From positions 1 to 64,000 of IMG/VR virus record IMGVR_UViG_3300002460_000003: a stretch of 64,000 nucleotides of DNA. One strand, given 5' to 3'. The stretch is from a virus. Below the pieces are notes generated by a model, which was given only the letters and a program-made list of their open reading frames with translations, ran no database searches and was not told where the DNA came from. Numbering within the stretch: the first letter of the stretch is position 1; every line of letters starts with the position of its first letter. Shown here in pieces: positions 1 through 64,000 of this stretch. Both the position numbers and the translations under genes were made by a program.

Positions 1-115
1 CAAATTTCTTTTCTCTATCACCTTCTACCAATCGATTAATACATTCAATTGTACAGATAGCTGCTGCTGACAGATAATAAACCCATCGAAGTAAACAACC
101 AACAGGACAACAGCC

Positions 116-196
116 ATGATCATTCCTCTTATCGCTCTCATCGTTGTAGCAGCTTGGGTAATTAGTCGTCCTATCGTTAGGGTATTAGGTGTCTGA
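116..196 (+). CDS. 26-residue membrane peptide
   Basis: Short frame (ATG to TGA) preceded by AGGACAA, a usable ribosome site. The product is almost entirely one hydrophobic helix (Ile/Leu/Val/Ala-rich, residues 2-16) followed by a short Arg-containing tail, so it is probably a single-pass inner-membrane peptide. A strong terminator follows within 25 bases, which supports a real, separately ended transcript. Function unknown; holin-like or toxin-like roles are possible but unsupported. Confidence 0.5.
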   Translation: MIIPLIALIVVAAWVISRPIVRVLGV

Positions 197-217
197 TAGA
201 TCACTCTGAAGTAACTA

Positions 218-247
218 TAAAGCCCTCTTAATAGAGGGCTTTTCTTT
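218..247 (+). terminator. Rho-independent terminator
   Basis: Inverted repeat AAAGCCCTCT / AGAGGGCTTT with a four-base loop, followed by TTCTTT. It ends the rightward transcript carrying the 26-residue peptide gene. Confidence 0.85.
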
Positions 248-503
248 GTCTATAGTAAAGCCATTCCTTATCCTTACAGTGCCTTCATTGATCGATAGTG
301 GTCTACCCTTGGTTGTCCTATTGGTTATCTGTTAGCTCTTCTCTAGTGAGCTTCTAGGGGTACTGTCAGTGTATAGTGTTGTAGATATTTGTGGATTGTA
401 GGATGTGGATAGGTGGCTGGGGGATGAAGTGTTAAGACCGTCATACAGATATCTGGGTTGTATTCATATTTTCCAAAAGGTGTCCCTAAACCTCTAATTA
501 TCA
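248..503. other. Intergenic stretch without a gene
   Basis: No credible reading frame on either strand. The + strand is rich in G and T (especially 370-430). I see no convincing promoter pair or long repeat. It separates the rightward peptide transcript from the 3' end of the long leftward operon. Confidence 0.5.
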
Positions 504-529
504 AGACCCCCCTCTTTTTGGGAGGGGTT
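504..529 (-). terminator. GC-rich stem-loop at the end of the leftward operon
   Basis: Inverted repeat around ACCCCCC / GGAGGGGT lies just past the stop codon of the HNH gene. The leftward T-tract is poor and the rightward side reads TTTATG, so it may act in either direction. Confidence 0.5.
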
Positions 530-537
530 TATGAATT

Positions 538-1680
538 TCATATTTTCATAAGTTTATCTACTACCCTCTGATCTAGAAGACCTTCGTATTTCCAGAGAAG
601 GATTTGTGCAGCTAGAGTTTTCCCACTCTTATACCAGTCAGAAGCTTCCAGTTCAGTCTTGAATGACCTTTGTGATTTTACACCGCCAATAAGTAACCCT
701 GCTTTATACAACCCCTTATCAAACCCATAACCATTTATATGATCTTTGGTAGAACAGAAGAAAGTGTTTATATCATGGGGTACATAAACACAAGTGTCTG
801 GTCCATACTCTAAGTTTCCCTCAACCAGAATATCCTTATCTACCTGCCATGTTCTATTTAGAGTACCGAGTTGTGTATCATACCATGCAGCAAAATTCTG
901 ATAGTATCTCCATTCCTCACTAACAGTACAACCCCTACCACCATAGATATTAAAACTGTCATGTTTAGTATTATAGCACCTTGCAATCATACCATCCCAT
1001 ACACGATAAGACCTTAGTGCTTCCCTCCCAACAATACCTTTAATTGGATAGTTTACAAAAATACCAAAACCATAGTGGGATTGTGCTTTGGCTTCTGCTC
1101 TTCTCAAGGCATTCTCTACATTTCTTTCATCCTTTAAGGCCTTCTTCTCCTGAATACGACTTACTCTTAGTGCAGACTTATATAAGTCTTCTTTAGGATA
1201 CCAATGAGTGTTGTCTTGATAACCAGCACCTTGAAATTCTTTAATACCCGTAAAGCATTCCCTAACAGACCATTCAGCTTTCAGTCTAGCCCTCAGTTTA
1301 GTTAGACTGCAACCAGCCTCTACACAAAAATCAGGGTAGGTATATGCTTTACCTAAGAATTCAATAGTCTTAACCTCTTTTACAGATTCCTCTTTAACTC
1401 TCTTAGCTTTCCACAAAAGATTACCCACTGTGTTGTTACTTCTGTCTTCATCCTTGTGAATTACGTTGTGTGCATTCTCGGCATTTTCAATAAAAGCAAT
1501 CGCTACTAATCTATGAATCTTACATAGAGCCTTCTTCCCACCATCCCCAATGAGATTACTACATAGGAAATTACCATTCCACGTTTGTGGTAGTTCTCTT
1601 TCTGTTTCAGTATCAAAGACTCTACCATCAGTAGACACCTTATATCTTGAGTAACCCTCTGCTGTTCTCCACTCTATCAT
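538..1680 (-). CDS. NUMOD4/HNH homing-type endonuclease with C-terminal AP2-like module
   Basis: 380 residues. The N-terminus has a NUMOD4-like segment (about 1-45) followed by an HNH core: HRLVAIAF at about 56-63, then HKDEDRSNNTVGNLLW at about 75-90, with the metal-binding His and Asn expected of this family. Residues about 225-330 carry a second module (CTVSEEW, VDKDILVEGN, PDTCVYVP) shared with the gene at 9288-9915, as found in phage mobile-endonuclease proteins. The start is set by AGGAG seven bases upstream. Likely a free-standing mobile gene at the end of the operon; its target site is unknown. Confidence 0.8.
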   Translation of the reverse strand: MIEWRTAEGYSRYKVSTDGRVFDTETERELPQTWNGNFLCSNLIGDGGKKALCKIHRLVAIAFIENAENAHNVIHKDEDRSNNTVGNLLWKAKRVKEESVKEVKTIEFLGKAYTYPDFCVEAGCSLTKLRARLKAEWSVRECFTGIKEFQGAGYQDNTHWYPKEDLYKSALRVSRIQEKKALKDERNVENALRRAEAKAQSHYGFGIFVNYPIKGIVGREALRSYRVWDGMIARCYNTKHDSFNIYGGRGCTVSEEWRYYQNFAAWYDTQLGTLNRTWQVDKDILVEGNLEYGPDTCVYVPHDINTFFCSTKDHINGYGFDKGLYKAGLLIGGVKSQRSFKTELEASDWYKSGKTLAAQILLWKYEGLLDQRVVDKLMKI

Positions 1681-1737
1681 TTATTTCTCCTAATTTACAA
1701 ATAATCCTTGACTTTATGATACTTATCAAAAACTGTT

Positions 1738-2322
1738 TTAGATTTCTTTATATACTCCGACCGTTTTGAATCTATGAGTAACCCCGTTTTGATCCAGCCT
1801 AAACGCTCTCAAAGCATACGCATATTCTACATACTTCTTTTCTTCATGTAAAGCAGATATTTCTGTAGGTAGTGGACAGAGAGGTTTTGAATACAAGATG
1901 CTGGGTGTATTGGAGTAGTAGTCATTTACAAAGCCTTTCTCTAGTTTCCAACTCATCTTCACCTCTTTTGGTAGGTTGTGTTCATATTCTTGAATCCTGT
2001 GCTTGATTCCTTCTAAAGCAAATCTAGCTGTTTGAGCTAGTCGCCTTGCTTGCCTATCAGACATATCATACCCAATCTCACATCTCTTTACTTCTTGTGC
2101 TGTAATTGGGTTCAGCATTAGGGCTTTCAATACAAGCTTAGGACTTACATTCACTTTACCATTACTTGTACCAGCTACGATTGTAACAGCAGCCCATACA
2201 GCATCATCTACAAAGCCGGGTACTTGCAGTCTTGTAGTGATGTTTAAGGCATTCATCCACCTTGTCCGTATAAGCCACTCACTTACTAATTCATTCTCTG
2301 TCACCATTACTGTTCTCACCAT
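1738..2322 (-). CDS. Hypothetical protein, 194 aa
   Basis: Not recognised. Start taken at the ATG overlapping the upstream stop (ATGGTGA), with GGGAG five bases before it; a longer form from a TTG at 2346 is possible. Mostly helical, with a basic stretch MSDRQARRLAQTAR in the middle that could be a DNA- or RNA-binding helix. No catalytic motif or membrane segment. Translationally coupled to the zinc-finger-like gene upstream. Confidence 0.6.
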   Translation of the reverse strand: MVRTVMVTENELVSEWLIRTRWMNALNITTRLQVPGFVDDAVWAAVTIVAGTSNGKVNVSPKLVLKALMLNPITAQEVKRCEIGYDMSDRQARRLAQTARFALEGIKHRIQEYEHNLPKEVKMSWKLEKGFVNDYYSNTPSILYSKPLCPLPTEISALHEEKKYVEYAYALRAFRLDQNGVTHRFKTVGVYKEI

Positions 2323-2495
2323 ACCATCTCCCACATATCCTTCCAATACTCCTCCCTATCCTCAAAGCATTCAGGACAAGATACTAAATAATTCTTTTGG
2401 TCATCCACATACCTCGTATTCTGCCTACGACTATCTACACTTTCTTTAAGCTGTTTGCATTCTGGACAAATGCAGAGTTTAATGTCTTGATACAT
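2316..2495 (-). CDS. Small zinc-ribbon-like protein, 59 aa
   Basis: ATG to TGA with two Cys pairs, CICPEC near residues 8-13 and CPEC near 40-43, spaced as in a zinc ribbon. The C-terminus is acidic and Trp-rich. It overlaps the next gene by seven bases, so it is probably translated together with it. Likely a nucleic-acid or protein adaptor; no specific family recognised. Confidence 0.6.
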   Translation of the reverse strand: MYQDIKLCICPECKQLKESVDSRRQNTRYVDDQKNYLVSCPECFEDREEYWKDMWEMVW

Positions 2496-2694
2496 AAGCT
2501 TCCAACTCCTCTAAGTCTACAGCACGTTCTTGTATCCATTCCATCATTTCTTCTATTGTGTAATCCTCACCTTCACAACAGCACTCATCATAGCAATGCC
2601 AGTGATCTACCCAATATGTATTCACTGAACAGCTTACAGATTTCCCGTCTAATAGCCATTGCCTTACTTCATCCCAATCTTTAAACTTCTTCAT
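2479..2694 (-). CDS. Hypothetical protein, 71 aa, Cys-rich centre
   Basis: Starts MKKFKDWDEVRQW with GAGA upstream; a TTG seven codons earlier is less likely. The centre contains CYDECCCEGED, a possible metal site. Acidic C-terminal helix. Overlaps both neighbours in a run of translationally coupled genes. No family recognised. Confidence 0.5.
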   Translation of the reverse strand: MKKFKDWDEVRQWLLDGKSVSCSVNTYWVDHWHCYDECCCEGEDYTIEEMMEWIQERAVDLEELEAYVSRH

Positions 2695-2902
2695 TTTGTT
2701 TCTCACAATCTTCAACTAATTTCCACACTTGCTCATAGATAGGCCAATCAGATTCAACCACAACACACTCAACAAGTGCCTCTCCGAAATTAGCTGCTCT
2801 CCAAATAGTTTCCTCTCTGGTTAACCCATCAGAGCATTCCTCATCACTGAGCCTGCTAAGTTTAATTACCATGTAACGCTCTTCACGTTTAAATTCATTC
2901 AT
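2681..2902 (-). CDS. Hypothetical acidic protein, 73 aa
   Basis: ATG preceded by AAGGAG. Predicted mixed alpha/beta, acidic, with a central hydrophobic strand (ECVVVES). Overlaps the upstream stop and the downstream start. Function unknown. Confidence 0.55.
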   Translation of the reverse strand: MNEFKREERYMVIKLSRLSDEECSDGLTREETIWRAANFGEALVECVVVESDWPIYEQVWKLVEDCEKQNEEV

Positions 2903-3179
2903 TATTCAACTCCTTCGTATCTAGCCATGAACGGTATACACTAGCTTCAACTAACACTTCTGCATCATCCTCAAATCCCTCTACTGATTTAGAATGATCT
3001 ATAAAAGCATTTTCATAAAAGAGGGTTTCTTCTATTCCTGTGCTCCTATTGATTTTATAAGCCACTGAGTCTGTAAAAATGAAATCACAATCACCAATGT
3101 CAATCCATTCGGAACATTGGACTATATACCGCCTTGTCTTGATTTCCCTAATCTGTTTTGCTGTCATCTTCACTAGCAT
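2895..3179 (-). CDS. Hypothetical protein, 94 aa
   Basis: Starts MLVKMTAKQIREIKTRRYIV; overlaps the upstream gene by seven bases and the downstream gene by eight. Basic N-terminus, acidic C-terminal half. No recognised domain. Confidence 0.55.
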   Translation of the reverse strand: MLVKMTAKQIREIKTRRYIVQCSEWIDIGDCDFIFTDSVAYKINRSTGIEETLFYENAFIDHSKSVEGFEDDAEVLVEASVYRSWLDTKELNNE

Positions 3180-3346
3180 TCGTCTATAGTCTCCATTTCT
3201 AATTTAACCCATTCACCCCATTCTACCTCAGTAGACATCTTCATGCAATACCAAACACTGTCATCTTCTAGGATTTCTGTTTTAATATCAATGGTGATGC
3301 TGCCTACTGATTGTTTTTCTTTCTTGAATTGGAGGACGTTAGTCAT
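3173..3346 (-). CDS. Hypothetical protein, 57 aa
   Basis: Frame from ATG within AGGAATGACTAA to TAG; the ATG overlaps the stop of the upstream gene, a typical coupled start. Beta-rich and acidic (VWYCMKM, VEWGEWVKLEM). Function unknown. Confidence 0.5.
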   Translation of the reverse strand: MTNVLQFKKEKQSVGSITIDIKTEILEDDSVWYCMKMSTEVEWGEWVKLEMETIDEC

Positions 3347-3677
3347 TCCTAAGCTTCTGTGCGGTGATCCACAAGTCAGAGGGAATTTCCACTTTCCAAC
3401 CAGTGTAGGGTTCGTCTGCTTTGGTGGGGACTATTTCTTCTCTTATCTGTTCTTTCTTGTATTCTTTGATAAGTTCTAACACTTCTTGCATATTAACTTT
3501 ACGATAGTATCTATCACCAACAAGCATTGCTCGCTTATACCCAGTTTTAGTGTTCTGCTCTATCTGCACTACTCCATCTGTCACAGCCTCTCCTAGAAAG
3601 ATAACTTTTGTTGTAATAGAGCAAGGACAAGAGTCTATTACTTCCCACTTACCGAATAGTCGTTCACTTAATCTCAT
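3339..3677 (-). CDS. Hypothetical protein, 112 aa, tandem paralogue
   Basis: Start set at ATG after TTGAGGAATATAGGA. The first 75 residues match the C-terminal part of the next gene upstream: both read FG[KR]WE.ID..PC, then a hydrophobic strand, Q-I, KTG or RTG, KRAM/KATL, and end with an EY-rich helix. The pair looks like a domain duplication. Function unknown. Confidence 0.6.
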   Translation of the reverse strand: MRLSERLFGKWEVIDSCPCSITTKVIFLGEAVTDGVVQIEQNTKTGYKRAMLVGDRYYRKVNMQEVLELIKEYKKEQIREEIVPTKADEPYTGWKVEIPSDLWITAQKLRND

Positions 3678-4278
3678 TCCTATATTCCTCAATAAACTTC
3701 AGTGCCCAAAGGATTTCTACATCTTTACTAATTGCATCGGTGGACAAAGTAGCTTTCATATTCCCAGTCCTTGCATCTTTTATTATTTGTAGGCACCCCA
3801 TTTGTTTTGGTAGTCCACATAAGTCCACAGGACACGGAACACAATCGATAGTTTCCCATCTACCAAATACATCTTGTGCTGGATTTACACTAGATGCCGT
3901 CTTACACTGGTTGTGAAATGCTTCCTCTGTCTTATGGTCTTTATAGTAATATGGGTATTCATCACTTCGTTCAAGATTGTAGAGGTTTCTGCTAGATGCC
4001 CACTTCTCAAACCTGTTTCTGATGTGAGTTAGCAACCTCACTCGCTTTTGAATGAGTACATCAGCTATTTCTCTACAAGTGTTTAGGATACCTAGTTGCA
4101 CATTCTTAGGTTCTGTTACTTCAAGCTGTTCTTTGAATAAATCCTCTAGGTTTAGCTCTTGCACTGCCATGTTTGCTGTAATAGCAGCATAATTCTCTTC
4201 CACCCACTTACCGGCCTGTTCCATTTCTTCAGGGTATTTAGCTTCGTATTCAGCAATAAGCTTTTTAAACTCCTGCAT
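3664..4278 (-). CDS. Hypothetical protein, 204 aa, tandem paralogue with helical N-terminus
   Basis: Start at MQEFKKLIAEYEAKY, seven bases after GGAGA. The N-terminal 130 residues are helical and highly charged. The C-terminal about 70 residues (from FGRWETIDCVPC) repeat the fold of the 112-aa neighbour. Overlaps both neighbours. No known function; the shared module may bind a common partner. Confidence 0.6.
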   Translation of the reverse strand: MQEFKKLIAEYEAKYPEEMEQAGKWVEENYAAITANMAVQELNLEDLFKEQLEVTEPKNVQLGILNTCREIADVLIQKRVRLLTHIRNRFEKWASSRNLYNLERSDEYPYYYKDHKTEEAFHNQCKTASSVNPAQDVFGRWETIDCVPCPVDLCGLPKQMGCLQIIKDARTGNMKATLSTDAISKDVEILWALKFIEEYRNEIK

Positions 4279-4513
4279 TCTTTGTTCTCCAATCTTCCCA
4301 AGAAATAAGATCACCACCATCAGTCAAGACCTTGGATGGGCATGTTGGTTCTTTACCTTGTTCTAATAGCTTCTGAGCACCATACTCAGAATACCCAAGC
4401 CTTGATATGCTTCTACCTGATACATCCCAAGCTCCACACTTGATATTTTCAATCATATCATCTGTTTGCTTTTGTTTGTAGAGTTCTTCTGGTGTTTTCT
4501 TAAATGGCCACAT
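4265..4513 (-). CDS. Hypothetical protein, 82 aa
   Basis: Start chosen at MWPFKKTPEELYKQ because GGAGGG lies eight bases upstream; longer forms would run into the upstream gene. Contains SGRSISRLGYSEYGAQKLLEQG, a plausible small helical domain. Function unknown. Confidence 0.5.
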   Translation of the reverse strand: MWPFKKTPEELYKQKQTDDMIENIKCGAWDVSGRSISRLGYSEYGAQKLLEQGKEPTCPSKVLTDGGDLISWEDWRTKNAGV

Positions 4514-4535
4514 CTTCAACACCCTCCAGTCTACA

Positions 4536-4784
4536 TCAATCTTCTGTCTTAAAGATAAGAGCTTCATATTCACTCAGTACTTCACGCCCCTCATACACCT
4601 TATAAAACTCTACGAGGTATGGCTGTCGGTTCCCGTAATTACGGATGTTCATAAACTTATACACTGTGCCCACTCCTAGTTCTGGTTCCCCTGTCCAACT
4701 TCCCACATTACCTGCTCTACATTCTACAACTGGCATGTCATCTGGAAGGTCTTTAATCAAGACTTTAAGCTCTTTGATATTCAT
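4536..4784 (-). CDS. Conserved-looking small phage protein, 82 aa
   Basis: Starts MNIKELKVLIKDLPDDMPVV after AGGAGAATAGAG. The opening 'KELK..IKDLPDDMPV' layout is common in small phage proteins of unknown role. Alpha helix followed by several strands. Transcribed from, or close to, the candidate promoter at 4901-4929. Confidence 0.6.
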   Translation of the reverse strand: MNIKELKVLIKDLPDDMPVVECRAGNVGSWTGEPELGVGTVYKFMNIRNYGNRQPYLVEFYKVYEGREVLSEYEALIFKTED

Positions 4785-4900
4785 CTCTATTCTCCTATAG
4801 TTTAACACCCTTAAAACGTTAATAACATACCACCTAGTAGGGTAGCCTACATTTCCTTATAAGATTGAAAATAGCATCAATAAGTATAAGGAAAGAAGCT

Positions 4901-4929
4901 AGTTTAGATGATGTTTAGAGTGGAGTCAA
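4901..4929 (-). promoter_or_regulatory. Candidate sigma70 promoter (leftward)
   Basis: On the minus strand TTGACT and TAAACT are separated by exactly 17 bases. It lies in the 120-base gap before the gene at 4536-4784, partly over the 3' end of the membrane-protein gene at 4926-5120. Confidence 0.4.
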
Positions 4930-5120
4930 GGTGTTAGTTTTGATAACAGATAAAGAACTACCATTATCGACCCTACTAACGTACCTAATACAATCTGCGT
5001 GGTAGTCAGGAGCATAATAGCTACTCCACATAGAATTCCAAACCCATATAGTGTCAAGAAACAGAAGAATCCTAACACAATAACTACTACAAGACTTACA
5101 AGTGCTTTAAGAACTCTCAT
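4926..5120 (-). CDS. Small two-helix membrane protein, 64 aa
   Basis: Two hydrophobic segments, about 5-27 and 31-60, joined by a very short turn: a helical hairpin with few charged residues. Overlaps the upstream gene by four bases (ATGA). Probably inserts in the inner membrane; role unknown. Confidence 0.6.
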   Translation of the reverse strand: MRVLKALVSLVVVIVLGFFCFLTLYGFGILCGVAIMLLTTTQIVLGTLVGSIMVVLYLLSKLTP

Positions 5121-5479
5121 TTACTCACCTCCTCCTCAGCCCACTCAAGAAAAACACCCACCATAAATGCAGCACTCCACCCTTTATTCAGCTCTGCAAG
5201 TTCTTTCAAACTCTTACACCCTGTTGTACTGACATATTCTTTAACATCTACTCCTAGTTTCTTTGCAATTCTCACCACATATTTAATATCTGTAGATGGA
5301 TAATAGCGAATAGGAAGACGTACACCGTGTTTACTGGCTAATTCTTCCCAATGTTGCATATCAGCGTAGTCTGTACGGATGTGTTTGTTAGCTTCTCTTT
5401 TGGCATCTTTGGATAGAACAGCTTTCTGACGTAGCTCTGTTCTTTGTTCTGGTGTTAATGTGTTTAGGAATGTTGTCAT
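5117..5479 (-). CDS. Hypothetical protein, 120 aa
   Basis: Begins MTTFLNTLTPEQRTELRQKA, an amphipathic N-terminal helix; the rest is soluble and mixed. RIAKKLGVDVKEYVSTTGCKSLKEL resembles a helix-turn-helix layout but is not diagnostic. Coupled to the membrane protein gene after it. Confidence 0.6.
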   Translation of the reverse strand: MTTFLNTLTPEQRTELRQKAVLSKDAKREANKHIRTDYADMQHWEELASKHGVRLPIRYYPSTDIKYVVRIAKKLGVDVKEYVSTTGCKSLKELAELNKGWSAAFMVGVFLEWAEEEVSK

Positions 5480-5482
5480 TGT

Positions 5483-5650
5483 TTACCTCCCAGCCCAAAC
5501 AGATAGAATGGCAATTGGGACTGAGATGGGCCAAATCAACGCACACCAGAGACTCCCCAGAATATTGTATTTCTTATTACATGCAAAACAAGTAAAAGCA
5601 TCCACATACATTGCAAGCATTCCTACAACAAAATAAGCTAAAATAAACAT
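5483..5650 (-). CDS. Membrane protein, 55 aa
   Basis: Start set at MFILAYFVVGM with AGGAG upstream. Two hydrophobic segments flank CFACNKK, so a Cys pair sits between the membrane helices. Its ATG overlaps the last base of the upstream gene's stop. Function unknown. Confidence 0.55.
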   Translation of the reverse strand: MFILAYFVVGMLAMYVDAFTCFACNKKYNILGSLWCALIWPISVPIAILSVWAGR

Positions 5651-6117
5651 TACGCATTCTCCTTGCAATAGATGCTCATTAGGCGTTGACGTTCTTTAAG
5701 TCCCCTTTTCTGTTGACGAATGGCTAGCAGCTTATACATTTTAACCTTCCTGCCTTCAAAGAATTGATCTAGTTCACGAATTATGAACTTCTCTTCTTCC
5801 CTTGTCAACCAATCAACTTTCCCGTACATTCCAGACGTATAGTTACCACCTCCAGACTCTATGTAAAATCTTTCCCCTGTCTTCATATCAAATACACTCC
5901 ATAGGTATCTAGCTAGTCCCGGTGTACTAAAGTCATACCCGTCGATCTGAAACCACCCCGGATTCTTCTTTACAGCCTGTACGAAAGAAATTACAGGTTC
6001 GGCTATGTTATTCTTAGACATCCTCTTTATGTCTGCCTCATACTCATCCAGCTCTGCTTGTTTCTCAATAAGCTTCTCATATCCACCACCAAATAGGTTC
6101 TTTACAAAGTCAAACAT
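5650..6117 (-). CDS. Hypothetical protein, 155 aa
   Basis: Begins MFDFVKNLFGGGYEKLIEKQ, then a charged coiled-coil-like stretch to about residue 40, a central beta region (YDFSTPGLARYLWSVFD) and a basic C-terminus with RQQKRGLKERQR. Possibly nucleic-acid binding through that tail. No family recognised. Confidence 0.6.
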   Translation of the reverse strand: MFDFVKNLFGGGYEKLIEKQAELDEYEADIKRMSKNNIAEPVISFVQAVKKNPGWFQIDGYDFSTPGLARYLWSVFDMKTGERFYIESGGGNYTSGMYGKVDWLTREEEKFIIRELDQFFEGRKVKMYKLLAIRQQKRGLKERQRLMSIYCKENA

Positions 6118-6126
6118 ATTCTCTCC

Positions 6127-6354
6127 TCAATTCAAAGCTATATTTAAACTCTCTGCACACCTATCAACAGCCCGCACATAAGTCTTTAGATTACCACCAA
6201 CCCCATGCTTGATAGCCAGTGAAGGACAACTCATTACAACAGGGATAGTATCATAGGTAGTGGGTGTATAGCAAGTGAATACCCACAACACTCCAGCAAT
6301 AGAGAAGCATGTTAGGAAATATTCTAGTGTAGACATATTGGAATAGTGATTCAT
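6127..6354 (-). CDS. Exported or membrane-anchored protein, 75 aa
   Basis: One hydrophobic segment at about 10-29 (YFLTCFSIAGVLWVFTCY) and a polar C-terminus with two Cys, which may form a disulfide in the periplasm. Starts immediately after the stop of the upstream gene. Function unknown. Confidence 0.5.
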   Translation of the reverse strand: MNHYSNMSTLEYFLTCFSIAGVLWVFTCYTPTTYDTIPVVMSCPSLAIKHGVGGNLKTYVRAVDRCAESLNIALN

Positions 6355-6648
6355 TTAATCATCCCCTCCTTGTTTTCTCTCGAAGGCTTCATTCTGCTTC
6401 ACAACCTTCTGGAAGTCAATAATGACTTTCTGACTAATTGCATCTGGATGATTTGGTGAACAATCCACCCCTTGTACTAATACCGGCTCCCATGTAGACT
6501 CCCATAATTTTGCATGATTCCGTAAGTGTCTTCCAAGCGAGCTATGCATTAGTGTCGGGCCTTCTCCCATAAACCACAGCTTATCTACCCTACTAAAGTT
6601 CTCATATATTTCTTCCAAAAGAGTATAAGCTTCATCGTAACTACTCAT
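6355..6648 (-). CDS. Hypothetical protein, 97 aa
   Basis: Helical and soluble, starting MSSYDEAYTLLEEIYENF. Shares one base with the upstream stop and abuts the downstream start, so it is coupled at both ends. No recognised motif. Confidence 0.55.
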   Translation of the reverse strand: MSSYDEAYTLLEEIYENFSRVDKLWFMGEGPTLMHSSLGRHLRNHAKLWESTWEPVLVQGVDCSPNHPDAISQKVIIDFQKVVKQNEAFERKQGGDD

Positions 6649-6950
6649 TACTTCTTCTCTCCGAACAGAATTTCATTCCAATGAGCTTCCATATTAACAT
6701 GAACTTGATCATTCATTTTGTCAATGATTGGAGCAGCACACTTACATAGGTATTTCATCTCATCTTTAGTCATCCACTCTTCTGTGCAATGATCACAGGA
6801 CATATCAATCATGAACTTCTTATCCCCGAAGTGCAGGTAATAGTGTTTATGCTTATCTTCAAACAAAGAAATGTGAGCATTGTCACCCTCTTTCAGACGA
6901 CGACCCATCTCTAGTACAACAGGGCTGATTTTAGTAAATAGTGATTTCAT
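6648..6950 (-). CDS. Hypothetical protein, 100 aa
   Basis: Soluble, with CDHC near residue 53 and a later CKC: a loose metal-site pattern. His-rich stretch DKHKHYYLHFGDKK in the first half. Function unknown. Confidence 0.55.
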   Translation of the reverse strand: MKSLFTKISPVVLEMGRRLKEGDNAHISLFEDKHKHYYLHFGDKKFMIDMSCDHCTEEWMTKDEMKYLCKCAAPIIDKMNDQVHVNMEAHWNEILFGEKK

Positions 6951-6961
6951 TTATTTCTCCT

Positions 6962-7225
6962 TTAGTTGACCAGTTTAATAGTGTGGCATTTGGGGCAAGC
7001 GTAGAGTTTGATATCTACTTCATCCCTACCATATAATTCATGTACAGTCTTAGTAAACTTAAAACCCCGTTCTATCTCTATTTTAATGAAGAGTTCTTCA
7101 TCTGGTACATCATGATATACGTGTTTTACTTCTTTAACTTGTCCCTTACGAGGACCAGACTGATAAAGAATTTCTACATCTTCTTCCCAGTCTTCAGGCT
7201 CTACATATCCACAAAGACATTTCAT
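6962..7225 (-). CDS. Zinc-ribbon-like protein, 87 aa
   Basis: Cys pairs at the two ends, MKCLCGY at residues 3-5 and CPKCH near 78-82, with a beta-rich stretch between: the layout of a zinc ribbon with a long insert. Likely a small regulator or adaptor. No specific family. Confidence 0.6.
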   Translation of the reverse strand: MKCLCGYVEPEDWEEDVEILYQSGPRKGQVKEVKHVYHDVPDEELFIKIEIERGFKFTKTVHELYGRDEVDIKLYACPKCHTIKLVN

Positions 7226-7234
7226 ACTTCCTCC

Positions 7235-7423
7235 TTAAATAGTTAATTTATGATATAAGACACAACTATCCATCAATTTCTTATGAAGCTCTTGAACATC
7301 CTCTTTAGTGAGAGCGTAAGGTGTTCCAATACGAACTTCAAATACAGATAACACTATCACACTTACTTCAACACTGCATTCATGAAGCTTTGCTTTCTTC
7401 CACTGTTCGGCAGAAGAATTCAT
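7235..7423 (-). CDS. Hypothetical protein, 62 aa
   Basis: Start ATG overlaps the stop of the upstream lipoprotein-like peptide (ATGA). One beta hairpin (CSVEVSVIVLSVFEVRI) followed by a helix. Function unknown. Confidence 0.5.
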   Translation of the reverse strand: MNSSAEQWKKAKLHECSVEVSVIVLSVFEVRIGTPYALTKEDVQELHKKLMDSCVLYHKLTI

Positions 7424-7506
7424 ATATAGATTACTTCATGCTTTGGCTTTTGTAAAGCACAAGCTTGTAGAAATATTGCTAACATCAGAATGAATAGAAG
7501 TTTCAT
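7420..7506 (-). CDS. Tiny putative lipoprotein, 28 aa
   Basis: Reads as a lipoprotein signal: basic start (MK), hydrophobic core LLFILMLAIF, then lipobox-like LQAC, leaving a mature peptide of only 14 residues after the Cys. It overlaps the next gene at ATGA. Small phage lipoproteins can act at the cell surface, for example in superinfection exclusion; that role is only a guess here. Confidence 0.5.
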   Translation of the reverse strand: MKLLFILMLAIFLQACALQKPKHEVIYI

Positions 7507-7524
7507 GTGATTAGCCTCTCTGTG

Positions 7525-7827
7525 TTATGGATACTTGATGTACTTCACATTTACAACATTACCATCTGCCCGCCTATGTTCTTCTTTGTTGAACCTTTCA
7601 ATGTAGGTATCAATCAGCTCTTGTGCGTGTTCAAGTGTTCCAAATCCGCAACCACTACTCCCACCGTCCTGATGCCAAATGGTGAATGCGTTGGTGTGCA
7701 TAAGTGCTGACCAACCTTCCCTATCATTAAAATCATACCAGAAGAATAAACCTTTGTGTTGTGGCATGTGTACTACTTTACCATCAACCTTTGTAGTGAC
7801 TTTAATTCGTGTCTTACGTGGTTTCAT
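7525..7827 (-). CDS. Hypothetical protein, 100 aa
   Basis: Basic N-terminus (MKPRKTRIKVTTK), then a beta-rich domain with WYDFNDREGW and a Gly/Cys-rich loop. ATG overlaps the preceding stop. No family recognised. Confidence 0.55.
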   Translation of the reverse strand: MKPRKTRIKVTTKVDGKVVHMPQHKGLFFWYDFNDREGWSALMHTNAFTIWHQDGGSSGCGFGTLEHAQELIDTYIERFNKEEHRRADGNVVNVKYIKYP

Positions 7828-7997
7828 TTCTTAATACCCTCCAATAGTTTATCACGTTGTTCTGGTGTGAGGTATTCAGCAGTATTAATAACTCTAGTAA
7901 TACGCATCATCACGGATGTTTCAATTAGCTTCTGATCCTCTTTCAATCGTCTAATCTTACTGATCAGTTCTCTGCGCTCACTTGGTGGTAAGTCCAT
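7824..7997 (-). CDS. Hypothetical helical protein, 57 aa
   Basis: ATG to TGA, starting MDLPPSERRELISKIRRL, overlapping both neighbours. Fully helical and charged, likely a small coiled-coil or helical-hairpin adaptor. Function unknown. Confidence 0.5.
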   Translation of the reverse strand: MDLPPSERRELISKIRRLKEDQKLIETSVMMRITRVINTAEYLTPEQRDKLLEGIKK

Positions 7998-8274
7998 ATT
8001 CACCTCCTACGTAGCAAGCAGCAGCTTGTTCAACAATTTTCCTTCGTGTAGCTGAGATATCATCAATATCATTAAACCTGTCACCCCAGAAAAACTCAAG
8101 CTTTAGCTGATGAGCCAAACGAAATGTATCACCGTCATCATCAAAAGGGTTCCAGTTTGTTAGATCACCATCACCCCGCCCAATGAGTATTCCATCAGCA
8201 GCACAGTCCCATTCTTCACACATAACCAAGCCGGCCGCCTTAGCAGCCAATTTCAACAATTCCCGATCATTCAT
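7978..8274 (-). CDS. DUF2591-like phage protein, 98 aa
   Basis: Opens NDRELLKLAAKAAG and contains WNPFDDDGDTFRLAHQL. The pattern 'LLKLAAKAAG ... WNP..DDGDA.RLA..L' is common in small phage proteins of unknown role, usually found among early genes. No catalytic residue is evident. Confidence 0.6.
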   Translation of the reverse strand: MNDRELLKLAAKAAGLVMCEEWDCAADGILIGRGDGDLTNWNPFDDDGDTFRLAHQLKLEFFWGDRFNDIDDISATRRKIVEQAAACYVGGEYGLTTK

Positions 8275-8275
8275 C

Positions 8276-8506
8276 TTATTCTCCTTGATAACTAATGTAT
8301 GTCAACTGATACACTTTCTCACCTGTATTCTGTAGAATCCCTGATGCCCAACTTCCACTATCAATCTTAAATGTATCAATGTAGCCTGTCAAGTCATTAA
8401 TCGAACGGAAGATACGTGTCTTTTGTTGTGGGGATTCGTGTGTGCCTTCTAAAGATTCCTTTGGTAAGGGTTCGTCTTGTTCAGGTGCTTCTGTGATGTT
8501 AGTCAA
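8276..8506 (-). CDS. Hypothetical protein, 76 aa
   Basis: N-terminal third is acidic and Pro-rich, likely disordered; the remainder is a short alpha/beta unit (FRSINDLTGYIDTFKI). Overlaps the upstream HD-hydrolase gene by eight bases. Function unknown. Confidence 0.5.
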   Translation of the reverse strand: MTNITEAPEQDEPLPKESLEGTHESPQQKTRIFRSINDLTGYIDTFKIDSGSWASGILQNTGEKVYQLTYISYQGE

Positions 8507-9020
8507 TTCCCAATTCCTCTTTAGCTTTCTCTACTAGTTCTTTTGCTTGAGCATACAACGTAGGATCACCCTCTGTCAAGACCTCAAGCAGAAGTTCTTT
8601 CTCTTTGACATACACCATGGCAAACTCCTTATCATGTTCAACGATTGACTTGGTGTTGCTGATAAGGTCAGCTAGTTTGATAGTCTTAGCTTGTGGGTCA
8701 GCAACAGAAATCCAAACACGATCAATCTCTTTACGATAAGCTCGATTGCCGTCTTCTGGCTTTGACCTGTCAGATAACCAATTGACTAGAAGTGCAACCT
8801 CCTCACCAAATGCCAATTCAATTTCATCGTAGGTGACTCCACAATCTTCAATTACATCATGTAGTAGTGCAGCAGCTAGCATTTCATCTGTACCACCCAC
8901 AGACTTAACAATCTGCATCACTTCAATTGGATGGAAGATATAATCTTCGCCTGTATATTTGCGTTTCTGTCCTTTATGCAGCTCTCGTGCAGAGATTGTT
9001 GCTCGTGTTACCATATCCAT
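8499..9020 (-). CDS. HD-domain phosphohydrolase, SpoT/MESH1-like
   Basis: 173 residues with the metal-dependent HD signature of (p)ppGpp hydrolases: HKGQKRKYTGEDYIFHP (His30), ALLHDVIED (His54-Asp55, Glu58-Asp59) and KLADLISNTKS (Asp118). It is about the size of a stand-alone MESH1-type enzyme and lacks synthetase and regulatory domains. The family removes the 3'-pyrophosphate of ppGpp, so the protein may relieve a stringent response during infection. That substrate is inferred; a nucleotidase role is possible. Confidence 0.75.
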   Translation of the reverse strand: MDMVTRATISARELHKGQKRKYTGEDYIFHPIEVMQIVKSVGGTDEMLAAALLHDVIEDCGVTYDEIELAFGEEVALLVNWLSDRSKPEDGNRAYRKEIDRVWISVADPQAKTIKLADLISNTKSIVEHDKEFAMVYVKEKELLLEVLTEGDPTLYAQAKELVEKAKEELGID

Positions 9021-9060
9021 AATATACCTCCCCAGTTAATTTCAGTAAACTCATAATAAA

Positions 9061-9097
9061 ACAAAGCTCCCGCAGAATCAACTACAGGAGCTATATA
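9061..9097 (-). terminator. Rho-independent terminator (leftward)
   Basis: Minus strand reads AGCTCC, an imperfect stem, then GGGAGCT and TTGTTTTATT. It lies between the 61-aa gene and the HD-hydrolase gene and would split the leftward operon. Confidence 0.7.
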
Positions 9098-9105
9098 AAT
9101 TTCTA

Positions 9106-9291
9106 TCAATCTTCGTCTGCCCATAGATCATGTAAATAACTCATCACCATAGAACACACCTCCTCATCATTAAACCCTTGACCAATGAGGAATTCTTGGT
9201 AACGTCCTAAATGAGAATGAGTATTTAGAGTATATTCAGTGTTCCAGCACCACTCTCCTGATTCAAAGACGTATATAAAACTTCTATTCAT
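9106..9291 (-). CDS. Hypothetical protein, 61 aa
   Basis: Soluble and acidic, with aromatic N-terminus (SFIYVFESGEWCWNTEY). ATG overlaps the stop of the frameshifted endonuclease-like gene upstream and a terminator follows. Function unknown. Confidence 0.5.
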   Translation of the reverse strand: MNRSFIYVFESGEWCWNTEYTLNTHSHLGRYQEFLIGQGFNDEEVCSMVMSYLHDLWADED

Positions 9292-9915
9292 AATCCACCC
9301 TTTTGGTAGTTTTCATAACGAGAAATTAAAGCACTGGATACTCTTTCATCTACTTGTATAGCCGCCAATTGGTATGCAAACTCTAATTTACGACTTAACC
9401 ATGCCTCATGAGCCTGAGCCTCGGTACTAAAATACCCAAGATTCTCCCGCTTCTTAGTGAAAGGGTTACTACAGTTAGCCATAAATTTGGAGTAAGCCTT
9501 ATACCAAGAAACACCAATCAGATAATCACCCCTATCGAAATCGCGTTCAATCAGGAAATTATTAACCTGTCTACTAATGAAAACACAAGTTTCTGGGCTA
9601 TAAAGCTTATTACCCCTAACAAGTAAATCTTTATCTAATTGCTTCCCTTCCCAGTCTTGTTGTTCCATCCAAGCTTTGAAGCTACTAAAAGTAAGCCACT
9701 CTTCACATACTGTACAGTCTTTATAAGTAGGAGCTTTGTCTTTAAATTTGAGACTATACCCTCTCTCAAGCATACCTACCCATCTTGTATAGAATGGGCA
9801 TCTCCAAGTGGTTATTTTTTTTCCGTTTCCCCTCAATTGAACCAATTTCCCTATGAATTTGTACAACATATTCTGCATCAAGTATACCAACAGCATATAC
9901 CAATTTCCTGTTCAT
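9288..9915 (-). CDS. AP2/HNH-type mobile-endonuclease-like gene with a frameshift at an A8 tract
   Basis: Two frames together give one protein. Frame 1 starts at ATG 9915 (GAGGTG six bases upstream) and reads MNRKLVYAVGILDAEYVVQ to GKRKK. After an eight-A run (minus strand, 9815-9822) the other frame continues TTWRCPFYTRWVGML, CTVCEEWLTF, LDKDLLVRGN, SPETCVF to the stop. Removing one A restores a full-length protein whose order matches the module in the gene at 538-1680. Either the gene is broken or polymerase slippage on A8 yields some full-length product. The C-terminal part alone could start at 9896, but that loses the conserved N-terminus. Confidence 0.65.
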
Positions 9916-9917
9916 GA

Positions 9918-10244
9918 TTACACCTCAATATTGTTTCTTTTCAAGGCTGACTCAATGGCTTCTGAGAAACCACACCCGCCGTTGTAGTATTTAACTTCAA
10001 AACTGATAACTCCATTTGGTTCCACTTGTGCATTGAGGATGTCATCATAAGCATCTTTGCCCTCCCTCACAACGGAATAGATATTCCCACCAATTACAAT
10101 GAAGTCATCTGCTTCATCTCGTAGTGCTTCCTCTGCTGAATAATCTTCATCATATTCTACGTCTGGATATGATTCTGCAAGAATTTCTTCAGCAGACTTC
10201 TCTACCTTAACTAGTTTACCAACCCAATGTTCATAATCACTCAT
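9918..10244 (-). CDS. Hypothetical protein, 108 aa
   Basis: Start set at MSDYEHWVGKLVKV, five bases after GGAGG. Acidic middle (DVEYDEDYSAEEALRDEADD), beta-rich C-terminus. Overlaps the upstream gene by eight bases. Function unknown. Confidence 0.55.
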   Translation of the reverse strand: MSDYEHWVGKLVKVEKSAEEILAESYPDVEYDEDYSAEEALRDEADDFIVIGGNIYSVVREGKDAYDDILNAQVEPNGVISFEVKYYNGGCGFSEAIESALKRNNIEV

Positions 10245-10641
10245 CACTTCCTCCCAGAAATAGTTGTTCATATTGTGGATCAACAAAAGATACATTGTGA
10301 TCTTGACATATCACCCTCTTCGTTTTCTTTTGGTACATTAGCTTTACTCGGTGGATAATCTTACTGGCTTGTGCTACTCGCATCTTGTAAGCATCTACTG
10401 TGAATGGTGGACGGAAATATTTCCCATGCCAATCTAATAGTTGTCCGTTGTGAAGGCGACACATAGTTCTAATAGAAATATTACTGATATGCTTATTCTC
10501 TTTGTGTCTAGAGTAGTATCCGTGTCCACTGCCATTCCAGTGCATACGGTCATAACCAAGTGCTTTAGCGAATGCATCTAGACTCTTCAGTTGCAATTTC
10601 TTGGTGTCGGTTGGTTCGAAACTCAATGTTTCTTCAGTCAT
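10237..10641 (-). CDS. Hypothetical basic protein, 134 aa
   Basis: Start set at MTEETLSFEPTD, after AAGGAG. The remainder is basic with many His/Tyr/Arg (HWNGSGHGYYSRHKENKH, KKTKRVICQDHN), suggesting nucleic-acid binding. No recognised fold. Confidence 0.55.
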   Translation of the reverse strand: MTEETLSFEPTDTKKLQLKSLDAFAKALGYDRMHWNGSGHGYYSRHKENKHISNISIRTMCRLHNGQLLDWHGKYFRPPFTVDAYKMRVAQASKIIHRVKLMYQKKTKRVICQDHNVSFVDPQYEQLFLGGSDE

Positions 10642-10651
10642 TTTACTCTCC

Positions 10652-10966
10652 TTAATAATTATGGTGTGGGCAGTTCTCATTAACCCACCTAGCCGTCTCT
10701 ATACCTACAAGATCCAAATTATCAAACCGAGGACAGCAACAGCCGGCTAGATCATTCTGGTATCTATGAAACTTCCTATCAAGGGGAAACTTAAACAAGT
10801 ATTGCAACACATATTCAAACCCCGTCACTATATCAGAAACATCCTCTTCATTAGCGTACATTGTAGGTCTGGCGAGGAATGCTTTCAAATGCTTTTGAAT
10901 TTCTTCAATTGCAACGACTTCACGTTCTGTTAATTTCTGTTGTTCTGCAAGCTTTCTATTGATCAT
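10652..10966 (-). CDS. Hypothetical protein, 104 aa
   Basis: Helical N-terminus (MINRKLAEQQKLTEREVVAIEEI), then FLARPTMYANEEDVSDIVTGF; 'RP.MY' followed by a helix recurs in small phage and plasmid proteins. Contains CCCPRF. Overlaps the upstream gene. Function unknown. Confidence 0.55.
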   Translation of the reverse strand: MINRKLAEQQKLTEREVVAIEEIQKHLKAFLARPTMYANEEDVSDIVTGFEYVLQYLFKFPLDRKFHRYQNDLAGCCCPRFDNLDLVGIETARWVNENCPHHNY

Positions 10967-11174
10967 TAGTCAACACCTTCAAAATAAGTTCTTTCTCTTT
11001 CAATATGAAATGAACCAACTCTTCTGGATCATCGAACACAACTTGTCCATATCGATAGTGGTCACCATGGATTTTATCAGTTAGATCCTTAGTGACCTCA
11101 TACTGGACAACCTTCCAGTCATATTCACTGATACACTCCCCATCATCACTCACGTACATTGTTTGCTGTTTCAT
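10956..11174 (-). CDS. Hypothetical protein, 72 aa
   Basis: Start set at MKQQTMYVSDDG after AAAGGAG. Alpha/beta with an acidic surface; the C-terminal helix includes LKEKELILKVLTNDQ. Sits directly downstream of the DNA ligase gene. Function unknown. Confidence 0.55.
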   Translation of the reverse strand: MKQQTMYVSDDGECISEYDWKVVQYEVTKDLTDKIHGDHYRYGQVVFDDPEELVHFILKEKELILKVLTNDQ

Positions 11175-11188
11175 GTTTTCTCCTTTAC

Positions 11189-12076
11189 TCACATGTCTTC
11201 AATCATACGCTCCCCAAGAAACACAGGGAAGCGTGGTTTATCTTTTGCTCCTGCTTCAAAATGACTGTACTTCACAATCTTCCCGAACCAGTAAGCTTTG
11301 TTGTCCCAAATCTCTTGTCGCTGTTGATCATTAAAACCTGTGCCAATGTGGAAGTCAACACCTGTTTTAATGTCCCGTACATGCAGACTACCAAGAGTAT
11401 CCATAGCCACCATATTTTCCATCAGTGTTTGACGCTTTGTTTGCCCAAGTTCACCAACAGTGGCTTCATTACCATTGTGCATCTTCTCTTCAAAGCCAAT
11501 CACGACAGCCTCTGAGTCTGTGAACTGTTTTACTTTTAAGAGATAGCCTTCTTTGAGTGTGGATCGACCCTGCTTGTATGGACCATCAACTGAACGTAAG
11601 ATTACACCTTCAGCACCCATTGCAAGGAACTCATGTTCATGGTCAGCCACCTCTGTTGCACTACCAACAACATACATCTCTAGACGTACAACATTGTTTG
11701 CATAGTGTGGTTTGATGGACTGCCAACGATCCTCGTAACCTTCTGTTCCAATCTTATCAAACACATAGAAGTTAATCTCTTCTACATCAAAACCATCTGG
11801 AAGATTGTGGCTCATACAGACTCGTGTACTCTTGTTGAATACATCTGGTGCATTCTTGTTCCCGTATATGATTTCACCATCAAATCCGTTGTATTCAGTT
11901 TTGCCGAACTTTTCTTGGATTACTTTGGACGGGATAGGTTTCATACTCCGTGACATACATACACCATCGTGTACAGACATACGAATACCGTCTAATTTCT
12001 CAGACAGCAATACAGGGTATTTCACTTTTGTAAGGTCTTCACATGCTGTTGCGAGCATTGGTTTGAACGGTTTCAT
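11189..12076 (-). CDS. ATP-dependent DNA ligase
   Basis: 295 residues. The adenylation lysine is Lys27 in motif I (SEKLDGIR). Further nucleotidyltransferase motifs follow: FDGEI (motif III), EGVILR (motif IV) and LLKVKQF (motif V), then a small OB-type C-terminal region. Short for a ligase, in the size range of minimal phage enzymes. It seals nicks during replication and repair and would work with the exonuclease at the right end of the window. Confidence 0.9.
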   Translation of the reverse strand: MKPFKPMLATACEDLTKVKYPVLLSEKLDGIRMSVHDGVCMSRSMKPIPSKVIQEKFGKTEYNGFDGEIIYGNKNAPDVFNKSTRVCMSHNLPDGFDVEEINFYVFDKIGTEGYEDRWQSIKPHYANNVVRLEMYVVGSATEVADHEHEFLAMGAEGVILRSVDGPYKQGRSTLKEGYLLKVKQFTDSEAVVIGFEEKMHNGNEATVGELGQTKRQTLMENMVAMDTLGSLHVRDIKTGVDFHIGTGFNDQQRQEIWDNKAYWFGKIVKYSHFEAGAKDKPRFPVFLGERMIEDM

Positions 12077-12077
12077 T

Positions 12078-12488
12078 TTACTCTCCTATTTTAACTACTT
12101 CTACACCAGCTTGTTTAAGAACCTCCAAAGGACTTTCATCCCTGTATGACTCTGAGTATACTACACGACTGATGCCAGATGCAACAAGCATTTTACTGCA
12201 CTGAGCACAGGGGCTATGACTTATGTAGATAGTGGCTCCTTTTGCAGATACACCTTCTTTCAACATTTTGTAAAGTGCATTTTGTTCAGAATGAATGGTG
12301 ATACTTTCATCAGTGCTTCCATCATCTTTCTCACACACATTCTTAAAATTTGGAAGTGTACCATTGAATCCTACGAACAAGCCTCCGTTCTGTGTAAGGA
12401 TTGCACTACCTACTTGAAGGCGTTTGGCATAGGATTCTTTAGCTACTCGCTTTGCGATGTCCATATAAAGGTGGTCGTATTTGCTCAC
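12078..12488 (-). CDS. dCMP deaminase
   Basis: 136 residues with the zinc deaminase signature: His66-Ser-Glu68 (IHSEQNAL) and Cys94/Cys97 (SPCAQC). It converts dCMP to dUMP, feeding thymidylate synthesis by the ThyX encoded at 57.7 kb. N-terminus ADRVAKxS-like (IAKRVAKESYAKRLQVGS) is typical of phage and bacterial dCMP deaminases. Overlaps the upstream gene by four bases. Confidence 0.9.
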   Translation of the reverse strand: MSKYDHLYMDIAKRVAKESYAKRLQVGSAILTQNGGLFVGFNGTLPNFKNVCEKDDGSTDESITIHSEQNALYKMLKEGVSAKGATIYISHSPCAQCSKMLVASGISRVVYSESYRDESPLEVLKQAGVEVVKIGE

Positions 12489-12757
12489 TGAAAGTCGTCC
12501 CTTTCCACAACGTCTTTAAGGATCGTCATCAAACCTTCGAATGTATAACTACTACCAACCAACAGCTTCTTCATATCACATTGATTTACCCAGTCTGGTA
12601 GATTCATCCCCTTCTCATTCTGTAGAAGATATTGCCACCCTTGACCACCTGATGGAACAGTGTAATGTTTTGTCCTAACTACAACAAATACTTCATCTGG
12701 ATACTTAGGAACTAATACCATTTCTTTGTAGCTATAGAAAGCAAATTCATTAGTCAT
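12485..12757 (-). CDS. Hypothetical protein, 90 aa
   Basis: Beta-rich N-terminus (EMVLVPKYPDEVFVVVRTKHY), then GGQGWQYLLQNE and a C-terminal helix. Coupled to the dCMP deaminase gene at ATGA. Function unknown. Confidence 0.55.
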   Translation of the reverse strand: MTNEFAFYSYKEMVLVPKYPDEVFVVVRTKHYTVPSGGQGWQYLLQNEKGMNLPDWVNQCDMKKLLVGSSYTFEGLMTILKDVVERDDFQ

Positions 12758-12766
12758 ATTCCCTCC

Positions 12767-13216
12767 TCAATCCCACCATGAACGCATGTGTTTAGTTAGT
12801 ATTTTCATAAGTAACTGCCAATCCTGTTCTTCCTTAGCTTTAGTCACATCCCAATAACCTTTACTATTGTGTCGTGGGTGCTCACTATTCTTTGGAGTAT
12901 GCTTAATCTTAAATCCTTTCTCAGTCATATCCAGTTCAAGTTTATCTAGATTATACTGATCTGTACACTCAAGAATACGATCTAGCAGGAGGACACAAGT
13001 CTTTACTTTATCCGCTTGTTTGTCTCCACGTACATGATGTCCATTCCGTAGGGCAGGTTCAAGCTGTTTGAAATGCTCTCGCATGAAATACAAACTACCA
13101 GAGTAATCAAAGTTGTAAGTATGAGCTAATGCCTTCCGATATGTCCAGATGTTACTGATAAATCTCCAGATATCGTGTCGGAATAGTGTGTACAGTTGTC
13201 GCAGTTTGTAATTCAT
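12767..13216 (-). CDS. Hypothetical protein, 149 aa
   Basis: Helical and aromatic-rich: DIWRFISNIWTYRKALAHTYNFD near the start, a basic middle (HHVRGDKQADK) and a C-terminus ending HMRSWWD. No catalytic motif recognised. Located near nucleotide-metabolism genes, but a role there is not supported by sequence. Confidence 0.6.
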   Translation of the reverse strand: MNYKLRQLYTLFRHDIWRFISNIWTYRKALAHTYNFDYSGSLYFMREHFKQLEPALRNGHHVRGDKQADKVKTCVLLLDRILECTDQYNLDKLELDMTEKGFKIKHTPKNSEHPRHNSKGYWDVTKAKEEQDWQLLMKILTKHMRSWWD

Positions 13217-13228
13217 ACTTCCTCCTCC

Positions 13229-13402
13229 CTATTTCTTAAACAATCCAGTGATAAGTGCCCTAAGAGCTTCTGTAGACAAGTGATTTTGAATCATACTATT
13301 AGCATTCAATAGAATCTCACATTGTACAGCAGGATCATCTACCATATCTTTAATGAAGTCAAGAGTTTTATAAGTCATCTCTGCTTTTTCTTTGTCTGTC
13401 AT
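13229..13402 (-). CDS. Hypothetical helical protein, 57 aa
   Basis: Frame from ATG (immediately after the upstream TAG, with GAGGAAG before it) to TAG. All-helical, starts MTDKEKAEMTYKTLDFIKDM. Function unknown. Confidence 0.5.
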   Translation of the reverse strand: MTDKEKAEMTYKTLDFIKDMVDDPAVQCEILLNANSMIQNHLSTEALRALITGLFKK

Positions 13403-13636
13403 CTAAGCTTCCTCTGTGTAGTCATCAACCACTTCTGCTTTATACCAAGCATCAGGCACAAACTCACATGTGTACCCATCGAACAATGCCTTGTGTCGTG
13501 CAACGTATTCGGAAAGCTCTGCAAGATCGTCAACTGGGAACATCGTTTCACTAAAAGCTTTAAAGAAGTCTGCATCGAACTTACTCTCATCAAACTCTAC
13601 TTCAACAACTTGAACCACATTAAGTGTAAATTTCAT
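13403..13636 (-). CDS. Hypothetical acidic protein, 77 aa
   Basis: Short beta strand (MKFTLNVVQVVEVEF), then an acidic helical region. Its stop abuts the next start. No known family. Confidence 0.55.
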   Translation of the reverse strand: MKFTLNVVQVVEVEFDESKFDADFFKAFSETMFPVDDLAELSEYVARHKALFDGYTCEFVPDAWYKAEVVDDYTEEA

Positions 13637-13656
13637 ATTATATCTCCTAGTTTATA

Positions 13657-13947
13657 TTATTTCGGTTGGCGACTCGACGGCCTAGCTCTAGTTGCGGTGG
13701 CTACCACGCTCATACCACCACTCTCTAACTTTGATTTAATTTTCTGTGTACGTGTAGCAATCACAATGTATTTACCCTTAACTCCACTATACTCGTCTGC
13801 AACCTCTTGTGCAACACTTCGTTTCGATGTGTGGATGTAATGTCTATTACCTACAGCATCCTTAAAGTAAAATGTGGAAATGTCTTGAAAGTCATATTGA
13901 GTGTATTCATCATATTCTACCACTGTCACTTCTACTTCTTTAGACAA
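13657..13947 (-). CDS. Hypothetical protein, 96 aa, TTG start
   Basis: GAGGAG sits seven bases before a TTG (residues LSKEVEVTVVEYDEY), preferred over an upstream GTG that has no ribosome site. Beta-rich body with a basic, likely disordered tail (TRARPSSRQPK). Function unknown. Confidence 0.5.
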   Translation of the reverse strand: MSKEVEVTVVEYDEYTQYDFQDISTFYFKDAVGNRHYIHTSKRSVAQEVADEYSGVKGKYIVIATRTQKIKSKLESGGMSVVATATRARPSSRQPK

Positions 13948-14122
13948 TCTGATTCTCCTCACTCTCAGTCCTCAAGCAATGTGCCAAGTCACTTCCCAAT
14001 TCAGCCTCAAGCCAACTCTCCTGATGATTTAGATATTCTTGTAGTTCGTCGTATACACTCCATTCGTTATACTCGGCAGCGTCGCTGTACATTTCATCAT
14101 TATTCAAATTAATATTCTCCAT
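13940..14122 (-). CDS. Hypothetical acidic protein, 60 aa
   Basis: Very acidic and Asn/Glu-rich; ATG overlaps the upstream stop in TAATG. Its charge resembles DNA-mimic or adaptor proteins, but nothing specific is seen. Confidence 0.5.
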   Translation of the reverse strand: MENINLNNDEMYSDAAEYNEWSVYDELQEYLNHQESWLEAELGSDLAHCLRTESEENQIV

Positions 14123-14301
14123 TAATGCTCTACTTTATACGATTTAATTTTACCACAAACTTCACATTGCATTGTATGGGTCGTAGAAATACTTTTAGGC
14201 ATCCTGTTATTCTCAAAACTAAATGTATTTGTTTTTCTGGACTCAATAACTTTCCACTTATGTGCATGGCCGATAAAAAGTTTATATAGTAGCTCTAGCA
14301 T
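14122..14301 (-). CDS. Hypothetical protein with one Cys pair, 59 aa
   Basis: Begins MLELLYKLFIGHAHKWKVIE and ends with QCEVCGKIKSYK. His-Lys-Trp near the start plus CEVC gives a half zinc-ribbon pattern. A GGAGG lies upstream. Function unknown. Confidence 0.5.
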   Translation of the reverse strand: MLELLYKLFIGHAHKWKVIESRKTNTFSFENNRMPKSISTTHTMQCEVCGKIKSYKVEH

Positions 14302-14313
14302 GAGACAGCCTCC

Positions 14314-14457
14314 TTAAAAGAAATCCAACACTGGTTCAAGTTTCCAAGCTTCACCTTCTATGTCCAAGCAATGCTCTGTGAGACAAGCCGTATCTTCCTG
14401 TACATCGTCCACTGAGTATACATCAAATTGTGATAGGTAGTCTAGATATTCTGACAT
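14314..14457 (-). CDS. Hypothetical acidic protein, 47 aa
   Basis: Frame with a strong AGGAGG seven bases before ATG. Acidic, no membrane segment. First gene after the terminator at 14482-14530 in the leftward direction. Confidence 0.5.
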   Translation of the reverse strand: MSEYLDYLSQFDVYSVDDVQEDTACLTEHCLDIEGEAWKLEPVLDFF

Positions 14458-14481
14458 TTTTATTCCTCCTAAATCTGAAGC

Positions 14482-14530
14482 AAAAAGAATCCCACCAAGC
14501 AGCCTATTTACTAAGCGTCCTAGTGGGATT
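14482..14530 (-). terminator. Rho-independent terminator (leftward)
   Basis: AATCCCAC and GTGGGATT form an eight-base stem around a long partly paired loop, followed on the minus strand by CTTTTTG. It lies just downstream of the 80-aa gene that follows the protease. Confidence 0.7.
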
Positions 14531-14534
14531 AATA

Positions 14535-14777
14535 TTAGCCCTCTTCCGAAGGCTTGTCAACAATTTTATTCAATATCTTAAAGGTCAAATGCCGCACTGA
14601 GCGATCATCGGCAGATGAATTTAGGATAGGCTCTGGCTCAAATACTCCATCATCCACACCAAGCAACTTCTTCATTTCTGTGTATACAAAGGCAGCACCC
14701 CTCTGAGTATATGGAATTTTATCATTACTCTCAAGCACTTTATAGTATGCTTCTGAGATAGTATCTGCTGTGATCAT
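14535..14777 (-). CDS. Hypothetical protein, 80 aa
   Basis: Starts MITADTISEAYYKVLESND, overlapping the stop of the ClpP-like gene by four bases. Helical, soluble. Could be a partner of the protease because the two are coupled, but no known adaptor motif is visible. Confidence 0.55.
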   Translation of the reverse strand: MITADTISEAYYKVLESNDKIPYTQRGAAFVYTEMKKLLGVDDGVFEPEPILNSSADDRSVRHLTFKILNKIVDKPSEEG

Positions 14778-15535
14778 TCTTTTTCCTCCTCTACTTTCTT
14801 TGGTAACTTCCTACGTGAAGGTGTAATCTTCTTTTCAGGAGCTGCTTTTACTACTGATGGAAATTTACTCTCCAATGCTTCTGCTACAGCTTCTTTGATG
14901 ATTTCCTCTAGTGTACGTGATTGAAGTTCTTCTGGTTCTGAGCAATCTTCACAGGACGGGTCGCCACAACCTTGTTCGTTGCGTGCTTCTGCATACACCT
15001 CAAGACGTTCCATGATTTCATCAGCATCAAAGAAGAGGTCTTCCCCTTTAACTACAGCACTGATTTCTTCTTCCGACAAGAATGCCTTGTATCGAGTACG
15101 TACCATCTTGTCTACTTGCTTACGCATGAACACTGCCTGAGAAAACACTTCAGATTCCTTCCCCCAGTTGCCGTAGCTGCATGTATGAATAAAGAACTCA
15201 GCAGCATCCGACACGCCCCATGTATGGCAAGCTAGGAAGATGAATGTAGCCATGCTTCCACAATCGCTTTCAATAAACCCGATTACATTAGCTTCAGACT
15301 CATTGATAGCATTGATAATCATATTGCCAGTGTGAACAGAACCACCACCTGAGTTTATGCGAATCACCACTTCATCTTGCTGTGTTGCACTCCGTAGAAT
15401 GTTACAAAGGTCTAGATAGTCTTCAGCAGCTCCAATTACACCAGTGAGGTAATATTCATAACGAACACCACGAAACTCAGTAGTGAATGTCTTGTTCTGT
15501 GAGAACATTGGAATCAATTTACTTTCTTCACTCAT
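14774..15535 (-). CDS. ClpP-like (S14) serine protease
   Basis: 253 residues. The ClpP fold is clear: RINSGGGSVHTG at about 59-70, the nucleophile Ser94 in CGSMATF, and His117 in FFIHTCS; the acid residue is not obvious. After about residue 185 there is a non-ClpP tail with a Cys cluster (CGDPSCEDCSE) and a Lys-rich end. The head region has its own XkdF-like protease candidate, so this enzyme, placed in the early operon beside PhoH, more likely acts on other proteins; prohead processing cannot be excluded. Confidence 0.85.
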   Translation of the reverse strand: MSEESKLIPMFSQNKTFTTEFRGVRYEYYLTGVIGAAEDYLDLCNILRSATQQDEVVIRINSGGGSVHTGNMIINAINESEANVIGFIESDCGSMATFIFLACHTWGVSDAAEFFIHTCSYGNWGKESEVFSQAVFMRKQVDKMVRTRYKAFLSEEEISAVVKGEDLFFDADEIMERLEVYAEARNEQGCGDPSCEDCSEPEELQSRTLEEIIKEAVAEALESKFPSVVKAAPEKKITPSRRKLPKKVEEEKE

Positions 15536-15536
15536 A

Positions 15537-16337
15537 TTATTTAACCTCCCGATCTTTCATCATACCAATTGCAATATCCCGGACTAAACCACCGCGAACA
15601 ATATCGTCAGGGCTGTTAAAGTCAATCACTGCAACACCTTTTAGATTATGCCGTTGAGCAAATGACATAAACCACTCTAGACCACTCTCGCCTTGAATAT
15701 CTTTCTGTAGAATATCACCACACAAAACAAGTTTGCAGTTATCTGATACGCGAGTAACAATACTCTGCATCTCGTCTGGTGTGGTTTGCTGTGCTTCATC
15801 AATAATCAGGAAGCTCTTCTGATCAAAGCTACGTCCACGAATGGATTCCACTTCCTGTACTTCAATCTCTCCAGACTCACCATCACGCAGAGCTACTTCA
15901 TAAGCACCATGACCAATCCGTTGTTTAATAGTATCTAGTACGTTACGGACGTATGGATAAAGCTTCTGAAAACTACTTCCGGGTTTAAATCCTGAAGTCT
16001 TACCTGTTTGTACATAAGCACGAGCTACTACAATCTTTTCAATTTCATTCTTACGAAACTTATCAGCGGCCACTACAGCAGCACAAAATGTCTTGCCTGT
16101 ACCATGTAAACCTAGCACTACAATTGCTTGAATCTCTGGATCATTCAGTAGACGAAAATACTCCTTTTGCTTAGAAGTCTTAGCGACTACTGGTGGGGGA
16201 TTATTACGTTCATCCAAAAACTTCTCTTTAATTTCTGGCTTGACTCCTCCGTTTCGTGTCTTGCGAACTCTTTTGCGGGGTACTTCAACTTCCCCACCAT
16301 CAACAGCAACTACAAATGAACGGCTGGCAGCACCCAT
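15537..16337 (-). CDS. phoH: PhoH-like P-loop ATPase
   Basis: 266 residues. A basic N-terminal extension (RKRVRKTR) precedes a PhoH-type ATPase core: Walker A GLHGTGKT at 76-83, KIVVARAYVQTGKTSGFKPG, and Walker B FLIIDEAQQTTPDEM. PhoH proteins are ATPases with RNA helicase or nuclease-associated roles and are common in large phages. It lies directly upstream of the ClpP-like gene, two bases apart. Confidence 0.85.
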   Translation of the reverse strand: MGAASRSFVVAVDGGEVEVPRKRVRKTRNGGVKPEIKEKFLDERNNPPPVVAKTSKQKEYFRLLNDPEIQAIVVLGLHGTGKTFCAAVVAADKFRKNEIEKIVVARAYVQTGKTSGFKPGSSFQKLYPYVRNVLDTIKQRIGHGAYEVALRDGESGEIEVQEVESIRGRSFDQKSFLIIDEAQQTTPDEMQSIVTRVSDNCKLVLCGDILQKDIQGESGLEWFMSFAQRHNLKGVAVIDFNSPDDIVRGGLVRDIAIGMMKDREVK

Positions 16338-16364
16338 AATATGTCCCTCTTTCAGTTGATAAAA

Positions 16365-16682
16365 TTAAACACCCTTTACACTTTGTAATACTGCTTGAGC
16401 AGCTTCAAGGGAAGTCTTAGCCTTCTTTACTGCGTCTTCAGCCTCCAACTCTTGTTTAGATTTAGTTTTCTCTACAGACTGCAAAGTTACTGTATAATCA
16501 TACTCGCAGTCCCATGACCCCTTACTACTCCCAACAGCGCACCTCTCAACGTGGGTAATTTGAAATAGATGCTCGACACCATTGAATATAACAGAATTAT
16601 TTCCGGGTTTGTATTCTAATGAACTTGCAATTGTTGGGTGTACATCACCGGCCAGCTTACTAAACTTCAATACCATTTCCAT
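16365..16682 (-). CDS. Hypothetical protein, 105 aa
   Basis: Beta-rich first 70 residues, then a Lys/Glu/Ala coiled-coil tail (SKQELEAEDAVKKAKTSLEA). Possibly an oligomeric structural or regulatory protein; no family recognised. Confidence 0.55.
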   Translation of the reverse strand: MEMVLKFSKLAGDVHPTIASSLEYKPGNNSVIFNGVEHLFQITHVERCAVGSSKGSWDCEYDYTVTLQSVEKTKSKQELEAEDAVKKAKTSLEAAQAVLQSVKGV

Positions 16683-16683
16683 A

Positions 16684-16875
16684 TTATAACTTCCTCTGTT
16701 CTAATAGTTCCCTGAAAGCTAGGTAAACTTTTGGAGTCATACCAAACCTACCTAAGGTAGTTGTAGTTGACACATCACCAGTGCTCTCCGTGAAGGATAC
16801 ACTGTCTGTCTCAGAATCATACACCCATTCAACAGATACGTCACCAACGAACTCTTTAATTGAATAACTAATCAC
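16684..16875 (-). CDS. Hypothetical protein, 63 aa
   Basis: Beta-rich (GDVSVEWVYDSETDSVSF) with a short C-terminal helix. Overlaps the upstream gene at ATGA. Function unknown. Confidence 0.5.
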   Translation of the reverse strand: MISYSIKEFVGDVSVEWVYDSETDSVSFTESTGDVSTTTTLGRFGMTPKVYLAFRELLEQRKL

Positions 16876-17333
16876 TCAATAGCCTCCTCAAAAACTCTCA
16901 GCAATGCATTAGTCGTTACATCCCTAGCCCTATTAAACACATCGTACTTCTTACCTAAAGCTTTGAAGTCTTCCCACGGCATATTTTCCAACTCCTCCTT
17001 ACTATAAGCATCAGATGGTCTTACAACACATGATACTAGTTTAGCACCCATTAGGTTATAGTGCAAGCTTTCTACATCAATAATCGCATTATTTAGTACA
17101 TAATCCTGTACTTTCTTCCAGAACTCCATACGATTATACTCTTCAATCACTTGCTTACCAACAGGGACACTAGGAATTTCATATTCACACTGATACAGCA
17201 TTACAGAGAAGTAGTTCCCTTCAATCACTGTACCTTCATTTGTATTCTGTAGACGATAACCTTGCTTCACTGCTTCAATAAACCGTAGCAAGAAAATATT
17301 AGGATTACTTTCAAAGATTTCTAGTTGTTGCAT
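16872..17333 (-). CDS. Hypothetical protein, 153 aa
   Basis: Soluble, opening MQQLEIFESNPNIFLLRFIEAVKQGY, with alternating strands and helices. No recognised motif. Confidence 0.55.
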   Translation of the reverse strand: MQQLEIFESNPNIFLLRFIEAVKQGYRLQNTNEGTVIEGNYFSVMLYQCEYEIPSVPVGKQVIEEYNRMEFWKKVQDYVLNNAIIDVESLHYNLMGAKLVSCVVRPSDAYSKEELENMPWEDFKALGKKYDVFNRARDVTTNALLRVFEEAIE

Positions 17334-17348
17334 TTACTTGTCCCCTCC

Positions 17349-17543
17349 TTAACCAACAACAACATTTTTAATTTCAAGACGATAGCCAGTCTTCCTACCA
17401 AGAGCCTTCAGCGCGTCTAGGAAGTCTTTAACTGTGGGGTAGTCTGTTGAACCTTTACCATAAGTAGCATATTCATAAGTGGATACACTTGTCTTATCTG
17501 ATGCTGTATATTCAACCCATGCAATTACTGTTTTCATTTTCAT
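17349..17543 (-). CDS. Hypothetical protein, 64 aa
   Basis: Begins with a basic and hydrophobic strand (MKMKTVIAWVEY), ends LEIKNVVVG. Overlaps the upstream gene by four bases. Function unknown. Confidence 0.5.
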   Translation of the reverse strand: MKMKTVIAWVEYTASDKTSVSTYEYATYGKGSTDYPTVKDFLDALKALGRKTGYRLEIKNVVVG

Positions 17544-17917
17544 TCTCCTTGAACTTTCTTACGTGAATTACGTTTCTGTTTTGTTTGCTCTGGAGCCTGT
17601 GGTTTAATTACTTCAATTACAATATCCTCTTTTTCAACAGGCTTGTCAACAATTACTTTACTAGTTACGTCAGTAACGCTCGCTGCGCCAGCAGCACCCC
17701 ACTCAAGCAAACCATTCATAACATCAAACAAGTGATCTGTTTCATCACCAGACAGCTTACTCAGCTCCTCTTTATATCCAACAGCTTCACCTTCTTGAAG
17801 CTCAGCTAGGAAATAACCGTATTGGTAATTGATTTGTACAGGCTTATTAAACCCTTTAGTTGAAGCTTGCTTTAGTGCGATTACAAAGTCTTTAAATGTT
17901 TTAGTTGCAATGTTCAT
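17540..17917 (-). CDS. Hypothetical protein with basic tail, 125 aa
   Basis: N-terminal 80 residues form an alpha/beta unit (FVIALKQASTKGFNKPVQINY). A disordered, Pro/Lys/Arg-rich C-terminus (KQKRNSRKKVQ) suggests nucleic-acid contact. Function unknown. Confidence 0.55.
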   Translation of the reverse strand: MNIATKTFKDFVIALKQASTKGFNKPVQINYQYGYFLAELQEGEAVGYKEELSKLSGDETDHLFDVMNGLLEWGAAGAASVTDVTSKVIVDKPVEKEDIVIEVIKPQAPEQTKQKRNSRKKVQGE

Positions 17918-18009
17918 TATTACTCCTTAGTTTTAATTAATCGGTAGCCTGCATCATACAATGTTTCTGCTGCGTTGTAAGGATTATTTATAATTAGCTC
18001 GTGTAGTTA

Positions 18010-18441
18010 TCAACCATTGTGAATTTCCTCATATTCAATTTCTTTTATAGTACCTTCTTTTACAAGAAGTGCAACAATATCTTGTGTGAATTGCTTTTCT
18101 TCAAGCCACGCCTGCTTCCTCTTAAGATACGCTGTAACTTTCTCATTGTATTCTATATATCCTGGCGATCCGTATGACCATACGTGCATAGCAACCGATG
18201 GCAATTCATCCTGGGTGCAGTATTTATACAGATTCTCGGGTAGGTTGTAGCCAGTTAGTGCGTAAATATCAGTCTCAAGTTGGTCAAAGAACTCCTTAGC
18301 CTCCGGTACTTGGTTAATCATATGTGTTTTCAGGTACTTCGCAAAGTATTCTTCACCAAGCTTTTCTTTGCTGCTGTATAGACCACCAACCGTGTAGTCT
18401 GAGTATTCTCCAGAGCTAAACATGTAAAAATAATCAGTCAT
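18010..18441 (-). CDS. Hypothetical protein, 143 aa
   Basis: Begins MTDYFYMFSSGEYSDYTVGGLYS, resembling small phage proteins that open with 'YFvFSsGEYSDY'. Charged helical centre and acidic end. The 90 bases downstream to 17917 hold no credible gene. Confidence 0.6.
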   Translation of the reverse strand: MTDYFYMFSSGEYSDYTVGGLYSSKEKLGEEYFAKYLKTHMINQVPEAKEFFDQLETDIYALTGYNLPENLYKYCTQDELPSVAMHVWSYGSPGYIEYNEKVTAYLKRKQAWLEEKQFTQDIVALLVKEGTIKEIEYEEIHNG

Positions 18442-18682
18442 TCTGTTTATCTCCTGTTAGTAATTTATTTGTCATAAGACCGTTCTCTTTAAGCACTTTA
18501 AAGAATCTCTTATTTTCCTTCTCAAGTGCATCCTTCTCCATCAACACTACTTTCAACAACCAATACAGGGTACTCTCATACGATTGTGAATGCAAGTCAT
18601 TTCTCAGCACTACTGACTGAATTGTCCCTGATTTACCTTTAGGGTCTAGGAGTTTTAGTTTCTGTATGTTAGCTGGGGTCAT
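18434..18682 (-). CDS. Hypothetical protein, 82 aa
   Basis: Helical, basic and acidic residues mixed; KDALEKENKRFFKVLKENG looks coiled-coil. Overlaps both neighbours. Function unknown. Confidence 0.5.
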   Translation of the reverse strand: MTPANIQKLKLLDPKGKSGTIQSVVLRNDLHSQSYESTLYWLLKVVLMEKDALEKENKRFFKVLKENGLMTNKLLTGDKQND

Positions 18683-18887
18683 TGTCTTCTACCTTATCTT
18701 CAAAGTCAACACGCCATTGCCAATATGGTTCTGGTTGATTCTTTGGTAAATTTAGAACCTCATTCAGCTCAACCATAGAATAGCACACAGCAACAAGTGT
18801 AGTTCCTTTCCAACCTTCTCCCGGCTCTGTTACATGACTCACGGAGATGATCACAGGATAACCATTCACCTTGATGTCATCAATCAT
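18669..18887 (-). CDS. Hypothetical protein, 72 aa
   Basis: Start set at MIDDIKVNGYPVIISVSH with AAGGGG upstream; an ATG five codons earlier overlaps that site. Beta-rich with a Trp-rich C-terminus. Function unknown. Confidence 0.5.
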   Translation of the reverse strand: MIDDIKVNGYPVIISVSHVTEPGEGWKGTTLVAVCYSMVELNEVLNLPKNQPEPYWQWRVDFEDKVEDNDPS

Positions 18888-18898
18888 ACTAACCCCTT

Positions 18899-19099
18899 TC
18901 ATTTCTTAAAGCACCACATAAGGTGAGACAATGTTACTACAAACACCCACAAACAGCTACATAAAACAAGCGCTAGCATCGTAGTGGTAGGGTGGTCAAG
19001 GTAGCACTCTTTAATCTCTTTTTCACGGCTATAAAGCTTATAGAAACCTACTCCACAGGCGACGTATAGGACAGCTAGTAGGGTGTATAGTGTGATCAT
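18899..19099 (-). CDS. Two-helix membrane protein, 66 aa
   Basis: Hydrophobic segments at about 3-21 and 40-62 separated by a charged loop (YSREKEIKECYLDH). Probably an inner-membrane hairpin protein. Overlaps the upstream gene by four bases. Confidence 0.55.
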   Translation of the reverse strand: MITLYTLLAVLYVACGVGFYKLYSREKEIKECYLDHPTTTMLALVLCSCLWVFVVTLSHLMWCFKK

Positions 19100-19263
19100 T
19101 TTTTAAAGCACTCCGTTTTAGTTTTCCCAAGGCGGATAGGGTGTAAGTTTGATTTTATCACAGTCGCCGCCGCTAAACAATTATCTTCACTAGAAAACTC
19201 CTGTGTTGTAATAGCACTACCATCCATTGTAAGGATGGCTATAATCAATACCCATGTACTCAT
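19096..19263 (-). CDS. Putative exported peptide, 55 aa
   Basis: The N-terminal hydrophobic stretch WVLIIAILTM followed by polar residues resembles a signal peptide or anchor; two Cys in the mature part could form a disulfide. Overlaps the next gene by four bases. Confidence 0.45.
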   Translation of the reverse strand: MSTWVLIIAILTMDGSAITTQEFSSEDNCLAAATVIKSNLHPIRLGKTKTECFKK

Positions 19264-19264
19264 A

Positions 19265-19402
19265 TTATTTCTCCTCTACGATTTGATGTACTTCACAAGG
19301 TTGTCCAGCAACTCTTTTAGTAATTGCGTCCAATAGGTCAGGCTCCCCTGCACACAGGATAACCCATATTGTGATAAAACCAAATAGCCATGCGTCATTC
19401 AT
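19265..19402 (-). CDS. Putative single-pass membrane peptide, 45 aa
   Basis: Starts MNDAWLFGFITIWVILCAG, one hydrophobic helix, then a soluble acidic tail. GGAGG-like sequence lies before the following gene. Role unknown. Confidence 0.45.
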   Translation of the reverse strand: MNDAWLFGFITIWVILCAGEPDLLDAITKRVAGQPCEVHQIVEEK

Positions 19403-19403
19403 T

Positions 19404-19655
19404 TCAAGCCTCCTTTGGAATATTTATAAGCTTGTGTGTTGAATGATCAAAACCTTCTGGAATGAAACCCCTTGCGATTAGAAGCTCGATTGCTTCACTA
19501 GTAGACCACTCATCATAGACACAATCTTCACAGTAAACTCCTTCATGTAGTCCATTCACAACCGGACACACATCATCCTCACAGTATTTACAGCCATGTA
19601 CTGAGCAACAGTGTGTAGCGTGAACACCAAAGCTGCTATCATCTTTATTAATCAT
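19404..19655 (-). CDS. Cys/His-rich protein, 83 aa
   Basis: The first 50 residues hold ten Cys and His residues (HCCSVHGCKYCEDDVCP, YCEDCVYD), enough for two zinc sites. The C-terminus is a short helix. One of several zinc-type proteins in this operon; probably a regulator or inhibitor of a host factor, but that is inference. Confidence 0.6.
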   Translation of the reverse strand: MINKDDSSFGVHATHCCSVHGCKYCEDDVCPVVNGLHEGVYCEDCVYDEWSTSEAIELLIARGFIPEGFDHSTHKLINIPKEA

Positions 19656-19969
19656 TTCATTTCATCCATTGCTTTTAGGAGACAAGGCTTACAAATACAC
19701 GCTGTAGAAGATTCGTAATCAGGTTCTTCACCAAGCTGTATCGCTTTCAATACACTCTCATTACATTCATTACAATATATACTAGTCCAAGAAGTATTTC
19801 CAATTGTTTTATCAACATCTTTATAATCTGGGTGACAACCCAGTGCTACTAGCTTGTAGTAAATGACTTCCTTATCATTTCCATACTGCCACTCCCCTTT
19901 ACGGAAGTATGTCTGCTTCCATTCTGAAGCTGCATTAGCAGCCCGACCCTCTCTAGTAATCACTTTCAT
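19652..19969 (-). CDS. Zinc-ribbon-like protein, 105 aa
   Basis: Start set at MKVITREGRAANAASEWKQ. Two Cys pairs near the end, YCNEC and CICKPC, spaced as a zinc ribbon. Overlaps the downstream gene at ATGA. Function unknown. Confidence 0.55.
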   Translation of the reverse strand: MKVITREGRAANAASEWKQTYFRKGEWQYGNDKEVIYYKLVALGCHPDYKDVDKTIGNTSWTSIYCNECNESVLKAIQLGEEPDYESSTACICKPCLLKAMDEMK

Positions 19970-20124
19970 TTCAATCCCTCCCAATATTTCTCAACAGGTA
20001 CACCCTGAATGTAAGATTTCATAGCGTCCTTAGTCTCTACTACAGTCATGTCCCGGTCAAGCTTTTCTTTCAAATAATTGATGAAGCCACACCAAGATGT
20101 GTTTGGATAAATTGGTTCTATCAT
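19966..20124 (-). CDS. Hypothetical protein, 52 aa
   Basis: Start set at MIEPIYPNTSWCGFINYL with a G-rich ribosome site upstream. Helical remainder. Overlaps neighbours on both sides. Function unknown. Confidence 0.45.
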   Translation of the reverse strand: MIEPIYPNTSWCGFINYLKEKLDRDMTVVETKDAMKSYIQGVPVEKYWEGLK

Positions 20125-20345
20125 CCCACAAGCTCCCCTGTCTTCCGCACAATCCATTCAGGGGTTGCACTGAACTCCAGCTTCTCAACCCTAAATAAGT
20201 GTTCATCAAAACACGCTTCACATTTGTAGAACTCCTTTACATCCTCTTGACTTTTGAAGAAGCCCTCGAAGAGTTTCACTACACAGCAATAGCACGTCTC
20301 CTGATTATCAATCAACACCCATCGGTAGTAAATTACGTCTTCCAT
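20121..20345 (-). CDS. Zinc-ribbon-like protein, 74 aa, first gene of the leftward operon
   Basis: Start set at MEDVIYYRWVLIDNQ, downstream of GAGGAGAGG. Cys pairs CYCC and CEAC about 25 residues apart suggest a zinc ribbon. It is the promoter-proximal gene of the operon, 27 or so bases from the predicted transcript start, so it should be among the first proteins made. Confidence 0.6.
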   Translation of the reverse strand: MEDVIYYRWVLIDNQETCYCCVVKLFEGFFKSQEDVKEFYKCEACFDEHLFRVEKLEFSATPEWIVRKTGELVG

Positions 20346-20378
20346 CTTTCCTCTCCTCATTAGTTAATCACAAGACCT

Positions 20379-20407
20379 ATGTTAACTCATTTTCTGAGGG
20401 AATGCAA
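20379..20407 (-). promoter_or_regulatory. Candidate promoter of the long leftward operon
   Basis: Minus strand TTGCAT and TAACAT with a 17-base spacer. Predicted transcription start lies about 27 bases before the first start codon of the operon. Weak -35, acceptable -10. Confidence 0.5.
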
Positions 20408-20453
20408 GGGCTGTTGTGAATTATTTTATGAGGCTCTTGGGATACAAGAGGTG

Positions 20454-20482
20454 TTGACAAGGTGTGGATGTGGGTGTAGTAT
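20454..20482 (+). promoter_or_regulatory. Sigma70-type promoter of the rightward regulator genes
   Basis: TTGACA, 17-base spacer, TAGTAT. It faces away from the leftward promoter, with about 45 bases between the two elements, and would make a leader of about 330 bases before the ribbon-helix-helix gene. Confidence 0.6.
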
Positions 20483-20581
20483 AGGTGGCATGTGAGGACA
20501 GAGGAGGAGGGTATACGAACTTTATACACATAGGTACACGCAGAAAATACAATTACCTATACGCAATTAGTGCGTAAGAGT

Positions 20582-20623
20582 AAGATAGAGAGAATAAGAT
20601 AGAAAAAGAAAGATAGAAAAGCT
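20582..20623 (+). repeat. Three direct repeats with 14-bp period
   Basis: AAGATAGA begins at 20582, 20596 and 20610, exactly 14 bases apart, in a purine-rich stretch. The repeats lie between divergent promoters and a small ribbon-helix-helix gene, so they could be operator iterons or an origin element. Confidence 0.6.
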
Positions 20624-20649
20624 TTACCGCTGATACCATAAGATATACG

Positions 20650-20749
20650 TCAGAGCGAAGACATCTTCTTTTGATTTTATCATTATGTAATTGATTATTG
20701 CATGGCTGTAGATTTGTGCTGTATCATATTCCTTTGTATCAGAGCGAAG
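20650..20749 (+). repeat. 11-bp direct repeat, two copies
   Basis: TCAGAGCGAAG occurs at 20650-20660 and 20739-20749 in the long leader. Between the second copy and the next gene, GGAATAC / GTATTCC form a long hairpin. Possibly a regulator-binding site or RNA signal. Confidence 0.45.
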
Positions 20750-20819
20750 CTAAACGAAATAGACTGGAATACGTAGTTTCTGCGTATAGTCTCTAAGAAG
20801 TATTCCCAAGGAGAAGAAT

Positions 20820-20945
20820 GTGGACCTTTATATACCCCGTGACTTGAGAGAGTGGATTGACGCAAACCGTGGTGAAATGAGCAGACAGGCTTTCATCATT
20901 AAATTTATGTTTAAGCTAAAGGAGATGGACGAAATGAAGAAGTAG
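20820..20945 (+). CDS. Ribbon-helix-helix DNA-binding protein, 41 aa
   Basis: GTG start with GGAG six bases upstream. The sequence VDLYIPRDLREWIDANRGE then SRQAFIIKFM matches the strand-helix-helix pattern of Arc/CopG-type repressors: a beta strand ending IPxxL, a polar turn with S-R, and a second helix. Such proteins bind short direct or inverted repeats as dimers. The 14-bp repeats upstream are a natural candidate operator, so it may control both divergent promoters. Confidence 0.65.
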   Translation: MDLYIPRDLREWIDANRGEMSRQAFIIKFMFKLKEMDEMKK

Positions 20946-21004
20946 ATAGAATCACACATAACTAACTAAAACTATATAACTATTAAAACTTAAGGTATAA
21001 GAAA

Positions 21005-21469
21005 ATGGAAGAATATGAACAATACGTAAAGTTGCCATACACGTTAATGGCTGCGCAGGGATACATAAACAAAGACACTGGTGAGTATGTAAAAATATCT
21101 CAAGGTGCAAAATTTGTTTACCTTTATCTAAAGGCAAGGAATCAATTCTTTGTTGTAGAGCGTGGTGGTGATCACTTTGAAGCCCAAAGCACAATTGCTG
21201 AAGCAGTTGGTATGGATACTAGAAGGGTGCACGAAATTATTTTAGAGTTCATTAAAAATGGAGTTGTGTATGCAGAAAAGGAGGCTTGCAGCAACGGAAG
21301 ACGATGGCACTACCGTAAGGTCAATAATTTAGTTTTGTGGAAAGGGAAGGATAAAACCCCAGTGAATCAGGGGAAGAAAGCTGCAAAACAACGTTGTCCA
21401 GATGCTCCTCATATGGATGAGGTTCCAGAGTGGCTTTGGAATGATGATCTTAACGGAGGTGAATTCTAA
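21005..21469 (+). CDS. Winged-helix DNA-binding protein
   Basis: 154 residues. Residues about 32-100 have a winged-helix layout: GAKFVYLYLKARN, then STIAEAVGMDTRRVHEIILEF as the helix-turn-helix, then a short wing. A basic linker and acidic, Trp-containing tail (EVPEWLWNDD) follow. Candidates are a transcription regulator or replication initiator; the position in a regulatory cluster favours the first. Confidence 0.6.
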   Translation: MEEYEQYVKLPYTLMAAQGYINKDTGEYVKISQGAKFVYLYLKARNQFFVVERGGDHFEAQSTIAEAVGMDTRRVHEIILEFIKNGVVYAEKEACSNGRRWHYRKVNNLVLWKGKDKTPVNQGKKAAKQRCPDAPHMDEVPEWLWNDDLNGGEF

Positions 21470-21681
21470 TGAATCTAGATTGTGAAAGTTGTGGTATAGG
21501 CTATATGATTGATAAGAAGAGGGATCGTCAGGAGACTTACCTTAGAGTGAGGGGTAAGATTAACGAGTATTTTTCCGAGTGTAATTTTTGTGGGCATAAA
21601 ACTCAGAGTGGTTGGCAGATCATAGTCAATCGAGATAACCACCTTTACTTCCATAGGATGGTAGAGAAAGGTATAGTTTAA
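21469..21681 (+). CDS. Zinc-ribbon protein, 70 aa
   Basis: CESC near residues 5-8 and CNFC near 38-41 give a four-Cys zinc ribbon. The start overlaps the upstream stop (TAATG), so it is coupled to the winged-helix gene. Function unknown. Confidence 0.6.
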   Translation: MNLDCESCGIGYMIDKKRDRQETYLRVRGKINEYFSECNFCGHKTQSGWQIIVNRDNHLYFHRMVEKGIV

Positions 21682-21689
21682 AATAGTGA

Positions 21690-21718
21690 TTGACACAAGG
21701 ACGTGTCTCTTGTATAAA
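21690..21718 (+). promoter_or_regulatory. Sigma70 promoter
   Basis: TTGACA, 17-base spacer, TATAAA, placed about 30 bases before the next gene. Near-consensus. Confidence 0.75.
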
Positions 21719-21747
21719 TGGAGTTGTTTAACAATTAGGAGGTAAAA

Positions 21748-22131
21748 ATGAACAATTGTCCAATATGCAAAACAGAGCTAATTGAACGCAATGGTAAATT
21801 TGGCCCGTTCATCTGCTGTCCAAAAGGTAATCATGGTACATTTAGTATCCAAGGCAGTACTCTGTATTTTACAGGTGCTGTCGGTTCCATGCTAAAGCAG
21901 GGTAGGATGCAGCAAGCTTACGATACACTTGCTTTACAATATATTGATACTGGTGTATCATTCCAACCTACACTTTCACAAATGATGAATGCTCAACTGG
22001 CTCAGTTTGGTTGGGACAGCTCTAATGAGTTGAATCAGCTTGCAGAATTTGCTGTTGGTGATCCAGATCATATGTGGGATGAAGATGAGTTGAATAATTC
22101 AGGGGCATGGTGGAATACTCGGATGTATTAA
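21748..22131 (+). CDS. Protein with topoisomerase-type zinc finger, 127 aa
   Basis: The N-terminus CPICKTELIERNGKFGPFIC resembles the C4 zinc fingers at the end of type IA topoisomerases (Cys pairs, then GxFGxFxxC). The rest is helical and acidic with no topoisomerase core. AGGAGG lies upstream. Likely nucleic-acid binding. Confidence 0.6.
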   Translation: MNNCPICKTELIERNGKFGPFICCPKGNHGTFSIQGSTLYFTGAVGSMLKQGRMQQAYDTLALQYIDTGVSFQPTLSQMMNAQLAQFGWDSSNELNQLAEFAVGDPDHMWDEDELNNSGAWWNTRMY

Positions 22132-22143
22132 TAGGAGGATAAA

Positions 22144-22533
22144 ATGAACATCATTATAGAAAAACGACAATACAGTAAATCTCTGTTATCCTCATACCCA
22201 AGCAGGATTTTTGTATTTGGTGATAACATGAAACGTTATGGTAAGCGAGGTCAAGCCATCATACGAGATGAACCAAACGCTTTTGGAATAGCCACAAAGC
22301 GATACCCAAGTATGGATGATTGGGCATTCTTTTCTGACAAAGACGATGAGTTTGATTGTGTACTAGGTGATCTTAGGAAACTCTATAAGCTCAGTAAAGG
22401 TAACACAATTGTATTCCCAGCAGCAGGTATTGGAACAGGATTAGCTGACATGGAGAATAGAAGTTTTGCTTTATGGTCTAAGATGAATTCAATACTTAAA
22501 GATTATTTTGGTTATATTAACGGAAACAGTTGA
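22144..22533 (+). CDS. DUF7831-like conserved phage protein, 129 aa
   Basis: Carries FVFGDNMKRYGKRGQA, PNAFGIATKRYPS and FPAAGIGTGLADM, a set conserved in proteins of many large phages. The Gly-rich FGDN and GIGTGLA loops suggest a nucleotide-binding, possibly macro-domain-like fold, but activity is unknown. AGGAGG precedes the start; coupled to the zinc-finger gene. Confidence 0.6.
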   Translation: MNIIIEKRQYSKSLLSSYPSRIFVFGDNMKRYGKRGQAIIRDEPNAFGIATKRYPSMDDWAFFSDKDDEFDCVLGDLRKLYKLSKGNTIVFPAAGIGTGLADMENRSFALWSKMNSILKDYFGYINGNS

Positions 22534-22558
22534 CTTATTGATTTATGATTGCTACAAT
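22530..22558 (+). promoter_or_regulatory. Sigma70 promoter
   Basis: TTGACT, 17-base spacer, TACAAT, beginning inside the stop region of the preceding gene and serving the 54-residue gene. Confidence 0.65.
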
Positions 22559-22598
22559 GTGTCTTATCAGCCAACAAGAATAACAAAGGTAATCAAAC

Positions 22599-22763
22599 AT
22601 GGAATACGAAGACATCTTAGAACTACTAGATGATTACGATGAAAGGTTCATTATAGTAGACTACGAACAAGAAGAAACAGAAGTAGCATTCAGATGGGAG
22701 TATCAACATGAGTCAATCACCGAGGTAGATACTTACTTTAGAAAGATTCATGCTGATTATTAA
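22599..22763 (+). CDS. Small acidic protein, 54 aa
   Basis: ATG to TAA, sequence opening MEYEDILELLDDYDERFIIV. Strongly acidic with one hydrophobic strand. It has its own promoter and is followed at once by another promoter, so it is an independent unit. Function unknown. Confidence 0.55.
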   Translation: MEYEDILELLDDYDERFIIVDYEQEETEVAFRWEYQHESITEVDTYFRKIHADY

Positions 22764-22770
22764 ATAATGC

Positions 22771-22799
22771 TTGACAAACTGTCATAAAACTGCTATAGT
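22771..22799 (+). promoter_or_regulatory. Strong sigma70 promoter before the structured RNA
   Basis: TTGACA, 17-base spacer, TATAGT. It is not followed by any reading frame for about 330 bases but by a run of strong RNA hairpins. Confidence 0.8.
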
Positions 22800-22805
22800 T
22801 CAATT

Positions 22806-22950
22806 GTAAGAGTAGTGGTTTTTCTGACGCTATTATTTAGATTTCTAAAGACCTGATGCTATACTTCGCAAGAAGTATCCTCCTCCAGCATCTCAAGGGT
22901 CTTTCTACAACTTTACTTTTCCTCTCCTCCTAAGTAAAGTTGTATTTTAA
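22806..22950 (+). ncRNA. Candidate small RNA with two anti-Shine-Dalgarno-like segments
   Basis: The transcript would begin around 22806. Element 1: AAAGACC (22847-22853) pairs with GGTCTTT (22898-22904), GATGCT with AGCATC, ATACTTC with GAAGTAT around a GCAA tetraloop, leaving CCTCCTCC (22879-22886) as a bulge. Element 2: a perfect 12-base stem (22907-22918 with 22932-22943) whose 13-base loop is CCTCTCCTCC-rich. Both unpaired stretches are complementary to AGGAGG ribosome sites. The final stem may double as a terminator, though its T-tract is weak. No open frame. Confidence 0.6.
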
Positions 22951-22993
22951 TGTGTTTTGAAAACGTGCGTGACACGTCAATGCCTAGTCGGGC

Positions 22994-23065
22994 AGCAAGG
23001 TAGTTCAGAGGCAGAACACCGCATTGAAAAGCGGAATAGTCGGCGAGTCAGATAAGTCCCTTGCG
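22994..23065 (+). tRNA. Degenerate tRNA-Phe(GAA)-like sequence
   Basis: 72 bases, tRNA-sized. The six-base acceptor GCAAGG/CCTTGC, the D-arm GTTC/GAAC with TA before it, and an anticodon loop TTGAAAA identical to that of bacterial tRNA-Phe are present. The anticodon stem is one base short (CCGC/GCGG around eight bases) and no T-arm with TTCRA can be drawn. Probably a decayed tRNA or a tRNA-like element in the terminase leader; unlikely to be a working tRNA. Confidence 0.35.
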
Positions 23066-23130
23066 TAGATAGGAATTCACACCTATCCAGAACACACCAA
23101 AATGCAACTCATTGCAAAGAGAATAATAAG

Positions 23131-23529
23131 ATGGCATATAAAAAACCAGAATATAAGATTCCTAAGGGAGTCTCAGGGAACCCAGCAGGTTCTACACAGA
23201 AAGTACGGATTATTAAATCCCCTCTGCGTAAGACAGCAGACAGTCTTCGTGAAGTAGAAGAAGATGCTTTGAAGTCAATCAAGGCTGCTGTCAAAGGTGA
23301 TAAGATTGATAAAGATCAATTGGACACTAGTAAGTGGGTTATCAGTATGATCCAAACTCTAGATAAGAGTGCTTCTGCTGAAGAGATTGCATCCGCCAAA
23401 GTGAGACTTGATGCAAAGAAAGCTCAAGAGAATGGCGCTGGTGTAGAAGATATGCACACTGCTGAAGTTGTCCCAATGTCATCCCGTCTGAAGCTCACAT
23501 ATGATGCTGATGAAGAGGTTGATGAGTAA
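23131..23529 (+). CDS. Terminase small subunit-like protein (DUF5681)
   Basis: 132 residues. The N-terminus KIPKGVSGNPAGSTQK matches the 'G.SGNPaG' motif of the DUF5681 family found at phage small-terminase positions. The rest is helical and charged. It lies upstream of the large terminase, separated by RNA genes and two virion genes. The DNA-recognition role is inferred from family and position. Confidence 0.65.
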   Translation: MAYKKPEYKIPKGVSGNPAGSTQKVRIIKSPLRKTADSLREVEEDALKSIKAAVKGDKIDKDQLDTSKWVISMIQTLDKSASAEEIASAKVRLDAKKAQENGAGVEDMHTAEVVPMSSRLKLTYDADEEVDE

Positions 23530-23539
23530 AGAATTAATG

Positions 23540-24080
23540 CTGGCTCATGGTTGGCTCGTTTATTCGTAGTCTAGAATACGGTAGACTTGTCGAAGGTTCG
23601 ATTCCTTTAAGCTTAGCTCCAGTTTAAATATCAATCTAGTTATTCACCAATAGTGAGGGTATTTTGAGATTGATAAACTAATTTGAAGTGTCGGCTTAAA
23701 TTATCGGAGAACGCGGCCGTGAACCCACTCCGAGCTTCAAATACAAAGCTCTGAAAAGGTTATTTAAATATAATCGTCTTCTGTAATGGAACAGAGAATC
23801 TAATCAAGCTGCGTGCTTGGTATCGGAACTGCCTAGTTCCCCGAGGCTCTGGCGGGCCTCACCTATTAATAATGCACCGAGTGATATTCTCGCGGAAAAC
23901 ACGGCTGAGTAAGAGGTGATTAAGTTCATGTTTTACGAGGGTGCCTAAAAATATCCCGTTACACGCCATACGGTTCTGAGATGCGTAATGACTGTCAGGA
24001 AAGACTGATTAGTGGAGAGGGTAGGAAGTATGTCCTATCAGATACCGAGCGTAGGATTAGTGGTGGCTACGGTATCAATT
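23540..24080 (+). ncRNA. Unassigned structured RNA locus with T-arm-like element
   Basis: No reading frame spans it. Seen: a perfect T-arm (GAAGG TTCGATT CCTTT, 23592-23608) directly after hairpin AGTCTA/TAGACT (23568-23587); nested helices 23606-23612/23694-23700 (7 bp), 23621-23625/23675-23679 and 23630-23637/23667-23674 (8 bp); five further hairpins at 23703-23850; GCTTGGTATC (23815-23824) able to pair with GATACCGAGC (24041-24050). The T-arm/hairpin block resembles the 3' end of tmRNA, and AAAGACTGATTAG plus TACCGAG at 24000-24049 resemble its pseudoknot-4/P2 strand. If so the gene is rearranged, with the acceptor part first. No convincing tag reading frame was found, so identity stays open. 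Confidence 0.45.
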
Positions 24081-24085
24081 ATTCT

Positions 24086-24160
24086 TGGTGAGTAGCTCAG
24101 AGGTAGAGCAGACGACTGTTAATCGTCCGGTCGGTGGTTCGATCCCACCCTTACCAGCCA
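24086..24160 (+). tRNA. tRNA-Asn (GTT), CCA encoded
   Basis: Full cloverleaf: acceptor TGGTGAG/CTTACCA, D-stem GCTC/GAGC, anticodon stem GACGA/TCGTC with loop CTGTTAA (anticodon GTT), T-arm GGTGG-TTCGATC-CCACC, then G and CCA. Confidence 0.95.
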
Positions 24161-24165
24161 GATTT

Positions 24166-24241
24166 GCTGAGATACGCTAGTGGCCAAGTGGATTGCCTTG
24201 TAAGCAATAAGTCGTCAGTTCGACTCTGACTCTCAGCACCA
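24166..24241 (+). tRNA. tRNA-Thr (TGT), CCA encoded
   Basis: Acceptor GCTGAGA/TCTCAGC, D-stem CGCT/AGTG, anticodon stem ATTGC/GCAAT with loop CTTGTAA (anticodon TGT), T-arm GTCAG-TTCGACT-CTGAC, then A and CCA. Five bases after tRNA-Asn. Confidence 0.93.
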
Positions 24242-24295
24242 CATAAACATCCCATTGTTAATACATGATGGTGAGTGTTATGAAAGAAAAATAAT

Positions 24296-24323
24296 AAAGG
24301 AGATTGGCTAGAGCCAACTTATG
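24296..24323 (+). promoter_or_regulatory. Ribosome site bridged to its start codon by a hairpin
   Basis: AAAGGAGA is 17-18 bases before the ATG, too far for normal initiation, but TTGGC-TAGA-GCCAA between them folds into a five-base stem. Folding leaves an effective gap of about four bases. No in-frame alternative start exists upstream because of a TAG. Confidence 0.55.
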
Positions 24324-25163
24324 TCAATATCCGTAGTCAATCTCCCCAGCCTAACAGAGTATGTAAACTTAGTTTCACTCTCTGGTTTAGATGAAGATGA
24401 AAGTTTAATTCTAAGAAACAACACGTCTACTACAGCCTTTATTATTCAAGCTGTATCTAAGCCAAGTGATAGTGCTGTAGGTTATCCTATCCTCCCCGGC
24501 GAAACTCTTTTAGTACATACCAACTTCACTCCTGTTTGGATTAAGGGTGGTACTGGCCCTTTCATTGTACAAGAGCTTACCAGTACTATCACACCCTTCA
24601 CAGGTGTTGATCTTCCTGAGTCTGTCTACTCAAGTACAACAGAAGCCCTTAGACGTGTCAAGGTTAGCTCAGAACCCTCTGTTGCAGCAGGTGTTCTGCA
24701 TGGACTAACTTACGCTATCAGCGGTTCGTTCTCTGTAGCTGCTGGTGATTTTATAGCAATGAATATCAGCCCAGCTTCTGATATCTTAGTTCACAAGATT
24801 ACAACTAATCAAAATCTTGTATTCGATGTATATAATCAGCATGTTACAGGGACAGCAGATGGTATCTTCACAGCTAAGAACCTAAACCTTATTTCTGAGG
24901 ATATCAGTCCAGCACAAGGGCAGTTATATACACCAGCAACACCTGTTGGTGATATTATCTTCTCAGGTATCTCTGAAGACAATCCTTATATCATTGCTAG
25001 CTTCCTGAAGAAGCCTTCTGTAGTTGTAAAGAATACTACTGGCGGAATAGCTACTATAAAAATAACAATTATATTCGAAGAGTTTGGTCCGAGGGAGGCA
25101 TCATTCGGTTTGACAGCTTCAACCTTACTACTCTCAAATACGGAGATGAGCACCTTTGGCTAG
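24321..25163 (+). CDS. Putative virion protein, 280 aa
   Basis: Beta-rich, with the Ser/Thr/Val-rich composition of phage particle proteins, and no catalytic motif. Residues 1-90 look like a small jelly-roll-type domain (LILRNNTSTTAFIIQ, LPGETLLVHT). Start depends on the hairpin-bridged ribosome site. It lies between RNA genes and the large terminase, so a head-decoration, fibre or accessory role is possible. Not recognised. Confidence 0.55.
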   Translation: MSISVVNLPSLTEYVNLVSLSGLDEDESLILRNNTSTTAFIIQAVSKPSDSAVGYPILPGETLLVHTNFTPVWIKGGTGPFIVQELTSTITPFTGVDLPESVYSSTTEALRRVKVSSEPSVAAGVLHGLTYAISGSFSVAAGDFIAMNISPASDILVHKITTNQNLVFDVYNQHVTGTADGIFTAKNLNLISEDISPAQGQLYTPATPVGDIIFSGISEDNPYIIASFLKKPSVVVKNTTGGIATIKITIIFEEFGPREASFGLTASTLLLSNTEMSTFG

Positions 25164-25734
25164 ACAAATAATTCCTAATAGTGGCCTTTGGTCATCTATT
25201 GCAGCTATCATTAACGCTAACGATGCTGAGCTTTATAATGAAGTGAAGGTTGGTGTTTATGATTACAATGACTTGGCTACAGCTACTACGCCAATTAGTA
25301 TTGCAGTGGCTGGTACATATTATCCACTAACTAATGATGCTCTTGGTGCATTCACTAATCTCACTTATGCATTACCGGGTGTTCCTAATTTGTGGGATAC
25401 TATTACTCAGTCATTTGATTTCACTGACCTAGCATTGGGTGACACTGTAGATATTCGTTTGGATATCACTGTTACAAGTTCAGCTAACAACCAAGACTTC
25501 ACTGTCACATTATTCCTTGCAGATGGTACAGGTGGTCAATACGAACTACCATTAATCTCAGAGCGAAACTTCAAAGTAGCTGGCACAAGACAGCTTGTAG
25601 AGTTCACTGGTATTTATATGGGTGACACTAATACTTTGAATAATCCTGCTAGATTTAAGATTAAGTCTTCTAACACAGGTAGTGTTATAGTCAATGGTTG
25701 GTATGTTCGTGCAATTAAACGGGTATTAGCTTAA
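25156..25734 (+). CDS. Putative virion protein, 192 aa, TTG start
   Basis: TTG start overlapping the upstream stop by eight bases, with GGAG ten bases before. Beta-sandwich-like composition (DTVDIRLDITVTSSANNQDF, FTVTLFLADGTGG). It pairs with the preceding gene and may form part of the same structure. Function unknown. Confidence 0.55.
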   Translation: MARQIIPNSGLWSSIAAIINANDAELYNEVKVGVYDYNDLATATTPISIAVAGTYYPLTNDALGAFTNLTYALPGVPNLWDTITQSFDFTDLALGDTVDIRLDITVTSSANNQDFTVTLFLADGTGGQYELPLISERNFKVAGTRQLVEFTGIYMGDTNTLNNPARFKIKSSNTGSVIVNGWYVRAIKRVLA

Positions 25735-25751
25735 TTATTTTGTTATAGCTA

Positions 25752-25780
25752 TTGCTTTTAGAGAATTAAGTTGTTATAAT
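25752..25780 (+). promoter_or_regulatory. Sigma70 promoter of the terminase-head genes
   Basis: TTGCTT, 17-base spacer, TATAAT (perfect -10), 38 bases before the terminase start codon. Confidence 0.7.
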
Positions 25781-25818
25781 TAATAATCTGAGATAGAGAA
25801 TAACAAATGGAATAAACA

Positions 25819-27503
25819 ATGAGTGATTTTAGTTTCTCACCAGCGTCTAAGAAACAAGAATGGTTCTTATCAAGTGACGCTAATATTATTGTATATGGTG
25901 GTAAATTTGTGCCTCCATTTAAAACTCTCTTAAACGGGGAAAGCTAAGGGTAGATTACTACCTATGCCAATCCCGTGCCAATGTTTAAAGACAGTGCGTA
26001 GAGGCCATCGAAAACACACAGCAATGTGGAAGTGAGTAGAGTAGGGGTCAAGTGACTCCCGAAACAGAGAGAATTCTTTGAATTAAGAGTTGGTCCGACA
26101 ACACCTGAAAGGGTGGAAGAAGTTTAACGAACTTCAAAACTGATAAGGCAATGGGTGGTGGTAAGTCATATTGCGGCTTACTTCGCCATTTACGTTGGGT
26201 AGATGATCCACAATATCGTGGTTATGTAGTCCGTAAACAGCAAACAAGTATTATGGTTGCTGGTGGACTTTTTGACGAAGCTTATGGGTTATATAAAGCT
26301 TACGATCCAAATGTAAAACCAAATAAAAAAGCCATGACATTTACCTTCTCTTCCGGTGCGGTTGTGGCTATGGGTCACTGTGAAACCAATGAGGATGCTG
26401 AGAAATGGCGTGGTAGACAAGTATCGGCGTGCATGATCGACGAGGCCACACAGCTTCTAGAAGACCATGTTTTGGTTATTCTTTCTCGCCTACGATCTAA
26501 AGCAAAAATGGTTCCAAACCTTTTCTTAACTTGCAACCCGAACCCGGACAGTTTTGTTCGTCGTTGGATTGACTGGTGGATTATCCCTAAAGGTCAAGAG
26601 AATGCAGGAAGACCTGATCCAGAGCGTGATGGTAAGGTAAGATGGTTTATTCGTCAAAATAACGAAATGATTTGGGCAGACACAAGGCAAGAGTTACTTG
26701 ATACTTACGGAAGTCATGTACTCCCCCTCTCCTTACAATTCATCTCAGCAACAATCTACGATAACCCACCACTAATTAAATCCAACCCTGGATATCTTGC
26801 AAACCTTCAAGGTCTTAAACGTGTAAAACAAGAACGCGACCTTTACGGAAACTGGGATATTCGTGAAGATGCTTCTGGTTATTGGAAAGCCGAATGGCTT
26901 GGTGAACCAGTTAATCCATGTGATTTAGAAATTGTTTCTTACTGTAGAGCATGGGATATCGCTGGCTCGATCCCATCCGAATCCCTGCCAAATCCTGACT
27001 GGACTGCTGGAGTTTTAATAGGTAAAACAAAGACAGGGTTATATGTCATCGAAGATGTTGTGAGATTCAGAGCAAGGTTTGGTGAAGTCTTACAGAGAAT
27101 TATTGTTACCGCTAAATCTGATCCCGATGGTACTCAAATCATACTCCCCCAGGAGCCTGGACAAGCAGGAAAAGCTGCTGGTCAAATGATGATTAAAGAG
27201 CTTATTGAGGAAGGGTTCTACGCAAGAATGCGCCCATCTAATAAATCTAAAGTCATTCGTTTCCAACCTTTCGCAGCAGCAACAGAGGCTGGGTTAGTTA
27301 GATACGTGGCTGGTACTTGGAATGATGAGTATTTCTTTGAGCTAGAAGCATTCACTGGTGACAGAAAGAATAAGGATGACCAAGTGGACGCATCGTCTGA
27401 TGCCTTCATAACACTGGCTCAGAAAATGAATATACCAAACTTCCTCACAGGATTAAAATCAGCCGATTCTATCCTAACAACTACTAACCCATTTGCCCGA
27501 TAG
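25819..27503 (+). CDS. terL: Terminase large subunit, interrupted by a group I intron
   Basis: Exons 25819-25902 (28 codons) and 26148-27503; spliced product 479 residues. Exon 1 ends ...IIVYGG and exon 2 begins AMGGGKSYCG, so splicing rebuilds the Walker A loop GGAMGGGKS. Further motifs: Walker B ACMIDEATQL, the coupling motif LTCNPNP, and nuclease acidic residues CRAWDIAGS and KDDQVDASSDAF. The enzyme packages DNA by ATP-driven translocation and cuts it. Unspliced RNA gives only a 42-residue dead-end peptide, so active terminase depends on splicing. Confidence 0.93.
25903..26147 (+). ncRNA. Group I intron without an open reading frame
   Basis: 245 bases. P1: exon end ATGGTGGT pairs with internal guide GCCTCCAT (25911-25918), closing in the conserved U-G wobble at the splice site. 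P10: first exon-2 bases GCAA pair with TTGT (25907-25910). The core TTAAACGGGGAAAGC...AATCCCGTGCC forms P4 and closely resembles that of the T4 td intron; GGTAG/CTACC forms P5. Hairpins GGGGTCA/TGACTCCC, CACC/GGGTG and GAAGTT/AACTTC follow, and the last base is G. Small size and absence of a gene mean mobility would need an endonuclease encoded elsewhere. Confidence 0.92.
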
Positions 27504-27511
27504 GAGGCTAT

Positions 27512-28999
27512 ATGGCTGAAACAGCCGTTGAGAGTGTTACTACACTTTCCCAAGGCGCAGACTCAACTATACCTCGGCTTAAACTAGGGCAATCAAGTTA
27601 CAACGGTCTTTGGACTCTCGGTGGTAACATCTTTGAAGAGTGCAATTCAGAACTACGTTGGCCCCGAGCAATTCATACTTATAAGAAGATGGCTAAAGAT
27701 GCCACCATTGCTCCTGCTCTCAACTTAGTTGAAATGGCAATTGCTCGTGTCCCTTGGAGCATTAAGATTCCAGAGGGTTATGAAGATCAGCTAAAAGATA
27801 AAGCTGTATTCCTTGAGCAAGTCATGGGTGATATGGAGGATAGTTTTGGATCATTCATCAGACGTGCTGCTACATTCAATCGTTATGGCTTTGCTCCTAT
27901 TGAAAAGGTGTATCGCAAGCGTTTAAAGGGTAATGGTAGTAAGTATGACGATGGGTTGATTGGTATTGAAAGTCTCCCTCTAATTGCACAGGATACTGTA
28001 GCCAGTTGGGATTGGGAAAAGAAAGGTCGTAAGTTATCAGGTCTTTGGCAATTCATTGTTGAACCATCAGGTAAGAGTAACGCTACGCTAGTAAATACGA
28101 ATAGTGAAGAATTCATTCGTCGTAAGAAGTTTATGTTGTTTCGCAACAACCCTCTGAAAGATAACCCTGAAGGTGAGTCACCTCTTAAAGCCTGTTGGGC
28201 TGCTTGGAAGTATAAGACTTCTTTAGAAGAGTTTGAAGCAATGGGTGTGTCAAGTGATATGCGAGGACTTAAAGTTCTTTATATCCCGCCACGCTACATG
28301 GCAGAGGATGCTAGTCCTGAAGATAAGGCTGTGTATGATTATTATAAAAATATCATGCGGAACCTGCATATGAATGAACAGAGTGGTTTGATTCTTCCTC
28401 AAGTCCTAGATGACCAAGGTGAACAATACTTTAAGTTTGATGTTATCTCTGTTACTGGTCAAAAGGCTCATGATGTAAACAAGATTATTGGTCGTTATAA
28501 GAATGAGATTATTTCTTCTCTTATGGCTTCTCAGCTTGTACTAGGTCAAGAAGGTGGTGGTTCATTCAGTCTTGCTGAGTCCCTACAGGGTATCTCAGAT
28601 ATGGCTATTGAGTCAAAGTTGATTGAGATTCAAGACCAACTCAACCATGACCTTATTCCTCAGTTGTTTGCTCTTAATGGTTGGGATACATCAGTCACTC
28701 CTCATTTCACCTTTGGTGATCTTAAGACTCCAGACCTCGATGTTCTATCTAAGTTTATTCAACGTGTTGGTGCGGCAGGAATGCTGAGTCAAGACCCACG
28801 TACAATTAACTGGATTGCTGAACAGGCGAACATGCCAGTTCCTTTTGATGACACTTCAATGGATATTGATGAAGGGCGTAAGCAACTGACAGGCTTCTCA
28901 TCTAATGCTGGTGAAGGTATGCAGGAAGGTATGCCATCTGGAACAGGTAGTGCTACAGGCGGTGGTGATCAATCAACTGGCAACTCGGAGAACACATAA
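27512..28999 (+). CDS. Portal protein (DUF935-like)
   Basis: 495 residues, directly after the terminase with AGGAGG eight bases before ATG. Opening and core (RAIHTYKKMAKDATIAPALNLVEMAI, FGSFIRRAATFNRYGFAPIEKVYR) match the portal family related to Mu gp29. The C-terminus is a disordered Gly/Ser tail. It forms the ring at the capsid vertex through which DNA enters. Confidence 0.85.
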   Translation: MAETAVESVTTLSQGADSTIPRLKLGQSSYNGLWTLGGNIFEECNSELRWPRAIHTYKKMAKDATIAPALNLVEMAIARVPWSIKIPEGYEDQLKDKAVFLEQVMGDMEDSFGSFIRRAATFNRYGFAPIEKVYRKRLKGNGSKYDDGLIGIESLPLIAQDTVASWDWEKKGRKLSGLWQFIVEPSGKSNATLVNTNSEEFIRRKKFMLFRNNPLKDNPEGESPLKACWAAWKYKTSLEEFEAMGVSSDMRGLKVLYIPPRYMAEDASPEDKAVYDYYKNIMRNLHMNEQSGLILPQVLDDQGEQYFKFDVISVTGQKAHDVNKIIGRYKNEIISSLMASQLVLGQEGGGSFSLAESLQGISDMAIESKLIEIQDQLNHDLIPQLFALNGWDTSVTPHFTFGDLKTPDLDVLSKFIQRVGAAGMLSQDPRTINWIAEQANMPVPFDDTSMDIDEGRKQLTGFSSNAGEGMQEGMPSGTGSATGGGDQSTGNSENT

Positions 29000-29631
29000 T
29001 GCCGTGGACGAAGAGTAAATTGCCGAACGCAGCAAAGAATCTCACAGACAAACAAAAAGAGATATTTGTAGCAGTGGCTAATAGCGTTCTAAAAGATACT
29101 GGGGATGAGGGGCAAGCAATTGCCTCTGGTCTTGCAGCAGCGAAAAAGGAAAAGGGTATGAAGAAAAGTTTCGCTGAATCTTTAGGCGAACTCATTGAGA
29201 AACATTTTGGTGGTAGTGAACAAGAAGCTGAAGCAGTTGAGCAAGTAACCAAGTCTGTTAATGAGGAGCAACGTTTAGCTCTATTCATTGTACTAGAACC
29301 ACAAGATGGTGGCGATACTACTACAGACCTACATGGTGATACTTACACTGTAGAAGAAGTTGAGAAAGCTTGTCATAACTTCAATCAACATTGCATGAAA
29401 GCTAATCTATTCCACAAAGTTGAAACAGAAGAAGCTAAGATTGTTGAGAGTTATGTAGCCCCTGTTGATTTTGTTCTCGACGATAAAACAATTAAAAAAG
29501 GCACTTGGTTGCAAAGTTGGTACTTCCCAGAAACAGAAGTAGGTGAACTCCTATGGAAATCTGTTAAAGATGGGACTGTCAATGGAGTTTCAATCCAAGG
29601 TCGAGCCACTACGGAGAGATTGGATGACTAA
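28999..29631 (+). CDS. XkdF-like prohead protease candidate with ChaB-like N-terminus
   Basis: 210 residues. Residues 1-50 (WTKSKLPNAAKNLTDKQKEIFVAVANSVL) resemble ChaB-type regions. From about 90 the sequence RLALFIVLEPQDGGDTTTDLHGDTYTVEEVEKACHNF through GVSIQGRA follows phage XkdF proteins, proposed serine proteases. Start overlaps the portal stop (TAATG). Placement between portal and scaffold fits head maturation; catalytic residues were not assigned. Confidence 0.7.
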   Translation: MPWTKSKLPNAAKNLTDKQKEIFVAVANSVLKDTGDEGQAIASGLAAAKKEKGMKKSFAESLGELIEKHFGGSEQEAEAVEQVTKSVNEEQRLALFIVLEPQDGGDTTTDLHGDTYTVEEVEKACHNFNQHCMKANLFHKVETEEAKIVESYVAPVDFVLDDKTIKKGTWLQSWYFPETEVGELLWKSVKDGTVNGVSIQGRATTERLDD

Positions 29632-30607
29632 AGCTATTAAGGCAACACGAAAGTTGTCTAACTTTAACTTTGATTTTGAAGGTGCTGCTGTTGCCCTTGT
29701 TGGTCCCGCTGTAGGGGGAAGTGCAAATGGCCACACAACTTTACTAACCAAAAGCTTAGAGGGTATCACTGAAGAACAAGTAGATAAAGCTACAGAAGTA
29801 CAAGTCACAATGAATATTGTTGATTTTCTCTGTAAGTTCTACCATCTCTGGTATGAAGATGCCATTGTTCTAGCTACTGCTTTTGGATATGACGTTGGTG
29901 ATGCAGGTTATTCTTTTGATGAATCTGCTTCTGAATATGATGAATATATCCAAGAGAAAGTTGATGCTATCCAAGTAATGAAGTCATTGGTTCTTGATAA
30001 AGAGATTGATGACATTAAGAAAGCTGTTGCTGAGTTGTCAGCAGAAGATTACTTACTCATTCTTAAAGCACAAGAACAATTTGAAAAGAACTTTGAAGCT
30101 GCAACCCTAAAAGTTGAAGCTATCAAGAAGTCCTCTGGCATTCCAGCCAAGGGCGTTAGTGTATCGGAAGATACAAAGTCTCCCTCCGTGGAAATTCAAA
30201 AACAAGAAGAGGACTCTATGTCTGAGTTTATTACAAAAGCTGCACACGAAGAAGCAGTGAGCAAGGCAATCGAAGTTGCCCTTGCCCCTGTACAAGAAGA
30301 ACTAAAGAAAGCCAAGGAACAACTTGAAGTAGTTGAACTTGCTAAATTAGAAGCTGTAGCAAAAGCGCGTAAAGCTGCAATTGCTGAAGTAGAGAAAGAT
30401 GAAGCAGCCGCTGAAGCACTCTACAAATCCCTTGAAGCTGTCTCCGATGAAAGCTTTGAAGTGATCGTTAAATCACTCAAAGCCAAAGAAGAAAAGCTAG
30501 AAGATTCCGACCTCTTCAAACAGAAGAGCAAGAATACCGAAGTTGAAGAGCCTGTTGCAGAGAACGCTACTTCTGCAATTCTTAAAGCAAAATATCAAAA
30601 TCAATAA
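29624..30607 (+). CDS. Scaffold-like coiled-coil protein, 327 aa
   Basis: Start set at MTKAIKATRK, overlapping the protease stop by eight bases. An N-terminal conserved patch (FNFDFEGAAVALVGPAVGG) is followed by long helical stretches; residues about 210-300 are strongly coiled coil (EELKKAKEQLEVVELAKLEA). Position between protease and capsid genes and composition suggest an assembly scaffold. Confidence 0.65.
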   Translation: MTKAIKATRKLSNFNFDFEGAAVALVGPAVGGSANGHTTLLTKSLEGITEEQVDKATEVQVTMNIVDFLCKFYHLWYEDAIVLATAFGYDVGDAGYSFDESASEYDEYIQEKVDAIQVMKSLVLDKEIDDIKKAVAELSAEDYLLILKAQEQFEKNFEAATLKVEAIKKSSGIPAKGVSVSEDTKSPSVEIQKQEEDSMSEFITKAAHEEAVSKAIEVALAPVQEELKKAKEQLEVVELAKLEAVAKARKAAIAEVEKDEAAAEALYKSLEAVSDESFEVIVKSLKAKEEKLEDSDLFKQKSKNTEVEEPVAENATSAILKAKYQNQ

Positions 30608-30625
30608 TATCTCGGAGATATAAAT

Positions 30626-31024
30626 ATGCCCACTATTGCTACTGACACTTTCCGTCTGAGCCACCTTGTAAAGAAAGAACTATGGCCAGAAAAAGGCTTC
30701 TGCCGTTTGGAAGTCACCGTAAACGAAGCCACTGCTAAAACTTATGCTGTTGGTACTGTTCTAGGTAAAGTTACCGCTGACGGTAAGTACAAAATTGCCG
30801 TACAGACTGCCGTTGATGGTAGTGCTGTTGCCGCTGCAATCGTACTTGACGACCATTCCATTGCTGCCACCACCGACACTAAGATTGTCGTTCTTGTTAA
30901 AGGCCCAGCAGAAGTATCTAAGGGTGCGTTGGTACTCGATGCTACTTATGACCTCGATGCAGAAAAAGATGTTGTATATGCATCTCTAGAAGCCCTAAAC
31001 ATTAACGTCGCACCAACAGTATAA
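30626..31024 (+). CDS. Head decoration protein, lambda D-like
   Basis: 132 residues. Layout DTFRLSHLVKKELWPEKGFCR, then AVGTVLGKVTADGKYK and VVLVKGPAEVSKGALVL matches the lambda gpD / HDPD family that trimerises on the capsid surface. Immediately upstream of the capsid gene, as usual. Confidence 0.8.
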   Translation: MPTIATDTFRLSHLVKKELWPEKGFCRLEVTVNEATAKTYAVGTVLGKVTADGKYKIAVQTAVDGSAVAAAIVLDDHSIAATTDTKIVVLVKGPAEVSKGALVLDATYDLDAEKDVVYASLEALNINVAPTV

Positions 31025-31038
31025 GGATTAAATAGAAT

Positions 31039-32067
31039 ATGGCTATTATTCGTAGTTTTGACAACCCGTTTGAACTAGTAGACTGGACCCAAGACCTCTT
31101 GGTCGTCCCCAACCTCTACGGTAAGATTCAAAACATGGGTCTGTTCGATGTTGAAAGTGTTTCACAGAACACCGTAACCTTCGAGAAAATCAACCAGTCT
31201 CTGGGTCTTGTTGGCGACCGTCCTCGTGGCGTCCGTAACAACGTTTCCCAAGATTACCTTCGTGAACTGAAGAGCTATCCTGTTCCTCACTTCCCACTAG
31301 ACGATGCTATCAAGCCTGAAGATATTCAGGGTAAAGCAGCCTACGGTGGTAGCGGTACTGGTCAACCAGAAGTTCTAGATATGGTTCGTGCCCGCAAGAT
31401 TGAACGTATTCGTCGTTCACATGCACAAACCCTAGAAGTTGCTCGTGCTCAGATGCTAACTGCTGGTACTGTGTATGCTCCTAATGGTACTGTTGTTGTT
31501 GACGTTTACTCTGACTTCGGCATTACCCGTAAAGAAGTTGACTTCGTACTCGGCACTGGCACCACTGAAGTTATCCTAAAGGGTGAGGAAGTAATTGCTC
31601 ACATCCAAGATAACCTATTCACTGGTGACATCGTTACTGAAGTTGTGGCTCTTTGCCACCCAACCTTCTTCAACAAGCTGATCACCCAAGCTAACGTTAA
31701 GACTGCTTACCAGTATTACACTAGCACCCAAGAGCCTCTGCGTAACCGTCTGGGCACTGGTCTGGATCGTGAGTTTGTTTACGGTGGCATCCGTTATGTT
31801 GAGTATCGTGGTTATGCTCCAGATGGCGTTACCCCGCTAATCACCGCTGGCGAAGCTCGTGCTTTCCCAATGGGTACTACTGATGTGTTCAAAACTTACT
31901 TTGGCCCAGCCAACCGTTTTGAATTCAGCAACACCCTAGGTCTAGAAGCATATATGTTTGAAGAACGTAATCCTTCAGATACTGAAATCACCCTTCAGTC
32001 TGAGTCTAACTTCATCAACCTGATGCGTCGTCCTCAAGTAGTAGTTCGTATGTTCAGCTCCAACTAA
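31039..32067 (+). CDS. Major capsid protein, lambda gpE-like
   Basis: 342 residues. MAIIRSFDNPFELVDWTQDL, RGSGT-like loop GGSGTGQPEVLDMVRARKIERIRRSHAQTLEVARAQ and the C-terminus NLMRRPQVVVRMF match the capsid protein E family, an HK97-fold group. High use of common codons compared with neighbours fits strong expression. Followed by a GAAA-loop hairpin. Confidence 0.9.
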   Translation: MAIIRSFDNPFELVDWTQDLLVVPNLYGKIQNMGLFDVESVSQNTVTFEKINQSLGLVGDRPRGVRNNVSQDYLRELKSYPVPHFPLDDAIKPEDIQGKAAYGGSGTGQPEVLDMVRARKIERIRRSHAQTLEVARAQMLTAGTVYAPNGTVVVDVYSDFGITRKEVDFVLGTGTTEVILKGEEVIAHIQDNLFTGDIVTEVVALCHPTFFNKLITQANVKTAYQYYTSTQEPLRNRLGTGLDREFVYGGIRYVEYRGYAPDGVTPLITAGEARAFPMGTTDVFKTYFGPANRFEFSNTLGLEAYMFEERNPSDTEITLQSESNFINLMRRPQVVVRMFSSN

Positions 32068-32086
32068 TAGTGGAGTCTATAGTGCT

Positions 32087-32109
32087 GGGGTCGAAAGACC
32101 CCTTGCATT
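32087..32109 (+). terminator. Stem-loop after the capsid gene
   Basis: GGGGTC-GAAA-GACCCC, six perfect pairs with a GNRA loop, followed by TTGCATTT. Could be a partial terminator or an RNA-stabilising 3' end for capsid mRNA. Confidence 0.65.
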
Positions 32110-32128
32110 TCCACTTTAAGGAGTTTTT

Positions 32129-32569
32129 ATGGCACTAACACCCGTACAAACAGTAAGACTTCTTATTGGTGATACACCAACATCCCCATTCTATCAACTG
32201 TTCTCTGATGAAGAGATTCAACAGTTCCTAGATTTGAATGGACAGAATATTATGCAAGCTGCTCGTTTGGCAGCTATCGCAGCAAGTATGCAATTAGCTG
32301 GTTACTCTTCAAGAGAGCGTACCGGAGATATTGAAGTCTGGTCTAACCTATCTACAGCATACTTAAAAGCACTAGAAAACTTCATTAATGACAGTAGTAG
32401 TGCAAACCTTCCTAATGGTTTGATGCCTTATGCATCTGGTATTAGTTGGGCAGATTTCAACGCTAACAATGATAATCCAGATAATATTAGAAGCCCCCTT
32501 ACACAAGTTAAGATTTGTGATACAGACTGGTGGAATGATAGTGATCCGTTCAACCTAACTACATTGTAA
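32129..32569 (+). CDS. Head-tail connector protein, 146 aa
   Basis: Begins MALTPVQTVRLLIGDTPTSP, 'FSDEEIQQFLDLNG' and a helical centre, the layout of small head-completion proteins of the HK97 gp6 type. Follows the capsid gene. AAGGAG upstream. Confidence 0.65.
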   Translation: MALTPVQTVRLLIGDTPTSPFYQLFSDEEIQQFLDLNGQNIMQAARLAAIAASMQLAGYSSRERTGDIEVWSNLSTAYLKALENFINDSSSANLPNGLMPYASGISWADFNANNDNPDNIRSPLTQVKICDTDWWNDSDPFNLTTL

Positions 32570-32579
32570 GGAGTAAGTT

Positions 32580-32948
32580 ATGTTAAAACCTACTTTCTTA
32601 CTAACCAAAAGTATAGAACTAACTGTCTATAGAAAGACACAGGGTAGTTATGTAAATGGTGATTGGGTTGAGGGAGCTGAAGCTGAGATTATTAGAACAG
32701 TTAATATCCAACCACTAAAACCAAATGAAATACTTATGCTACCAGAAGCTGAAAGAACACGGCAATGGTGGAAAGTATACTCAGATGAAGACCTTCGTAC
32801 AGATAAAGAAGGTGCTAGTGGTTACTCTGCTGATGAGTTTATTTATCAGGGAGAGCGCTACAAGGTTATGAAAGTTAGTAACTATGAGATGGGTATTTTA
32901 AATCATCACAAGGCTCTAGCTACAAGAATTGAGTTAACTCCAAACTGA
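32580..32948 (+). CDS. Head closure / joining protein, 122 aa
   Basis: Beta-rich: SIELTVYRKTQGSYVNGDWVEG, IQPLKPNEILMLPEAERTRQWWKVYSDEDL. This resembles head-tail joining proteins, in which a strand-rich body closes the portal. Assignment is by sequence layout and position. Confidence 0.6.
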   Translation: MLKPTFLLTKSIELTVYRKTQGSYVNGDWVEGAEAEIIRTVNIQPLKPNEILMLPEAERTRQWWKVYSDEDLRTDKEGASGYSADEFIYQGERYKVMKVSNYEMGILNHHKALATRIELTPN

Positions 32949-32955
32949 GGTGTAT

Positions 32956-33450
32956 ATGGCTTTAGTTGATAAAGGGGGTTATCTAGTTGATGATGCTGTC
33001 TGGAAGAAGATGAGAAAGAACCTCGAAAGGGGTAATCATCTGGCAGCTAAGATTGGTTTCTTTCAAGATTCTACGTATGGTCCTGAGAACGACAACCTAA
33101 CAGTTGCACAGGTTGCTCAGTGGCAAGAAGAGGGTAACGATAAAATTCCAATGCGTCCATTCATCCGAAGTGGGTTTATGGAGAAGGTTCAACAAGAGAA
33201 GTGGATAACTCCTCAAGTGCTTGGTTGGATTGATGATATTGCAATGGGCAAGTCAACGTGGACTGCCATGTATAACAAATTAGGCCCAGTCTTTGTAAAG
33301 ATGATGCAAGATGAGATTAGAGACTGGAAGATACCAATGAACGCCCCACTCACTGTACAACTTAAGGGGTTCAACGATCCTCTTATTGATACAGGTAAGA
33401 TGTTAGATAGTGTTGATTATCTATTAGGTCGTAAGTCTGGAGGACAGTAG
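32956..33450 (+). CDS. Neck / tail completion protein, 164 aa
   Basis: ATG chosen five bases after GAGG; a GTG two codons earlier overlaps that site. Contains MRPFIRSGFMEK and APLTVQLKGFNDPLIDTGKMLDSVDYL, the 'P.RPF.R ... LKG..PLIDTG...S..Y' pattern typical of HK97 gp10-type neck proteins. Overlaps the next start by one base. Confidence 0.65.
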   Translation: MALVDKGGYLVDDAVWKKMRKNLERGNHLAAKIGFFQDSTYGPENDNLTVAQVAQWQEEGNDKIPMRPFIRSGFMEKVQQEKWITPQVLGWIDDIAMGKSTWTAMYNKLGPVFVKMMQDEIRDWKIPMNAPLTVQLKGFNDPLIDTGKMLDSVDYLLGRKSGGQ

Positions 33451-34001
33451 TGTCTATATACTCAGATGTAAGAACTGCTGTTAGGTCAGGAGTATTAAAG
33501 GTCTTTGAAGGTAATGTCCCAGCAGTCGAGGTTATCTACTCACACCTTAACGGTAATGAACCAGCTAATCCTTACGTTGTAGTTCAGATTGTAAATGTAC
33601 AACAAAAGGGTAGAGTCCAGACAGCTACATTCACCGATGATGGTGATGAATTTGGATTAAATAAGAACCTCTGGTTTAAGACCCATTATGAAGTCATGGT
33701 TCAGTTTAGCTTTTGTGGATCAACTGCTGGTGACTTAGCTTTTGAATTTAATAATGCAATCCTAAACAATATAGTGATAATAGAAGAATTCCAAAAAAGT
33801 AAACTATCACCTATTAGGAAAAGTCTTCTAAGACGAGCACCAATGCTACGTGACACACAGTGGATTGAATATCAAAACATGGATGTGACATTTAGTTATG
33901 CCGTACAAACCATTCAGCCGATTGATTGGGTGGAAAAGGTTGTATTGGTTGATGAAGTATCTGGTGAGATTTTCACCATCCCTGAAACACCTATTCCATA
34001 A
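33450..34001 (+). CDS. Neck / tail terminator-like protein, 183 aa, GTG start
   Basis: GTG overlapping the upstream TAG, with GGAGG before it. Alpha/beta, with PANPYVVVQIVNVQQKGR and YEVMVQFSFCGSTAGDLAFEFNN, resembling tail-terminator or neck proteins that cap the tail tube before joining. Position immediately before the sheath supports this. Confidence 0.6.
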   Translation: MSIYSDVRTAVRSGVLKVFEGNVPAVEVIYSHLNGNEPANPYVVVQIVNVQQKGRVQTATFTDDGDEFGLNKNLWFKTHYEVMVQFSFCGSTAGDLAFEFNNAILNNIVIIEEFQKSKLSPIRKSLLRRAPMLRDTQWIEYQNMDVTFSYAVQTIQPIDWVEKVVLVDEVSGEIFTIPETPIP

Positions 34002-34032
34002 ACAAAATAAGCTAATAAAAGAGGATACTCAA

Positions 34033-35328
34033 TTGGCCGAATTAGACCAGATTGTACAAATTTTTATCACACGCGAAACGGCACAGATTGATACTGCCAG
34101 TTTCGACATCCCCGCTGTCCTTGCAACCTTTACCAACTTCTCAGAGCGTACCCGTACCTATACTAGCATTACTGGTGTTGCTGATGACTTCCCTTCAACT
34201 AGTAATGTTTACAAGATGGCATCTGCCCTGTTTGGTCAGACACTAAAGCCAACTAGCATTGTTGTTGGTCGTCGTCAAGTAGATGGTGTTGCTGGTTCAG
34301 TAGCCACTGTAGCCAATAGCACAACCTATACTGTAACCATTAATGGTACTATCTTTACTTTCACATCCGATGTTGATGCTACTGCTGTAGAGATTGTTGC
34401 TGGCCTTAAAGCTGCATATGACCTTGCTCCTATTTCAGGTATCACTTTCGTTGATAACCTTGACGGTACTTTTGATGTATCCGTAGTCACTCCCGGTACT
34501 GCTTGGTCAATCGTAGCCTCTACTAATCTGACTCTGGTGAATGATACTCCAACTGAGACTTGGACTGAAGCTCTTGAAGCAGTAGAAGACAGCAACAGCG
34601 TTTGGTATGCCCTAACTTGTGAATCACACGTTAAAGCAGATATCCTTGAACTGGCTGCTGCTATTCAGGCACGCCGTAAGATTTATGGTACATCTACTCA
34701 AGACACCGATGTCCCTACTGCTGCAATTACTGATGTTGCTACTGCTCTTTCTGATGCAAACTATGATCGTACATTTATTGTATATCTACCAACCGCTGAT
34801 GCTGACTATCCAGAGTGTGCTTGGATTGGTAGCCAACTTCCTGAAGTACCTGGTTCTAACACTTGGAACTTTAAATCAGTAAGTGGCCCAACTGTTAGTT
34901 CCCTGACTGATACTCAACGGGTTAACCTCCGTAGCAAGAATTGCAATATGTACACTCGCGTAGCTGGTGTAGAAATCTTCCAAGATGGTGTTGTCTCTAG
35001 CTCAGAGTTCATTGACGTGATGATCTTTATTGACTGGGTATATGCCCGTCTACAAGAGGCCATCTTCTTCCGTCTAATCAATAGCAAGAAGATTCCATAT
35101 ACTCGTGTTGGTGCCACTATCATTGAAAACGAGATTCGTACTGTACTCACCCAAGGTGTTACTAACGGTGGTATTGCACCTAATCCTGCCTTCACAGTAG
35201 AAGCTCCAGACCCATTGGCAATTTCCCCCACCCTCCGTGCTCAACGTACTATGGGTGATTTCCTGTTCAACTTCCGCTTGGCTGGTGCTGTGCATAAGGT
35301 TGTTGTTCGTGGCGTGGCTGGGGTTTAA
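34033..35328 (+). CDS. Tail sheath protein (DUF3383-like), TTG start
   Basis: 431 residues from a TTG eight bases after GAGG; a longer frame upstream runs through the neck gene. Sequence VYKMASALFGQTLKPTSIVVGRRQ and the C-terminal FNFRLAGAVHKVVVRG fit DUF3383 contractile-sheath proteins, about the usual length. It contracts around the tube to drive injection, and proves a myovirus-type tail. Confidence 0.8.
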   Translation: MAELDQIVQIFITRETAQIDTASFDIPAVLATFTNFSERTRTYTSITGVADDFPSTSNVYKMASALFGQTLKPTSIVVGRRQVDGVAGSVATVANSTTYTVTINGTIFTFTSDVDATAVEIVAGLKAAYDLAPISGITFVDNLDGTFDVSVVTPGTAWSIVASTNLTLVNDTPTETWTEALEAVEDSNSVWYALTCESHVKADILELAAAIQARRKIYGTSTQDTDVPTAAITDVATALSDANYDRTFIVYLPTADADYPECAWIGSQLPEVPGSNTWNFKSVSGPTVSSLTDTQRVNLRSKNCNMYTRVAGVEIFQDGVVSSSEFIDVMIFIDWVYARLQEAIFFRLINSKKIPYTRVGATIIENEIRTVLTQGVTNGGIAPNPAFTVEAPDPLAISPTLRAQRTMGDFLFNFRLAGAVHKVVVRGVAGV

Positions 35329-35339
35329 GGAGAACTATT

Positions 35340-35864
35340 ATGGCAACTTCACAAACTCTAAAGTCCTACTCCCCTGAAGACATGACAATCATTCTGTCTA
35401 ACAGCCAGTTTTCTCATGTTATTACTGGTTATGCAGATGGTTCGTTTCTGACTATCACTCGGGAAACTCCAGCTTCAACTCTCTACGTTGGTGCTGATCT
35501 AAGTAATGCTCGTGTTGTTCGTGCTAACAAAGCATCAACAATCACACTGAGCCTTCACCAAGCTTCTGACTCAACTGATGTTCTTTCTCAGCTTCTAGCT
35601 AATGATGAAGAAACTCGTGATGAGACTTGGTTGTTCAGTGTAACTATCAAGGATAACATTGGTCGTAGTGTTTACTACAGCCCACAAGCTTTCATTGGTA
35701 ATCATCCAGACGCTATGTATAGCACTGGTATTGAGAACCGTGATTGGGTAATTCAGTGTGTAAGTCTCTCCAACCTACAAGGCGGTAATGGCAAGTTCGA
35801 TCCTGATACTTTGTCAACCCTTGAAGCTATTGGTGGTACTGTTGCTGATAAGTGGCGACCATAA
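35340..35864 (+). CDS. Tail tube-like protein 1 (DUF3277-type)
   Basis: 174 residues: LKSYSPEDMTIILSNSQFS, TITLSLHQASDSTDVLSQLLAND, IENRDWVIQCVSL. The layout follows DUF3277 proteins found after DUF3383 sheaths, taken to build the tail tube. It is the first of three tandem paralogues and is followed by a terminator-like hairpin, so it is likely the most abundant one. Confidence 0.7.
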   Translation: MATSQTLKSYSPEDMTIILSNSQFSHVITGYADGSFLTITRETPASTLYVGADLSNARVVRANKASTITLSLHQASDSTDVLSQLLANDEETRDETWLFSVTIKDNIGRSVYYSPQAFIGNHPDAMYSTGIENRDWVIQCVSLSNLQGGNGKFDPDTLSTLEAIGGTVADKWRP

Positions 35865-35880
35865 TAGTTCCTTTGTTTAT

Positions 35881-35908
35881 GGGGCTTGAAATATAGCCCC
35901 TATTTTAT
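35881..35908 (+). terminator. Terminator-like stem-loop after tube gene 1
   Basis: GGGGCT-TGAAATAT-AGCCCC followed by TATTTTAT. It should reduce transcription into the next two paralogues, giving a high ratio of the first. Confidence 0.65.
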
Positions 35909-35919
35909 AAGGAATTTAT

Positions 35920-36426
35920 ATGTCTAATAGTTTGAATCACTATTCACCTGAAGATATCACTGTACTGTTGTTTGGTGTTGTACCACTCACAGGCTTTATC
36001 TCAGGTACATTTGTAAACATCTCTAAAGACCTTGCCCCATATAGTTCAGCTAGAACTAGTGATGGGCAAGTTGCAAGACTTTATAACAACGATCAAACTT
36101 ATACTATTACCCTGACGTTACAAAATACGTCAGAAGGTAATGAGATATTAAATAAGTTATTGTTGATTGATGAGATTACCCAACGTGGTAAGTTTCCTCT
36201 ACTAATTAAAGACCAACTAGGTAGTAGCATATTCTTTAGTACAACTAGTTGGATTGAAGGTGTCCCAGATGTTGGTTATGGGCCAGACATCTCAGAACGT
36301 ACATGGAATATCAGAAGCAGTCAAGGTGTTAACTACATTGGTGGTAATGCTGATGCTAGTTCTCTTATTGATGACCTCTTAAATACTGTAGCCGCTGCTG
36401 CACCAATCTTAGAGGGACTTTTCTAA
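35920..36426 (+). CDS. Tail tube-like protein 2
   Basis: 168 residues, paralogue of the preceding gene: NHYSPEDITVLLFGVVPLTGF, TITLTLQNTSEGNEILNKLL, ISERTWNIRSS, GGNADASS. Same core length and motif spacing. May be a tube-end, baseplate-hub or minor tube subunit. Confidence 0.65.
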   Translation: MSNSLNHYSPEDITVLLFGVVPLTGFISGTFVNISKDLAPYSSARTSDGQVARLYNNDQTYTITLTLQNTSEGNEILNKLLLIDEITQRGKFPLLIKDQLGSSIFFSTTSWIEGVPDVGYGPDISERTWNIRSSQGVNYIGGNADASSLIDDLLNTVAAAAPILEGLF

Positions 36427-36914
36427 TGAGCTTTTCTGTAAACACATATAGTCCTACGGATGTAACACTATCCTTTGGTGGTTATGTCCTTACTGGTTGG
36501 AACACAATTAATATCCAACGAGTATATGCTGGCATGACTGCTGTTGATGGTATCAATGGTAAGAACACCAGAGTACGAAATAACAATACAGCGGCAGTCA
36601 TTAATTTCTCATGCCTACAGTCAGGTGAGTCTAATGACATTTTATCGCAGATTCACGCACTAGATTTACAAACAGGCTCTGCAAGGATTTCACTTACACT
36701 TAAAGATTTATCTGGTTCAAGTATATTTACTTCATCCGAAGCATATATCCTTCAATATCCAGAAGTGGTGTTTAGTGATTCCTTTGAGTACCGAGTTTGG
36801 TCGATACGTTGTAACACAAGTGATGGTTGGATTGTTGGGGGCAATTTGCGTCCGTCCACGTCACTCTTTGATTCAGCCCTCAGTACCATTTCTGATATTG
36901 CGGGTCTTATTTAA
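36426..36914 (+). CDS. Tail tube-like protein 3
   Basis: 162 residues, third paralogue: NTYSPTDVTLSFGGYVLTGW, AVINFSCLQSGESNDILSQIHALD, FEYRVWSIRCN, GGNLRPSTSLFD. Overlaps the second by one base (TAATG). Likely a specialised tube or baseplate-proximal ring protein. Confidence 0.65.
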   Translation: MSFSVNTYSPTDVTLSFGGYVLTGWNTINIQRVYAGMTAVDGINGKNTRVRNNNTAAVINFSCLQSGESNDILSQIHALDLQTGSARISLTLKDLSGSSIFTSSEAYILQYPEVVFSDSFEYRVWSIRCNTSDGWIVGGNLRPSTSLFDSALSTISDIAGLI

Positions 36915-36932
36915 ATTCTGAGGAAATTGGTA

Positions 36933-37483
36933 ATGATTTTAGCACAAGTTGAAAAAGAAGTTGATGGTGAGAACTACATTCTCAAAACATTCCCTGCAAT
37001 GGTTGGTCTTGGTATTCAACACAAGATGCAAACTGAAGGTATGACCCCTGAACTAACTCGTGAAGTTATCTGTAAGGGAGCTTCCAAGGGTAGTATGGAT
37101 ATTGACGCAAAGTCTTTTGATAAGATGTTTGCTGGTCGTTATGCTCATATGTTTAAACTCCTTAGTGAGATTATGAAGCATAACTTCGGTGACATGGAAG
37201 AAGAAGGCCCAAACGTCGAAAGCGATTCAAGCGAAGAATAAAAGCTAGTGAGTCGCAAGTACAAACAGCAGAAGTAAAAAGAATAGCAGAGGAGTTTAGT
37301 GGAAGCTTTGAAGTAATGCGTTTGTTAATGTATGAACCAAGGCTCTGCACTTTACATGAACTACAAACAATCTATAGCGTTGAAGATATGTATTTCATGC
37401 TAGAGATGATAGATGTACAAGATACACTGAAAGAAGAACAGAAGAAAGCATCAGCTCCAAAAGCCCAACCAAGGATAAGATAA
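36933..37483 (+). CDS. Tail assembly chaperone with programmed -1 frameshift
   Basis: ATG at 36933 after GAGG (a TTG two codons earlier is the longest frame). The in-frame product stops at 37241 (102 aa). At 37208-37214 the slippery heptamer CCCAAAC lies in the frame C-CCA-AAC; slipping back one base opens a frame to 37483, giving a 183-aa fusion that adds a helical, charged domain (VKRIAEEFSGSFEVMRLLM). The arrangement, just before the tape measure, matches the gpG/gpGT system that chaperones tape-measure folding. Confidence 0.85.
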
Positions 37484-37486
37484 TTT

Positions 37487-38470
37487 ATGCAAAAATCAGA
37501 GTTAGAAGATGATTTTGTCGGGCATGAGTTCGGTGTGGATAATCAACTTGTAGTGATAGGTTGGTTTGGTGAGTTAGTGGGTAGTAACAGAAAGTATACA
37601 GTCAAATGTAATAAGTGCTCTGGCGATAGTGAACTATATGGCAATGGTGAATTTCTTATTACTAAGAGTAAAATACTTGACGGTAGGATGCCATGTGGTT
37701 GCTCAAAAGCTCCAAAGAGGACTAAAGAGCAATACGAGATTCTGATAAAAAGAGCTTGCTCGGAAGATAACTATAAGTTCATGGGTTGGGATGGAGAGTT
37801 TATTGGTGTAAAGTCAAGGGTGTTAATTGAATGTCCTTGCCACAACATCTGTACATCTAAAGTGATTAATGACTTTCTTTCTGGTGGCAGGCGGTGCATA
37901 GAAGCTAGGCGAGATAAAGTTAAAAACACTTTACTCCAGTCTGAAGATGAAGTTATTAAAAGGTTTTTCGACACTGGTGCTTTCCATAAAGAAACAGTTT
38001 TTAAAAGAAGCGGTAGAATTGTTCCTTGTGAGAGGTACAGAGAAGGAGTCAAGCCTTATTGGTTTGTTACCTGTGGTGAATGCAAAGAAAGTTTTGAGAC
38101 TTTATATAGTACACTTCTTAAAGGTGGAATGTCCTGTGGATGCTTTCGACATAAACAAACATTGTCCTACATAAATGGACTGCATGATAAAGAAACTATT
38201 GTAGCAATTAAGATAGGCATAACATCCTCCATAATAAATAGAGAGAAACAACAAGCGCTTGCTTGTATATTTTCAATTAAATCGCTGGGTGTTTGGAAGT
38301 TTAGCACTGTCACAGATTGTAAGGCAGCAGAATCTGAGATTAAAACAACACTTCCTTGTGGGGTTATTAATAAGATTGAAATGAAAGATGGTCATACAGA
38401 AACTTTATCCACACTATACATTGATGAAGTTATTAATATTTATGAAAAATATGGTGGAATTAAAGTATGA
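37487..38470 (+). CDS. GIY-YIG-type (T5orf172-like) homing endonuclease candidate
   Basis: 327 residues. Two zinc-type blocks with Cys clusters (KCNKCSGD, CGCSK; TCGECKESF, CGCF) precede a C-terminal region LSYINGLHDKETIVAIKIGITSS...R, resembling GIY-YIG folds of the T5orf172 kind (Y-I ... KIGIT ... R). Such proteins cut DNA and spread as free-standing mobile genes. It sits four bases after the chaperone frame and overlaps the tape-measure start by four bases, an insertion into the usually tight chaperone-tape measure junction. Confidence 0.6.
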   Translation: MQKSELEDDFVGHEFGVDNQLVVIGWFGELVGSNRKYTVKCNKCSGDSELYGNGEFLITKSKILDGRMPCGCSKAPKRTKEQYEILIKRACSEDNYKFMGWDGEFIGVKSRVLIECPCHNICTSKVINDFLSGGRRCIEARRDKVKNTLLQSEDEVIKRFFDTGAFHKETVFKRSGRIVPCERYREGVKPYWFVTCGECKESFETLYSTLLKGGMSCGCFRHKQTLSYINGLHDKETIVAIKIGITSSIINREKQQALACIFSIKSLGVWKFSTVTDCKAAESEIKTTLPCGVINKIEMKDGHTETLSTLYIDEVINIYEKYGGIKV

Positions 38471-40317
38471 CACAAATTTCAAGCTACTATGCTAAGGTTT
38501 CCTTGTCTACGGATATGGCTGCGCTTAAGAAGGTAGATAGGTATTTAAAACTATTAGAAGCTAAACTGGCTAAGTTCCATAAAAAAGGTAAGATTGGTAA
38601 TGGTGTATTTAATATCAATTTTGCTTTTAATACTAATAGACTTCAATTTGAAGTACAGAAAGCTTTCAATGATGTTAGTCGCAGGGTAATTTTTCCTGTA
38701 AATAGGTTCCAGATAGACCAGAGTAGACTGACCAGAGATATTAATTCATCTATTCGTCAGGCTATGTTGGGCGTAAACAGGAATCTAACATTGAACCCTA
38801 GGGTAACACAGCCTAGAGGTGTTACTGGCAGAGCAGCAGCGTTAGGGCAACCAACTGGAGGTCTTTCAGCTCGTCAAGCTGGTCTTGCTGGTGGGTCTGC
38901 TGGAATCTTTAGTCGTTATGGTGGTCCTGCTATTCTTGGTGGTGCAACTCTTTATGGTGGGTCTGCACTTAATAGAGCTAACCAAGAAATCATTAGCGCT
39001 CAATTGACTACACAAGCCGTAGTTGAGGCGCAGGGTTTAAAGGGAGAAGGACCAGCAGCATTTGAATGGTTGAGAGGACAAGGTAATCGTATTGGTTTTA
39101 GTTATCTAGATCAAGCACAAGATTATAACAACTTCCTATCTAACAGCCTTGGTGCTGGTAGAACACTAGACCAAGCTCAGAACACATATCTTGGCTTTGC
39201 TGAGTATGCGAGAGCAATGGGTACATCGCCAGCTCGCCAAAAGTTAGTAATGAACGCACTATCTCAAATGGAGGCAAAAGGAACTGTCTCTATGGAGGAA
39301 TTGCGTAGGCAAATGGCTGAATCAATGCCGGGCACTATGTCGGTATTCGCTGAAGCTTTGCAACGCCAAACAGGTGGAGGATTGCAAGGACAGGAGGCCA
39401 TGCAAGCGCTTATGGAAGCAGTTCCAGAAGGTAGAGTTAAGTCTGATATCCTTCCTATTGTTTCTGAAATTCTGAGAGAGAGAGCAAAGCCTAAACTAGA
39501 CATTGCTATGAAGACTTCTCAAGCTGAACAAGCAAGAGCCGTTAACCTCCTTACTGACTTCACTAATATTGCATCTAAGGCTGGTCTTGAGGAAGGTTTC
39601 TCACGAATCTTTAGAACATTCACAGATGGATTGAGTGAGTCTTCTGGATTAGTTGAAAGAATGGCTCGCGGATTTAATGAGCTAACAAAACACGCAAGAG
39701 ACTTACTTCTATTCCCGGAATCTTTTGTAAGAGCATTAGAAGGGAGAGATAGCGTAATTGCTGATTGGTTAGGTGCTGATGTAAGTGCCCAGCTAGTTAA
39801 AGACTGGACAGAGATTAAGAATCTGTTTGGTGATATTATGGGATTTGAAACTCCATCTTGGCTCCCAACTCTAGAAGCAACAGCCAAAGAGATTGCTGGT
39901 ATTATGAATCTAGTGGCTGAGTTTCAGCGTTGGAGAGAGGGAGCATTTCCCACAGTAGTTGCTCAAGATACATCAACCCCTGTTGCTGCTCTAAGTTCAT
40001 TTGCAAATAATTCTCTTATGAATATTGGTGCTGCTAAGGCTAGGGGTCAAGCGGTCTATGGTGATCCTACATCTCCTTATTACAAAGACCCTGCTGGCTA
40101 TGATACACAAATGCGGGAGAAAGCATTAGCTGAAATGCAACCAAACAGCACTCAAAATACCATGAGTATTGGTTCTATTAATGTGGAAGTCAATGGGGGT
40201 GATTGGGCTGGTGAAAATCCTACTGAGTCCGCTCAACAACTTGCAGATAAAATTATATATCAAGTTAAAGAGCAACTTCTTGGCGAAGCATGGCAGATGT
40301 ATCCACAAACCCAATAA
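38467..40317 (+). CDS. Tape measure protein, 616 aa
   Basis: Helical N-terminus, then a Gly/Ala-rich region and a tape-measure core: YLGFAEYARAMGTSPARQKLVMNALSQMEAKGTVSMEELRRQMAESMPG is the conserved tape-measure N-terminal motif, in which a 'L.QM..KG.vs.EELR.Ql.E..PG' run is diagnostic. At 616 residues, short for this family; by the usual length rule it implies a tail of roughly 90 nm. Confidence 0.85.
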   Translation: MTQISSYYAKVSLSTDMAALKKVDRYLKLLEAKLAKFHKKGKIGNGVFNINFAFNTNRLQFEVQKAFNDVSRRVIFPVNRFQIDQSRLTRDINSSIRQAMLGVNRNLTLNPRVTQPRGVTGRAAALGQPTGGLSARQAGLAGGSAGIFSRYGGPAILGGATLYGGSALNRANQEIISAQLTTQAVVEAQGLKGEGPAAFEWLRGQGNRIGFSYLDQAQDYNNFLSNSLGAGRTLDQAQNTYLGFAEYARAMGTSPARQKLVMNALSQMEAKGTVSMEELRRQMAESMPGTMSVFAEALQRQTGGGLQGQEAMQALMEAVPEGRVKSDILPIVSEILRERAKPKLDIAMKTSQAEQARAVNLLTDFTNIASKAGLEEGFSRIFRTFTDGLSESSGLVERMARGFNELTKHARDLLLFPESFVRALEGRDSVIADWLGADVSAQLVKDWTEIKNLFGDIMGFETPSWLPTLEATAKEIAGIMNLVAEFQRWREGAFPTVVAQDTSTPVAALSSFANNSLMNIGAAKARGQAVYGDPTSPYYKDPAGYDTQMREKALAEMQPNSTQNTMSIGSINVEVNGGDWAGENPTESAQQLADKIIYQVKEQLLGEAWQMYPQTQ

Positions 40318-40326
40318 GGAGGGTCT

Positions 40327-41139
40327 ATGAGTTTAGGCTTACACTGGGGCAGCACAGAGCGCCCTGAAGACCCTTCGGGTTTTATTTACTTCGATGTTGT
40401 CACTGCATACTCACAAGATTATAAAGGTAAAGTAACTAGTCACCCGGTAGACTCTGGGGCTAATATTACAGATCACTTCATTAGAGAGAATCCAACATTC
40501 TCTCTTTCTGGTGTTATCTCTGGTGTTGATATCTCCCCAATCCCAAGTTTGATTAGAGACTTTCAAGGGTTGCAACCAAACAATGCTAACCCTCAACCTG
40601 AACCAATCTCAGTAAATAGTGGTACTTCTGGTCTTTTACAATTTCTTCCTGATTCGATTGGTCAGTTTCTAAACCTTGGTAATCCAATTGCTGAACTTGG
40701 TAATAATGGTCTTAGGAATGACTTCACAGAAGAAGTTAGGGATTCACTCATCGGCATCCTCTCTGGTGTTAAGTATAACCCTAAGACGGATAGGTATGAT
40801 AGTTTCATCCAAACAGTAGAAATCTATGAGTTTGATGGTTATAATATTAAGTCGATTGTCTTTGATCTAGTGTTAACCAACTTTAAGATTAGACAAGATG
40901 TCAATACTGGTGATGCACTTTATTTTGATTGCAGTCTAGAACAAGTTACATTCGCTACTTTAGAAAAGACAGAACTACCGCAAGATGTTCAGAACGCACT
41001 AAAGAAGAAAGTTACACCAACAGCTAAGAAGGGTAAGAAAGGAAGTACACCTAAAGACTGTGCTGCTGCTCAAGAGGCAGGGGATACTACAGCGCCCGCT
41101 ACCCCTGCTGAAGACCTTGATCCACTAAGAAAACAATAA
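40327..41139 (+). CDS. Dit-like baseplate/tail protein, 270 aa
   Basis: YFDVVTAYSQDYKGKVTSHPVDSGANITDHFI followed by NPTFSLSGVIS is the conserved opening of Dit-like N-terminal domains in contractile tails. The C-terminus (from about 225) is a Lys/Ala/Pro-rich disordered tail. It probably links tube and baseplate hub. Confidence 0.75.
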   Translation: MSLGLHWGSTERPEDPSGFIYFDVVTAYSQDYKGKVTSHPVDSGANITDHFIRENPTFSLSGVISGVDISPIPSLIRDFQGLQPNNANPQPEPISVNSGTSGLLQFLPDSIGQFLNLGNPIAELGNNGLRNDFTEEVRDSLIGILSGVKYNPKTDRYDSFIQTVEIYEFDGYNIKSIVFDLVLTNFKIRQDVNTGDALYFDCSLEQVTFATLEKTELPQDVQNALKKKVTPTAKKGKKGSTPKDCAAAQEAGDTTAPATPAEDLDPLRKQ

Positions 41140-41153
41140 GGAAGGAGATACAA

Positions 41154-41489
41154 ATGACTGTTCAATATGTACCACTTCCTCTATTCACTGATGCTGATTA
41201 TAGTTACTCTATTGCATTAGAAGGTGAAGCATTTATTTTCAGAGCTTATTATAATGAAAGGGCTGCTCAGTGGTTCTTTGATTTAAACTTTGAAGATGGT
41301 ACTCCACTTATCCTTGGTGTTGGTTTAGTCCCTTCTTATATTATTGGCTTGGATTATGTACTGACCCCAATTACTGGTTATATTTGGTTAGAGCCTATCG
41401 GTACAATTAATACTGAGAAATATAAAGAGTTTCCTTTCGAGTTATCTGAATACTATAAGTGCTTTTATATCTATGATGATGGTGAATAA
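41154..41489 (+). CDS. Baseplate plug-like protein (DUF6983), 111 aa
   Basis: Beta-rich with YSYSIALEGEAFIFRAYYNERAAQWFFDL and LILGVGLVPSYIIG, the layout of short baseplate plug proteins of the Pam3 gp18 kind (DUF6983). It lies between the Dit-like and hub genes, as expected. Confidence 0.7.
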   Translation: MTVQYVPLPLFTDADYSYSIALEGEAFIFRAYYNERAAQWFFDLNFEDGTPLILGVGLVPSYIIGLDYVLTPITGYIWLEPIGTINTEKYKEFPFELSEYYKCFYIYDDGE

Positions 41490-42371
41490 ATGGCTATCAT
41501 CTACCAAAAGAATAGAGCATATTCGTTAATCATTGGTGATATTGAAACAGGTGATGGATTTGAAGTCACTGAACTTAATATCTCCTTTGATGTTTCCAAG
41601 TCAAGTTCAAACAAAGACAAGACAAACAGTTGTGTAATTGAAGTTTATAATCTTTCTAAAGAGAAACAAAAGCTTTTAGAAAAAGATTATATTGCTGCTG
41701 TACTTAGTGCTGGTTATCATGACACTGCAATCAAAAGGTTGTTTGCTGGACAAGTAACAGAAGCCACTACACGCAAATCAGGTACAGATAGTATCACTCA
41801 GATTCGTATGGGTGCGGCTTATACAGAACTAAACCACTCAACACTAAGTAAGTATGTAGCACCCGGTAAGACCTACAGAGACGTTCTTGAAGAGATTCGT
41901 AAAGAGCTTCCCGGTGTTTCTCGTGCGGTGTATAACGGAACTAACCTAAACAATCCTGTGTTAGATGGTTATCCGCTCTCTGGTACAGCTAGAGAGCTGT
42001 TAGATGAGATTAGTGAAGCACAGCAAGTTGAGTGGCATGTTGATGATGGTGTTCTTTACGCTAATGATATGTCAGGCACATCAACAGATAACCTTGCAAC
42101 ATCATTTATAATTAACAAGACAACTGGTTTGATTGAACTTCCATATGCTGTTAGCGGTGATCATGCCAGAGCCAAGAAAGACCCAGTTAAAAAGACTGGT
42201 GTACAAATGAAGATTCTTCTCAATCCTGAGATACTTCCCGGTTCTATCATTCTCCTAGAAGATGATAACTTTGGTGGATACTACAAAGTAGAGTCCACCA
42301 GAACATATGGTCAATGGCGTGGTAATGATTGGTATACGGATTTAAGATGTTCACAAAAGATTAAAGTATAA
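41490..42371 (+). CDS. Baseplate hub protein, 293 aa
   Basis: Starts MAIIYQKNRAYSLIIGD, with NSCVIEVYNLSKEKQKLLEKDYIAAVLSAGY and a central ARELLDEISEAQQVEWHVDDGVLY. The 'D.a.i.IyNLs......l' and 'hW.ivdg.L.i' patterns are those of gp27/gpD-like hubs. It would form the trimeric base for the spike encoded next. Confidence 0.7.
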   Translation: MAIIYQKNRAYSLIIGDIETGDGFEVTELNISFDVSKSSSNKDKTNSCVIEVYNLSKEKQKLLEKDYIAAVLSAGYHDTAIKRLFAGQVTEATTRKSGTDSITQIRMGAAYTELNHSTLSKYVAPGKTYRDVLEEIRKELPGVSRAVYNGTNLNNPVLDGYPLSGTARELLDEISEAQQVEWHVDDGVLYANDMSGTSTDNLATSFIINKTTGLIELPYAVSGDHARAKKDPVKKTGVQMKILLNPEILPGSIILLEDDNFGGYYKVESTRTYGQWRGNDWYTDLRCSQKIKV

Positions 42372-42381
42372 GGAGCTAAGT

Positions 42382-43167
42382 GTGTCTCGTGAAAAAAGTA
42401 TGCAAGAGCTTCTTAATAACTCTTTTAGTTATAACATGAATAACATCCACACAGCTATTCCAGCTATTGTTGTGACTGTTCGTAATGACCTAGAAGATAT
42501 GACGCTGGATGTTCAACCAACTTTAAATATTAAAAATAAAAATGGTTCTATAGAAGAACGTCCAGTGGTACTTAATGTTCCATTTCAGTTCCCATCATCT
42601 AGTACAGCAGCTTTTACCTTTCCAATTAATGTAGGTGACTCTGTTCTGCTTATCTTCTCCATGAGGGGGTTGGATACATGGAAAAGGGGAACAGGTAGAC
42701 AAGTAACACCAACAGATTTCAGGAAGTTTGATAAGAAAGATTGTTTTGCCATTCCCGGCATCCATACTATTTCTAATTCAATCAATGACCCTCAAAAACG
42801 TTTCTGGCCTCATAGTACACTAGATGCTGTCTTAGTAAATAACATCGGTACAGGTCAAGAAAACGAAGTAAGACTTAAGGCTTCTGGTGACGTTATCGTC
42901 AACACTCAACAGAATGTTGAAGTGAATTGCAATAATGCTACTGTGACTGCTCAGGCTGATATAACAATGACTTGTGCTAACTTTAGTCTGGATGCCTCTA
43001 CTTCTATTACTGTTACATCCCCAACTACAACTTGGATTGGTGACATTAATCAGACTGGTAATTACAACATCACTGGCTCTTATATCTTAACAGGTACAAG
43101 CACCTTTAATGGTATTGCCTTTGATACGCATGATCACATCCCTGGCCCTGGCCCATCTAATCCATAA
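42382..43167 (+). CDS. Baseplate spike (Gp138/gpV-like), GTG start
   Basis: 261 residues; GTG preceded by AAGGAG. N-terminal OB-type domain (TAIPAIVVTVRNDLEDMTLDVQPTLN), then a repetitive beta prism (VIVNTQQNVEVNCNNATVTAQAD). The end, FDTHDHIPGPGPSNP, is the metal-binding spike-tip motif (H-D-H) that often holds iron. This protein pierces the outer membrane when the sheath contracts. Confidence 0.85.
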   Translation: MSREKSMQELLNNSFSYNMNNIHTAIPAIVVTVRNDLEDMTLDVQPTLNIKNKNGSIEERPVVLNVPFQFPSSSTAAFTFPINVGDSVLLIFSMRGLDTWKRGTGRQVTPTDFRKFDKKDCFAIPGIHTISNSINDPQKRFWPHSTLDAVLVNNIGTGQENEVRLKASGDVIVNTQQNVEVNCNNATVTAQADITMTCANFSLDASTSITVTSPTTTWIGDINQTGNYNITGSYILTGTSTFNGIAFDTHDHIPGPGPSNP

Positions 43168-43178
43168 GGAGAAGTATC

Positions 43179-43544
43179 ATTGATATTCTACTAGATGAAA
43201 GCACTCACGATGCTATATTCTTCAATGGGCCTCTTACAAAAGAGTATACCACTCAGCCGTATACTCAGACAACTGCACAACGACTTAAGATTCGTCTGCT
43301 AACTTTCCAAGAAGAGTATGTTTTTAATACAACATATGGTGTTCCCTACTGGCAACAGATTCTAGGTAAGAAGACAACTAAAGCAGCAGTTGACCTTTTG
43401 TTCCAACAACAAATCCTTCTAGAAACCGGTGTGAAAGAAATCACATCCTTTTCTTCAACTCTAGTAAATAGAAATTACTCAATGACTTTCAGAGTGAAGG
43501 TTGTTAGCGGTGAAGAAACAACTCCAATTACAATCACCCTGTAG
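43179..43544 (+). CDS. Baseplate wedge, gp25/W-like, ATT start codon
   Basis: 121 residues starting at ATT seven bases after AAGGAG, with no ATG, GTG or TTG usable at the 5' end. The sequence IDILLDESTHDAIFFNGPL, TTAQRLKIRLLTFQEEYVFNTTYGVPYWQQILGKK follows gp25-like wedge proteins from their first residue ('m-D-i-L-L-D'). It sits between the spike and baseplate J genes, its normal place. Confidence 0.85.
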   Translation: MDILLDESTHDAIFFNGPLTKEYTTQPYTQTTAQRLKIRLLTFQEEYVFNTTYGVPYWQQILGKKTTKAAVDLLFQQQILLETGVKEITSFSSTLVNRNYSMTFRVKVVSGEETTPITITL

Positions 43545-43574
43545 TCAATCAGGGAAATATTCTGAGGAAATTAC

Positions 43575-45038
43575 ATGGCATTTGGCATAACTCCAGAAGG
43601 ATTCGTCCTCAAACGCTTACAAGATATTCTAACAGAGCAAAGGGTGAAAGCAAGAGAGTTGTTTGGTGATCTGGTAGCCCCCGGCGATGTAGTGGACGTA
43701 TCAGACAGCTCTGTACTTGGTCGTCTAATCAATATGGATGCCTTTGGTGATGCTGACCTTTGGGAAGTAGCCCAACAGTCCTACAGCGCTCTTGATCCTA
43801 ATTCAGCCACTGGTATTGCTCTAGATAACATTGTTCAATATGGCGGCATTAGTCGTCAAGGTGCTTCAGCTACAACAGCCATTGGTTTGTTTGCTGGTAG
43901 TAATGGTACTCTGATTCCAGCAGGTAATACAGTAGCAGCTCCAGTTACAGGTACTCAATTCACTGTAACGGACAGCGTTGCATTATCTCCATCGTTGGCT
44001 GCTGGTATCACCGTTGCTGTTCTGACTGTAACCGATAGTGTTAACTATACAATCAACTATACTGTCAGCACTACAACAACAAACACAGTTACCTACAACT
44101 CAGGTGTTGGTGCTACAACAGCCAACATCCTAGCTGGTTTACAAGCTGAGATAACATCTTCACATCCTTTGCTAATTGCTACAGTTGTAGGAACTACTCT
44201 TGTTGTAGACAGAGTTGATGTATTTCAAGCAAGTACGTTCTCTACTGGTACTCGTTTAAACATTACTAAAGTGAAGAAGATTGGTAGTCTACAGGCAACC
44301 GCTGATGGTCCTCTAGAGCAAGAAGCTAACACAATCACGCAGATTATTACTCCTGTCCTTGGTTGGGATAGTGTTACAAACCCACTTGAAGCATCTGCCG
44401 GTACTCTTAAGGAAACTGATGAAGAGCTTCGCATTAGGTTTCGTAATACTAAACTAGAACGTTCAAGTAACATCCTAGACAGTCTGTACTCAGCACTACT
44501 TAATCTTACAGGTGTTGATGAAGTAGCTATCTACGAGAATGACACTGACATCACAGACTCTAATGGTGTCCTTCCTCATAGTTTCCTTCCTATTGTACTT
44601 GGTGGTAGCTCTCAGTTAATTGCTGACACTATCTGGGAAAATAAACCAATGGGCATTAGAAGTCAAGGTAACACAGTAATTAGTGTTACTGATACCCAAG
44701 GCTTCCCACATGACATTGGTTTTGAAAGACCAAACCCTGTGACAATCTACATGATTATCAATTTAAGCTTGAACCCTGAAGACCCAACTACCTTCCCCGG
44801 TGATGGTGTAGCCCAGATTCAAAGTAATATTCAGTCTTATGCCGGTGACAATCTTGGTGTTGGTAGAGACGTTATTTTCTCTCGGCTATTTACTCCTGTT
44901 AACGAAGTTCCGGGACATCAGGTAGACAGTATGTTTATTGGTACATCCCCAGCGCCTGCAACTACTGCCAATATAATCGTTCCGTTCAATGGTATTGCCA
45001 GCTTTGAAACTGTAAATCTTATAATTAATGTGGCATAA
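43575..45038 (+). CDS. Baseplate J-like protein, 487 aa
   Basis: Begins FGITPEGFVLKRLQDILTEQRV and includes ETDEELRIRFRNTKLERSSNILDSLYSALLNLTGVDEVAIYEND, the conserved core of baseplate J/Mu gp47 proteins. An extra beta-rich insert (about 120-225) has Thr/Val repeats. It forms the wedge arms around the hub. Confidence 0.85.
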   Translation: MAFGITPEGFVLKRLQDILTEQRVKARELFGDLVAPGDVVDVSDSSVLGRLINMDAFGDADLWEVAQQSYSALDPNSATGIALDNIVQYGGISRQGASATTAIGLFAGSNGTLIPAGNTVAAPVTGTQFTVTDSVALSPSLAAGITVAVLTVTDSVNYTINYTVSTTTTNTVTYNSGVGATTANILAGLQAEITSSHPLLIATVVGTTLVVDRVDVFQASTFSTGTRLNITKVKKIGSLQATADGPLEQEANTITQIITPVLGWDSVTNPLEASAGTLKETDEELRIRFRNTKLERSSNILDSLYSALLNLTGVDEVAIYENDTDITDSNGVLPHSFLPIVLGGSSQLIADTIWENKPMGIRSQGNTVISVTDTQGFPHDIGFERPNPVTIYMIINLSLNPEDPTTFPGDGVAQIQSNIQSYAGDNLGVGRDVIFSRLFTPVNEVPGHQVDSMFIGTSPAPATTANIIVPFNGIASFETVNLIINVA

Positions 45039-45047
45039 GGAGTAGAC

Positions 45048-45839
45048 ATGATTATTCCTTTTGATTCGGAGGATTATCTAGAGACAGCAAGAAGCCAAAT
45101 CACTGAACAGTTCAAGGATAAAGATATCCTAGACCGTTACCTACAACTAATCATTGACCAACAATATACAATCCAAGAGGTATTCAAAGACTTACTTCAG
45201 AAAAGAAGTATTGATGAAGCTACTGGGGCAACACTAGATATTATTGGGGAGATTGTTGGTCAACCAAGAGAACTAATCTCTGCTGATCTATTTGACTTCT
45301 TTGGTTTCCAAGGTGCGTTGAAAGCTGGTGGCTACGGGGATTTTGGTAATCCGGCAGTTGGTAGTAGATGGTATGACTTTGGACAACCTCTTGGTGGCAA
45401 CATTCTCCTTGATGATGAAACATATCGTCTGTTCATCAAAGCTAAGATTCTAAAGAATAATACAGCATCTACTCCTGAAGAATTTATTGCTTTCATTAAC
45501 TTCTTGTTTGGTACAGCTACTACAGCGTATCTTGCAGAAGGCGAAGCAGAGTATACCATTCTATTTGGCAGAGAGCTTACAGCTTTCGAGCAGGTGTTGT
45601 TGAACTATACATCATCTAGTGCAGGGTATCCATCAAGACTTATTCCAAAAACTGTTGGTGTTAGGGTTAATTTTGGTTACTTCCTAGCCGATGATTACTT
45701 TGGTTTCCAAGGTGCTCCAGGTGCTAAAGGTTATGGTGATTTGACAGGAACATATGGCTATGGACTTGGATATGGACTTGGTTACGGTGATTCAGATTTT
45801 GCAATTATAGGTGGCGGAACATACGCTACCTTATTTTAA
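45048..45839 (+). CDS. Baseplate/tail protein, DUF2612-like
   Basis: 263 residues: LDRYLQLIIDQQYTIQEVFKDLLQKRSIDEATGATLDIIGEIVGQPR is the DUF2612 opening. Two copies of a Gly-rich motif, DFFGFQGALKAGGYGD and DYFGFQGAPGAKGYGD, flank the second half, and the end is GYGLGYGLGYGD. Likely links baseplate to fibres, like tail protein I. Confidence 0.75.
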   Translation: MIIPFDSEDYLETARSQITEQFKDKDILDRYLQLIIDQQYTIQEVFKDLLQKRSIDEATGATLDIIGEIVGQPRELISADLFDFFGFQGALKAGGYGDFGNPAVGSRWYDFGQPLGGNILLDDETYRLFIKAKILKNNTASTPEEFIAFINFLFGTATTAYLAEGEAEYTILFGRELTAFEQVLLNYTSSSAGYPSRLIPKTVGVRVNFGYFLADDYFGFQGAPGAKGYGDLTGTYGYGLGYGLGYGDSDFAIIGGGTYATLF

Positions 45840-45854
45840 CTTTGAGGATAAATA

Positions 45855-46709
45855 ATGGCTTTTAATTCAAAACCATCTGGCATGAATATCGTTTGGGCAT
45901 CTGCCGGTGATATCCTTGATCCGGGTGATACAAAATATCAAACTGGTTGGGGGGTTGAAATTCCACCACGCCAATGGGAAAACTACTCCCAGAATAAACA
46001 AGATGGCTTCATGGCTCATGCCAACCAACTCGGTATGGTAGATTGGGATGCTGAGACTGAATATCAAGCAAATAAAAGCTATGTACAAGGCACAACTAAT
46101 GGTACTGTCTACCGTTGTATTCTTACTCATACCAACCAAGACCCAGAGCTGGATGTAACTAATACTTATTGGATTATTGCATTCGCTTCGGCTGGTGATT
46201 TCTACACTAAGACTGAGACAGATAGTCTTTATTTAGCTAAAGCTCAGAATCTTGCAGACCTTACAAACACAGCGACTGCTCGGACTAATCTAAGTGTATA
46301 CTCTCAAGCACAGACTTATACCCAAGCAGAAGTTGATGCTAAAACAACTGTAGCATCAACAGCACAAGCACAATCATTTGTATCAAATACCACGTTAATT
46401 ACACCACTAAGACTAAAAGAAGCTTTTCAAGGGTTAAATCAGAGTATTTCTACTAACGGCTTCCAAAAACTTCCGAATGGATTGATAATTCAATGGGGTG
46501 CCCATGTTACAGGAACAGCCCTCACAGAACAAACTGTAAGTTTTCCTTTAACCTTCCCAACATCAGTATTTTCTGTTGTATTTACAGGAGCATCCTCTGC
46601 TGCATCCTCTGCTGCTGTTTGGAGAACTGCTGTACCAACAACTTCCGGTTTTAAATATTCAGCGGAGGTTGGGGGGAACACTGTTTTATATATGACCATA
46701 GGAATTTAA
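45855..46709 (+). CDS. Tail fibre/collar protein, 284 aa
   Basis: N-terminal FNSKPSGMNIVWASAGDILDPGD for attachment, a carbohydrate-binding-like segment (WDAETEYQANKSYVQGTTNGTVYRC), a coiled stretch, and a C-terminal receptor-type domain beginning NGFQKLPNGLIIQWG, typical of gp53-like fibre tips. Followed by its assembly chaperone. Confidence 0.8.
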   Translation: MAFNSKPSGMNIVWASAGDILDPGDTKYQTGWGVEIPPRQWENYSQNKQDGFMAHANQLGMVDWDAETEYQANKSYVQGTTNGTVYRCILTHTNQDPELDVTNTYWIIAFASAGDFYTKTETDSLYLAKAQNLADLTNTATARTNLSVYSQAQTYTQAEVDAKTTVASTAQAQSFVSNTTLITPLRLKEAFQGLNQSISTNGFQKLPNGLIIQWGAHVTGTALTEQTVSFPLTFPTSVFSVVFTGASSAASSAAVWRTAVPTTSGFKYSAEVGGNTVLYMTIGI

Positions 46710-46710
46710 T

Positions 46711-47097
46711 ATGCAATATTTTTTCAGTCAAAGTACAAACGGTTTTTACATCAAACCGTTTAATGAACAAATTCCGAAGGACGCCATTGAATTGTCTAAA
46801 CTAGAGTATGAGGATGTCCTAGTAAAGCAAGGCAAAGGTTATAAACTATCTACAAAAAATGGTAGCTTAGTCACAGAACAATATGACCAATCTGAGAATT
46901 ACCAAGCCTTAGAGCGTAAATGGAGGAATTCGGAGCTTACCTATTGCGATATAGAGATATATAAACTACAAGATTCTGATTCTACTGCTAGAAGTTCTAT
47001 AACAGAGTGGAGAACATATAGAAAACTACTAAGGCGGTGGCCTGAACACCCCAACTTTCCGGACACCAATTTCCGGCCAACACCACCAGACGCGTAA
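46711..47097 (+). CDS. Tail fibre assembly protein (Tfa-like), 128 aa
   Basis: Begins with a strand-rich region (MQYFFSQSTNGFYIKPFNEQIP), ends ITEWRTYRKLLRRWPEHPNFPDTNFRP; 'EW..YR..L' close to the C-terminus is characteristic of Tfa chaperones. Directly after the fibre gene. Confidence 0.75.
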   Translation: MQYFFSQSTNGFYIKPFNEQIPKDAIELSKLEYEDVLVKQGKGYKLSTKNGSLVTEQYDQSENYQALERKWRNSELTYCDIEIYKLQDSDSTARSSITEWRTYRKLLRRWPEHPNFPDTNFRPTPPDA

Positions 47098-47107
47098 GGA
47101 GTTTTAA

Positions 47108-49522
47108 ATGTCACAACAACAATCCCCTTGGGTTGAGGGGGCATATGGTTGGAGTTTTGGAGAATCTGGCTGGAACCCTGGTATGGATCAGAACTTACTT
47201 AAGTTCTCTTTTCTTTTTGATCGTAATGTGGATAGTATTGTTGCATCCCTCCCTCCTGCTGTAAATGGGCAAGCACATTACAACACAGTAGATAACCGCC
47301 TATATTTTGCAGTAGGTACTACTTATTATAGTTGCCCTGTCCCTAAATGGTTTTCAGTTATTGTTAAGCCTAGTGGAGATGTCTGGCAATTTAATGGGGT
47401 AAATCTTGTACAAATAGATAGCCCATCAGACTTAGATATTAGATTAGATTCACTAGAATTAACAGCTTCCCAGCTTGGTACAGCAGCTTTTGAAGATGTT
47501 GCCTTTTTTGCTTCACAATCAGCACTAGATGTTGTAGAAGCTAACAGCCAAGCATATACTGATGTCTTGCGGACAGATTTAGCTGATAGTGTTGACCAGA
47601 CAAAAGGTGCATCTCTCGTAGGTTTTGATCCTGCATTGATATACCCAACAACTACTGTTGGGGGGTACTTGAATTACACTCCAAGTTTAAATCCAATCAT
47701 TGTATATGATTGGGATGATTCTACTGGAACAGATAATTCTACAGCATTACAGGCATATGTTGATTCTACATATGTATCCCCAACAGTAGTTGGGCGTGGC
47801 CGCATTGATCTGCTTAACGGCAGGGCTGCTGCTATCAGCTCAACTATCCAGATCCTTCAAAAAACCCTTGATCTGTCCGGCAGTGAAGGACTGCTTAAAT
47901 GGACTGGGACAGCAGGTCTGCCGATGGTCCGGGTGGTCGATTCTTCACGATGCCGTATCTCCGACATGATCCTGCTTGGAGATATCACTAACACCCCAAG
48001 CGCTGCGATCTATTTCGAAGCAGAGGCCCCACTTGCAACTTTAGGAACAAACGAAAACCACGTCGTCGAGCGGGTCATAATCGGCCGCAGATGGCTGACG
48101 GATACCACCACGGGTGGCAGCACGGACGCCACGCCAGCAGGAAAAATCACGAATGGCATCGTGATCGGAGGTGCGATTGACGGAAACAATGACGAGTACA
48201 CAATTCGCAATTGTCAAATCCATTCCGCAGTTGATGCGGGTATAGACTTCAAAAACTCTCAGTCAATCTGGTCAATGATTGATGGCGTTCTGACGAACGA
48301 CTGCAATGTGGGAGTCCGTGTAGGCTGTAACATGAACGCCACGCACCTTACCTTCAACCGGAACAAAGTTGCCGATCTAGAAGGGATCAGAAATACAGAA
48401 ATGTGGATCAATGGTTTTGAATCTGAGAATGCAAAACTAGCAATATGGTCAAAGGGTGGGGCCAGCTTCTTTGTGCGCGGCGGCAAAATACTTATTAATC
48501 AGGCGACTCCCGGTAATTTCACTAGGACGGAAAACGGCGGAGTACTTTCGCTAAATGACATGCTGATAGTAAGCAGCGGGGCTGGGGCGCAAACATTTTA
48601 TTTCCGTGCTGCATCCGTCAAGACTGGGGCGTTTCGGCTGCGCGGGTGTACTATCACTAATGGTAGCCAGCGCGATACATACGATATCGATACTGGAATC
48701 ATAAGCTCGCAACAACATGAAATTGATATCGAGCACGGGGAGTTCATCTTTAAGACCCGCGCACCATATCTTGACCGGGCTGTTACCCCCGCGTCTGCCG
48801 CTGACGGTAGTTCTGCGTTGATTGGGTCGGGATCTGCAAAAACACCGCTAACAAGTTTTTTCCAAGTCGCATATCAGACGGCTATCGGAAACCAGCACTT
48901 GACGGTGGCAACCGATGCTGCGACCCAGGTTCGTGCTAGGGTTTCGAATGTAAGTGGCGGGGCGTTACAGCTGGCTCCTGGGCGCATTCGCTGGATGGCA
49001 ATGGATGACCATGTACAGTCTATCGGCAGCTTGGCAATTGATGTCCCCTTGCTGGCTGCTGGAGCCGGTCAAACGGTAAACATACCGGTTGCAGGTGCAC
49101 AAATTGGTGATTTCACACTTCACACAACAGATGTGTCGTATACAGGCCCCACTATTACCAGCTACGTGTCAGCGCCCGGGGTTGTATCCCTGCGGGTACA
49201 AAACCAATCTGGCGGACCTAGTGATCCGGCATCAGCAGTATTAAGCGCTGCGGTTATCAGGCCATCTGGTAACTTTATGGGCGGATTGATAGACCCCGGT
49301 ATTGTAGAAATGGCCGCAGGCTCTACTACGACACGATCCGTTACAGTAACGGGCGCACAACTCGGAGCGCATGCTCTAGTCGCATACACCGCAGATATTT
49401 TAGGGGTGACGATGACTGCTCATGTATCCGCAGCAAATACTGTAACGGTTGTTATTTCAAATCTAACGGCAGCGCCAGTGAATTTTCCGGCAGGTGGATT
49501 TAAAGTCATGGTTATGTTTTGA
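47108..49522 (+). CDS. Tailspike with parallel beta-helix, probable capsule/LPS depolymerase
   Basis: 804 residues. The first about 210 residues (WVEGAYGWSFGESGWNPGMDQNLLKF, a DUF2793-like head-binding part) have the local AT-rich codon use. From about 47.8 kb the DNA is visibly more GC-rich and codes a beta-helix core (CRISDMILLGD, VVERVIIGRRW, YTIRNCQIHSA). The C-terminus holds two related strand-rich repeats (VNIPVAGAQIGDFTLH; VTVTGAQLGAHALVAY). The composition break marks a swapped receptor-binding part. Confidence 0.8.
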   Translation: MSQQQSPWVEGAYGWSFGESGWNPGMDQNLLKFSFLFDRNVDSIVASLPPAVNGQAHYNTVDNRLYFAVGTTYYSCPVPKWFSVIVKPSGDVWQFNGVNLVQIDSPSDLDIRLDSLELTASQLGTAAFEDVAFFASQSALDVVEANSQAYTDVLRTDLADSVDQTKGASLVGFDPALIYPTTTVGGYLNYTPSLNPIIVYDWDDSTGTDNSTALQAYVDSTYVSPTVVGRGRIDLLNGRAAAISSTIQILQKTLDLSGSEGLLKWTGTAGLPMVRVVDSSRCRISDMILLGDITNTPSAAIYFEAEAPLATLGTNENHVVERVIIGRRWLTDTTTGGSTDATPAGKITNGIVIGGAIDGNNDEYTIRNCQIHSAVDAGIDFKNSQSIWSMIDGVLTNDCNVGVRVGCNMNATHLTFNRNKVADLEGIRNTEMWINGFESENAKLAIWSKGGASFFVRGGKILINQATPGNFTRTENGGVLSLNDMLIVSSGAGAQTFYFRAASVKTGAFRLRGCTITNGSQRDTYDIDTGIISSQQHEIDIEHGEFIFKTRAPYLDRAVTPASAADGSSALIGSGSAKTPLTSFFQVAYQTAIGNQHLTVATDAATQVRARVSNVSGGALQLAPGRIRWMAMDDHVQSIGSLAIDVPLLAAGAGQTVNIPVAGAQIGDFTLHTTDVSYTGPTITSYVSAPGVVSLRVQNQSGGPSDPASAVLSAAVIRPSGNFMGGLIDPGIVEMAAGSTTTRSVTVTGAQLGAHALVAYTADILGVTMTAHVSAANTVTVVISNLTAAPVNFPAGGFKVMVMF

Positions 49523-49532
49523 GAATAAATAG

Positions 49533-50105
49533 ATGAGTCCAACCTTAAAACAAAAACTCATTGTTTCATTTATTGCTCTGGGGCTTAGTGCCCCAGCAGC
49601 ATTCTTTGTTTACGATGTCACAATCCCCTCTGAAGGATTATACACTAGCGTGTATTTAGACCCAGTTCAACTCCCCACTGTTTGTGTTGGGAGGCTGGAT
49701 AGGAAGTTGAAGCTTGGGCAAACATTTACTCTTGATGAATGTATGGAAATGTTAGCTCAAGATTGGAAAAAACACCAAGCTCAATTAGATAGGGTTGTCA
49801 AAGTACCTTACAAATCAGAGTGGCAACAACAAGCTCTTACTGATTTCACATTCAACCTTGGGATTGGTAATGTCCAGTCTTCAACACTTCTCAAGCTGCT
49901 GAATCAAGGGAAGCATGTTGAGGCCTGTAAACAACTTACACGTTGGATTAAAGCAGGTGGTAAAACATTAGCTGGTCTTGTCAAACGTAGAAATAAAGAG
50001 ATGCCATTTTGCATGGGCGAGTTGAGTTGGGATAAACAGCAATCCTACAAAGAGTTTAAGAGAGAGTACGATGAAATTAATACCAAACAAAAAGAAGGTT
50101 CTTAA
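49533..50105 (+). CDS. Signal-anchor GH24 endolysin
   Basis: 190 residues. N-terminal weakly hydrophobic segment (about 10-27) acts as a signal-arrest-release or uncleaved export anchor. Catalytic triad Glu34, Asp43, Thr49 has the spacing of T4 lysozyme (nine and six). The core continues LDECMEMLAQDWKKH, QQALTDFTFNLGIGN. It cuts peptidoglycan at lysis and overlaps the holin gene. Confidence 0.85.
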   Translation: MSPTLKQKLIVSFIALGLSAPAAFFVYDVTIPSEGLYTSVYLDPVQLPTVCVGRLDRKLKLGQTFTLDECMEMLAQDWKKHQAQLDRVVKVPYKSEWQQQALTDFTFNLGIGNVQSSTLLKLLNQGKHVEACKQLTRWIKAGGKTLAGLVKRRNKEMPFCMGELSWDKQQSYKEFKREYDEINTKQKEGS

Positions 50106-50313
50106 GTCTTATTCTTTCTTGAGTATGGCTGCTAATTTCCTAATTGCTTTATCCATCTCAGGTCTGTCTGTATTGGGAGTGTTATCAAGTGAGATTGCCC
50201 TTCCTCTCCTTTGTTGTCTTGCTATTGCCTTTGGTATGGCTGGGCTTGCTGGTCGTTTTGTGGATCAGAATATTGATGATGGCTTACTCGGGGATGAAAA
50301 AGATGTTCAGTAG
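50071..50313 (+). CDS. Holin-like protein, 80 aa
   Basis: Two hydrophobic helices (about 14-37 and 42-60), positively charged N-terminus and a polar, acidic C-terminus; the end AGLAGRFVDQ resembles DUF7940-type holins. Lies between endolysin and spanins, overlapping both. It would form the membrane lesion that times lysis. Confidence 0.7.
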   Translation: MKLIPNKKKVLKSYSFLSMAANFLIALSISGLSVLGVLSSEIALPLLCCLAIAFGMAGLAGRFVDQNIDDGLLGDEKDVQ

Positions 50314-50731
50314 TCTGACAGTCAAACCCCTCATCATAACTCTCTTAGCTTCCATAGCCTTAAATGGACTTATGTTGATGGTTTCTAAGCATTATTATGA
50401 CGCTAGGGCCGAAGCAGTATATAGCCTCAAAGAAGCAGAGAAAACGATTCTAGAGCAGCTAAAGGCTAAGGAATTAGCCGATAAAGCTTGTGTTATAGCT
50501 GACAGTGTAGCCACATCTTTTCAGATTGAGAATAATCAGTCTGTAGAAGAAAGGGATAAGGAATTATCCTCCATACAAAGTATCCCAAGCACTCCTAAGA
50601 AAGTTGAGGTAACAGTTGATGATGTTAAAAGCAATGTTGCTGACGTTGATGATAGGCTGCCTAGTAGCATTATCAGCGTGCTCTCCTCAACAGATAATCG
50701 TGTACAGAGACAAACCAATCCTAACCCCTGA
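50294..50731 (+). CDS. Inner-membrane spanin subunit (Rz-like)
   Basis: Start at MKKMFSSLTVKPLIITLL, 145 residues. One N-terminal membrane helix (about 10-30), then a charged coiled-coil periplasmic domain, the usual Rz plan. It overlaps the holin end and contains most of the Rz1 reading frame. Confidence 0.75.
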   Translation: MKKMFSSLTVKPLIITLLASIALNGLMLMVSKHYYDARAEAVYSLKEAEKTILEQLKAKELADKACVIADSVATSFQIENNQSVEERDKELSSIQSIPSTPKKVEVTVDDVKSNVADVDDRLPSSIISVLSSTDNRVQRQTNPNP

Positions 50732-50912
50732 CAGCTTGCTTGTAGACCCTTGTGGACTAGCTACAGCAGGTGACACTGTTCGGAGTTTAGCTAGTGGATA
50801 CATCTACAACACAAGCTGCCTTTCCCAATATAAACTTCTCCTTGAAAAACAGAGGGAGCATAAAAGAAAAGTAGTGGAGCTTTATAAGAATGACAACACA
50901 GACAGCAAATAG
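50619..50912 (+). CDS. Outer-membrane spanin lipoprotein (Rz1-like)
   Basis: 97 residues in a shifted frame overlapping the Rz gene end. Signal peptide LKAMLLTLMIGCLVALSAC ends with lipobox LSAC; the mature part begins SPQQ and is Pro-containing. With Rz it bridges the inner and outer membranes and fuses them, the last step of lysis in Gram-negative hosts. Confidence 0.8.
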   Translation: MMLKAMLLTLMIGCLVALSACSPQQIIVYRDKPILTPDSLLVDPCGLATAGDTVRSLASGYIYNTSCLSQYKLLLEKQREHKRKVVELYKNDNTDSK

Positions 50913-51177
50913 TCGGTTAAATACCTACTGGGAAAAGTTTGGGTTATGGGCTTGTGGAGTTATTATTGCTCTTCTATGCCTTGCCTATAATGACCAGAAG
51001 GCTCAGATTGAAAAGATGGAAGAGAAAGTTCAATTCCTCTACATCGACAAGGTGAACAAGTCTGATCTTAAAGACACTGAAGCTAGGATTATGAATCGGA
51101 TTGAAGGGATGCAAACAGATATCCTGGCTCGTATGGATATTCTCTTTAATAAGATTGATAGCTCACCAAGACGATAA
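50890..51177 (+). CDS. Membrane-anchored coiled-coil protein, 95 aa
   Basis: One membrane helix (about 15-33, FGLWACGVIIALLCLAY) and a C-terminal coiled coil. Overlaps the Rz1 end. May be an antiholin, second holin-like or lysis-timing protein; not recognised. Confidence 0.55.
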   Translation: MTTQTANSRLNTYWEKFGLWACGVIIALLCLAYNDQKAQIEKMEEKVQFLYIDKVNKSDLKDTEARIMNRIEGMQTDILARMDILFNKIDSSPRR

Positions 51178-51227
51178 AATTAATAAAGGCCGGCGATGGC
51201 TACAGTTTTTAGCACAAGGAATGCAGT

Positions 51228-51593
51228 ATGCTAAGAAATATCGTAGACCTTACATTTCTGTTACTGGCTGTTCTATTGATTACAATCTTATTGAGAGATA
51301 TGAAAGTTTCAGACAATAATAATAACACTCAGTTGAACATAGAAGCTCTACGTCTTGAAGTAACCAAAGTCATGTCTACTAATATTCAATATATGGAAGG
51401 TAGAATTAATAAGCTTGGTGAAACACAAGACACATACCAAGTTAGTACAACTCATAAGGTTAACCTTCTAGAACAGAAAGTTGAGAAGTTAGAAAAAGAT
51501 AATAAAAACACTAATAGAATTATAAACACTATCACCAATAACAATACTAATATTGTGAACAGTGAAGATAGAAAATCTAATAACAATAAATAA
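51228..51593 (+). CDS. Membrane-anchored coiled-coil protein, 121 aa
   Basis: One N-terminal hydrophobic helix (residues 3-22), then a long coiled coil and an Asn-rich tail. Similar plan to the preceding gene, so the two may interact. Last gene of the rightward transcript. Function unknown. Confidence 0.55.
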   Translation: MLRNIVDLTFLLLAVLLITILLRDMKVSDNNNNTQLNIEALRLEVTKVMSTNIQYMEGRINKLGETQDTYQVSTTHKVNLLEQKVEKLEKDNKNTNRIINTITNNNTNIVNSEDRKSNNNK

Positions 51594-51627
51594 TAAAAGG
51601 TGCGCCAACACCTAGCCTCAGAATATT

Positions 51628-51659
51628 GCCCCCTTCCTCACGGTTGGGGGCTTTTTGTT
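51628..51659 (+). terminator. Strong terminator of the late rightward transcript
   Basis: GCCCCC/GGGGGC stem around TTCCTCACGGTT, followed by TTTTTGTT. It separates rightward late genes from the convergent leftward block. Confidence 0.85.
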
Positions 51660-51912
51660 ATTTGAAACTAATATAATCTGCCGGAGCTTGAAAGTACGTT
51701 AATATTTCATTATCTGAAACTAGTGGGTCAAATTTAACCTCCATCTCACGAAGAAATTCCATCACTTTCCACTCAACAGTCCCATGAACTACATCACTAC
51801 TGACATTATTAAATACTACTGAAATTACATCTCCCAACATATCTACTTCCTCCTGAGACTCAAGAGTAATAACAACTGGTTGGAATTCCTGTTTCTTTGT
51901 TTCAATTTTCAT
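51658..51912 (-). CDS. Hypothetical protein, 84 aa
   Basis: Acidic, alpha/beta (VVITLESQEEVDMLGDVISVVF). Last gene of the right-hand leftward operon. AAGGAG upstream. Function unknown. Confidence 0.55.
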   Translation of the reverse strand: MKIETKKQEFQPVVITLESQEEVDMLGDVISVVFNNVSSDVVHGTVEWKVMEFLREMEVKFDPLVSDNEILTYFQAPADYISFK

Positions 51913-51922
51913 TTTATTCTCC

Positions 51923-52864
51923 TTAATTATCCAAATGTTTTAGAAACTCTACACGTACTGTCTTACCAACTTCATTGGACAAGAGCTTATTGAATTGCTT
52001 CCAATTATCTTCTGCTTCCACTTTAGGTTCACGTTCAGTTTCCTTTGTAAAGTCTTCCAAGATATCTTGTACAGTAAGACCAAGAATCTTACCGAAGTCT
52101 TTGTTAGTCACTTGACCAAACTTACTGACTACATTGCACACTCGTTGTTCTGTATTATACTCAAGGATACTGTTCAACAAGTCTGACAAGTCCTCAGACA
52201 ATTCAAACACTTCATTCTTTGGTTTAGACTTCTTCTCACTAAAGCTTTCAGTCTTATTCTTGAAGTAAATACGATTACCGTTATCAAGCCAAGCTGGTTC
52301 TACAGGTTCAATTACCAATCCCTCAGACGTGTTATCTTCTTCATAACCTTCTGGTGTTAGCAGAGACTTAAACGTGTTTGGTAGAGCTAGACCCTCAGCG
52401 AAAGTGCCAGATGAGATGAACGGGACATTAGGAATTCCGATACCTTCACACATAGACCTCTGTTTAAGTTTGTTCTGTACCAAACCATTAAGTCTCATAT
52501 CAAAGGCACGGAAGTCTTTTTCACCATACTCAACTTCTTTTTGGATGTTGCCGCCAAACAATTCACCATAAATAACTAGGGTCAGGTCTGTCCAATCTTC
52601 TGTTTTCGACAGTACTTCCCATAAAGACATAACCTTATCTTGATACTTATTAATTACAGCCTGACAGTTGAAGAACGTACCGTCAACAAACTGAGTACGA
52701 CTAGCAACCTTCACTTCCGTACCATCACACCAAAAGCTAAAGTTAGCTCCGTGTAGTTTCTCAGTGGCAATCCACAGGCCGCCATCTTTCCCTTCATACT
52801 GAACCTTGTCAATCAGATTCTGACGATAAGTGTTTTCCAAGCTACTGAACTTCTGGAATTCCAT
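51923..52864 (-). CDS. RNA ligase, T4 Rnl2-like
   Basis: 313 residues from MEFQKFSSLE, seven bases after GAGGAG. Adenylation motif I is ATEKLHGANFSF with Lys36, near the Lys35 of T4 RNA ligase 2; FRAFDMRL, EGLVIEP and RIYFKNKTESF supply later nucleotidyltransferase motifs. The C-terminal about 80 residues are helical, as in Rnl2. It seals nicks in RNA, perhaps repairing host or phage tRNAs cut as a defence. No kinase-phosphatase partner is in this window. Confidence 0.85.
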   Translation of the reverse strand: MEFQKFSSLENTYRQNLIDKVQYEGKDGGLWIATEKLHGANFSFWCDGTEVKVASRTQFVDGTFFNCQAVINKYQDKVMSLWEVLSKTEDWTDLTLVIYGELFGGNIQKEVEYGEKDFRAFDMRLNGLVQNKLKQRSMCEGIGIPNVPFISSGTFAEGLALPNTFKSLLTPEGYEEDNTSEGLVIEPVEPAWLDNGNRIYFKNKTESFSEKKSKPKNEVFELSEDLSDLLNSILEYNTEQRVCNVVSKFGQVTNKDFGKILGLTVQDILEDFTKETEREPKVEAEDNWKQFNKLLSNEVGKTVRVEFLKHLDN

Positions 52865-52875
52865 TCTCTTTCTCC

Positions 52876-53109
52876 TCAATGAATTGTCTGTTGTGTAAAT
52901 TCTGGTAAATCTTCTTTCCCATCAGCATCCATAAACTGTAATTCACATACGTGATAGCTGATATAGGAATACATATTTGTGTGGTTAAGGTATTTCAGTT
53001 TAGCTTCCATTGCCTCCTTAGTGATGTAGTAACCACAATGGAATGTTCGTACATCATCAGGGTCTTCTTCGTATAGCTCATAGATGTGGTAGATTGTTGG
53101 GATAATCAT
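52876..53109 (-). CDS. Hypothetical protein, 77 aa
   Basis: Beta-rich and Tyr/His-rich, opening MIIPTIYHIYELYEEDPDDVRTFHCGYYI. Overlaps the next gene upstream at ATGA. Resembles small phage proteins with similar openings; function unknown. Confidence 0.55.
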   Translation of the reverse strand: MIIPTIYHIYELYEEDPDDVRTFHCGYYITKEAMEAKLKYLNHTNMYSYISYHVCELQFMDADGKEDLPEFTQQTIH

Positions 53110-53420
53110 TTATTATCCTCCGATAAAGCTCCAAAGTCAATTATTGTATCCCAGTGTTTACCCCTCCGAATTTCGGATGCTCTATTATAATAATCACTTG
53201 CTAGCTTACTGAATTCAGATGAACAGAGTACAAGACGACTAACTTCACGTTCAATGTAGTCTGGTAGCTTAACATACGGATACCTGCCTTCTAAATAGTC
53301 TTTGTATTTATCTTGTGTATCCGAATATTTATAGTTACCGCCATATCCAATAGCCAACTCGTACTGTTCAAAATATTCCTCTTGTCTGAACAACTCCTCG
53401 AACTCTTCTTTTGTCTTCAT
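53106..53420 (-). CDS. Hypothetical protein, 104 aa
   Basis: Start set at MKTKEEFEELFRQEE with GGAGG upstream; the longer frame lacks a ribosome site. Helical, charged. It lies just past a terminator, so it may need its own promoter or read-through. Confidence 0.5.
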   Translation of the reverse strand: MKTKEEFEELFRQEEYFEQYELAIGYGGNYKYSDTQDKYKDYLEGRYPYVKLPDYIEREVSRLVLCSSEFSKLASDYYNRASEIRRGKHWDTIIDFGALSEDNK

Positions 53421-53439
53421 AATATTTATCCTCCAGTAA

Positions 53440-53478
53440 ATAAAAACTCCACGACCCGTTAAGATCATGGAGTTAATG
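53440..53478 (-). terminator. Leftward terminator after the glutaredoxin gene
   Basis: Minus strand AACTCCATGATC and GGTCGTGGAGTT form a long stem followed by TTTTATTT. Confidence 0.8.
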
Positions 53479-53489
53479 TTAAGCTAGAT

Positions 53490-53729
53490 TTAGGTGGCTG
53501 TCAAGCTTTCTTTAAGCTCTTTGAATCCACCTACGTACTGCTCTAGTTTAAAGATTTGAGGGACTGCCCTCGGCGCTGGTAAGTCTAGCTTTTCAAACAA
53601 TAAAAAGAAATCCTCACGAGACACATCCTCACCCACCTTCTTGTATTCAAACAGCAACCCCCTAGATTCTAGCAGAGCAGTTGCTTGAACGCAATATGTA
53701 CAATTTTCTTTCCCGTATACAACAAACAT
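53490..53729 (-). CDS. Glutaredoxin
   Basis: 79 residues with active site CTYC (residues 10-13) in MFVVYGKENCTYC and the cis-Pro/substrate loop AVPQIF followed by GGFKEL. It reduces ribonucleotide reductase and lies next to nrdB, an arrangement shared with other phages. Confidence 0.9.
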   Translation of the reverse strand: MFVVYGKENCTYCVQATALLESRGLLFEYKKVGEDVSREDFFLLFEKLDLPAPRAVPQIFKLEQYVGGFKELKESLTAT

Positions 53730-53751
53730 TATTTTACCCTCAGATTTATAT

Positions 53752-54828
53752 TTAAAAGCCTAAGTCATCAAAGTCGATGTTATCAGTATCATCTTTCACA
53801 GACCCAACTTTGTAGGAGGTTAACTGAATCTCTTGTGGTGCAACCTGCATCTTTGAGCTGTCAATATACTTATCCATGTAAGAGCATGGATTCTTTTCAA
53901 TCACTTGGAAATCAAATGGGATACCCAACGCATCATACAGGGGCTTAGCCATATAGAGTGTGTACTCTTGAAGTAATTCAGCAGTAAGGCCAATCACCTG
54001 CCTACCCTCACTGAAGAGATACTTTGCATTCTTTACTTCTTGTGCAGTGATTGCATCCAATACACCCTTAATCTCATCTTTAAGTTCAGAGAAAGTCTTC
54101 AACCACTCTTTGTCTTGTTTAAGGATGTTTAAGATTGCGTAGTCCATACGAGTATGCAAGACTTCATCACGAGCAATCAGGGTTACTAAAGAGCCAATGC
54201 CTTGAAAGATACCAGTCTCAGCAATAGCAAAAGTAACGGCGAAACTACTCATGAATGCAATTGCCTCAAGGGCAAACAGTGCAGTAAATGCAAGAGCAAT
54301 AGCCTTACGTTTCTCTTCCAAGGTAGCCGTGGTTGGTAGTGATTCAAGTTGATCAAATGCTCTAACAATGGCTTCGCTACGAGAGACAATATCTACGTTA
54401 TTATAAGTATCACGTAGCACTTGGTTTGGGTTCAGAACAGTCTGTTTGACAATATGACTGTATGTCCGAGCATGGATTGTCTCAAAGAAACTCCATGCGT
54501 TAATCATACCCTCTAGTTCAGAGTTAGTCACATAACGCATCAACAGACCAGCAATAGACTTAGATGCCACAGAATCTGCAAGAAACTGCCACGAGATAGT
54601 TTTCACCATTAGGTCAACAACATCTTTTGGTGCATTGATCATGTCTTGTTTATCTTGGCTAAGAGATACCTCATTCTCATTCCAGATTTGACTTACCTGT
54701 TTTTGGTACAGATCTTCAAGTTCTGGATAAGCCACATTGATTGTATCAAACAGTCCTAAGTCTTCTCCAAGAAACAGCGGGTATTTGTTTGTTTCAAATC
54801 CTTTATTATTTACATTAAATACAGACAC
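53752..54828 (-). CDS. nrdB: Ribonucleotide reductase class Ia, beta subunit
   Basis: 358 residues. Iron ligands and radical tyrosine are in place: WQFLADSVASKS, SFFETIHARTYSHI (Glu, His, Tyr), FAIAETGIFQG and IARDEVLHTRM (Glu, His). The C-terminus is acidic (DDTDNIDFDDLGF), fitting contact with NrdA. It generates the tyrosyl radical used to make deoxyribonucleotides. Confidence 0.95.
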   Translation of the reverse strand: MSVFNVNNKGFETNKYPLFLGEDLGLFDTINVAYPELEDLYQKQVSQIWNENEVSLSQDKQDMINAPKDVVDLMVKTISWQFLADSVASKSIAGLLMRYVTNSELEGMINAWSFFETIHARTYSHIVKQTVLNPNQVLRDTYNNVDIVSRSEAIVRAFDQLESLPTTATLEEKRKAIALAFTALFALEAIAFMSSFAVTFAIAETGIFQGIGSLVTLIARDEVLHTRMDYAILNILKQDKEWLKTFSELKDEIKGVLDAITAQEVKNAKYLFSEGRQVIGLTAELLQEYTLYMAKPLYDALGIPFDFQVIEKNPCSYMDKYIDSSKMQVAPQEIQLTSYKVGSVKDDTDNIDFDDLGF

Positions 54829-54840
54829 ATTTATCTCCTA

Positions 54841-54863
54841 AAGAGGGCTACGTGTGTAGCCCT
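54841..54863 (-). terminator. Stem-loop between nrdA and nrdB
   Basis: Minus strand GGGCTAC-ACAC-GTAGCCC followed by TCTTT. May attenuate nrdB relative to nrdA, or protect an mRNA end. Confidence 0.55.
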
Positions 54864-54872
54864 TGTAGTATA

Positions 54873-57056
54873 TTAAAGTTTGCAGCTTTCGCAAGCCTCT
54901 TCCTCTTCTTCAGCACCAAGAAGCTCTTGGATGCCACCGCCATTGTAATCACGAGTATTCATGTAGTATTGGGTTTTGTTGCCAAGCTTAGCCTGAGCAA
55001 CCCATTCTTTCATAAGTTCACTGAGTGGCTTCTTCTCATCCTCATATTTACTTGGGTCAAAGTAGTAATCTGCACTAATAGCCTGATCTGAGAAATCTTG
55101 AACTCGGGAATAATACTTTGCTAGCGTTGTGTTGTCAACATCCCAAGCCAGTAGATTACCTTTCGACCACTCTTTACATATATATTGAATAACACCTTTA
55201 CGGGACTTCTTATTAATTACAGGTTGACGAATCGGGTATAAACTGTTTGGTGCATCACAGAACAAAGCACTTGACTCAGTAGGCATGTGAGCTACCAGCA
55301 CTGAATGCTTACGCCCTTTACCCCTCAGCGATTCCCAATCAAGTACAGGAATATAACCCTTGTTGAATCTTGTGTCCATAGGGAGCCAATCTTTCTTAAT
55401 ACCTTCTACAACATAGCCACTCTCTTTACTCAATTGCTGTGAAGCTTTCAGTAAATAGAAGTAGTGATATTCTGCAAGCTTGCTTACGAAGTTGAAAGAC
55501 TCTTCACTACCATCATAATCCAATCCATTCTTATACAAAGCAGATGCAAGCCCTGTGATACCAATACCCGCACTTCGTCGTTTCATAATGCTGGCTTTCA
55601 TAGAGTTTGTCATCATTGGTGCTTTGTCAATCATCTTATCTACAGCTTTCAGGGCAACACTTGCAATATGTTCATATTCGGCAAATGCAACCTTAGCAGC
55701 ATTGATGGCGGCCAGTGTACAAAAAGCTGTCTCTCCGCTGGACTGCTCTGCATAAAGGTCTTGCATATCTTTATAAGACTTTGTTACTAGACAAATTTCT
55801 TGGCACAAGTTAGACAGACGAACTATATCGATAAAAGGTGTATGTTCATTTACACGAGTGACGTTAATTGAGTAGACGCGACCAGTCTCATTACGTGCAA
55901 TCAATACACTCTTCAACAAGTCTCGTGCTTTAAGTTTCTTAAACTTCTTACCACAGGCGATGGCTTTATTTACAACTTCATTATATTCAACAGCTTTCAA
56001 GACATAGAAAGCATCGTGAGCTTCTGGGGCTTCAACTAGGTCAAACAAATACCAGTCTTCATTGTTAATTACAGCCTGTAAAAAAGCATCATTGTAAGCA
56101 AAACTATAGTCCATCTTATCCAGACGGGTTTCAATATCCACTCGCTGAGTCTTCCACATTACAATGCTTTCAACTTCAGGATCAATACACTTAAACGTTA
56201 CTGTTGCACTACCACCGCGAGAGACTTGAGTAAACATCTTAACTGCTTTATCAAGTGTAGCGTAGATGCTATGTTTACCAAGATGCTCTACAGCACCACC
56301 CTTTACAGGGGAACCCTTAGAGCGTGTGTCAAACTCAATACCAATACCAGCTTTCTTTGCTGTCATCTTATAGGCAATGTGTTCTGCAACACCAATACTG
56401 TCTACGGTATCTCCGCCTGTAATAATGCAGCAACTAATGGTGTCAAAGTCCCCTGTACGGATACCATTGAGTGCGGGTGTAGGGAGATTTACTTTACCCT
56501 CAATCAAAGCTTTAGCTAGATCAAAAGCATCCTTAGAGTCCCCATGTAATCCTAGTCCAATACCAAGACAACCAATATGAGGAGTCTCTACAGGTACACC
56601 ACCTTTACGAATAGCATACTTATCCCCCCATTGAACAATCTGCCAGTATTCTAGATGATTCTGATAAACCTCTTTGTACCAACCCTCCCATACTGCGTTA
56701 TATTGTGGCATTGTCTCCTTATCCCACACACCATTTTTAATCATGGCATTGTAGATAGTTTCAAAGCTATCCTGATCACTCACTCCAAGTAACCGCTCCA
56801 TATTCTTTCGCAGGCTGGCCTGTTCTAGACGTGCTGCAATACGAGAGTAACCAATCTCTTCCTTGTCCAAACAAACATTAATCATTGTCTGGTGAATATC
56901 CGATGCTTTAGCTGTCTCTGGTAGACGTTTGTAAGTTGAGAGTGCAATCTCCGACCAGTCCCCTCCAGTCTTGGTTGCATATTGTGCCCACTTATTAAGC
57001 TTCTCTGCTCGAAACTCTTCAATACTCCCATCGTATTTGATCACATTTTTTAACAA
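54873..57056 (-). CDS. nrdA: Ribonucleotide reductase class Ia, alpha subunit
   Basis: 727 residues. N-terminal ATP-cone (VIKYDGSIEEFRAEKLNKWAQY), substrate-site Cys in DTISCCIITGGDTVDS, catalytic loop NLCQEICLVTKS, second redox Cys in GETAFCTLAA, and C-terminal shuttle cysteines CESC. All essential residues appear present and no intein or intron interrupts the gene. With NrdB and glutaredoxin it converts NDPs to dNDPs. Confidence 0.96.
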   Translation of the reverse strand: MLKNVIKYDGSIEEFRAEKLNKWAQYATKTGGDWSEIALSTYKRLPETAKASDIHQTMINVCLDKEEIGYSRIAARLEQASLRKNMERLLGVSDQDSFETIYNAMIKNGVWDKETMPQYNAVWEGWYKEVYQNHLEYWQIVQWGDKYAIRKGGVPVETPHIGCLGIGLGLHGDSKDAFDLAKALIEGKVNLPTPALNGIRTGDFDTISCCIITGGDTVDSIGVAEHIAYKMTAKKAGIGIEFDTRSKGSPVKGGAVEHLGKHSIYATLDKAVKMFTQVSRGGSATVTFKCIDPEVESIVMWKTQRVDIETRLDKMDYSFAYNDAFLQAVINNEDWYLFDLVEAPEAHDAFYVLKAVEYNEVVNKAIACGKKFKKLKARDLLKSVLIARNETGRVYSINVTRVNEHTPFIDIVRLSNLCQEICLVTKSYKDMQDLYAEQSSGETAFCTLAAINAAKVAFAEYEHIASVALKAVDKMIDKAPMMTNSMKASIMKRRSAGIGITGLASALYKNGLDYDGSEESFNFVSKLAEYHYFYLLKASQQLSKESGYVVEGIKKDWLPMDTRFNKGYIPVLDWESLRGKGRKHSVLVAHMPTESSALFCDAPNSLYPIRQPVINKKSRKGVIQYICKEWSKGNLLAWDVDNTTLAKYYSRVQDFSDQAISADYYFDPSKYEDEKKPLSELMKEWVAQAKLGNKTQYYMNTRDYNGGGIQELLGAEEEEEACESCKL

Positions 57057-57074
57057 GTCCTACTCCTTATTTAC

Positions 57075-57476
57075 TCAGTTGTTTTTATTTCGTTCATTAT
57101 TAACAGCAGACTTACCAGCTTTCTCATCAACAAAGGCTTTATCAGCACTTCCTTGATTACCCATCATAATAAGTTCACTTCGTAGTTCAGGGTCACGGAT
57201 ACAAGCTACCTTACATTCCCATGACATATTACCAGACAACTCCCACTGACGATCAGTTCGCTCTACCCCGTTATACCGACCACCAAACCACGGTGTATTG
57301 TCTTTCTTTGTTAGTGGTCGATGGTTACATTCATCAATGTGGTAGGGTTGTTCAGTGTCTAGCCCAAGGGAATATAGAACAGCTTCTAGAGTTTTCTTAT
57401 CTTCATTCAGGATTGCTTTCTTAGCTACATCGTATTGCATTAGGTCATACAACGAGATTGATCGTGGTGTACTCAT
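57075..57476 (-). CDS. Hypothetical protein, 133 aa
   Basis: Helical opening (SISLYDLMQYDVAKKAILNED), central HIDECNHRPLTKKDNTPWFGGRYNG, basic C-terminus. A possible zinc site is His/Cys/His in the middle. Upstream of nrdA, role unknown. Confidence 0.55.
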   Translation of the reverse strand: MSTPRSISLYDLMQYDVAKKAILNEDKKTLEAVLYSLGLDTEQPYHIDECNHRPLTKKDNTPWFGGRYNGVERTDRQWELSGNMSWECKVACIRDPELRSELIMMGNQGSADKAFVDEKAGKSAVNNERNKNN

Positions 57477-57486
57477 ATGTTACTCC

Positions 57487-57705
57487 TTATTCATCATTAT
57501 TAAATTCTTCAATCGCTTCTCGTGGACTGTCGCCATTACAGTACATTTCCATAAACTCAGCAGCATTGTCGCAGAAGATGAGAAAGGCATCCTCTTTCTT
57601 AATGTTGAAGAAGCTGCGTTTCTTAATCAGGTTCATTAAGTCGTTGAGCCAGATATCAAGTGGATAATCAGCTAACTCTTTAAATGGGAAAGTTTGTTCT
57701 TTCAT
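57487..57705 (-). CDS. Hypothetical protein, 72 aa
   Basis: Soluble helical protein beginning MKEQTFPFKELADYPLD. Sits between ThyX and the 133-aa gene. No recognised motif. Confidence 0.5.
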   Translation of the reverse strand: MKEQTFPFKELADYPLDIWLNDLMNLIKKRSFFNIKKEDAFLIFCDNAAEFMEMYCNGDSPREAIEEFNNDE

Positions 57706-57706
57706 T

Positions 57707-58429
57707 TTAGTTCTCCTCTAGTAATGCTTTGTAACTAACAGGGAAAAGTTCTTTTACAATGTCAGCTACTTGTTCAGCCACAATTCTAGTTTCATATTGG
57801 GTATCTTTCTTTAAGCGTAGCTTGAGCATATCGCAGAACGCACCAAGTGTACCACTCCATACCCAAGTCGTCATCATTGATTGTGGCAATACCATGCGTG
57901 CTTCCTCTGCACAAACGCCTAAATCAAGTAGTGTATTGTATGTCTCTAGTGCTGCTTTGTTTACTTCTTCAGGACGATAGATGCAATTACCTTCAACGTT
58001 CTCAATATGATCAATTACACTAATATCCACAGCTTCTTCAGAACTACCTTGCTTTACATTCTCAGCAGCCTTACGCCATGACTCAGGTGTGTAGAACTCA
58101 GGGTCATCTTTTACATACCGACGACTAACTTCATTCCAAGGCATAAACTTATGCTTCACCAGTTGACGTGCTACAAACACTGGTGCTTTTACACGAACAC
58201 TGATAAAGCTGTGGTTGAATGGGCTGAAGTGCTTGTGTTTGGCAAGGTAATTAATAAGCTTTACATCTGAAACCTTGAGGTGCCCCTTTTCATCCCAACA
58301 AAGCCCACCCTCCTCATCATAGTAATCATGCTCCAGCTCACTCTGCTTATCAAAAGAAGTTCTTGCTGCATCAACCACCGAAAGATCGTCACCACAATGG
58401 TTAATATATTCCACTTTAATCTGACTCAT
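57707..58429 (-). CDS. thyX: Flavin-dependent thymidylate synthase
   Basis: 240 residues. ThyX signature region FVARQLVKHKFMPWNEVSRRYV: the usual RHRx7S is KHKx7S here. DAARTSFDK at the start and MVLPQSMMTTWVWSGTLGAFCDMLKLR near the end complete the fold (FAD, dUMP and folate sites). It converts dUMP to dTMP using FADH2, downstream of the phage dCMP deaminase. The start overlaps the preceding small gene (ATGA). Confidence 0.9.
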   Translation of the reverse strand: MSQIKVEYINHCGDDLSVVDAARTSFDKQSELEHDYYDEEGGLCWDEKGHLKVSDVKLINYLAKHKHFSPFNHSFISVRVKAPVFVARQLVKHKFMPWNEVSRRYVKDDPEFYTPESWRKAAENVKQGSSEEAVDISVIDHIENVEGNCIYRPEEVNKAALETYNTLLDLGVCAEEARMVLPQSMMTTWVWSGTLGAFCDMLKLRLKKDTQYETRIVAEQVADIVKELFPVSYKALLEEN

Positions 58430-58602
58430 TCTTCCTCTCCTTTATCTTCCAAATTCTTTTTGTATTCTAGCATCTCCAAGTGCTGTTGCCAAGTATCGGC
58501 TGCAAACACTTCTAGTTCATACATCATACCTGTAGCTTTAAAACTATTGAAGGTTTCCTCTGAATCAACCCAAAAGAAATATTTGTCACTTGGTAGTTTC
58601 AT
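58426..58602 (-). CDS. Hypothetical protein, 58 aa
   Basis: Frame from ATG overlapping the upstream stop (ATGA) to a TGA overlapping the ThyX start (ATGA). Starts MKLPSDKYFFWVDSEETF, acidic helical C-terminus. The double overlap supports translation. Function unknown. Confidence 0.55.
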   Translation of the reverse strand: MKLPSDKYFFWVDSEETFNSFKATGMMYELEVFAADTWQQHLEMLEYKKNLEDKGEEE

Positions 58603-59078
58603 TTGTAAACCTCTGGAACAAACTTGCCAATATCCGGTGACTCATGATGCTTCAACTTCATTACCTTGTTATCTACATTACGTTTTACAGTGTAGTAAAG
58701 CTCTCCATCATACTGTACAGACTCAACATAACACTCTTCTCCTTTATCTGCAAGGCATTCCTTACTCTCAGCGGCATAAGTATAGCTTGTAGTGAACTTG
58801 CTATCATTGTTCTCACATACAGCGTCCCACGCTTTCTTAGTGTCTACTTCCCCAGCGATTAGCAAGTCTTCCATGTATTCATTAGTGTAGCGTACATCAA
58901 GGAATCCATCAAGTACAGCCTGCATGTTCTCTTCTTCACAAGCATCAAGAAGTTCTTTTGCCTCCTCATACACACGTTCTGCTTGATGCTTCAGTTGTTT
59001 CCAGTATTCATAATCAGCCCCCATGTGTGGTGCATTGCCGCTGATTACATTAAATTTAGTTACACGGTAGTTACTCAC
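58599..59078 (-). CDS. MazG-like nucleotide pyrophosphohydrolase
   Basis: 159 residues. Helical metal-binding pattern EEAKELLDACEEEN...VLDGFLDVRYTNEYM (E-x-x-E then D-x-x-D), then AWDAVCENNDSKF, as in phage MazG-type enzymes. They hydrolyse NTPs/dNTPs and have been linked to lowering alarmone effects. The C-terminal about 60 residues form an added strand-rich segment. Confidence 0.75.
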   Translation of the reverse strand: MSNYRVTKFNVISGNAPHMGADYEYWKQLKHQAERVYEEAKELLDACEEENMQAVLDGFLDVRYTNEYMEDLLIAGEVDTKKAWDAVCENNDSKFTTSYTYAAESKECLADKGEECYVESVQYDGELYYTVKRNVDNKVMKLKHHESPDIGKFVPEVYK

Positions 59079-59356
59079 TGTTTCTCCTTCAGTTTAATTT
59101 CAAATTCATTAATAACATCCGACAACTCATTCACTTCTTTAGTCATACTATCGAAAATATCCTGCCTCTTTTCATTCAGGTATTCTAGATACTCACCACC
59201 CAACTCAAGCATTCGCGTTCGGTACTCTTCAATTGGTTCCTCCCAAATCTGTACACCTTGCCCATTCCACATTGTACCACGAGCAAACTTAGCCTCTTTA
59301 CTAAGCTTCTCTTTAATCTTAGAAATTGTCTCATGAATATCATCAAACTCAGACAT
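59075..59356 (-). CDS. Hypothetical coiled-coil protein, 93 aa
   Basis: Long charged helices: IHETISKIKEKLSKEAKF and QDIFDSMTKEVNELSDVINEFEIKLKEK. Overlaps the MazG-like gene at ATGA. Function unknown. Confidence 0.55.
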   Translation of the reverse strand: MSEFDDIHETISKIKEKLSKEAKFARGTMWNGQGVQIWEEPIEEYRTRMLELGGEYLEYLNEKRQDIFDSMTKEVNELSDVINEFEIKLKEKQ

Positions 59357-59365
59357 ACTCCCTCC

Positions 59366-59914
59366 TTATAAATATCGACTACAAATCTTATTAACAACTT
59401 CATCATCCCAAACACCAAATGACATTTCAACTTCACACTGAACATCTTGTGTATATGGTGTATTAAACAGTATTCGCTTCTCTTTGTCAAACCCCTTTAA
59501 TTGACTCATACGATCATCAATCATTGCTACAACAGAGCCATTCATTCCCCACTTCTCTTTAGTGAGCATTACACCAGACTTAAAAGGAAACCACTCATCC
59601 AGCCAATAGTACTTAGTCTTGCTGTGCATTCCCTTGTGTTGGCTGATGAAGAAGATATCGAAGTGCTCAGAGAGCTTTTCAAGCGCTTCAACACTACCTT
59701 GTATCGGGGAAAACTGACTGTAATCAAGCGTTCTCCAGTAGTGCAATGGGTCAGCCACAGAGGGGAACAACTCACTTAAATTGTATGGTAATTCCCCGAC
59801 GATTTCTACTTCATTCTCAAATCCATTGTGGTATTGAAGGTACTGTATCCACCCCTCATCAGAGGGGCAAACACAGAGGTCAACATCGCACCCCAAGATG
59901 GGCTTAGTCACCAT
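59366..59914 (-). CDS. 5'(3')-deoxyribonucleotidase-like HAD phosphatase
   Basis: 182 residues. The HAD nucleophile pair is Asp10-Val-Asp12 in ILGCDVDLCVC; later motifs are FFISQHKG (motif II Ser), KEKWGMNGSVVAMIDDRMSQL (motifs III-IV, Asp-Asp). This matches NT5C-type phosphatases that dephosphorylate nucleoside monophosphates. May scavenge host nucleotides or trim dUMP pools. Confidence 0.7.
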   Translation of the reverse strand: MVTKPILGCDVDLCVCPSDEGWIQYLQYHNGFENEVEIVGELPYNLSELFPSVADPLHYWRTLDYSQFSPIQGSVEALEKLSEHFDIFFISQHKGMHSKTKYYWLDEWFPFKSGVMLTKEKWGMNGSVVAMIDDRMSQLKGFDKEKRILFNTPYTQDVQCEVEMSFGVWDDEVVNKICSRYL

Positions 59915-60392
59915 ACTGTAGTTCCAAGATCAGTTCAAGGTAGTGAATTGCCTTTTCAATATCAGCCTTACCATTCTTCAGCTTGTGGCGAGTTGTGTAT
60001 TTAATCACATTCCCTTGGAAGTAATCAAGACCGTTAGCTTGAATATACTCAACTGGTTGAATCTTACAACCTTTGTAATGGCCCCCACTCACTTGCTTGT
60101 CTAGTGCCGATAGTGGGTTGGTTGTGTAAACCTCAACACTGTCTTCTTTAGTATTCAGAAGGACTAGTGGGTTTGTACCAAAACTTTCAACACCAATATA
60201 ACCCTCTGCATTCCCGGGCTTACTAGTCCACAATCCAGAGTCGTAGGCTTTGATAGTCCAACCCGGTTCCCCATAGTATCCCTCATCAGTAAAAGAAATA
60301 AGTTCTACATATTTAGAACAATCCTGCTCTAATAAACCCCAACCAGTCTCTTTAATCAAAACAACATCACCAGATTTCAAATCACTATTCAT
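59904..60392 (-). CDS. DUF3310 (SaV-like) protein
   Basis: 162 residues. The C-terminal about 55 residues HYKGCKIQPVEYIQANGL, DYFQGNVIKYTTRHKLKNGKADIEKAIHYLEL are a clear DUF3310 domain, sometimes called nucleotide-kinase-like, of unproven function. The N-terminal about 100 residues form a separate strand-rich domain. Overlaps the nucleotidase gene. Confidence 0.8.
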   Translation of the reverse strand: MNSDLKSGDVVLIKETGWGLLEQDCSKYVELISFTDEGYYGEPGWTIKAYDSGLWTSKPGNAEGYIGVESFGTNPLVLLNTKEDSVEVYTTNPLSALDKQVSGGHYKGCKIQPVEYIQANGLDYFQGNVIKYTTRHKLKNGKADIEKAIHYLELILELQYGD

Positions 60393-60401
60393 ATTTACTC
60401 C

Positions 60402-61181
60402 TTACAAATATTTTTCTAATAGGTATTTAAGAGAAACAAAACAAGGATCATATTTACCCTCGCTCACTTGGTTCTTCATGACAACACCACGCCAGTGAGA
60501 CTTATTCCCTTGGCTTCCCATGTAACCTTCATCATGCATATAAAATGCACCAGCTACAAGCCCTTGTCGTGCCTCACCATCTGGTAGGAACTGAATACCG
60601 TATTGCAGCGTTTGTTGATGGCCCATGCTGAATGACCAACCCAAGTTCTTCAACTTAGCATCAATATTACCACCTACACAGTTTTTCAGCAAGCTATTTG
60701 GATTAACAAAGTAATGACTATACCGAATACCATCGATATTGACAATCTCTAGAAAATCATGACACTCCCAGCCTGCTTCAGCAAAGCCAAGGTCATCAAC
60801 TGAAATAAGACCTTCTAGTTTACGATCATTCTCAATAGCCCGCTCAATCCGCGCCTGGTCATGATTTCCGTAGCACATAACCATTCGTGGTTTATACTGC
60901 TTCTTACGGTTCAATGCTTGCCGCATGTTGTATTCTTTGAGTGGACCTAGTAAAACATCCATTGCTTTACGTGAAGATTCAATATCTTTCGTATACATAC
61001 GACCCTCGAAAGACTTCTTACCCACATCATAGGAACTTAAACTAGGCATATCTGCCCAATCGCCGATCATTACAATAACTTCTGGTTGTTTTTTAACGAT
61101 GTAATTTCCCAATGCTTCAAGATGCTGAAGTGGTACACCATCTTTTGCTTGTACATCTGGAATAAACAAATGTCGAGTCAA
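60402..61181 (-). CDS. Calcineurin-like metallophosphoesterase
   Basis: 259 residues. Metal-site motifs: IPDVQ (usual DxH is DxQ), GDWAD, YGNHDQARIE, and later His in FSMGHQQTL. Phage relatives act as phosphatases or nucleases; the substrate is unknown. Lies in the nucleotide-metabolism run. Confidence 0.75.
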   Translation of the reverse strand: MTRHLFIPDVQAKDGVPLQHLEALGNYIVKKQPEVIVMIGDWADMPSLSSYDVGKKSFEGRMYTKDIESSRKAMDVLLGPLKEYNMRQALNRKKQYKPRMVMCYGNHDQARIERAIENDRKLEGLISVDDLGFAEAGWECHDFLEIVNIDGIRYSHYFVNPNSLLKNCVGGNIDAKLKNLGWSFSMGHQQTLQYGIQFLPDGEARQGLVAGAFYMHDEGYMGSQGNKSHWRGVVMKNQVSEGKYDPCFVSLKYLLEKYL

Positions 61182-61182
61182 C

Positions 61183-61434
61183 TTATTCTCCTTTCAATTT
61201 AAGATATGATTCTAAACTCACATGACTAAACTCAACTAACGTAGCGTAAAGATTGTACTTCTCTGCCGCATTAAGAGTTTGAAAGCTATCAAGACTAGCA
61301 TCAAGCGTGCCAAGAAAGAACTCAAAGTGTGCTCTCAAACTCTGCTCACTGATATGTACATCACCAGATGATACTTTGTGTGGAGTGTTTTCTCTACTTG
61401 GGAATTGATATATATTGTCATCTTTATCAGTCAT
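61183..61434 (-). CDS. Hypothetical protein, 83 aa
   Basis: Start at the ATG overlapping the upstream TGA. N-terminal 30 residues polar and likely disordered, then two helices. Function unknown. Confidence 0.5.
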   Translation of the reverse strand: MTDKDDNIYQFPSRENTPHKVSSGDVHISEQSLRAHFEFFLGTLDASLDSFQTLNAAEKYNLYATLVEFSHVSLESYLKLKGE

Positions 61435-61538
61435 CAAATACCTCCAGTAATCTGAGTTAACCAGATATTGGCAAACACTCCCACTTGCACAAGAAGTGAG
61501 TAGTTGCTATAGCTCCAATAAAGCTCTTCACTATTCAT
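61434..61538 (-). CDS. Small membrane peptide, 34 aa
   Basis: GGAGG eight bases before ATG, stop overlapping the next start. Starts MNSEELYWSYSNYSLLVQ and contains one hydrophobic stretch (LLVQVGVFANIWLTQI), perhaps membrane associated. Confidence 0.5.
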   Translation of the reverse strand: MNSEELYWSYSNYSLLVQVGVFANIWLTQITGGI

Positions 61539-61897
61539 TTCTTTTTACCTCCAATATATTCAGTAGTTGGTGGTATTGGGAGATAAGTAGTAGAAACACA
61601 ATCTGCAAGCTTAGTATTCATACTATAAGGTGTACATTTAGGACAACCACACGACAATCCCATAGGCTTCATTCTATCTTCTGGTGGCAGTGAATCAAAT
61701 GCACAGGTGCTTGTAATAGAGCCACCTTTACCTAAGTTTCTATCTCCCCATAGAGGTTCAGTTTGCCAGTAACTGGGGTCAACTTGGATATGATATTTAT
61801 TCCTAAGTTGTGTATCAATATACCTGTTCACGATGAAAAGCTCTTTCTCAAGAGCATCAACTCTCTTCACTAAGGCATCCAAATCAATATCTGTCAT
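61535..61897 (-). CDS. Hypothetical protein, 120 aa
   Basis: Start set at MTDIDLDALVKRVDALEKE after AAGGAGGAG. N-terminal coiled coil, then a Cys/Pro-rich region (LSCGCPKCTPY) that could bind zinc, and a basic end. Function unknown. Confidence 0.55.
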   Translation of the reverse strand: MTDIDLDALVKRVDALEKELFIVNRYIDTQLRNKYHIQVDPSYWQTEPLWGDRNLGKGGSITSTCAFDSLPPEDRMKPMGLSCGCPKCTPYSMNTKLADCVSTTYLPIPPTTEYIGGKKK

Positions 61898-62039
61898 TTG
61901 TCTCCTCCTTATAAAACTCAAGAGCCAATTCATCTAACTCTCTACCAAAAGCATTAACATCTGCTTCTAATTGCTTTAGTCTGTCTTCAAAGTCAAGCAT
62001 CTTTCGTGTTAGGATTTGGTAATCAATATCATCTATCAT
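61884..62039 (-). CDS. Hypothetical coiled-coil protein, 51 aa
   Basis: ATG to TGA; a single long amphipathic helix (LTRKMLDFEDRLKQLEADVN). Overlaps the next gene by 14 bases and the upstream gene by four. Function unknown. Confidence 0.5.
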   Translation of the reverse strand: MIDDIDYQILTRKMLDFEDRLKQLEADVNAFGRELDELALEFYKEETNDRY

Positions 62040-62251
62040 TCTTCGTCCCTCAGAATCTTTAAACCCATCACTTTAGTGAAATCGGGAATCATATTCCCAT
62101 TATAGATTAATCGCCATGTACCGTCTGGTAGTTGATCAAGATGAATCATATTCTGTTTAGTTTTTACTGCTGTGGCTTTAGACAGCACAAGCACCTCACC
62201 AGTTCCCTCTAGCTCGATAGCTCGATAAGTGTCACCCTTCATTTTGCTCAT
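62036..62251 (-). CDS. Hypothetical protein, 71 aa
   Basis: Small beta-rich protein (AIELEGTGEVLVLSKATAV, MIHLDQLPDGTWRLIYNG). Overlaps the HNH gene by 20 bases. Function unknown. Confidence 0.5.
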   Translation of the reverse strand: MSKMKGDTYRAIELEGTGEVLVLSKATAVKTKQNMIHLDQLPDGTWRLIYNGNMIPDFTKVMGLKILRDEE

Positions 62252-62774
62252 TCTTCAACACCTCTCTAATCAAATTACGTCGAGTTTCAGCATTCTTACT
62301 ATAACCTGAAATACCATTTTTAGCTAGGAATTTATCTTGATCTGATGCTTTTTGTTTACATAGGGCAATGACTTCACTTTCAATGATCGCATCAGCCAGT
62401 GGAATGTTCAGCTTCTGTGATAATGTAACGTGGGAATGGCATGTATGGCACAACTCCCTAATGTCATCAAACGTCACCCATAGAATCATTTTAGCCCATT
62501 CTGTGAATGTTTGCCAATCTTTAAATCCGTAACCGCCCTCCAAATGATCAACCTCGCAAGTGCGTGACTGTTGCCCACACATCTCACAGTCACTACACCA
62601 TACCTCTTTACCCTTCACACCAATAGGTGCTTTGTAACGTCTCTGTTGTTTGTAAGCAATTTTCACCGGATGGCGGGACCAGATGCGGCGGATTGAACCT
62701 CTTAGCCAATTGAAGTAGGCTTTCTCATCCTTCCAAGGTGAGTTTGGAATTTTCCATGGTTCTTTCATTCCCAT
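62232..62774 (-). CDS. HNH-type nuclease-like protein, 180 aa
   Basis: Zinc-finger part CSDCEMCGQQSRTCEVDHLEGG, with the HNH-like D-H, then ELCHTCHSHVTLSQKL. Cys pairs on both sides suggest a zinc-stabilised HNH fold. It may process replication or packaging intermediates or be a mobile gene; position in a replication block favours the first. Confidence 0.65.
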   Translation of the reverse strand: MGMKEPWKIPNSPWKDEKAYFNWLRGSIRRIWSRHPVKIAYKQQRRYKAPIGVKGKEVWCSDCEMCGQQSRTCEVDHLEGGYGFKDWQTFTEWAKMILWVTFDDIRELCHTCHSHVTLSQKLNIPLADAIIESEVIALCKQKASDQDKFLAKNGISGYSKNAETRRNLIREVLKNEQNEG

Positions 62775-63103
62775 GCTGGTACGAACTTTTCTGTCTTCTG
62801 CTTCGTAACGTAATGAGCAGGGATGACTTGTTCAGGGACAAGCTCTTGATACTCTTCTACCTTGCAGTAGTCAACATCGTCCCACTCACAGCCCCAGTCA
62901 TCGCTCCATGTACCATTTAGGGTGACACAAACCCCTAGGAAATCAGAGGCATCAATATCATCATTCTTTAATTCCTCTACATCTGTTTGAGTGAATGTAT
63001 GGCTCACCCATGCATAGAATGACGAACCTTTACGGTGCTCTTTCTCAAACTCACCGGCCTCTGCCACATAGTCTTGCAACTGTTCTTTAGTAATTTTATT
63101 CAT
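62765..63103 (-). CDS. Hypothetical acidic protein, 112 aa
   Basis: Acidic, aromatic; WSDDWGCEWDDVDYCKVEEY in the middle. Overlaps both the exonuclease and HNH genes by eight to ten bases. Possibly an accessory factor for one of them. Confidence 0.55.
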   Translation of the reverse strand: MNKITKEQLQDYVAEAGEFEKEHRKGSSFYAWVSHTFTQTDVEELKNDDIDASDFLGVCVTLNGTWSDDWGCEWDDVDYCKVEEYQELVPEQVIPAHYVTKQKTEKFVPAWE

Positions 63104-64000
63104 AATCCACCTCCATAGCTTTTAAAAAATCACGAACATGACCAACATCTTTAGTAACATCTGTTCGCATCCTCAACAACCTAAACTGTTCGTTCAAATG
63201 GTCAAGCCAATTACGTTCGGATACATCACCCCTGAAAGATTTAAATGGTTGTTTCTCATCTCCGTAGAACGCTCTATAAGCCTCTACAACACGTTCAAAT
63301 ACTTCTTTAGGGCTTTGTGCATCTCCAACTAAAGCTCTTGCTGTCTTCTCTCCTAAACCCTTTCCTGAGCGCCTAATTGCATACTTCTTATGTAGTTCAT
63401 CAGTAAGCTTTGGTAAGCCCGGAATTGAGTCAATTGTATCTCCGCTGAGGTGCTGACTTGCCAAGTTCTTAATAGCTTCAAGTGGTGTTATCTCAACTAA
63501 TCCAAGTTCAGGTTTATCGAAGTTGTAGTGGATTTGTGGATATTGTCCTAAATCTTTATCACACCAAACCCCAACAACACTGAGCTTATCAAAGTCCCTC
63601 TTAGCTTTAATCCAACCTTTCCAAAGCTCCTGAGTTACAATCTCATCTGTCTCAACACCTTCTGCTATAACCATATGTGCTTTGTATTTAGTCAACATGT
63701 ATTCTTTGACAACATCATACAACAAAGGTTTACTTGGTCGTTCATTTTTATATGGTTGGGTCTGAGCAATATCATAACGGAAATTCTCACCAACACCAAA
63801 ACAAATCTTGAAGTCTTTACACCAAGGCTGGTTTGTGATTACCTCAATCTTAGATTTGAATCGCCCTTTAACAATTTGCTCTGGTGTTACAACAGCACCA
63901 CTATAGTTAGTAGTCCCTGTAAGCAAACGAACACCAGCAACAACTTCAAAAGCATCTGGTGAAACTTTATCCAATCCTTTCTCAATCTTTTTAGCATTCA
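63096..64000 (-). CDS. 5'-3' exonuclease (flap-nuclease family), partial
   Basis: The frame stays open to the window edge, so the N-terminus is missing. Motifs: AEGVETDEIVTQ (metal-binding Asp/Glu), VVGVWCDKDLGQ (Asp pair), and a helix-hairpin-helix SGDTIDSIPGLPKLT...GKGLGEKTARALVGD. These match the T5 D15/T7 gp6-type nuclease. It removes RNA primers and flaps and acts with the DNA ligase. Confidence 0.85.
   Translation of the reverse strand, partial: NAKKIEKGLDKVSPDAFEVVAGVRLLTGTTNYSGAVVTPEQIVKGRFKSKIEVITNQPWCKDFKICFGVGENFRYDIAQTQPYKNERPSKPLLYDVVKEYMLTKYKAHMVIAEGVETDEIVTQELWKGWIKAKRDFDKLSVVGVWCDKDLGQYPQIHYNFDKPELGLVEITPLEAIKNLASQHLSGDTIDSIPGLPKLTDELHKKYAIRRSGKGLGEKTARALVGDAQSPKEVFERVVEAYRAFYGDEKQPFKSFRGDVSERNWLDHLNEQFRLLRMRTDVTKDVGHVRDFLKAMEVDYE

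What the first reader, a model, noticed from the sequence alone, without database searches (positions are those of the whole stretch)
22806..22950. Candidate small RNA presenting two anti-Shine-Dalgarno segments
A near-consensus promoter (22771-22799) leads into two strong hairpins with no gene. Their unpaired parts, CCTCCTCC and a 13-base loop containing CTCTCCTCC, are complementary to AGGAGG ribosome sites and mimic the 3' end of 16S rRNA. Such an RNA could block many mRNAs at once, or act on a few phage genes with strong AGGAGG sites.
Basis: partly seen in the sequence, partly recalled or inferred. Interest (0 to 1): 0.75.

Follow-up and report, generated by a model that had tools for sequence, protein, structure and literature searches.

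The report
Phage RNA with anti-ribosome-site loops
Many uncultivated phages related to Felix O1 carry an uncatalogued small RNA made of several hairpins whose loops match the ribosome-docking sequence of messenger RNAs; it probably turns off translation of other genes, perhaps the phage's own early genes, but this has not been shown in the laboratory.

Summary
A near-consensus promoter at 22771-22799 leads into strong hairpins that expose CCUCCUCC and UUCCUCUCCUCCU. The fold z-score is -4.8.

The element belongs to a family that Rfam lacks. I found it in about 24 uncultivated phage contigs with related terminases, always upstream of terL on the terL-sense strand. Members usually have three tandem hairpins. 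Stems differ freely while the loops stay pyrimidine-rich (65 of 72 hold CUCC; consensus CCUCUCCU). In the nearest copy, the 125-nt block is 95% conserved although both flanks have diverged.

The strand is settled as plus. The fold is more stable on that strand in 23 of 24 members, and strong sigma70-type promoters lie upstream. The loops therefore mimic anti-Shine-Dalgarno (SD), not GGA sponges for CsrA.

In nine members the loops pair better with the SDs of opposite-strand, presumably early, genes than with those of late genes (pooled p about 2e-12). They also pair better than shuffled loops of the same composition.

Best reading: a trans-acting RNA that occludes SDs, working like rhizobial NfeR1/alpha-r14 RNAs but unrelated to them. 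It possibly helps the early-to-late switch, as T4 RegB does with a nuclease. Transcription, timing and targets are untested.

The parts
22771..22799 (+). sigma70-type promoter, TTGACA-17-TATAGT with TG before the -10
   Evidence: strong promoters upstream on the same strand in many members, minus-strand control weaker
22810..22838 (+). leader hairpin (AGTAGTGG...CTATTATT); replaced by an unrelated hairpin in the closest relative
   Evidence: fold; comparison with L096
22847..22904 (+). hairpin P3: AAAGACC...GGGTCTTT stem (AAAGA/UCUUU is the family anchor), with a nested UUC-GCAA-GAA hairpin
22879..22886 (+). unpaired anti-SD segment CCUCCUCC (one more CCU unit in the relative L096)
22906..22944 (+). 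hairpin P4: 13-bp stem with a 13-nt loop
22919..22931 (+). anti-SD loop UUCCUCUCCUCCU
22839..22959 (+). conserved noncoding block: 95.2% identical to L096 6205-6329 while the flanking noncoding DNA has diverged
22951..22959 (+). TGTGTTTTG motif ending the conserved block (TTTCTCATGTGTTTTG-like after P5 in several members)

Best explanation
The element is a phage-encoded noncoding RNA, read on the plus strand from a host-type promoter. In many relatives it lies just behind tRNA genes, perhaps in one transcript with them. Its core is two to three, sometimes four, tandem hairpins. Variable stems hold short unpaired CU-rich segments (consensus CCUCUCCU) open for pairing. These segments pair with purine-rich Shine-Dalgarno sequences (AGGAGA/AGGAGG) and so block ribosome binding on many mRNAs at once. 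Because the RNA lies on the late strand and strong AGGAGR sites are concentrated on opposite-strand (early) genes, its most likely use is to damp translation of early phage mRNAs, and possibly host mRNAs, when late genes take over. Shown here: the sequence, the fold, the strand, conservation of loops against stems, covariation in the adjoining hairpin P5, and the early/late SD bias. Inferred: transcription, timing, release from the tRNA transcript, pairing in the cell, and the early-to-late role.
For: Family of about 24 contigs, same place and strand. Loops conserved, stems free: 65 of 72 loops hold CUCC and 52 UCUCCU; 90-99% of loop pairs share a 5-mer against 2-11% of stem arms. Plus-strand fold z -6.6 against -3.1 on the minus strand, 23 of 24 more stable; stem wobbles GU 14 against AC 4. 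P5 covaries: 14 of 26 pairs change on both sides, 0 of 500 shuffles, and lies only next to the CU hairpins. The block is conserved between diverged flanks. Promoters lie upstream on the plus strand. AGGAGR SDs in 110 of 334 opposite-strand against 31 of 253 same-strand genes. Loop-SD duplex energies are better for early genes and better than shuffled loops in 9 of 9 members. NfeR1, built the same way, is reported to silence mRNAs through such loops (PMC10746234).
Against: No transcript has been seen for any member. The RNAs seen by RNA-seq in the same genome region of PAK_P3 (PMC4933390) have no CU loops. The early/late SD contrast also leans the same way in one phage without the multi-hairpin RNA (G023, 5/29 against 10/28) and is absent in another (G022), so it is not specific proof; members are related, so pooled p-values overstate independence. 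Start codons were chosen partly by SD match. Promoters look like host sigma70 promoters, so expression need not be late. No member host is known, so host targets and chaperones were not tested. One stem change in L096 makes a C-A mismatch. The contig with the most similar terL other than near-identical ones, L032 (90% identical), lacks the cluster.
Confidence: 0.58

Rival explanations
1. Protein sponge or binding RNA: the repeated CU loops are binding sites for a host or phage protein (for example Rho, S1 or an unknown pyrimidine-loop binder) that the RNA titrates, and pairing to SDs is incidental.
For: Repeated identical loops on variable stems are also how protein sponges look (general knowledge of CsrB/RsmZ). 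The loop consensus CCUCUCCU is tighter than anti-SD pairing alone needs.
Against: Real loops bind the phages' SD regions better than shuffled loops of the same CU composition in 9 of 9 members, which a composition-type binder such as Rho would not need. No bacterial protein with this loop specificity is known to me.
Confidence: 0.17
2. Minus-strand CsrA/RsmA sponge: the functional RNA is the complement, with GGA-containing purine loops.
For: The complement of each loop holds GGAG/AGGA in a hairpin loop, the CsrB/RsmZ plan.
Against: Strand tests favour plus: fold energies 23 of 24, GU against AC 14:4, U-G and G-U wobbles in P5, promoters upstream on plus and weaker ones on minus, and the neighbouring tRNA genes on plus.
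Confidence: 0.03
3. Cis-acting leader: the hairpins regulate or stabilise the downstream gene of the same transcript rather than acting in trans.
For: In Pseudomonas isolates (PAK_P3, KIL1, 254, Boevelstad) a single CU-loop hairpin sits close upstream of a gene, and in L034 the last hairpin is about 27 nt from the next gene.
Against: In members the downstream gene differs (a DUF5681-like gene, a tail-like gene or further RNA), P5 and tRNA-like elements intervene, and three to four equal loops exceed what one SD needs.
Confidence: 0.15
4. Structural or processing RNA: stable spacers that protect or process the tRNA-containing transcript, or a packaging-linked RNA near terL.
For: Often directly adjacent to tRNA genes (GTTTCACC follows the tRNA CCA end in L033, L047, L057, L059) and a few kb from terL.
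Against: Does not explain why the loops, rather than the stems, are conserved.
Confidence: 0.07

Closest known systems
alpha-r14 / NfeR1 (cuckoo) sRNAs of alphaproteobacteria (PMC10746234)
   Same: Three hairpins, each with the same anti-SD motif in its unpaired part, stems differing highly in sequence; reported to silence mRNAs at the SD through functionally redundant loops.
   Different: There the motif is CCUCCUCCC, here CCUCUCCU; no Rfam match to any such family; carried by phages next to tRNA and terminase genes; extra conserved P1 and branched P5; no chromosomal relative found. Probably convergent.
T4 RegB endoribonuclease (PMC3014915)
   Same: Functional parallel: inactivates early phage mRNAs through their GGAG Shine-Dalgarno sequence, easing the early-to-later transition.
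   Different: RegB is a protein that cuts; this is an RNA that would pair.
PAK_P3 sRNA1 and sRNA2 (PMC4933390)
   Same: Abundant late small RNAs in the same genome region (between early genes and terL, among tRNAs) of a related phage.
   Different: No CU loops and no common structure.
T4 rnaC / rnaD (species 1 and 2 stable RNAs)
   Same: Stable RNAs next to a phage tRNA cluster, function unknown.
   Different: No CU-rich loops.
CsrB/RsmZ CsrA sponges
   Same: Tandem hairpins with a repeated loop motif on variable stems.
   Different: Those loops show GGA; here the supported strand shows the complement.

Membership tests
alpha-r14 / NfeR1 (cuckoo) sRNAs | three hairpins with the anti-SD motif in unpaired regions and stems that differ in sequence | tested here: met
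   (two CU hairpins in the window itself, three in most relatives)
alpha-r14 / NfeR1 (cuckoo) sRNAs | the ultraconserved motif CCUCCUCCC | tested here: not met
   consensus CCUCUCCU; CCUCC in only 12 of 72 loops
alpha-r14 / NfeR1 (cuckoo) sRNAs | match to an Rfam covariance model of such an sRNA family | tested here: not met
   no such match at E<=5 for the window or L038, none at gathering in eight loci
alpha-r14 / NfeR1 (cuckoo) sRNAs | silences mRNAs by pairing at the SD | not testable with these tools
   only predicted duplex energies
CsrA/RsmA sponge RNAs | GGA exposed in hairpin loops of the transcribed strand | tested here: not met
   plus strand supported
T4 rnaC/rnaD | CU-rich hairpin loops | tested here: not met
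PAK_P3 sRNA1/sRNA2 | CU-loop hairpins or common structure | tested here: not met
GOLLD, ROOL and other large ornate phage RNAs | match to the Rfam covariance models | tested here: not met

The most novel reading that the evidence does not exclude
A virus-encoded general anti-Shine-Dalgarno RNA: lytic phages carry a multi-loop RNA that shuts off translation of early and host mRNAs by base-pairing, an RNA counterpart of T4 RegB that drives the early-to-late switch.
Probability: 0.33. Interest if true: 0.85.

Novelty: new variant of a known kind. Interest (0 to 1): 0.72.

Why it matters
Few small RNAs of lytic phages have a known function; T4 rnaC and rnaD have been unexplained since the 1970s (PMC4933390). 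This is a widespread, strongly patterned RNA with a direct, testable mechanism. If right, it would show that phages use a multi-site anti-SD RNA to reprogramme translation, and it would give a compact natural design for broad translational silencing. It would also make testable how phages without RegB retire their early mRNAs.

Tried and rejected
DNA searches of INPHARED with the window element and two relatives found nothing significant. Rfam: only tRNAs and group I introns. MAFFT alignments of the free-stem hairpins broke the stems, so hairpins were compared by their own folds instead and no covariance model was made of P2-P4. The P5 model (R1) gave no hit in the window: P5 is missing or replaced there. 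T4 rnaC/rnaD and PAK_P3 sRNA1/2 as relatives: rejected. Minus-strand CsrA sponge: rejected by strand tests. Host from a genome search: a single hit, a contig binned into a Bacteroidota MAG, which I do not trust as a host. Isolates Barba5S, HP1, phiPsa315, Arno18, Zyzzx and MAG1 have no tandem CU hairpins in the corresponding region. The cuckoo-RNA family paper is not held.

Full report
OBSERVATION. The sequence is as described. TTGACA-17-TATAGT lies at 22771-22799, there is no ORF of 40 aa or more at 22764-23101, and 22806-22950 folds at -41.8 kcal/mol, z = -4.79. The stem at 22847-22904 leaves CCUCCUCC unpaired on its 3' side beside a nested GCAA hairpin. The stem at 22906-22944 has a 13-nt loop UUCCUCUCCUCCU. 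Rfam 15 knows nothing here at its gathering scores but the tRNAs at 24086 and 24166.

FAMILY. The window is part of an 88-kb virus record whose terminase and portal resemble those of Felix O1/Otagovirus/Nankokuvirus-type phages. From its terminase and an alignment of relatives, about 50 viral contigs were collected. A scan for hairpins with CU-rich loops showed clusters of two to four such hairpins 2-9 kb upstream of terL, on the terL-sense strand, in about 24 of them. The usual plan, read 5' to 3', is: GTTTCACC, P1 (AAGA..TAA..TCTA inside), P2, P3 (AAAGA...UCUUU) and P4, each with a CU loop, then P5, a long branched hairpin TTTCTTAA...TTGCAAG..CTTG...TTAAGAAA. In several members the RNA starts directly behind a tRNA CCA end. 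The window has P3 and P4 only, with its own leader hairpin in place of P1 and P2.

LOOPS KEPT, STEMS FREE. Of 72 hairpins found by folding, 65 loops hold CUCC, 59 UCUCC and 52 UCUCCU. Several loops are exactly CCUCUCCU. For the same hairpin in different members, 90-99% of loop pairs share a 5-mer but only 2-11% of stem arms do, and arm identity is 28-40%. Example of compensating change: L033 AAAGATCTATTG/CAATAGATCTTT and L035 AAAGACCTATTG/CAATAGGTCTTT. The nearest copy, L096 from a metagenome-assembled genome, matches 22839-22959 at 95.2% (two substitutions, one extra CCU unit and one single-base gap). The promoter and leader upstream and the tRNA-like stretch downstream are unrelated, and neighbouring genes are about 92-95% identical.

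STRAND. The core folds better on the plus strand in 23 of 24 members (mean -37.6 against -31.0; z -6.6 against -3.1). Internal wobble mismatches in stems seeded by Watson-Crick pairs are GU 14 against AC 4 (p = 0.03). Sigma70-type promoter scores upstream on plus reach 10.8-12 in seven members; the best score on minus downstream is 10. P5 covaries (14 of 26 pairs with changes on both sides, 0 of 500 shuffles; shifted pairings collapse) and keeps U-G and G-U wobbles on plus. P5 is found only directly behind the CU hairpins in the loci searched, and at one place in each whole record that has it. The complement, with GGA loops like CsrB/RsmZ, is therefore unlikely.

TARGETS. These phages use SD sequences: in the window 37 of 88 genes have AGGAG. 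In the window and eight members for which extra DNA was taken, opposite-strand genes carry AGGAGA/AGGAGG in 110 of 334 cases, same-strand genes in 31 of 253. All nine go the same way; pooled p = 3e-9, though the phages are related. Two phages without the cluster differ: G022 shows no contrast, G023 a weaker one. Predicted duplexes of the loops with SD windows average -7.7 kcal/mol for opposite-strand genes and -5.9 for same-strand genes, and shuffled loops of the same composition do worse in all nine. 'Early' and 'late' are inferred from strand and gene order, not from expression data. Start codons were chosen partly by SD match, which affects the comparison with coding stretches but not early against late.

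ISOLATES. In the corresponding region, PAK_P3, KIL1, 254, Boevelstad and M1 (all Pseudomonas phages) have one hairpin with a UUCCUCC- or UUCUCC-type loop, in three of them close behind a promoter; six other isolates have no such tandem. RNA-seq of PAK_P3 found two abundant late small RNAs in this region (PMC4933390), but these have no CU loops, so they support only that the region makes small RNAs.

MECHANISM. The plan matches the alpha-r14 sRNA NfeR1: three hairpins, each with the same anti-SD motif unpaired, stems highly different, loops redundant, mRNAs silenced at the SD (PMC10746234). I infer that the phage RNA works like it, with several equal loops each able to sit on an SD. It is not filed as a member: the motif differs and no Rfam model matches. 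The early-gene bias suggests the job T4 RegB does by cutting GGAG in early mRNAs (PMC3014915). Host mRNAs may be targets as well; no host is known. Rivals are a protein sponge, a cis leader and a tRNA-transcript spacer; the last does not explain loop conservation, and the first two remain open.

CONFIDENCE. A real plus-strand structured RNA family: about 0.93. Pairing with SDs as its main action: about 0.6. Early-to-late switch: about 0.33.

Noticed in passing
window 25904-26149: terL is interrupted: exon 1 at 25819-25903, exon 2 from about 26150. Relatives have Rfam group I introns at the corresponding place, so this is probably a group I intron below the Rfam cut-off.
   Followed up: partly
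window 22993-23066: Degenerate tRNA-like sequence (Rfam tRNA 21.5 bits, below cut-off) with an 8-nt anticodon loop, directly downstream of the RNA; a similar one is in L024/L044.
   Followed up: partly
window 23530-24085: About 550 nt without a clear gene, with tRNA remnants (T-arm near 23600) and blocks 97-100% identical to L096; may hold further structured RNAs.
   Followed up: no
P5, for example L038 4914-4977: Branched hairpin with strong covariation (R1 model) that always follows the CU hairpins; its own role is unknown.
   Followed up: partly
L071 14652-14684, L074 5622-5647, L073 8079-8112: Single hairpin with a UUCCUCCUCC-type loop right after a sigma70 promoter and 20-40 nt before a gene in Pseudomonas phages PAK_P3, KIL1 and 254.
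   Followed up: partly
L045 2100-2150, L048 7990-8040: Variant P1: TTCACGC/GCGTGAA stem whose own loop holds UCCUCCU, giving a fourth CU site.
   Followed up: no
L096 (JASBTZ010000015.1): A phage contig closely related to the window is binned into a Bacteroidota genome assembly; probably mis-binned, host unknown.
   Followed up: no
window 22144-22533: Protein with macro-domain-like FGDNMKRYGKRGQA and PAAGIGTGLADM motifs next to the RNA; recognised by eye only.
   Followed up: no
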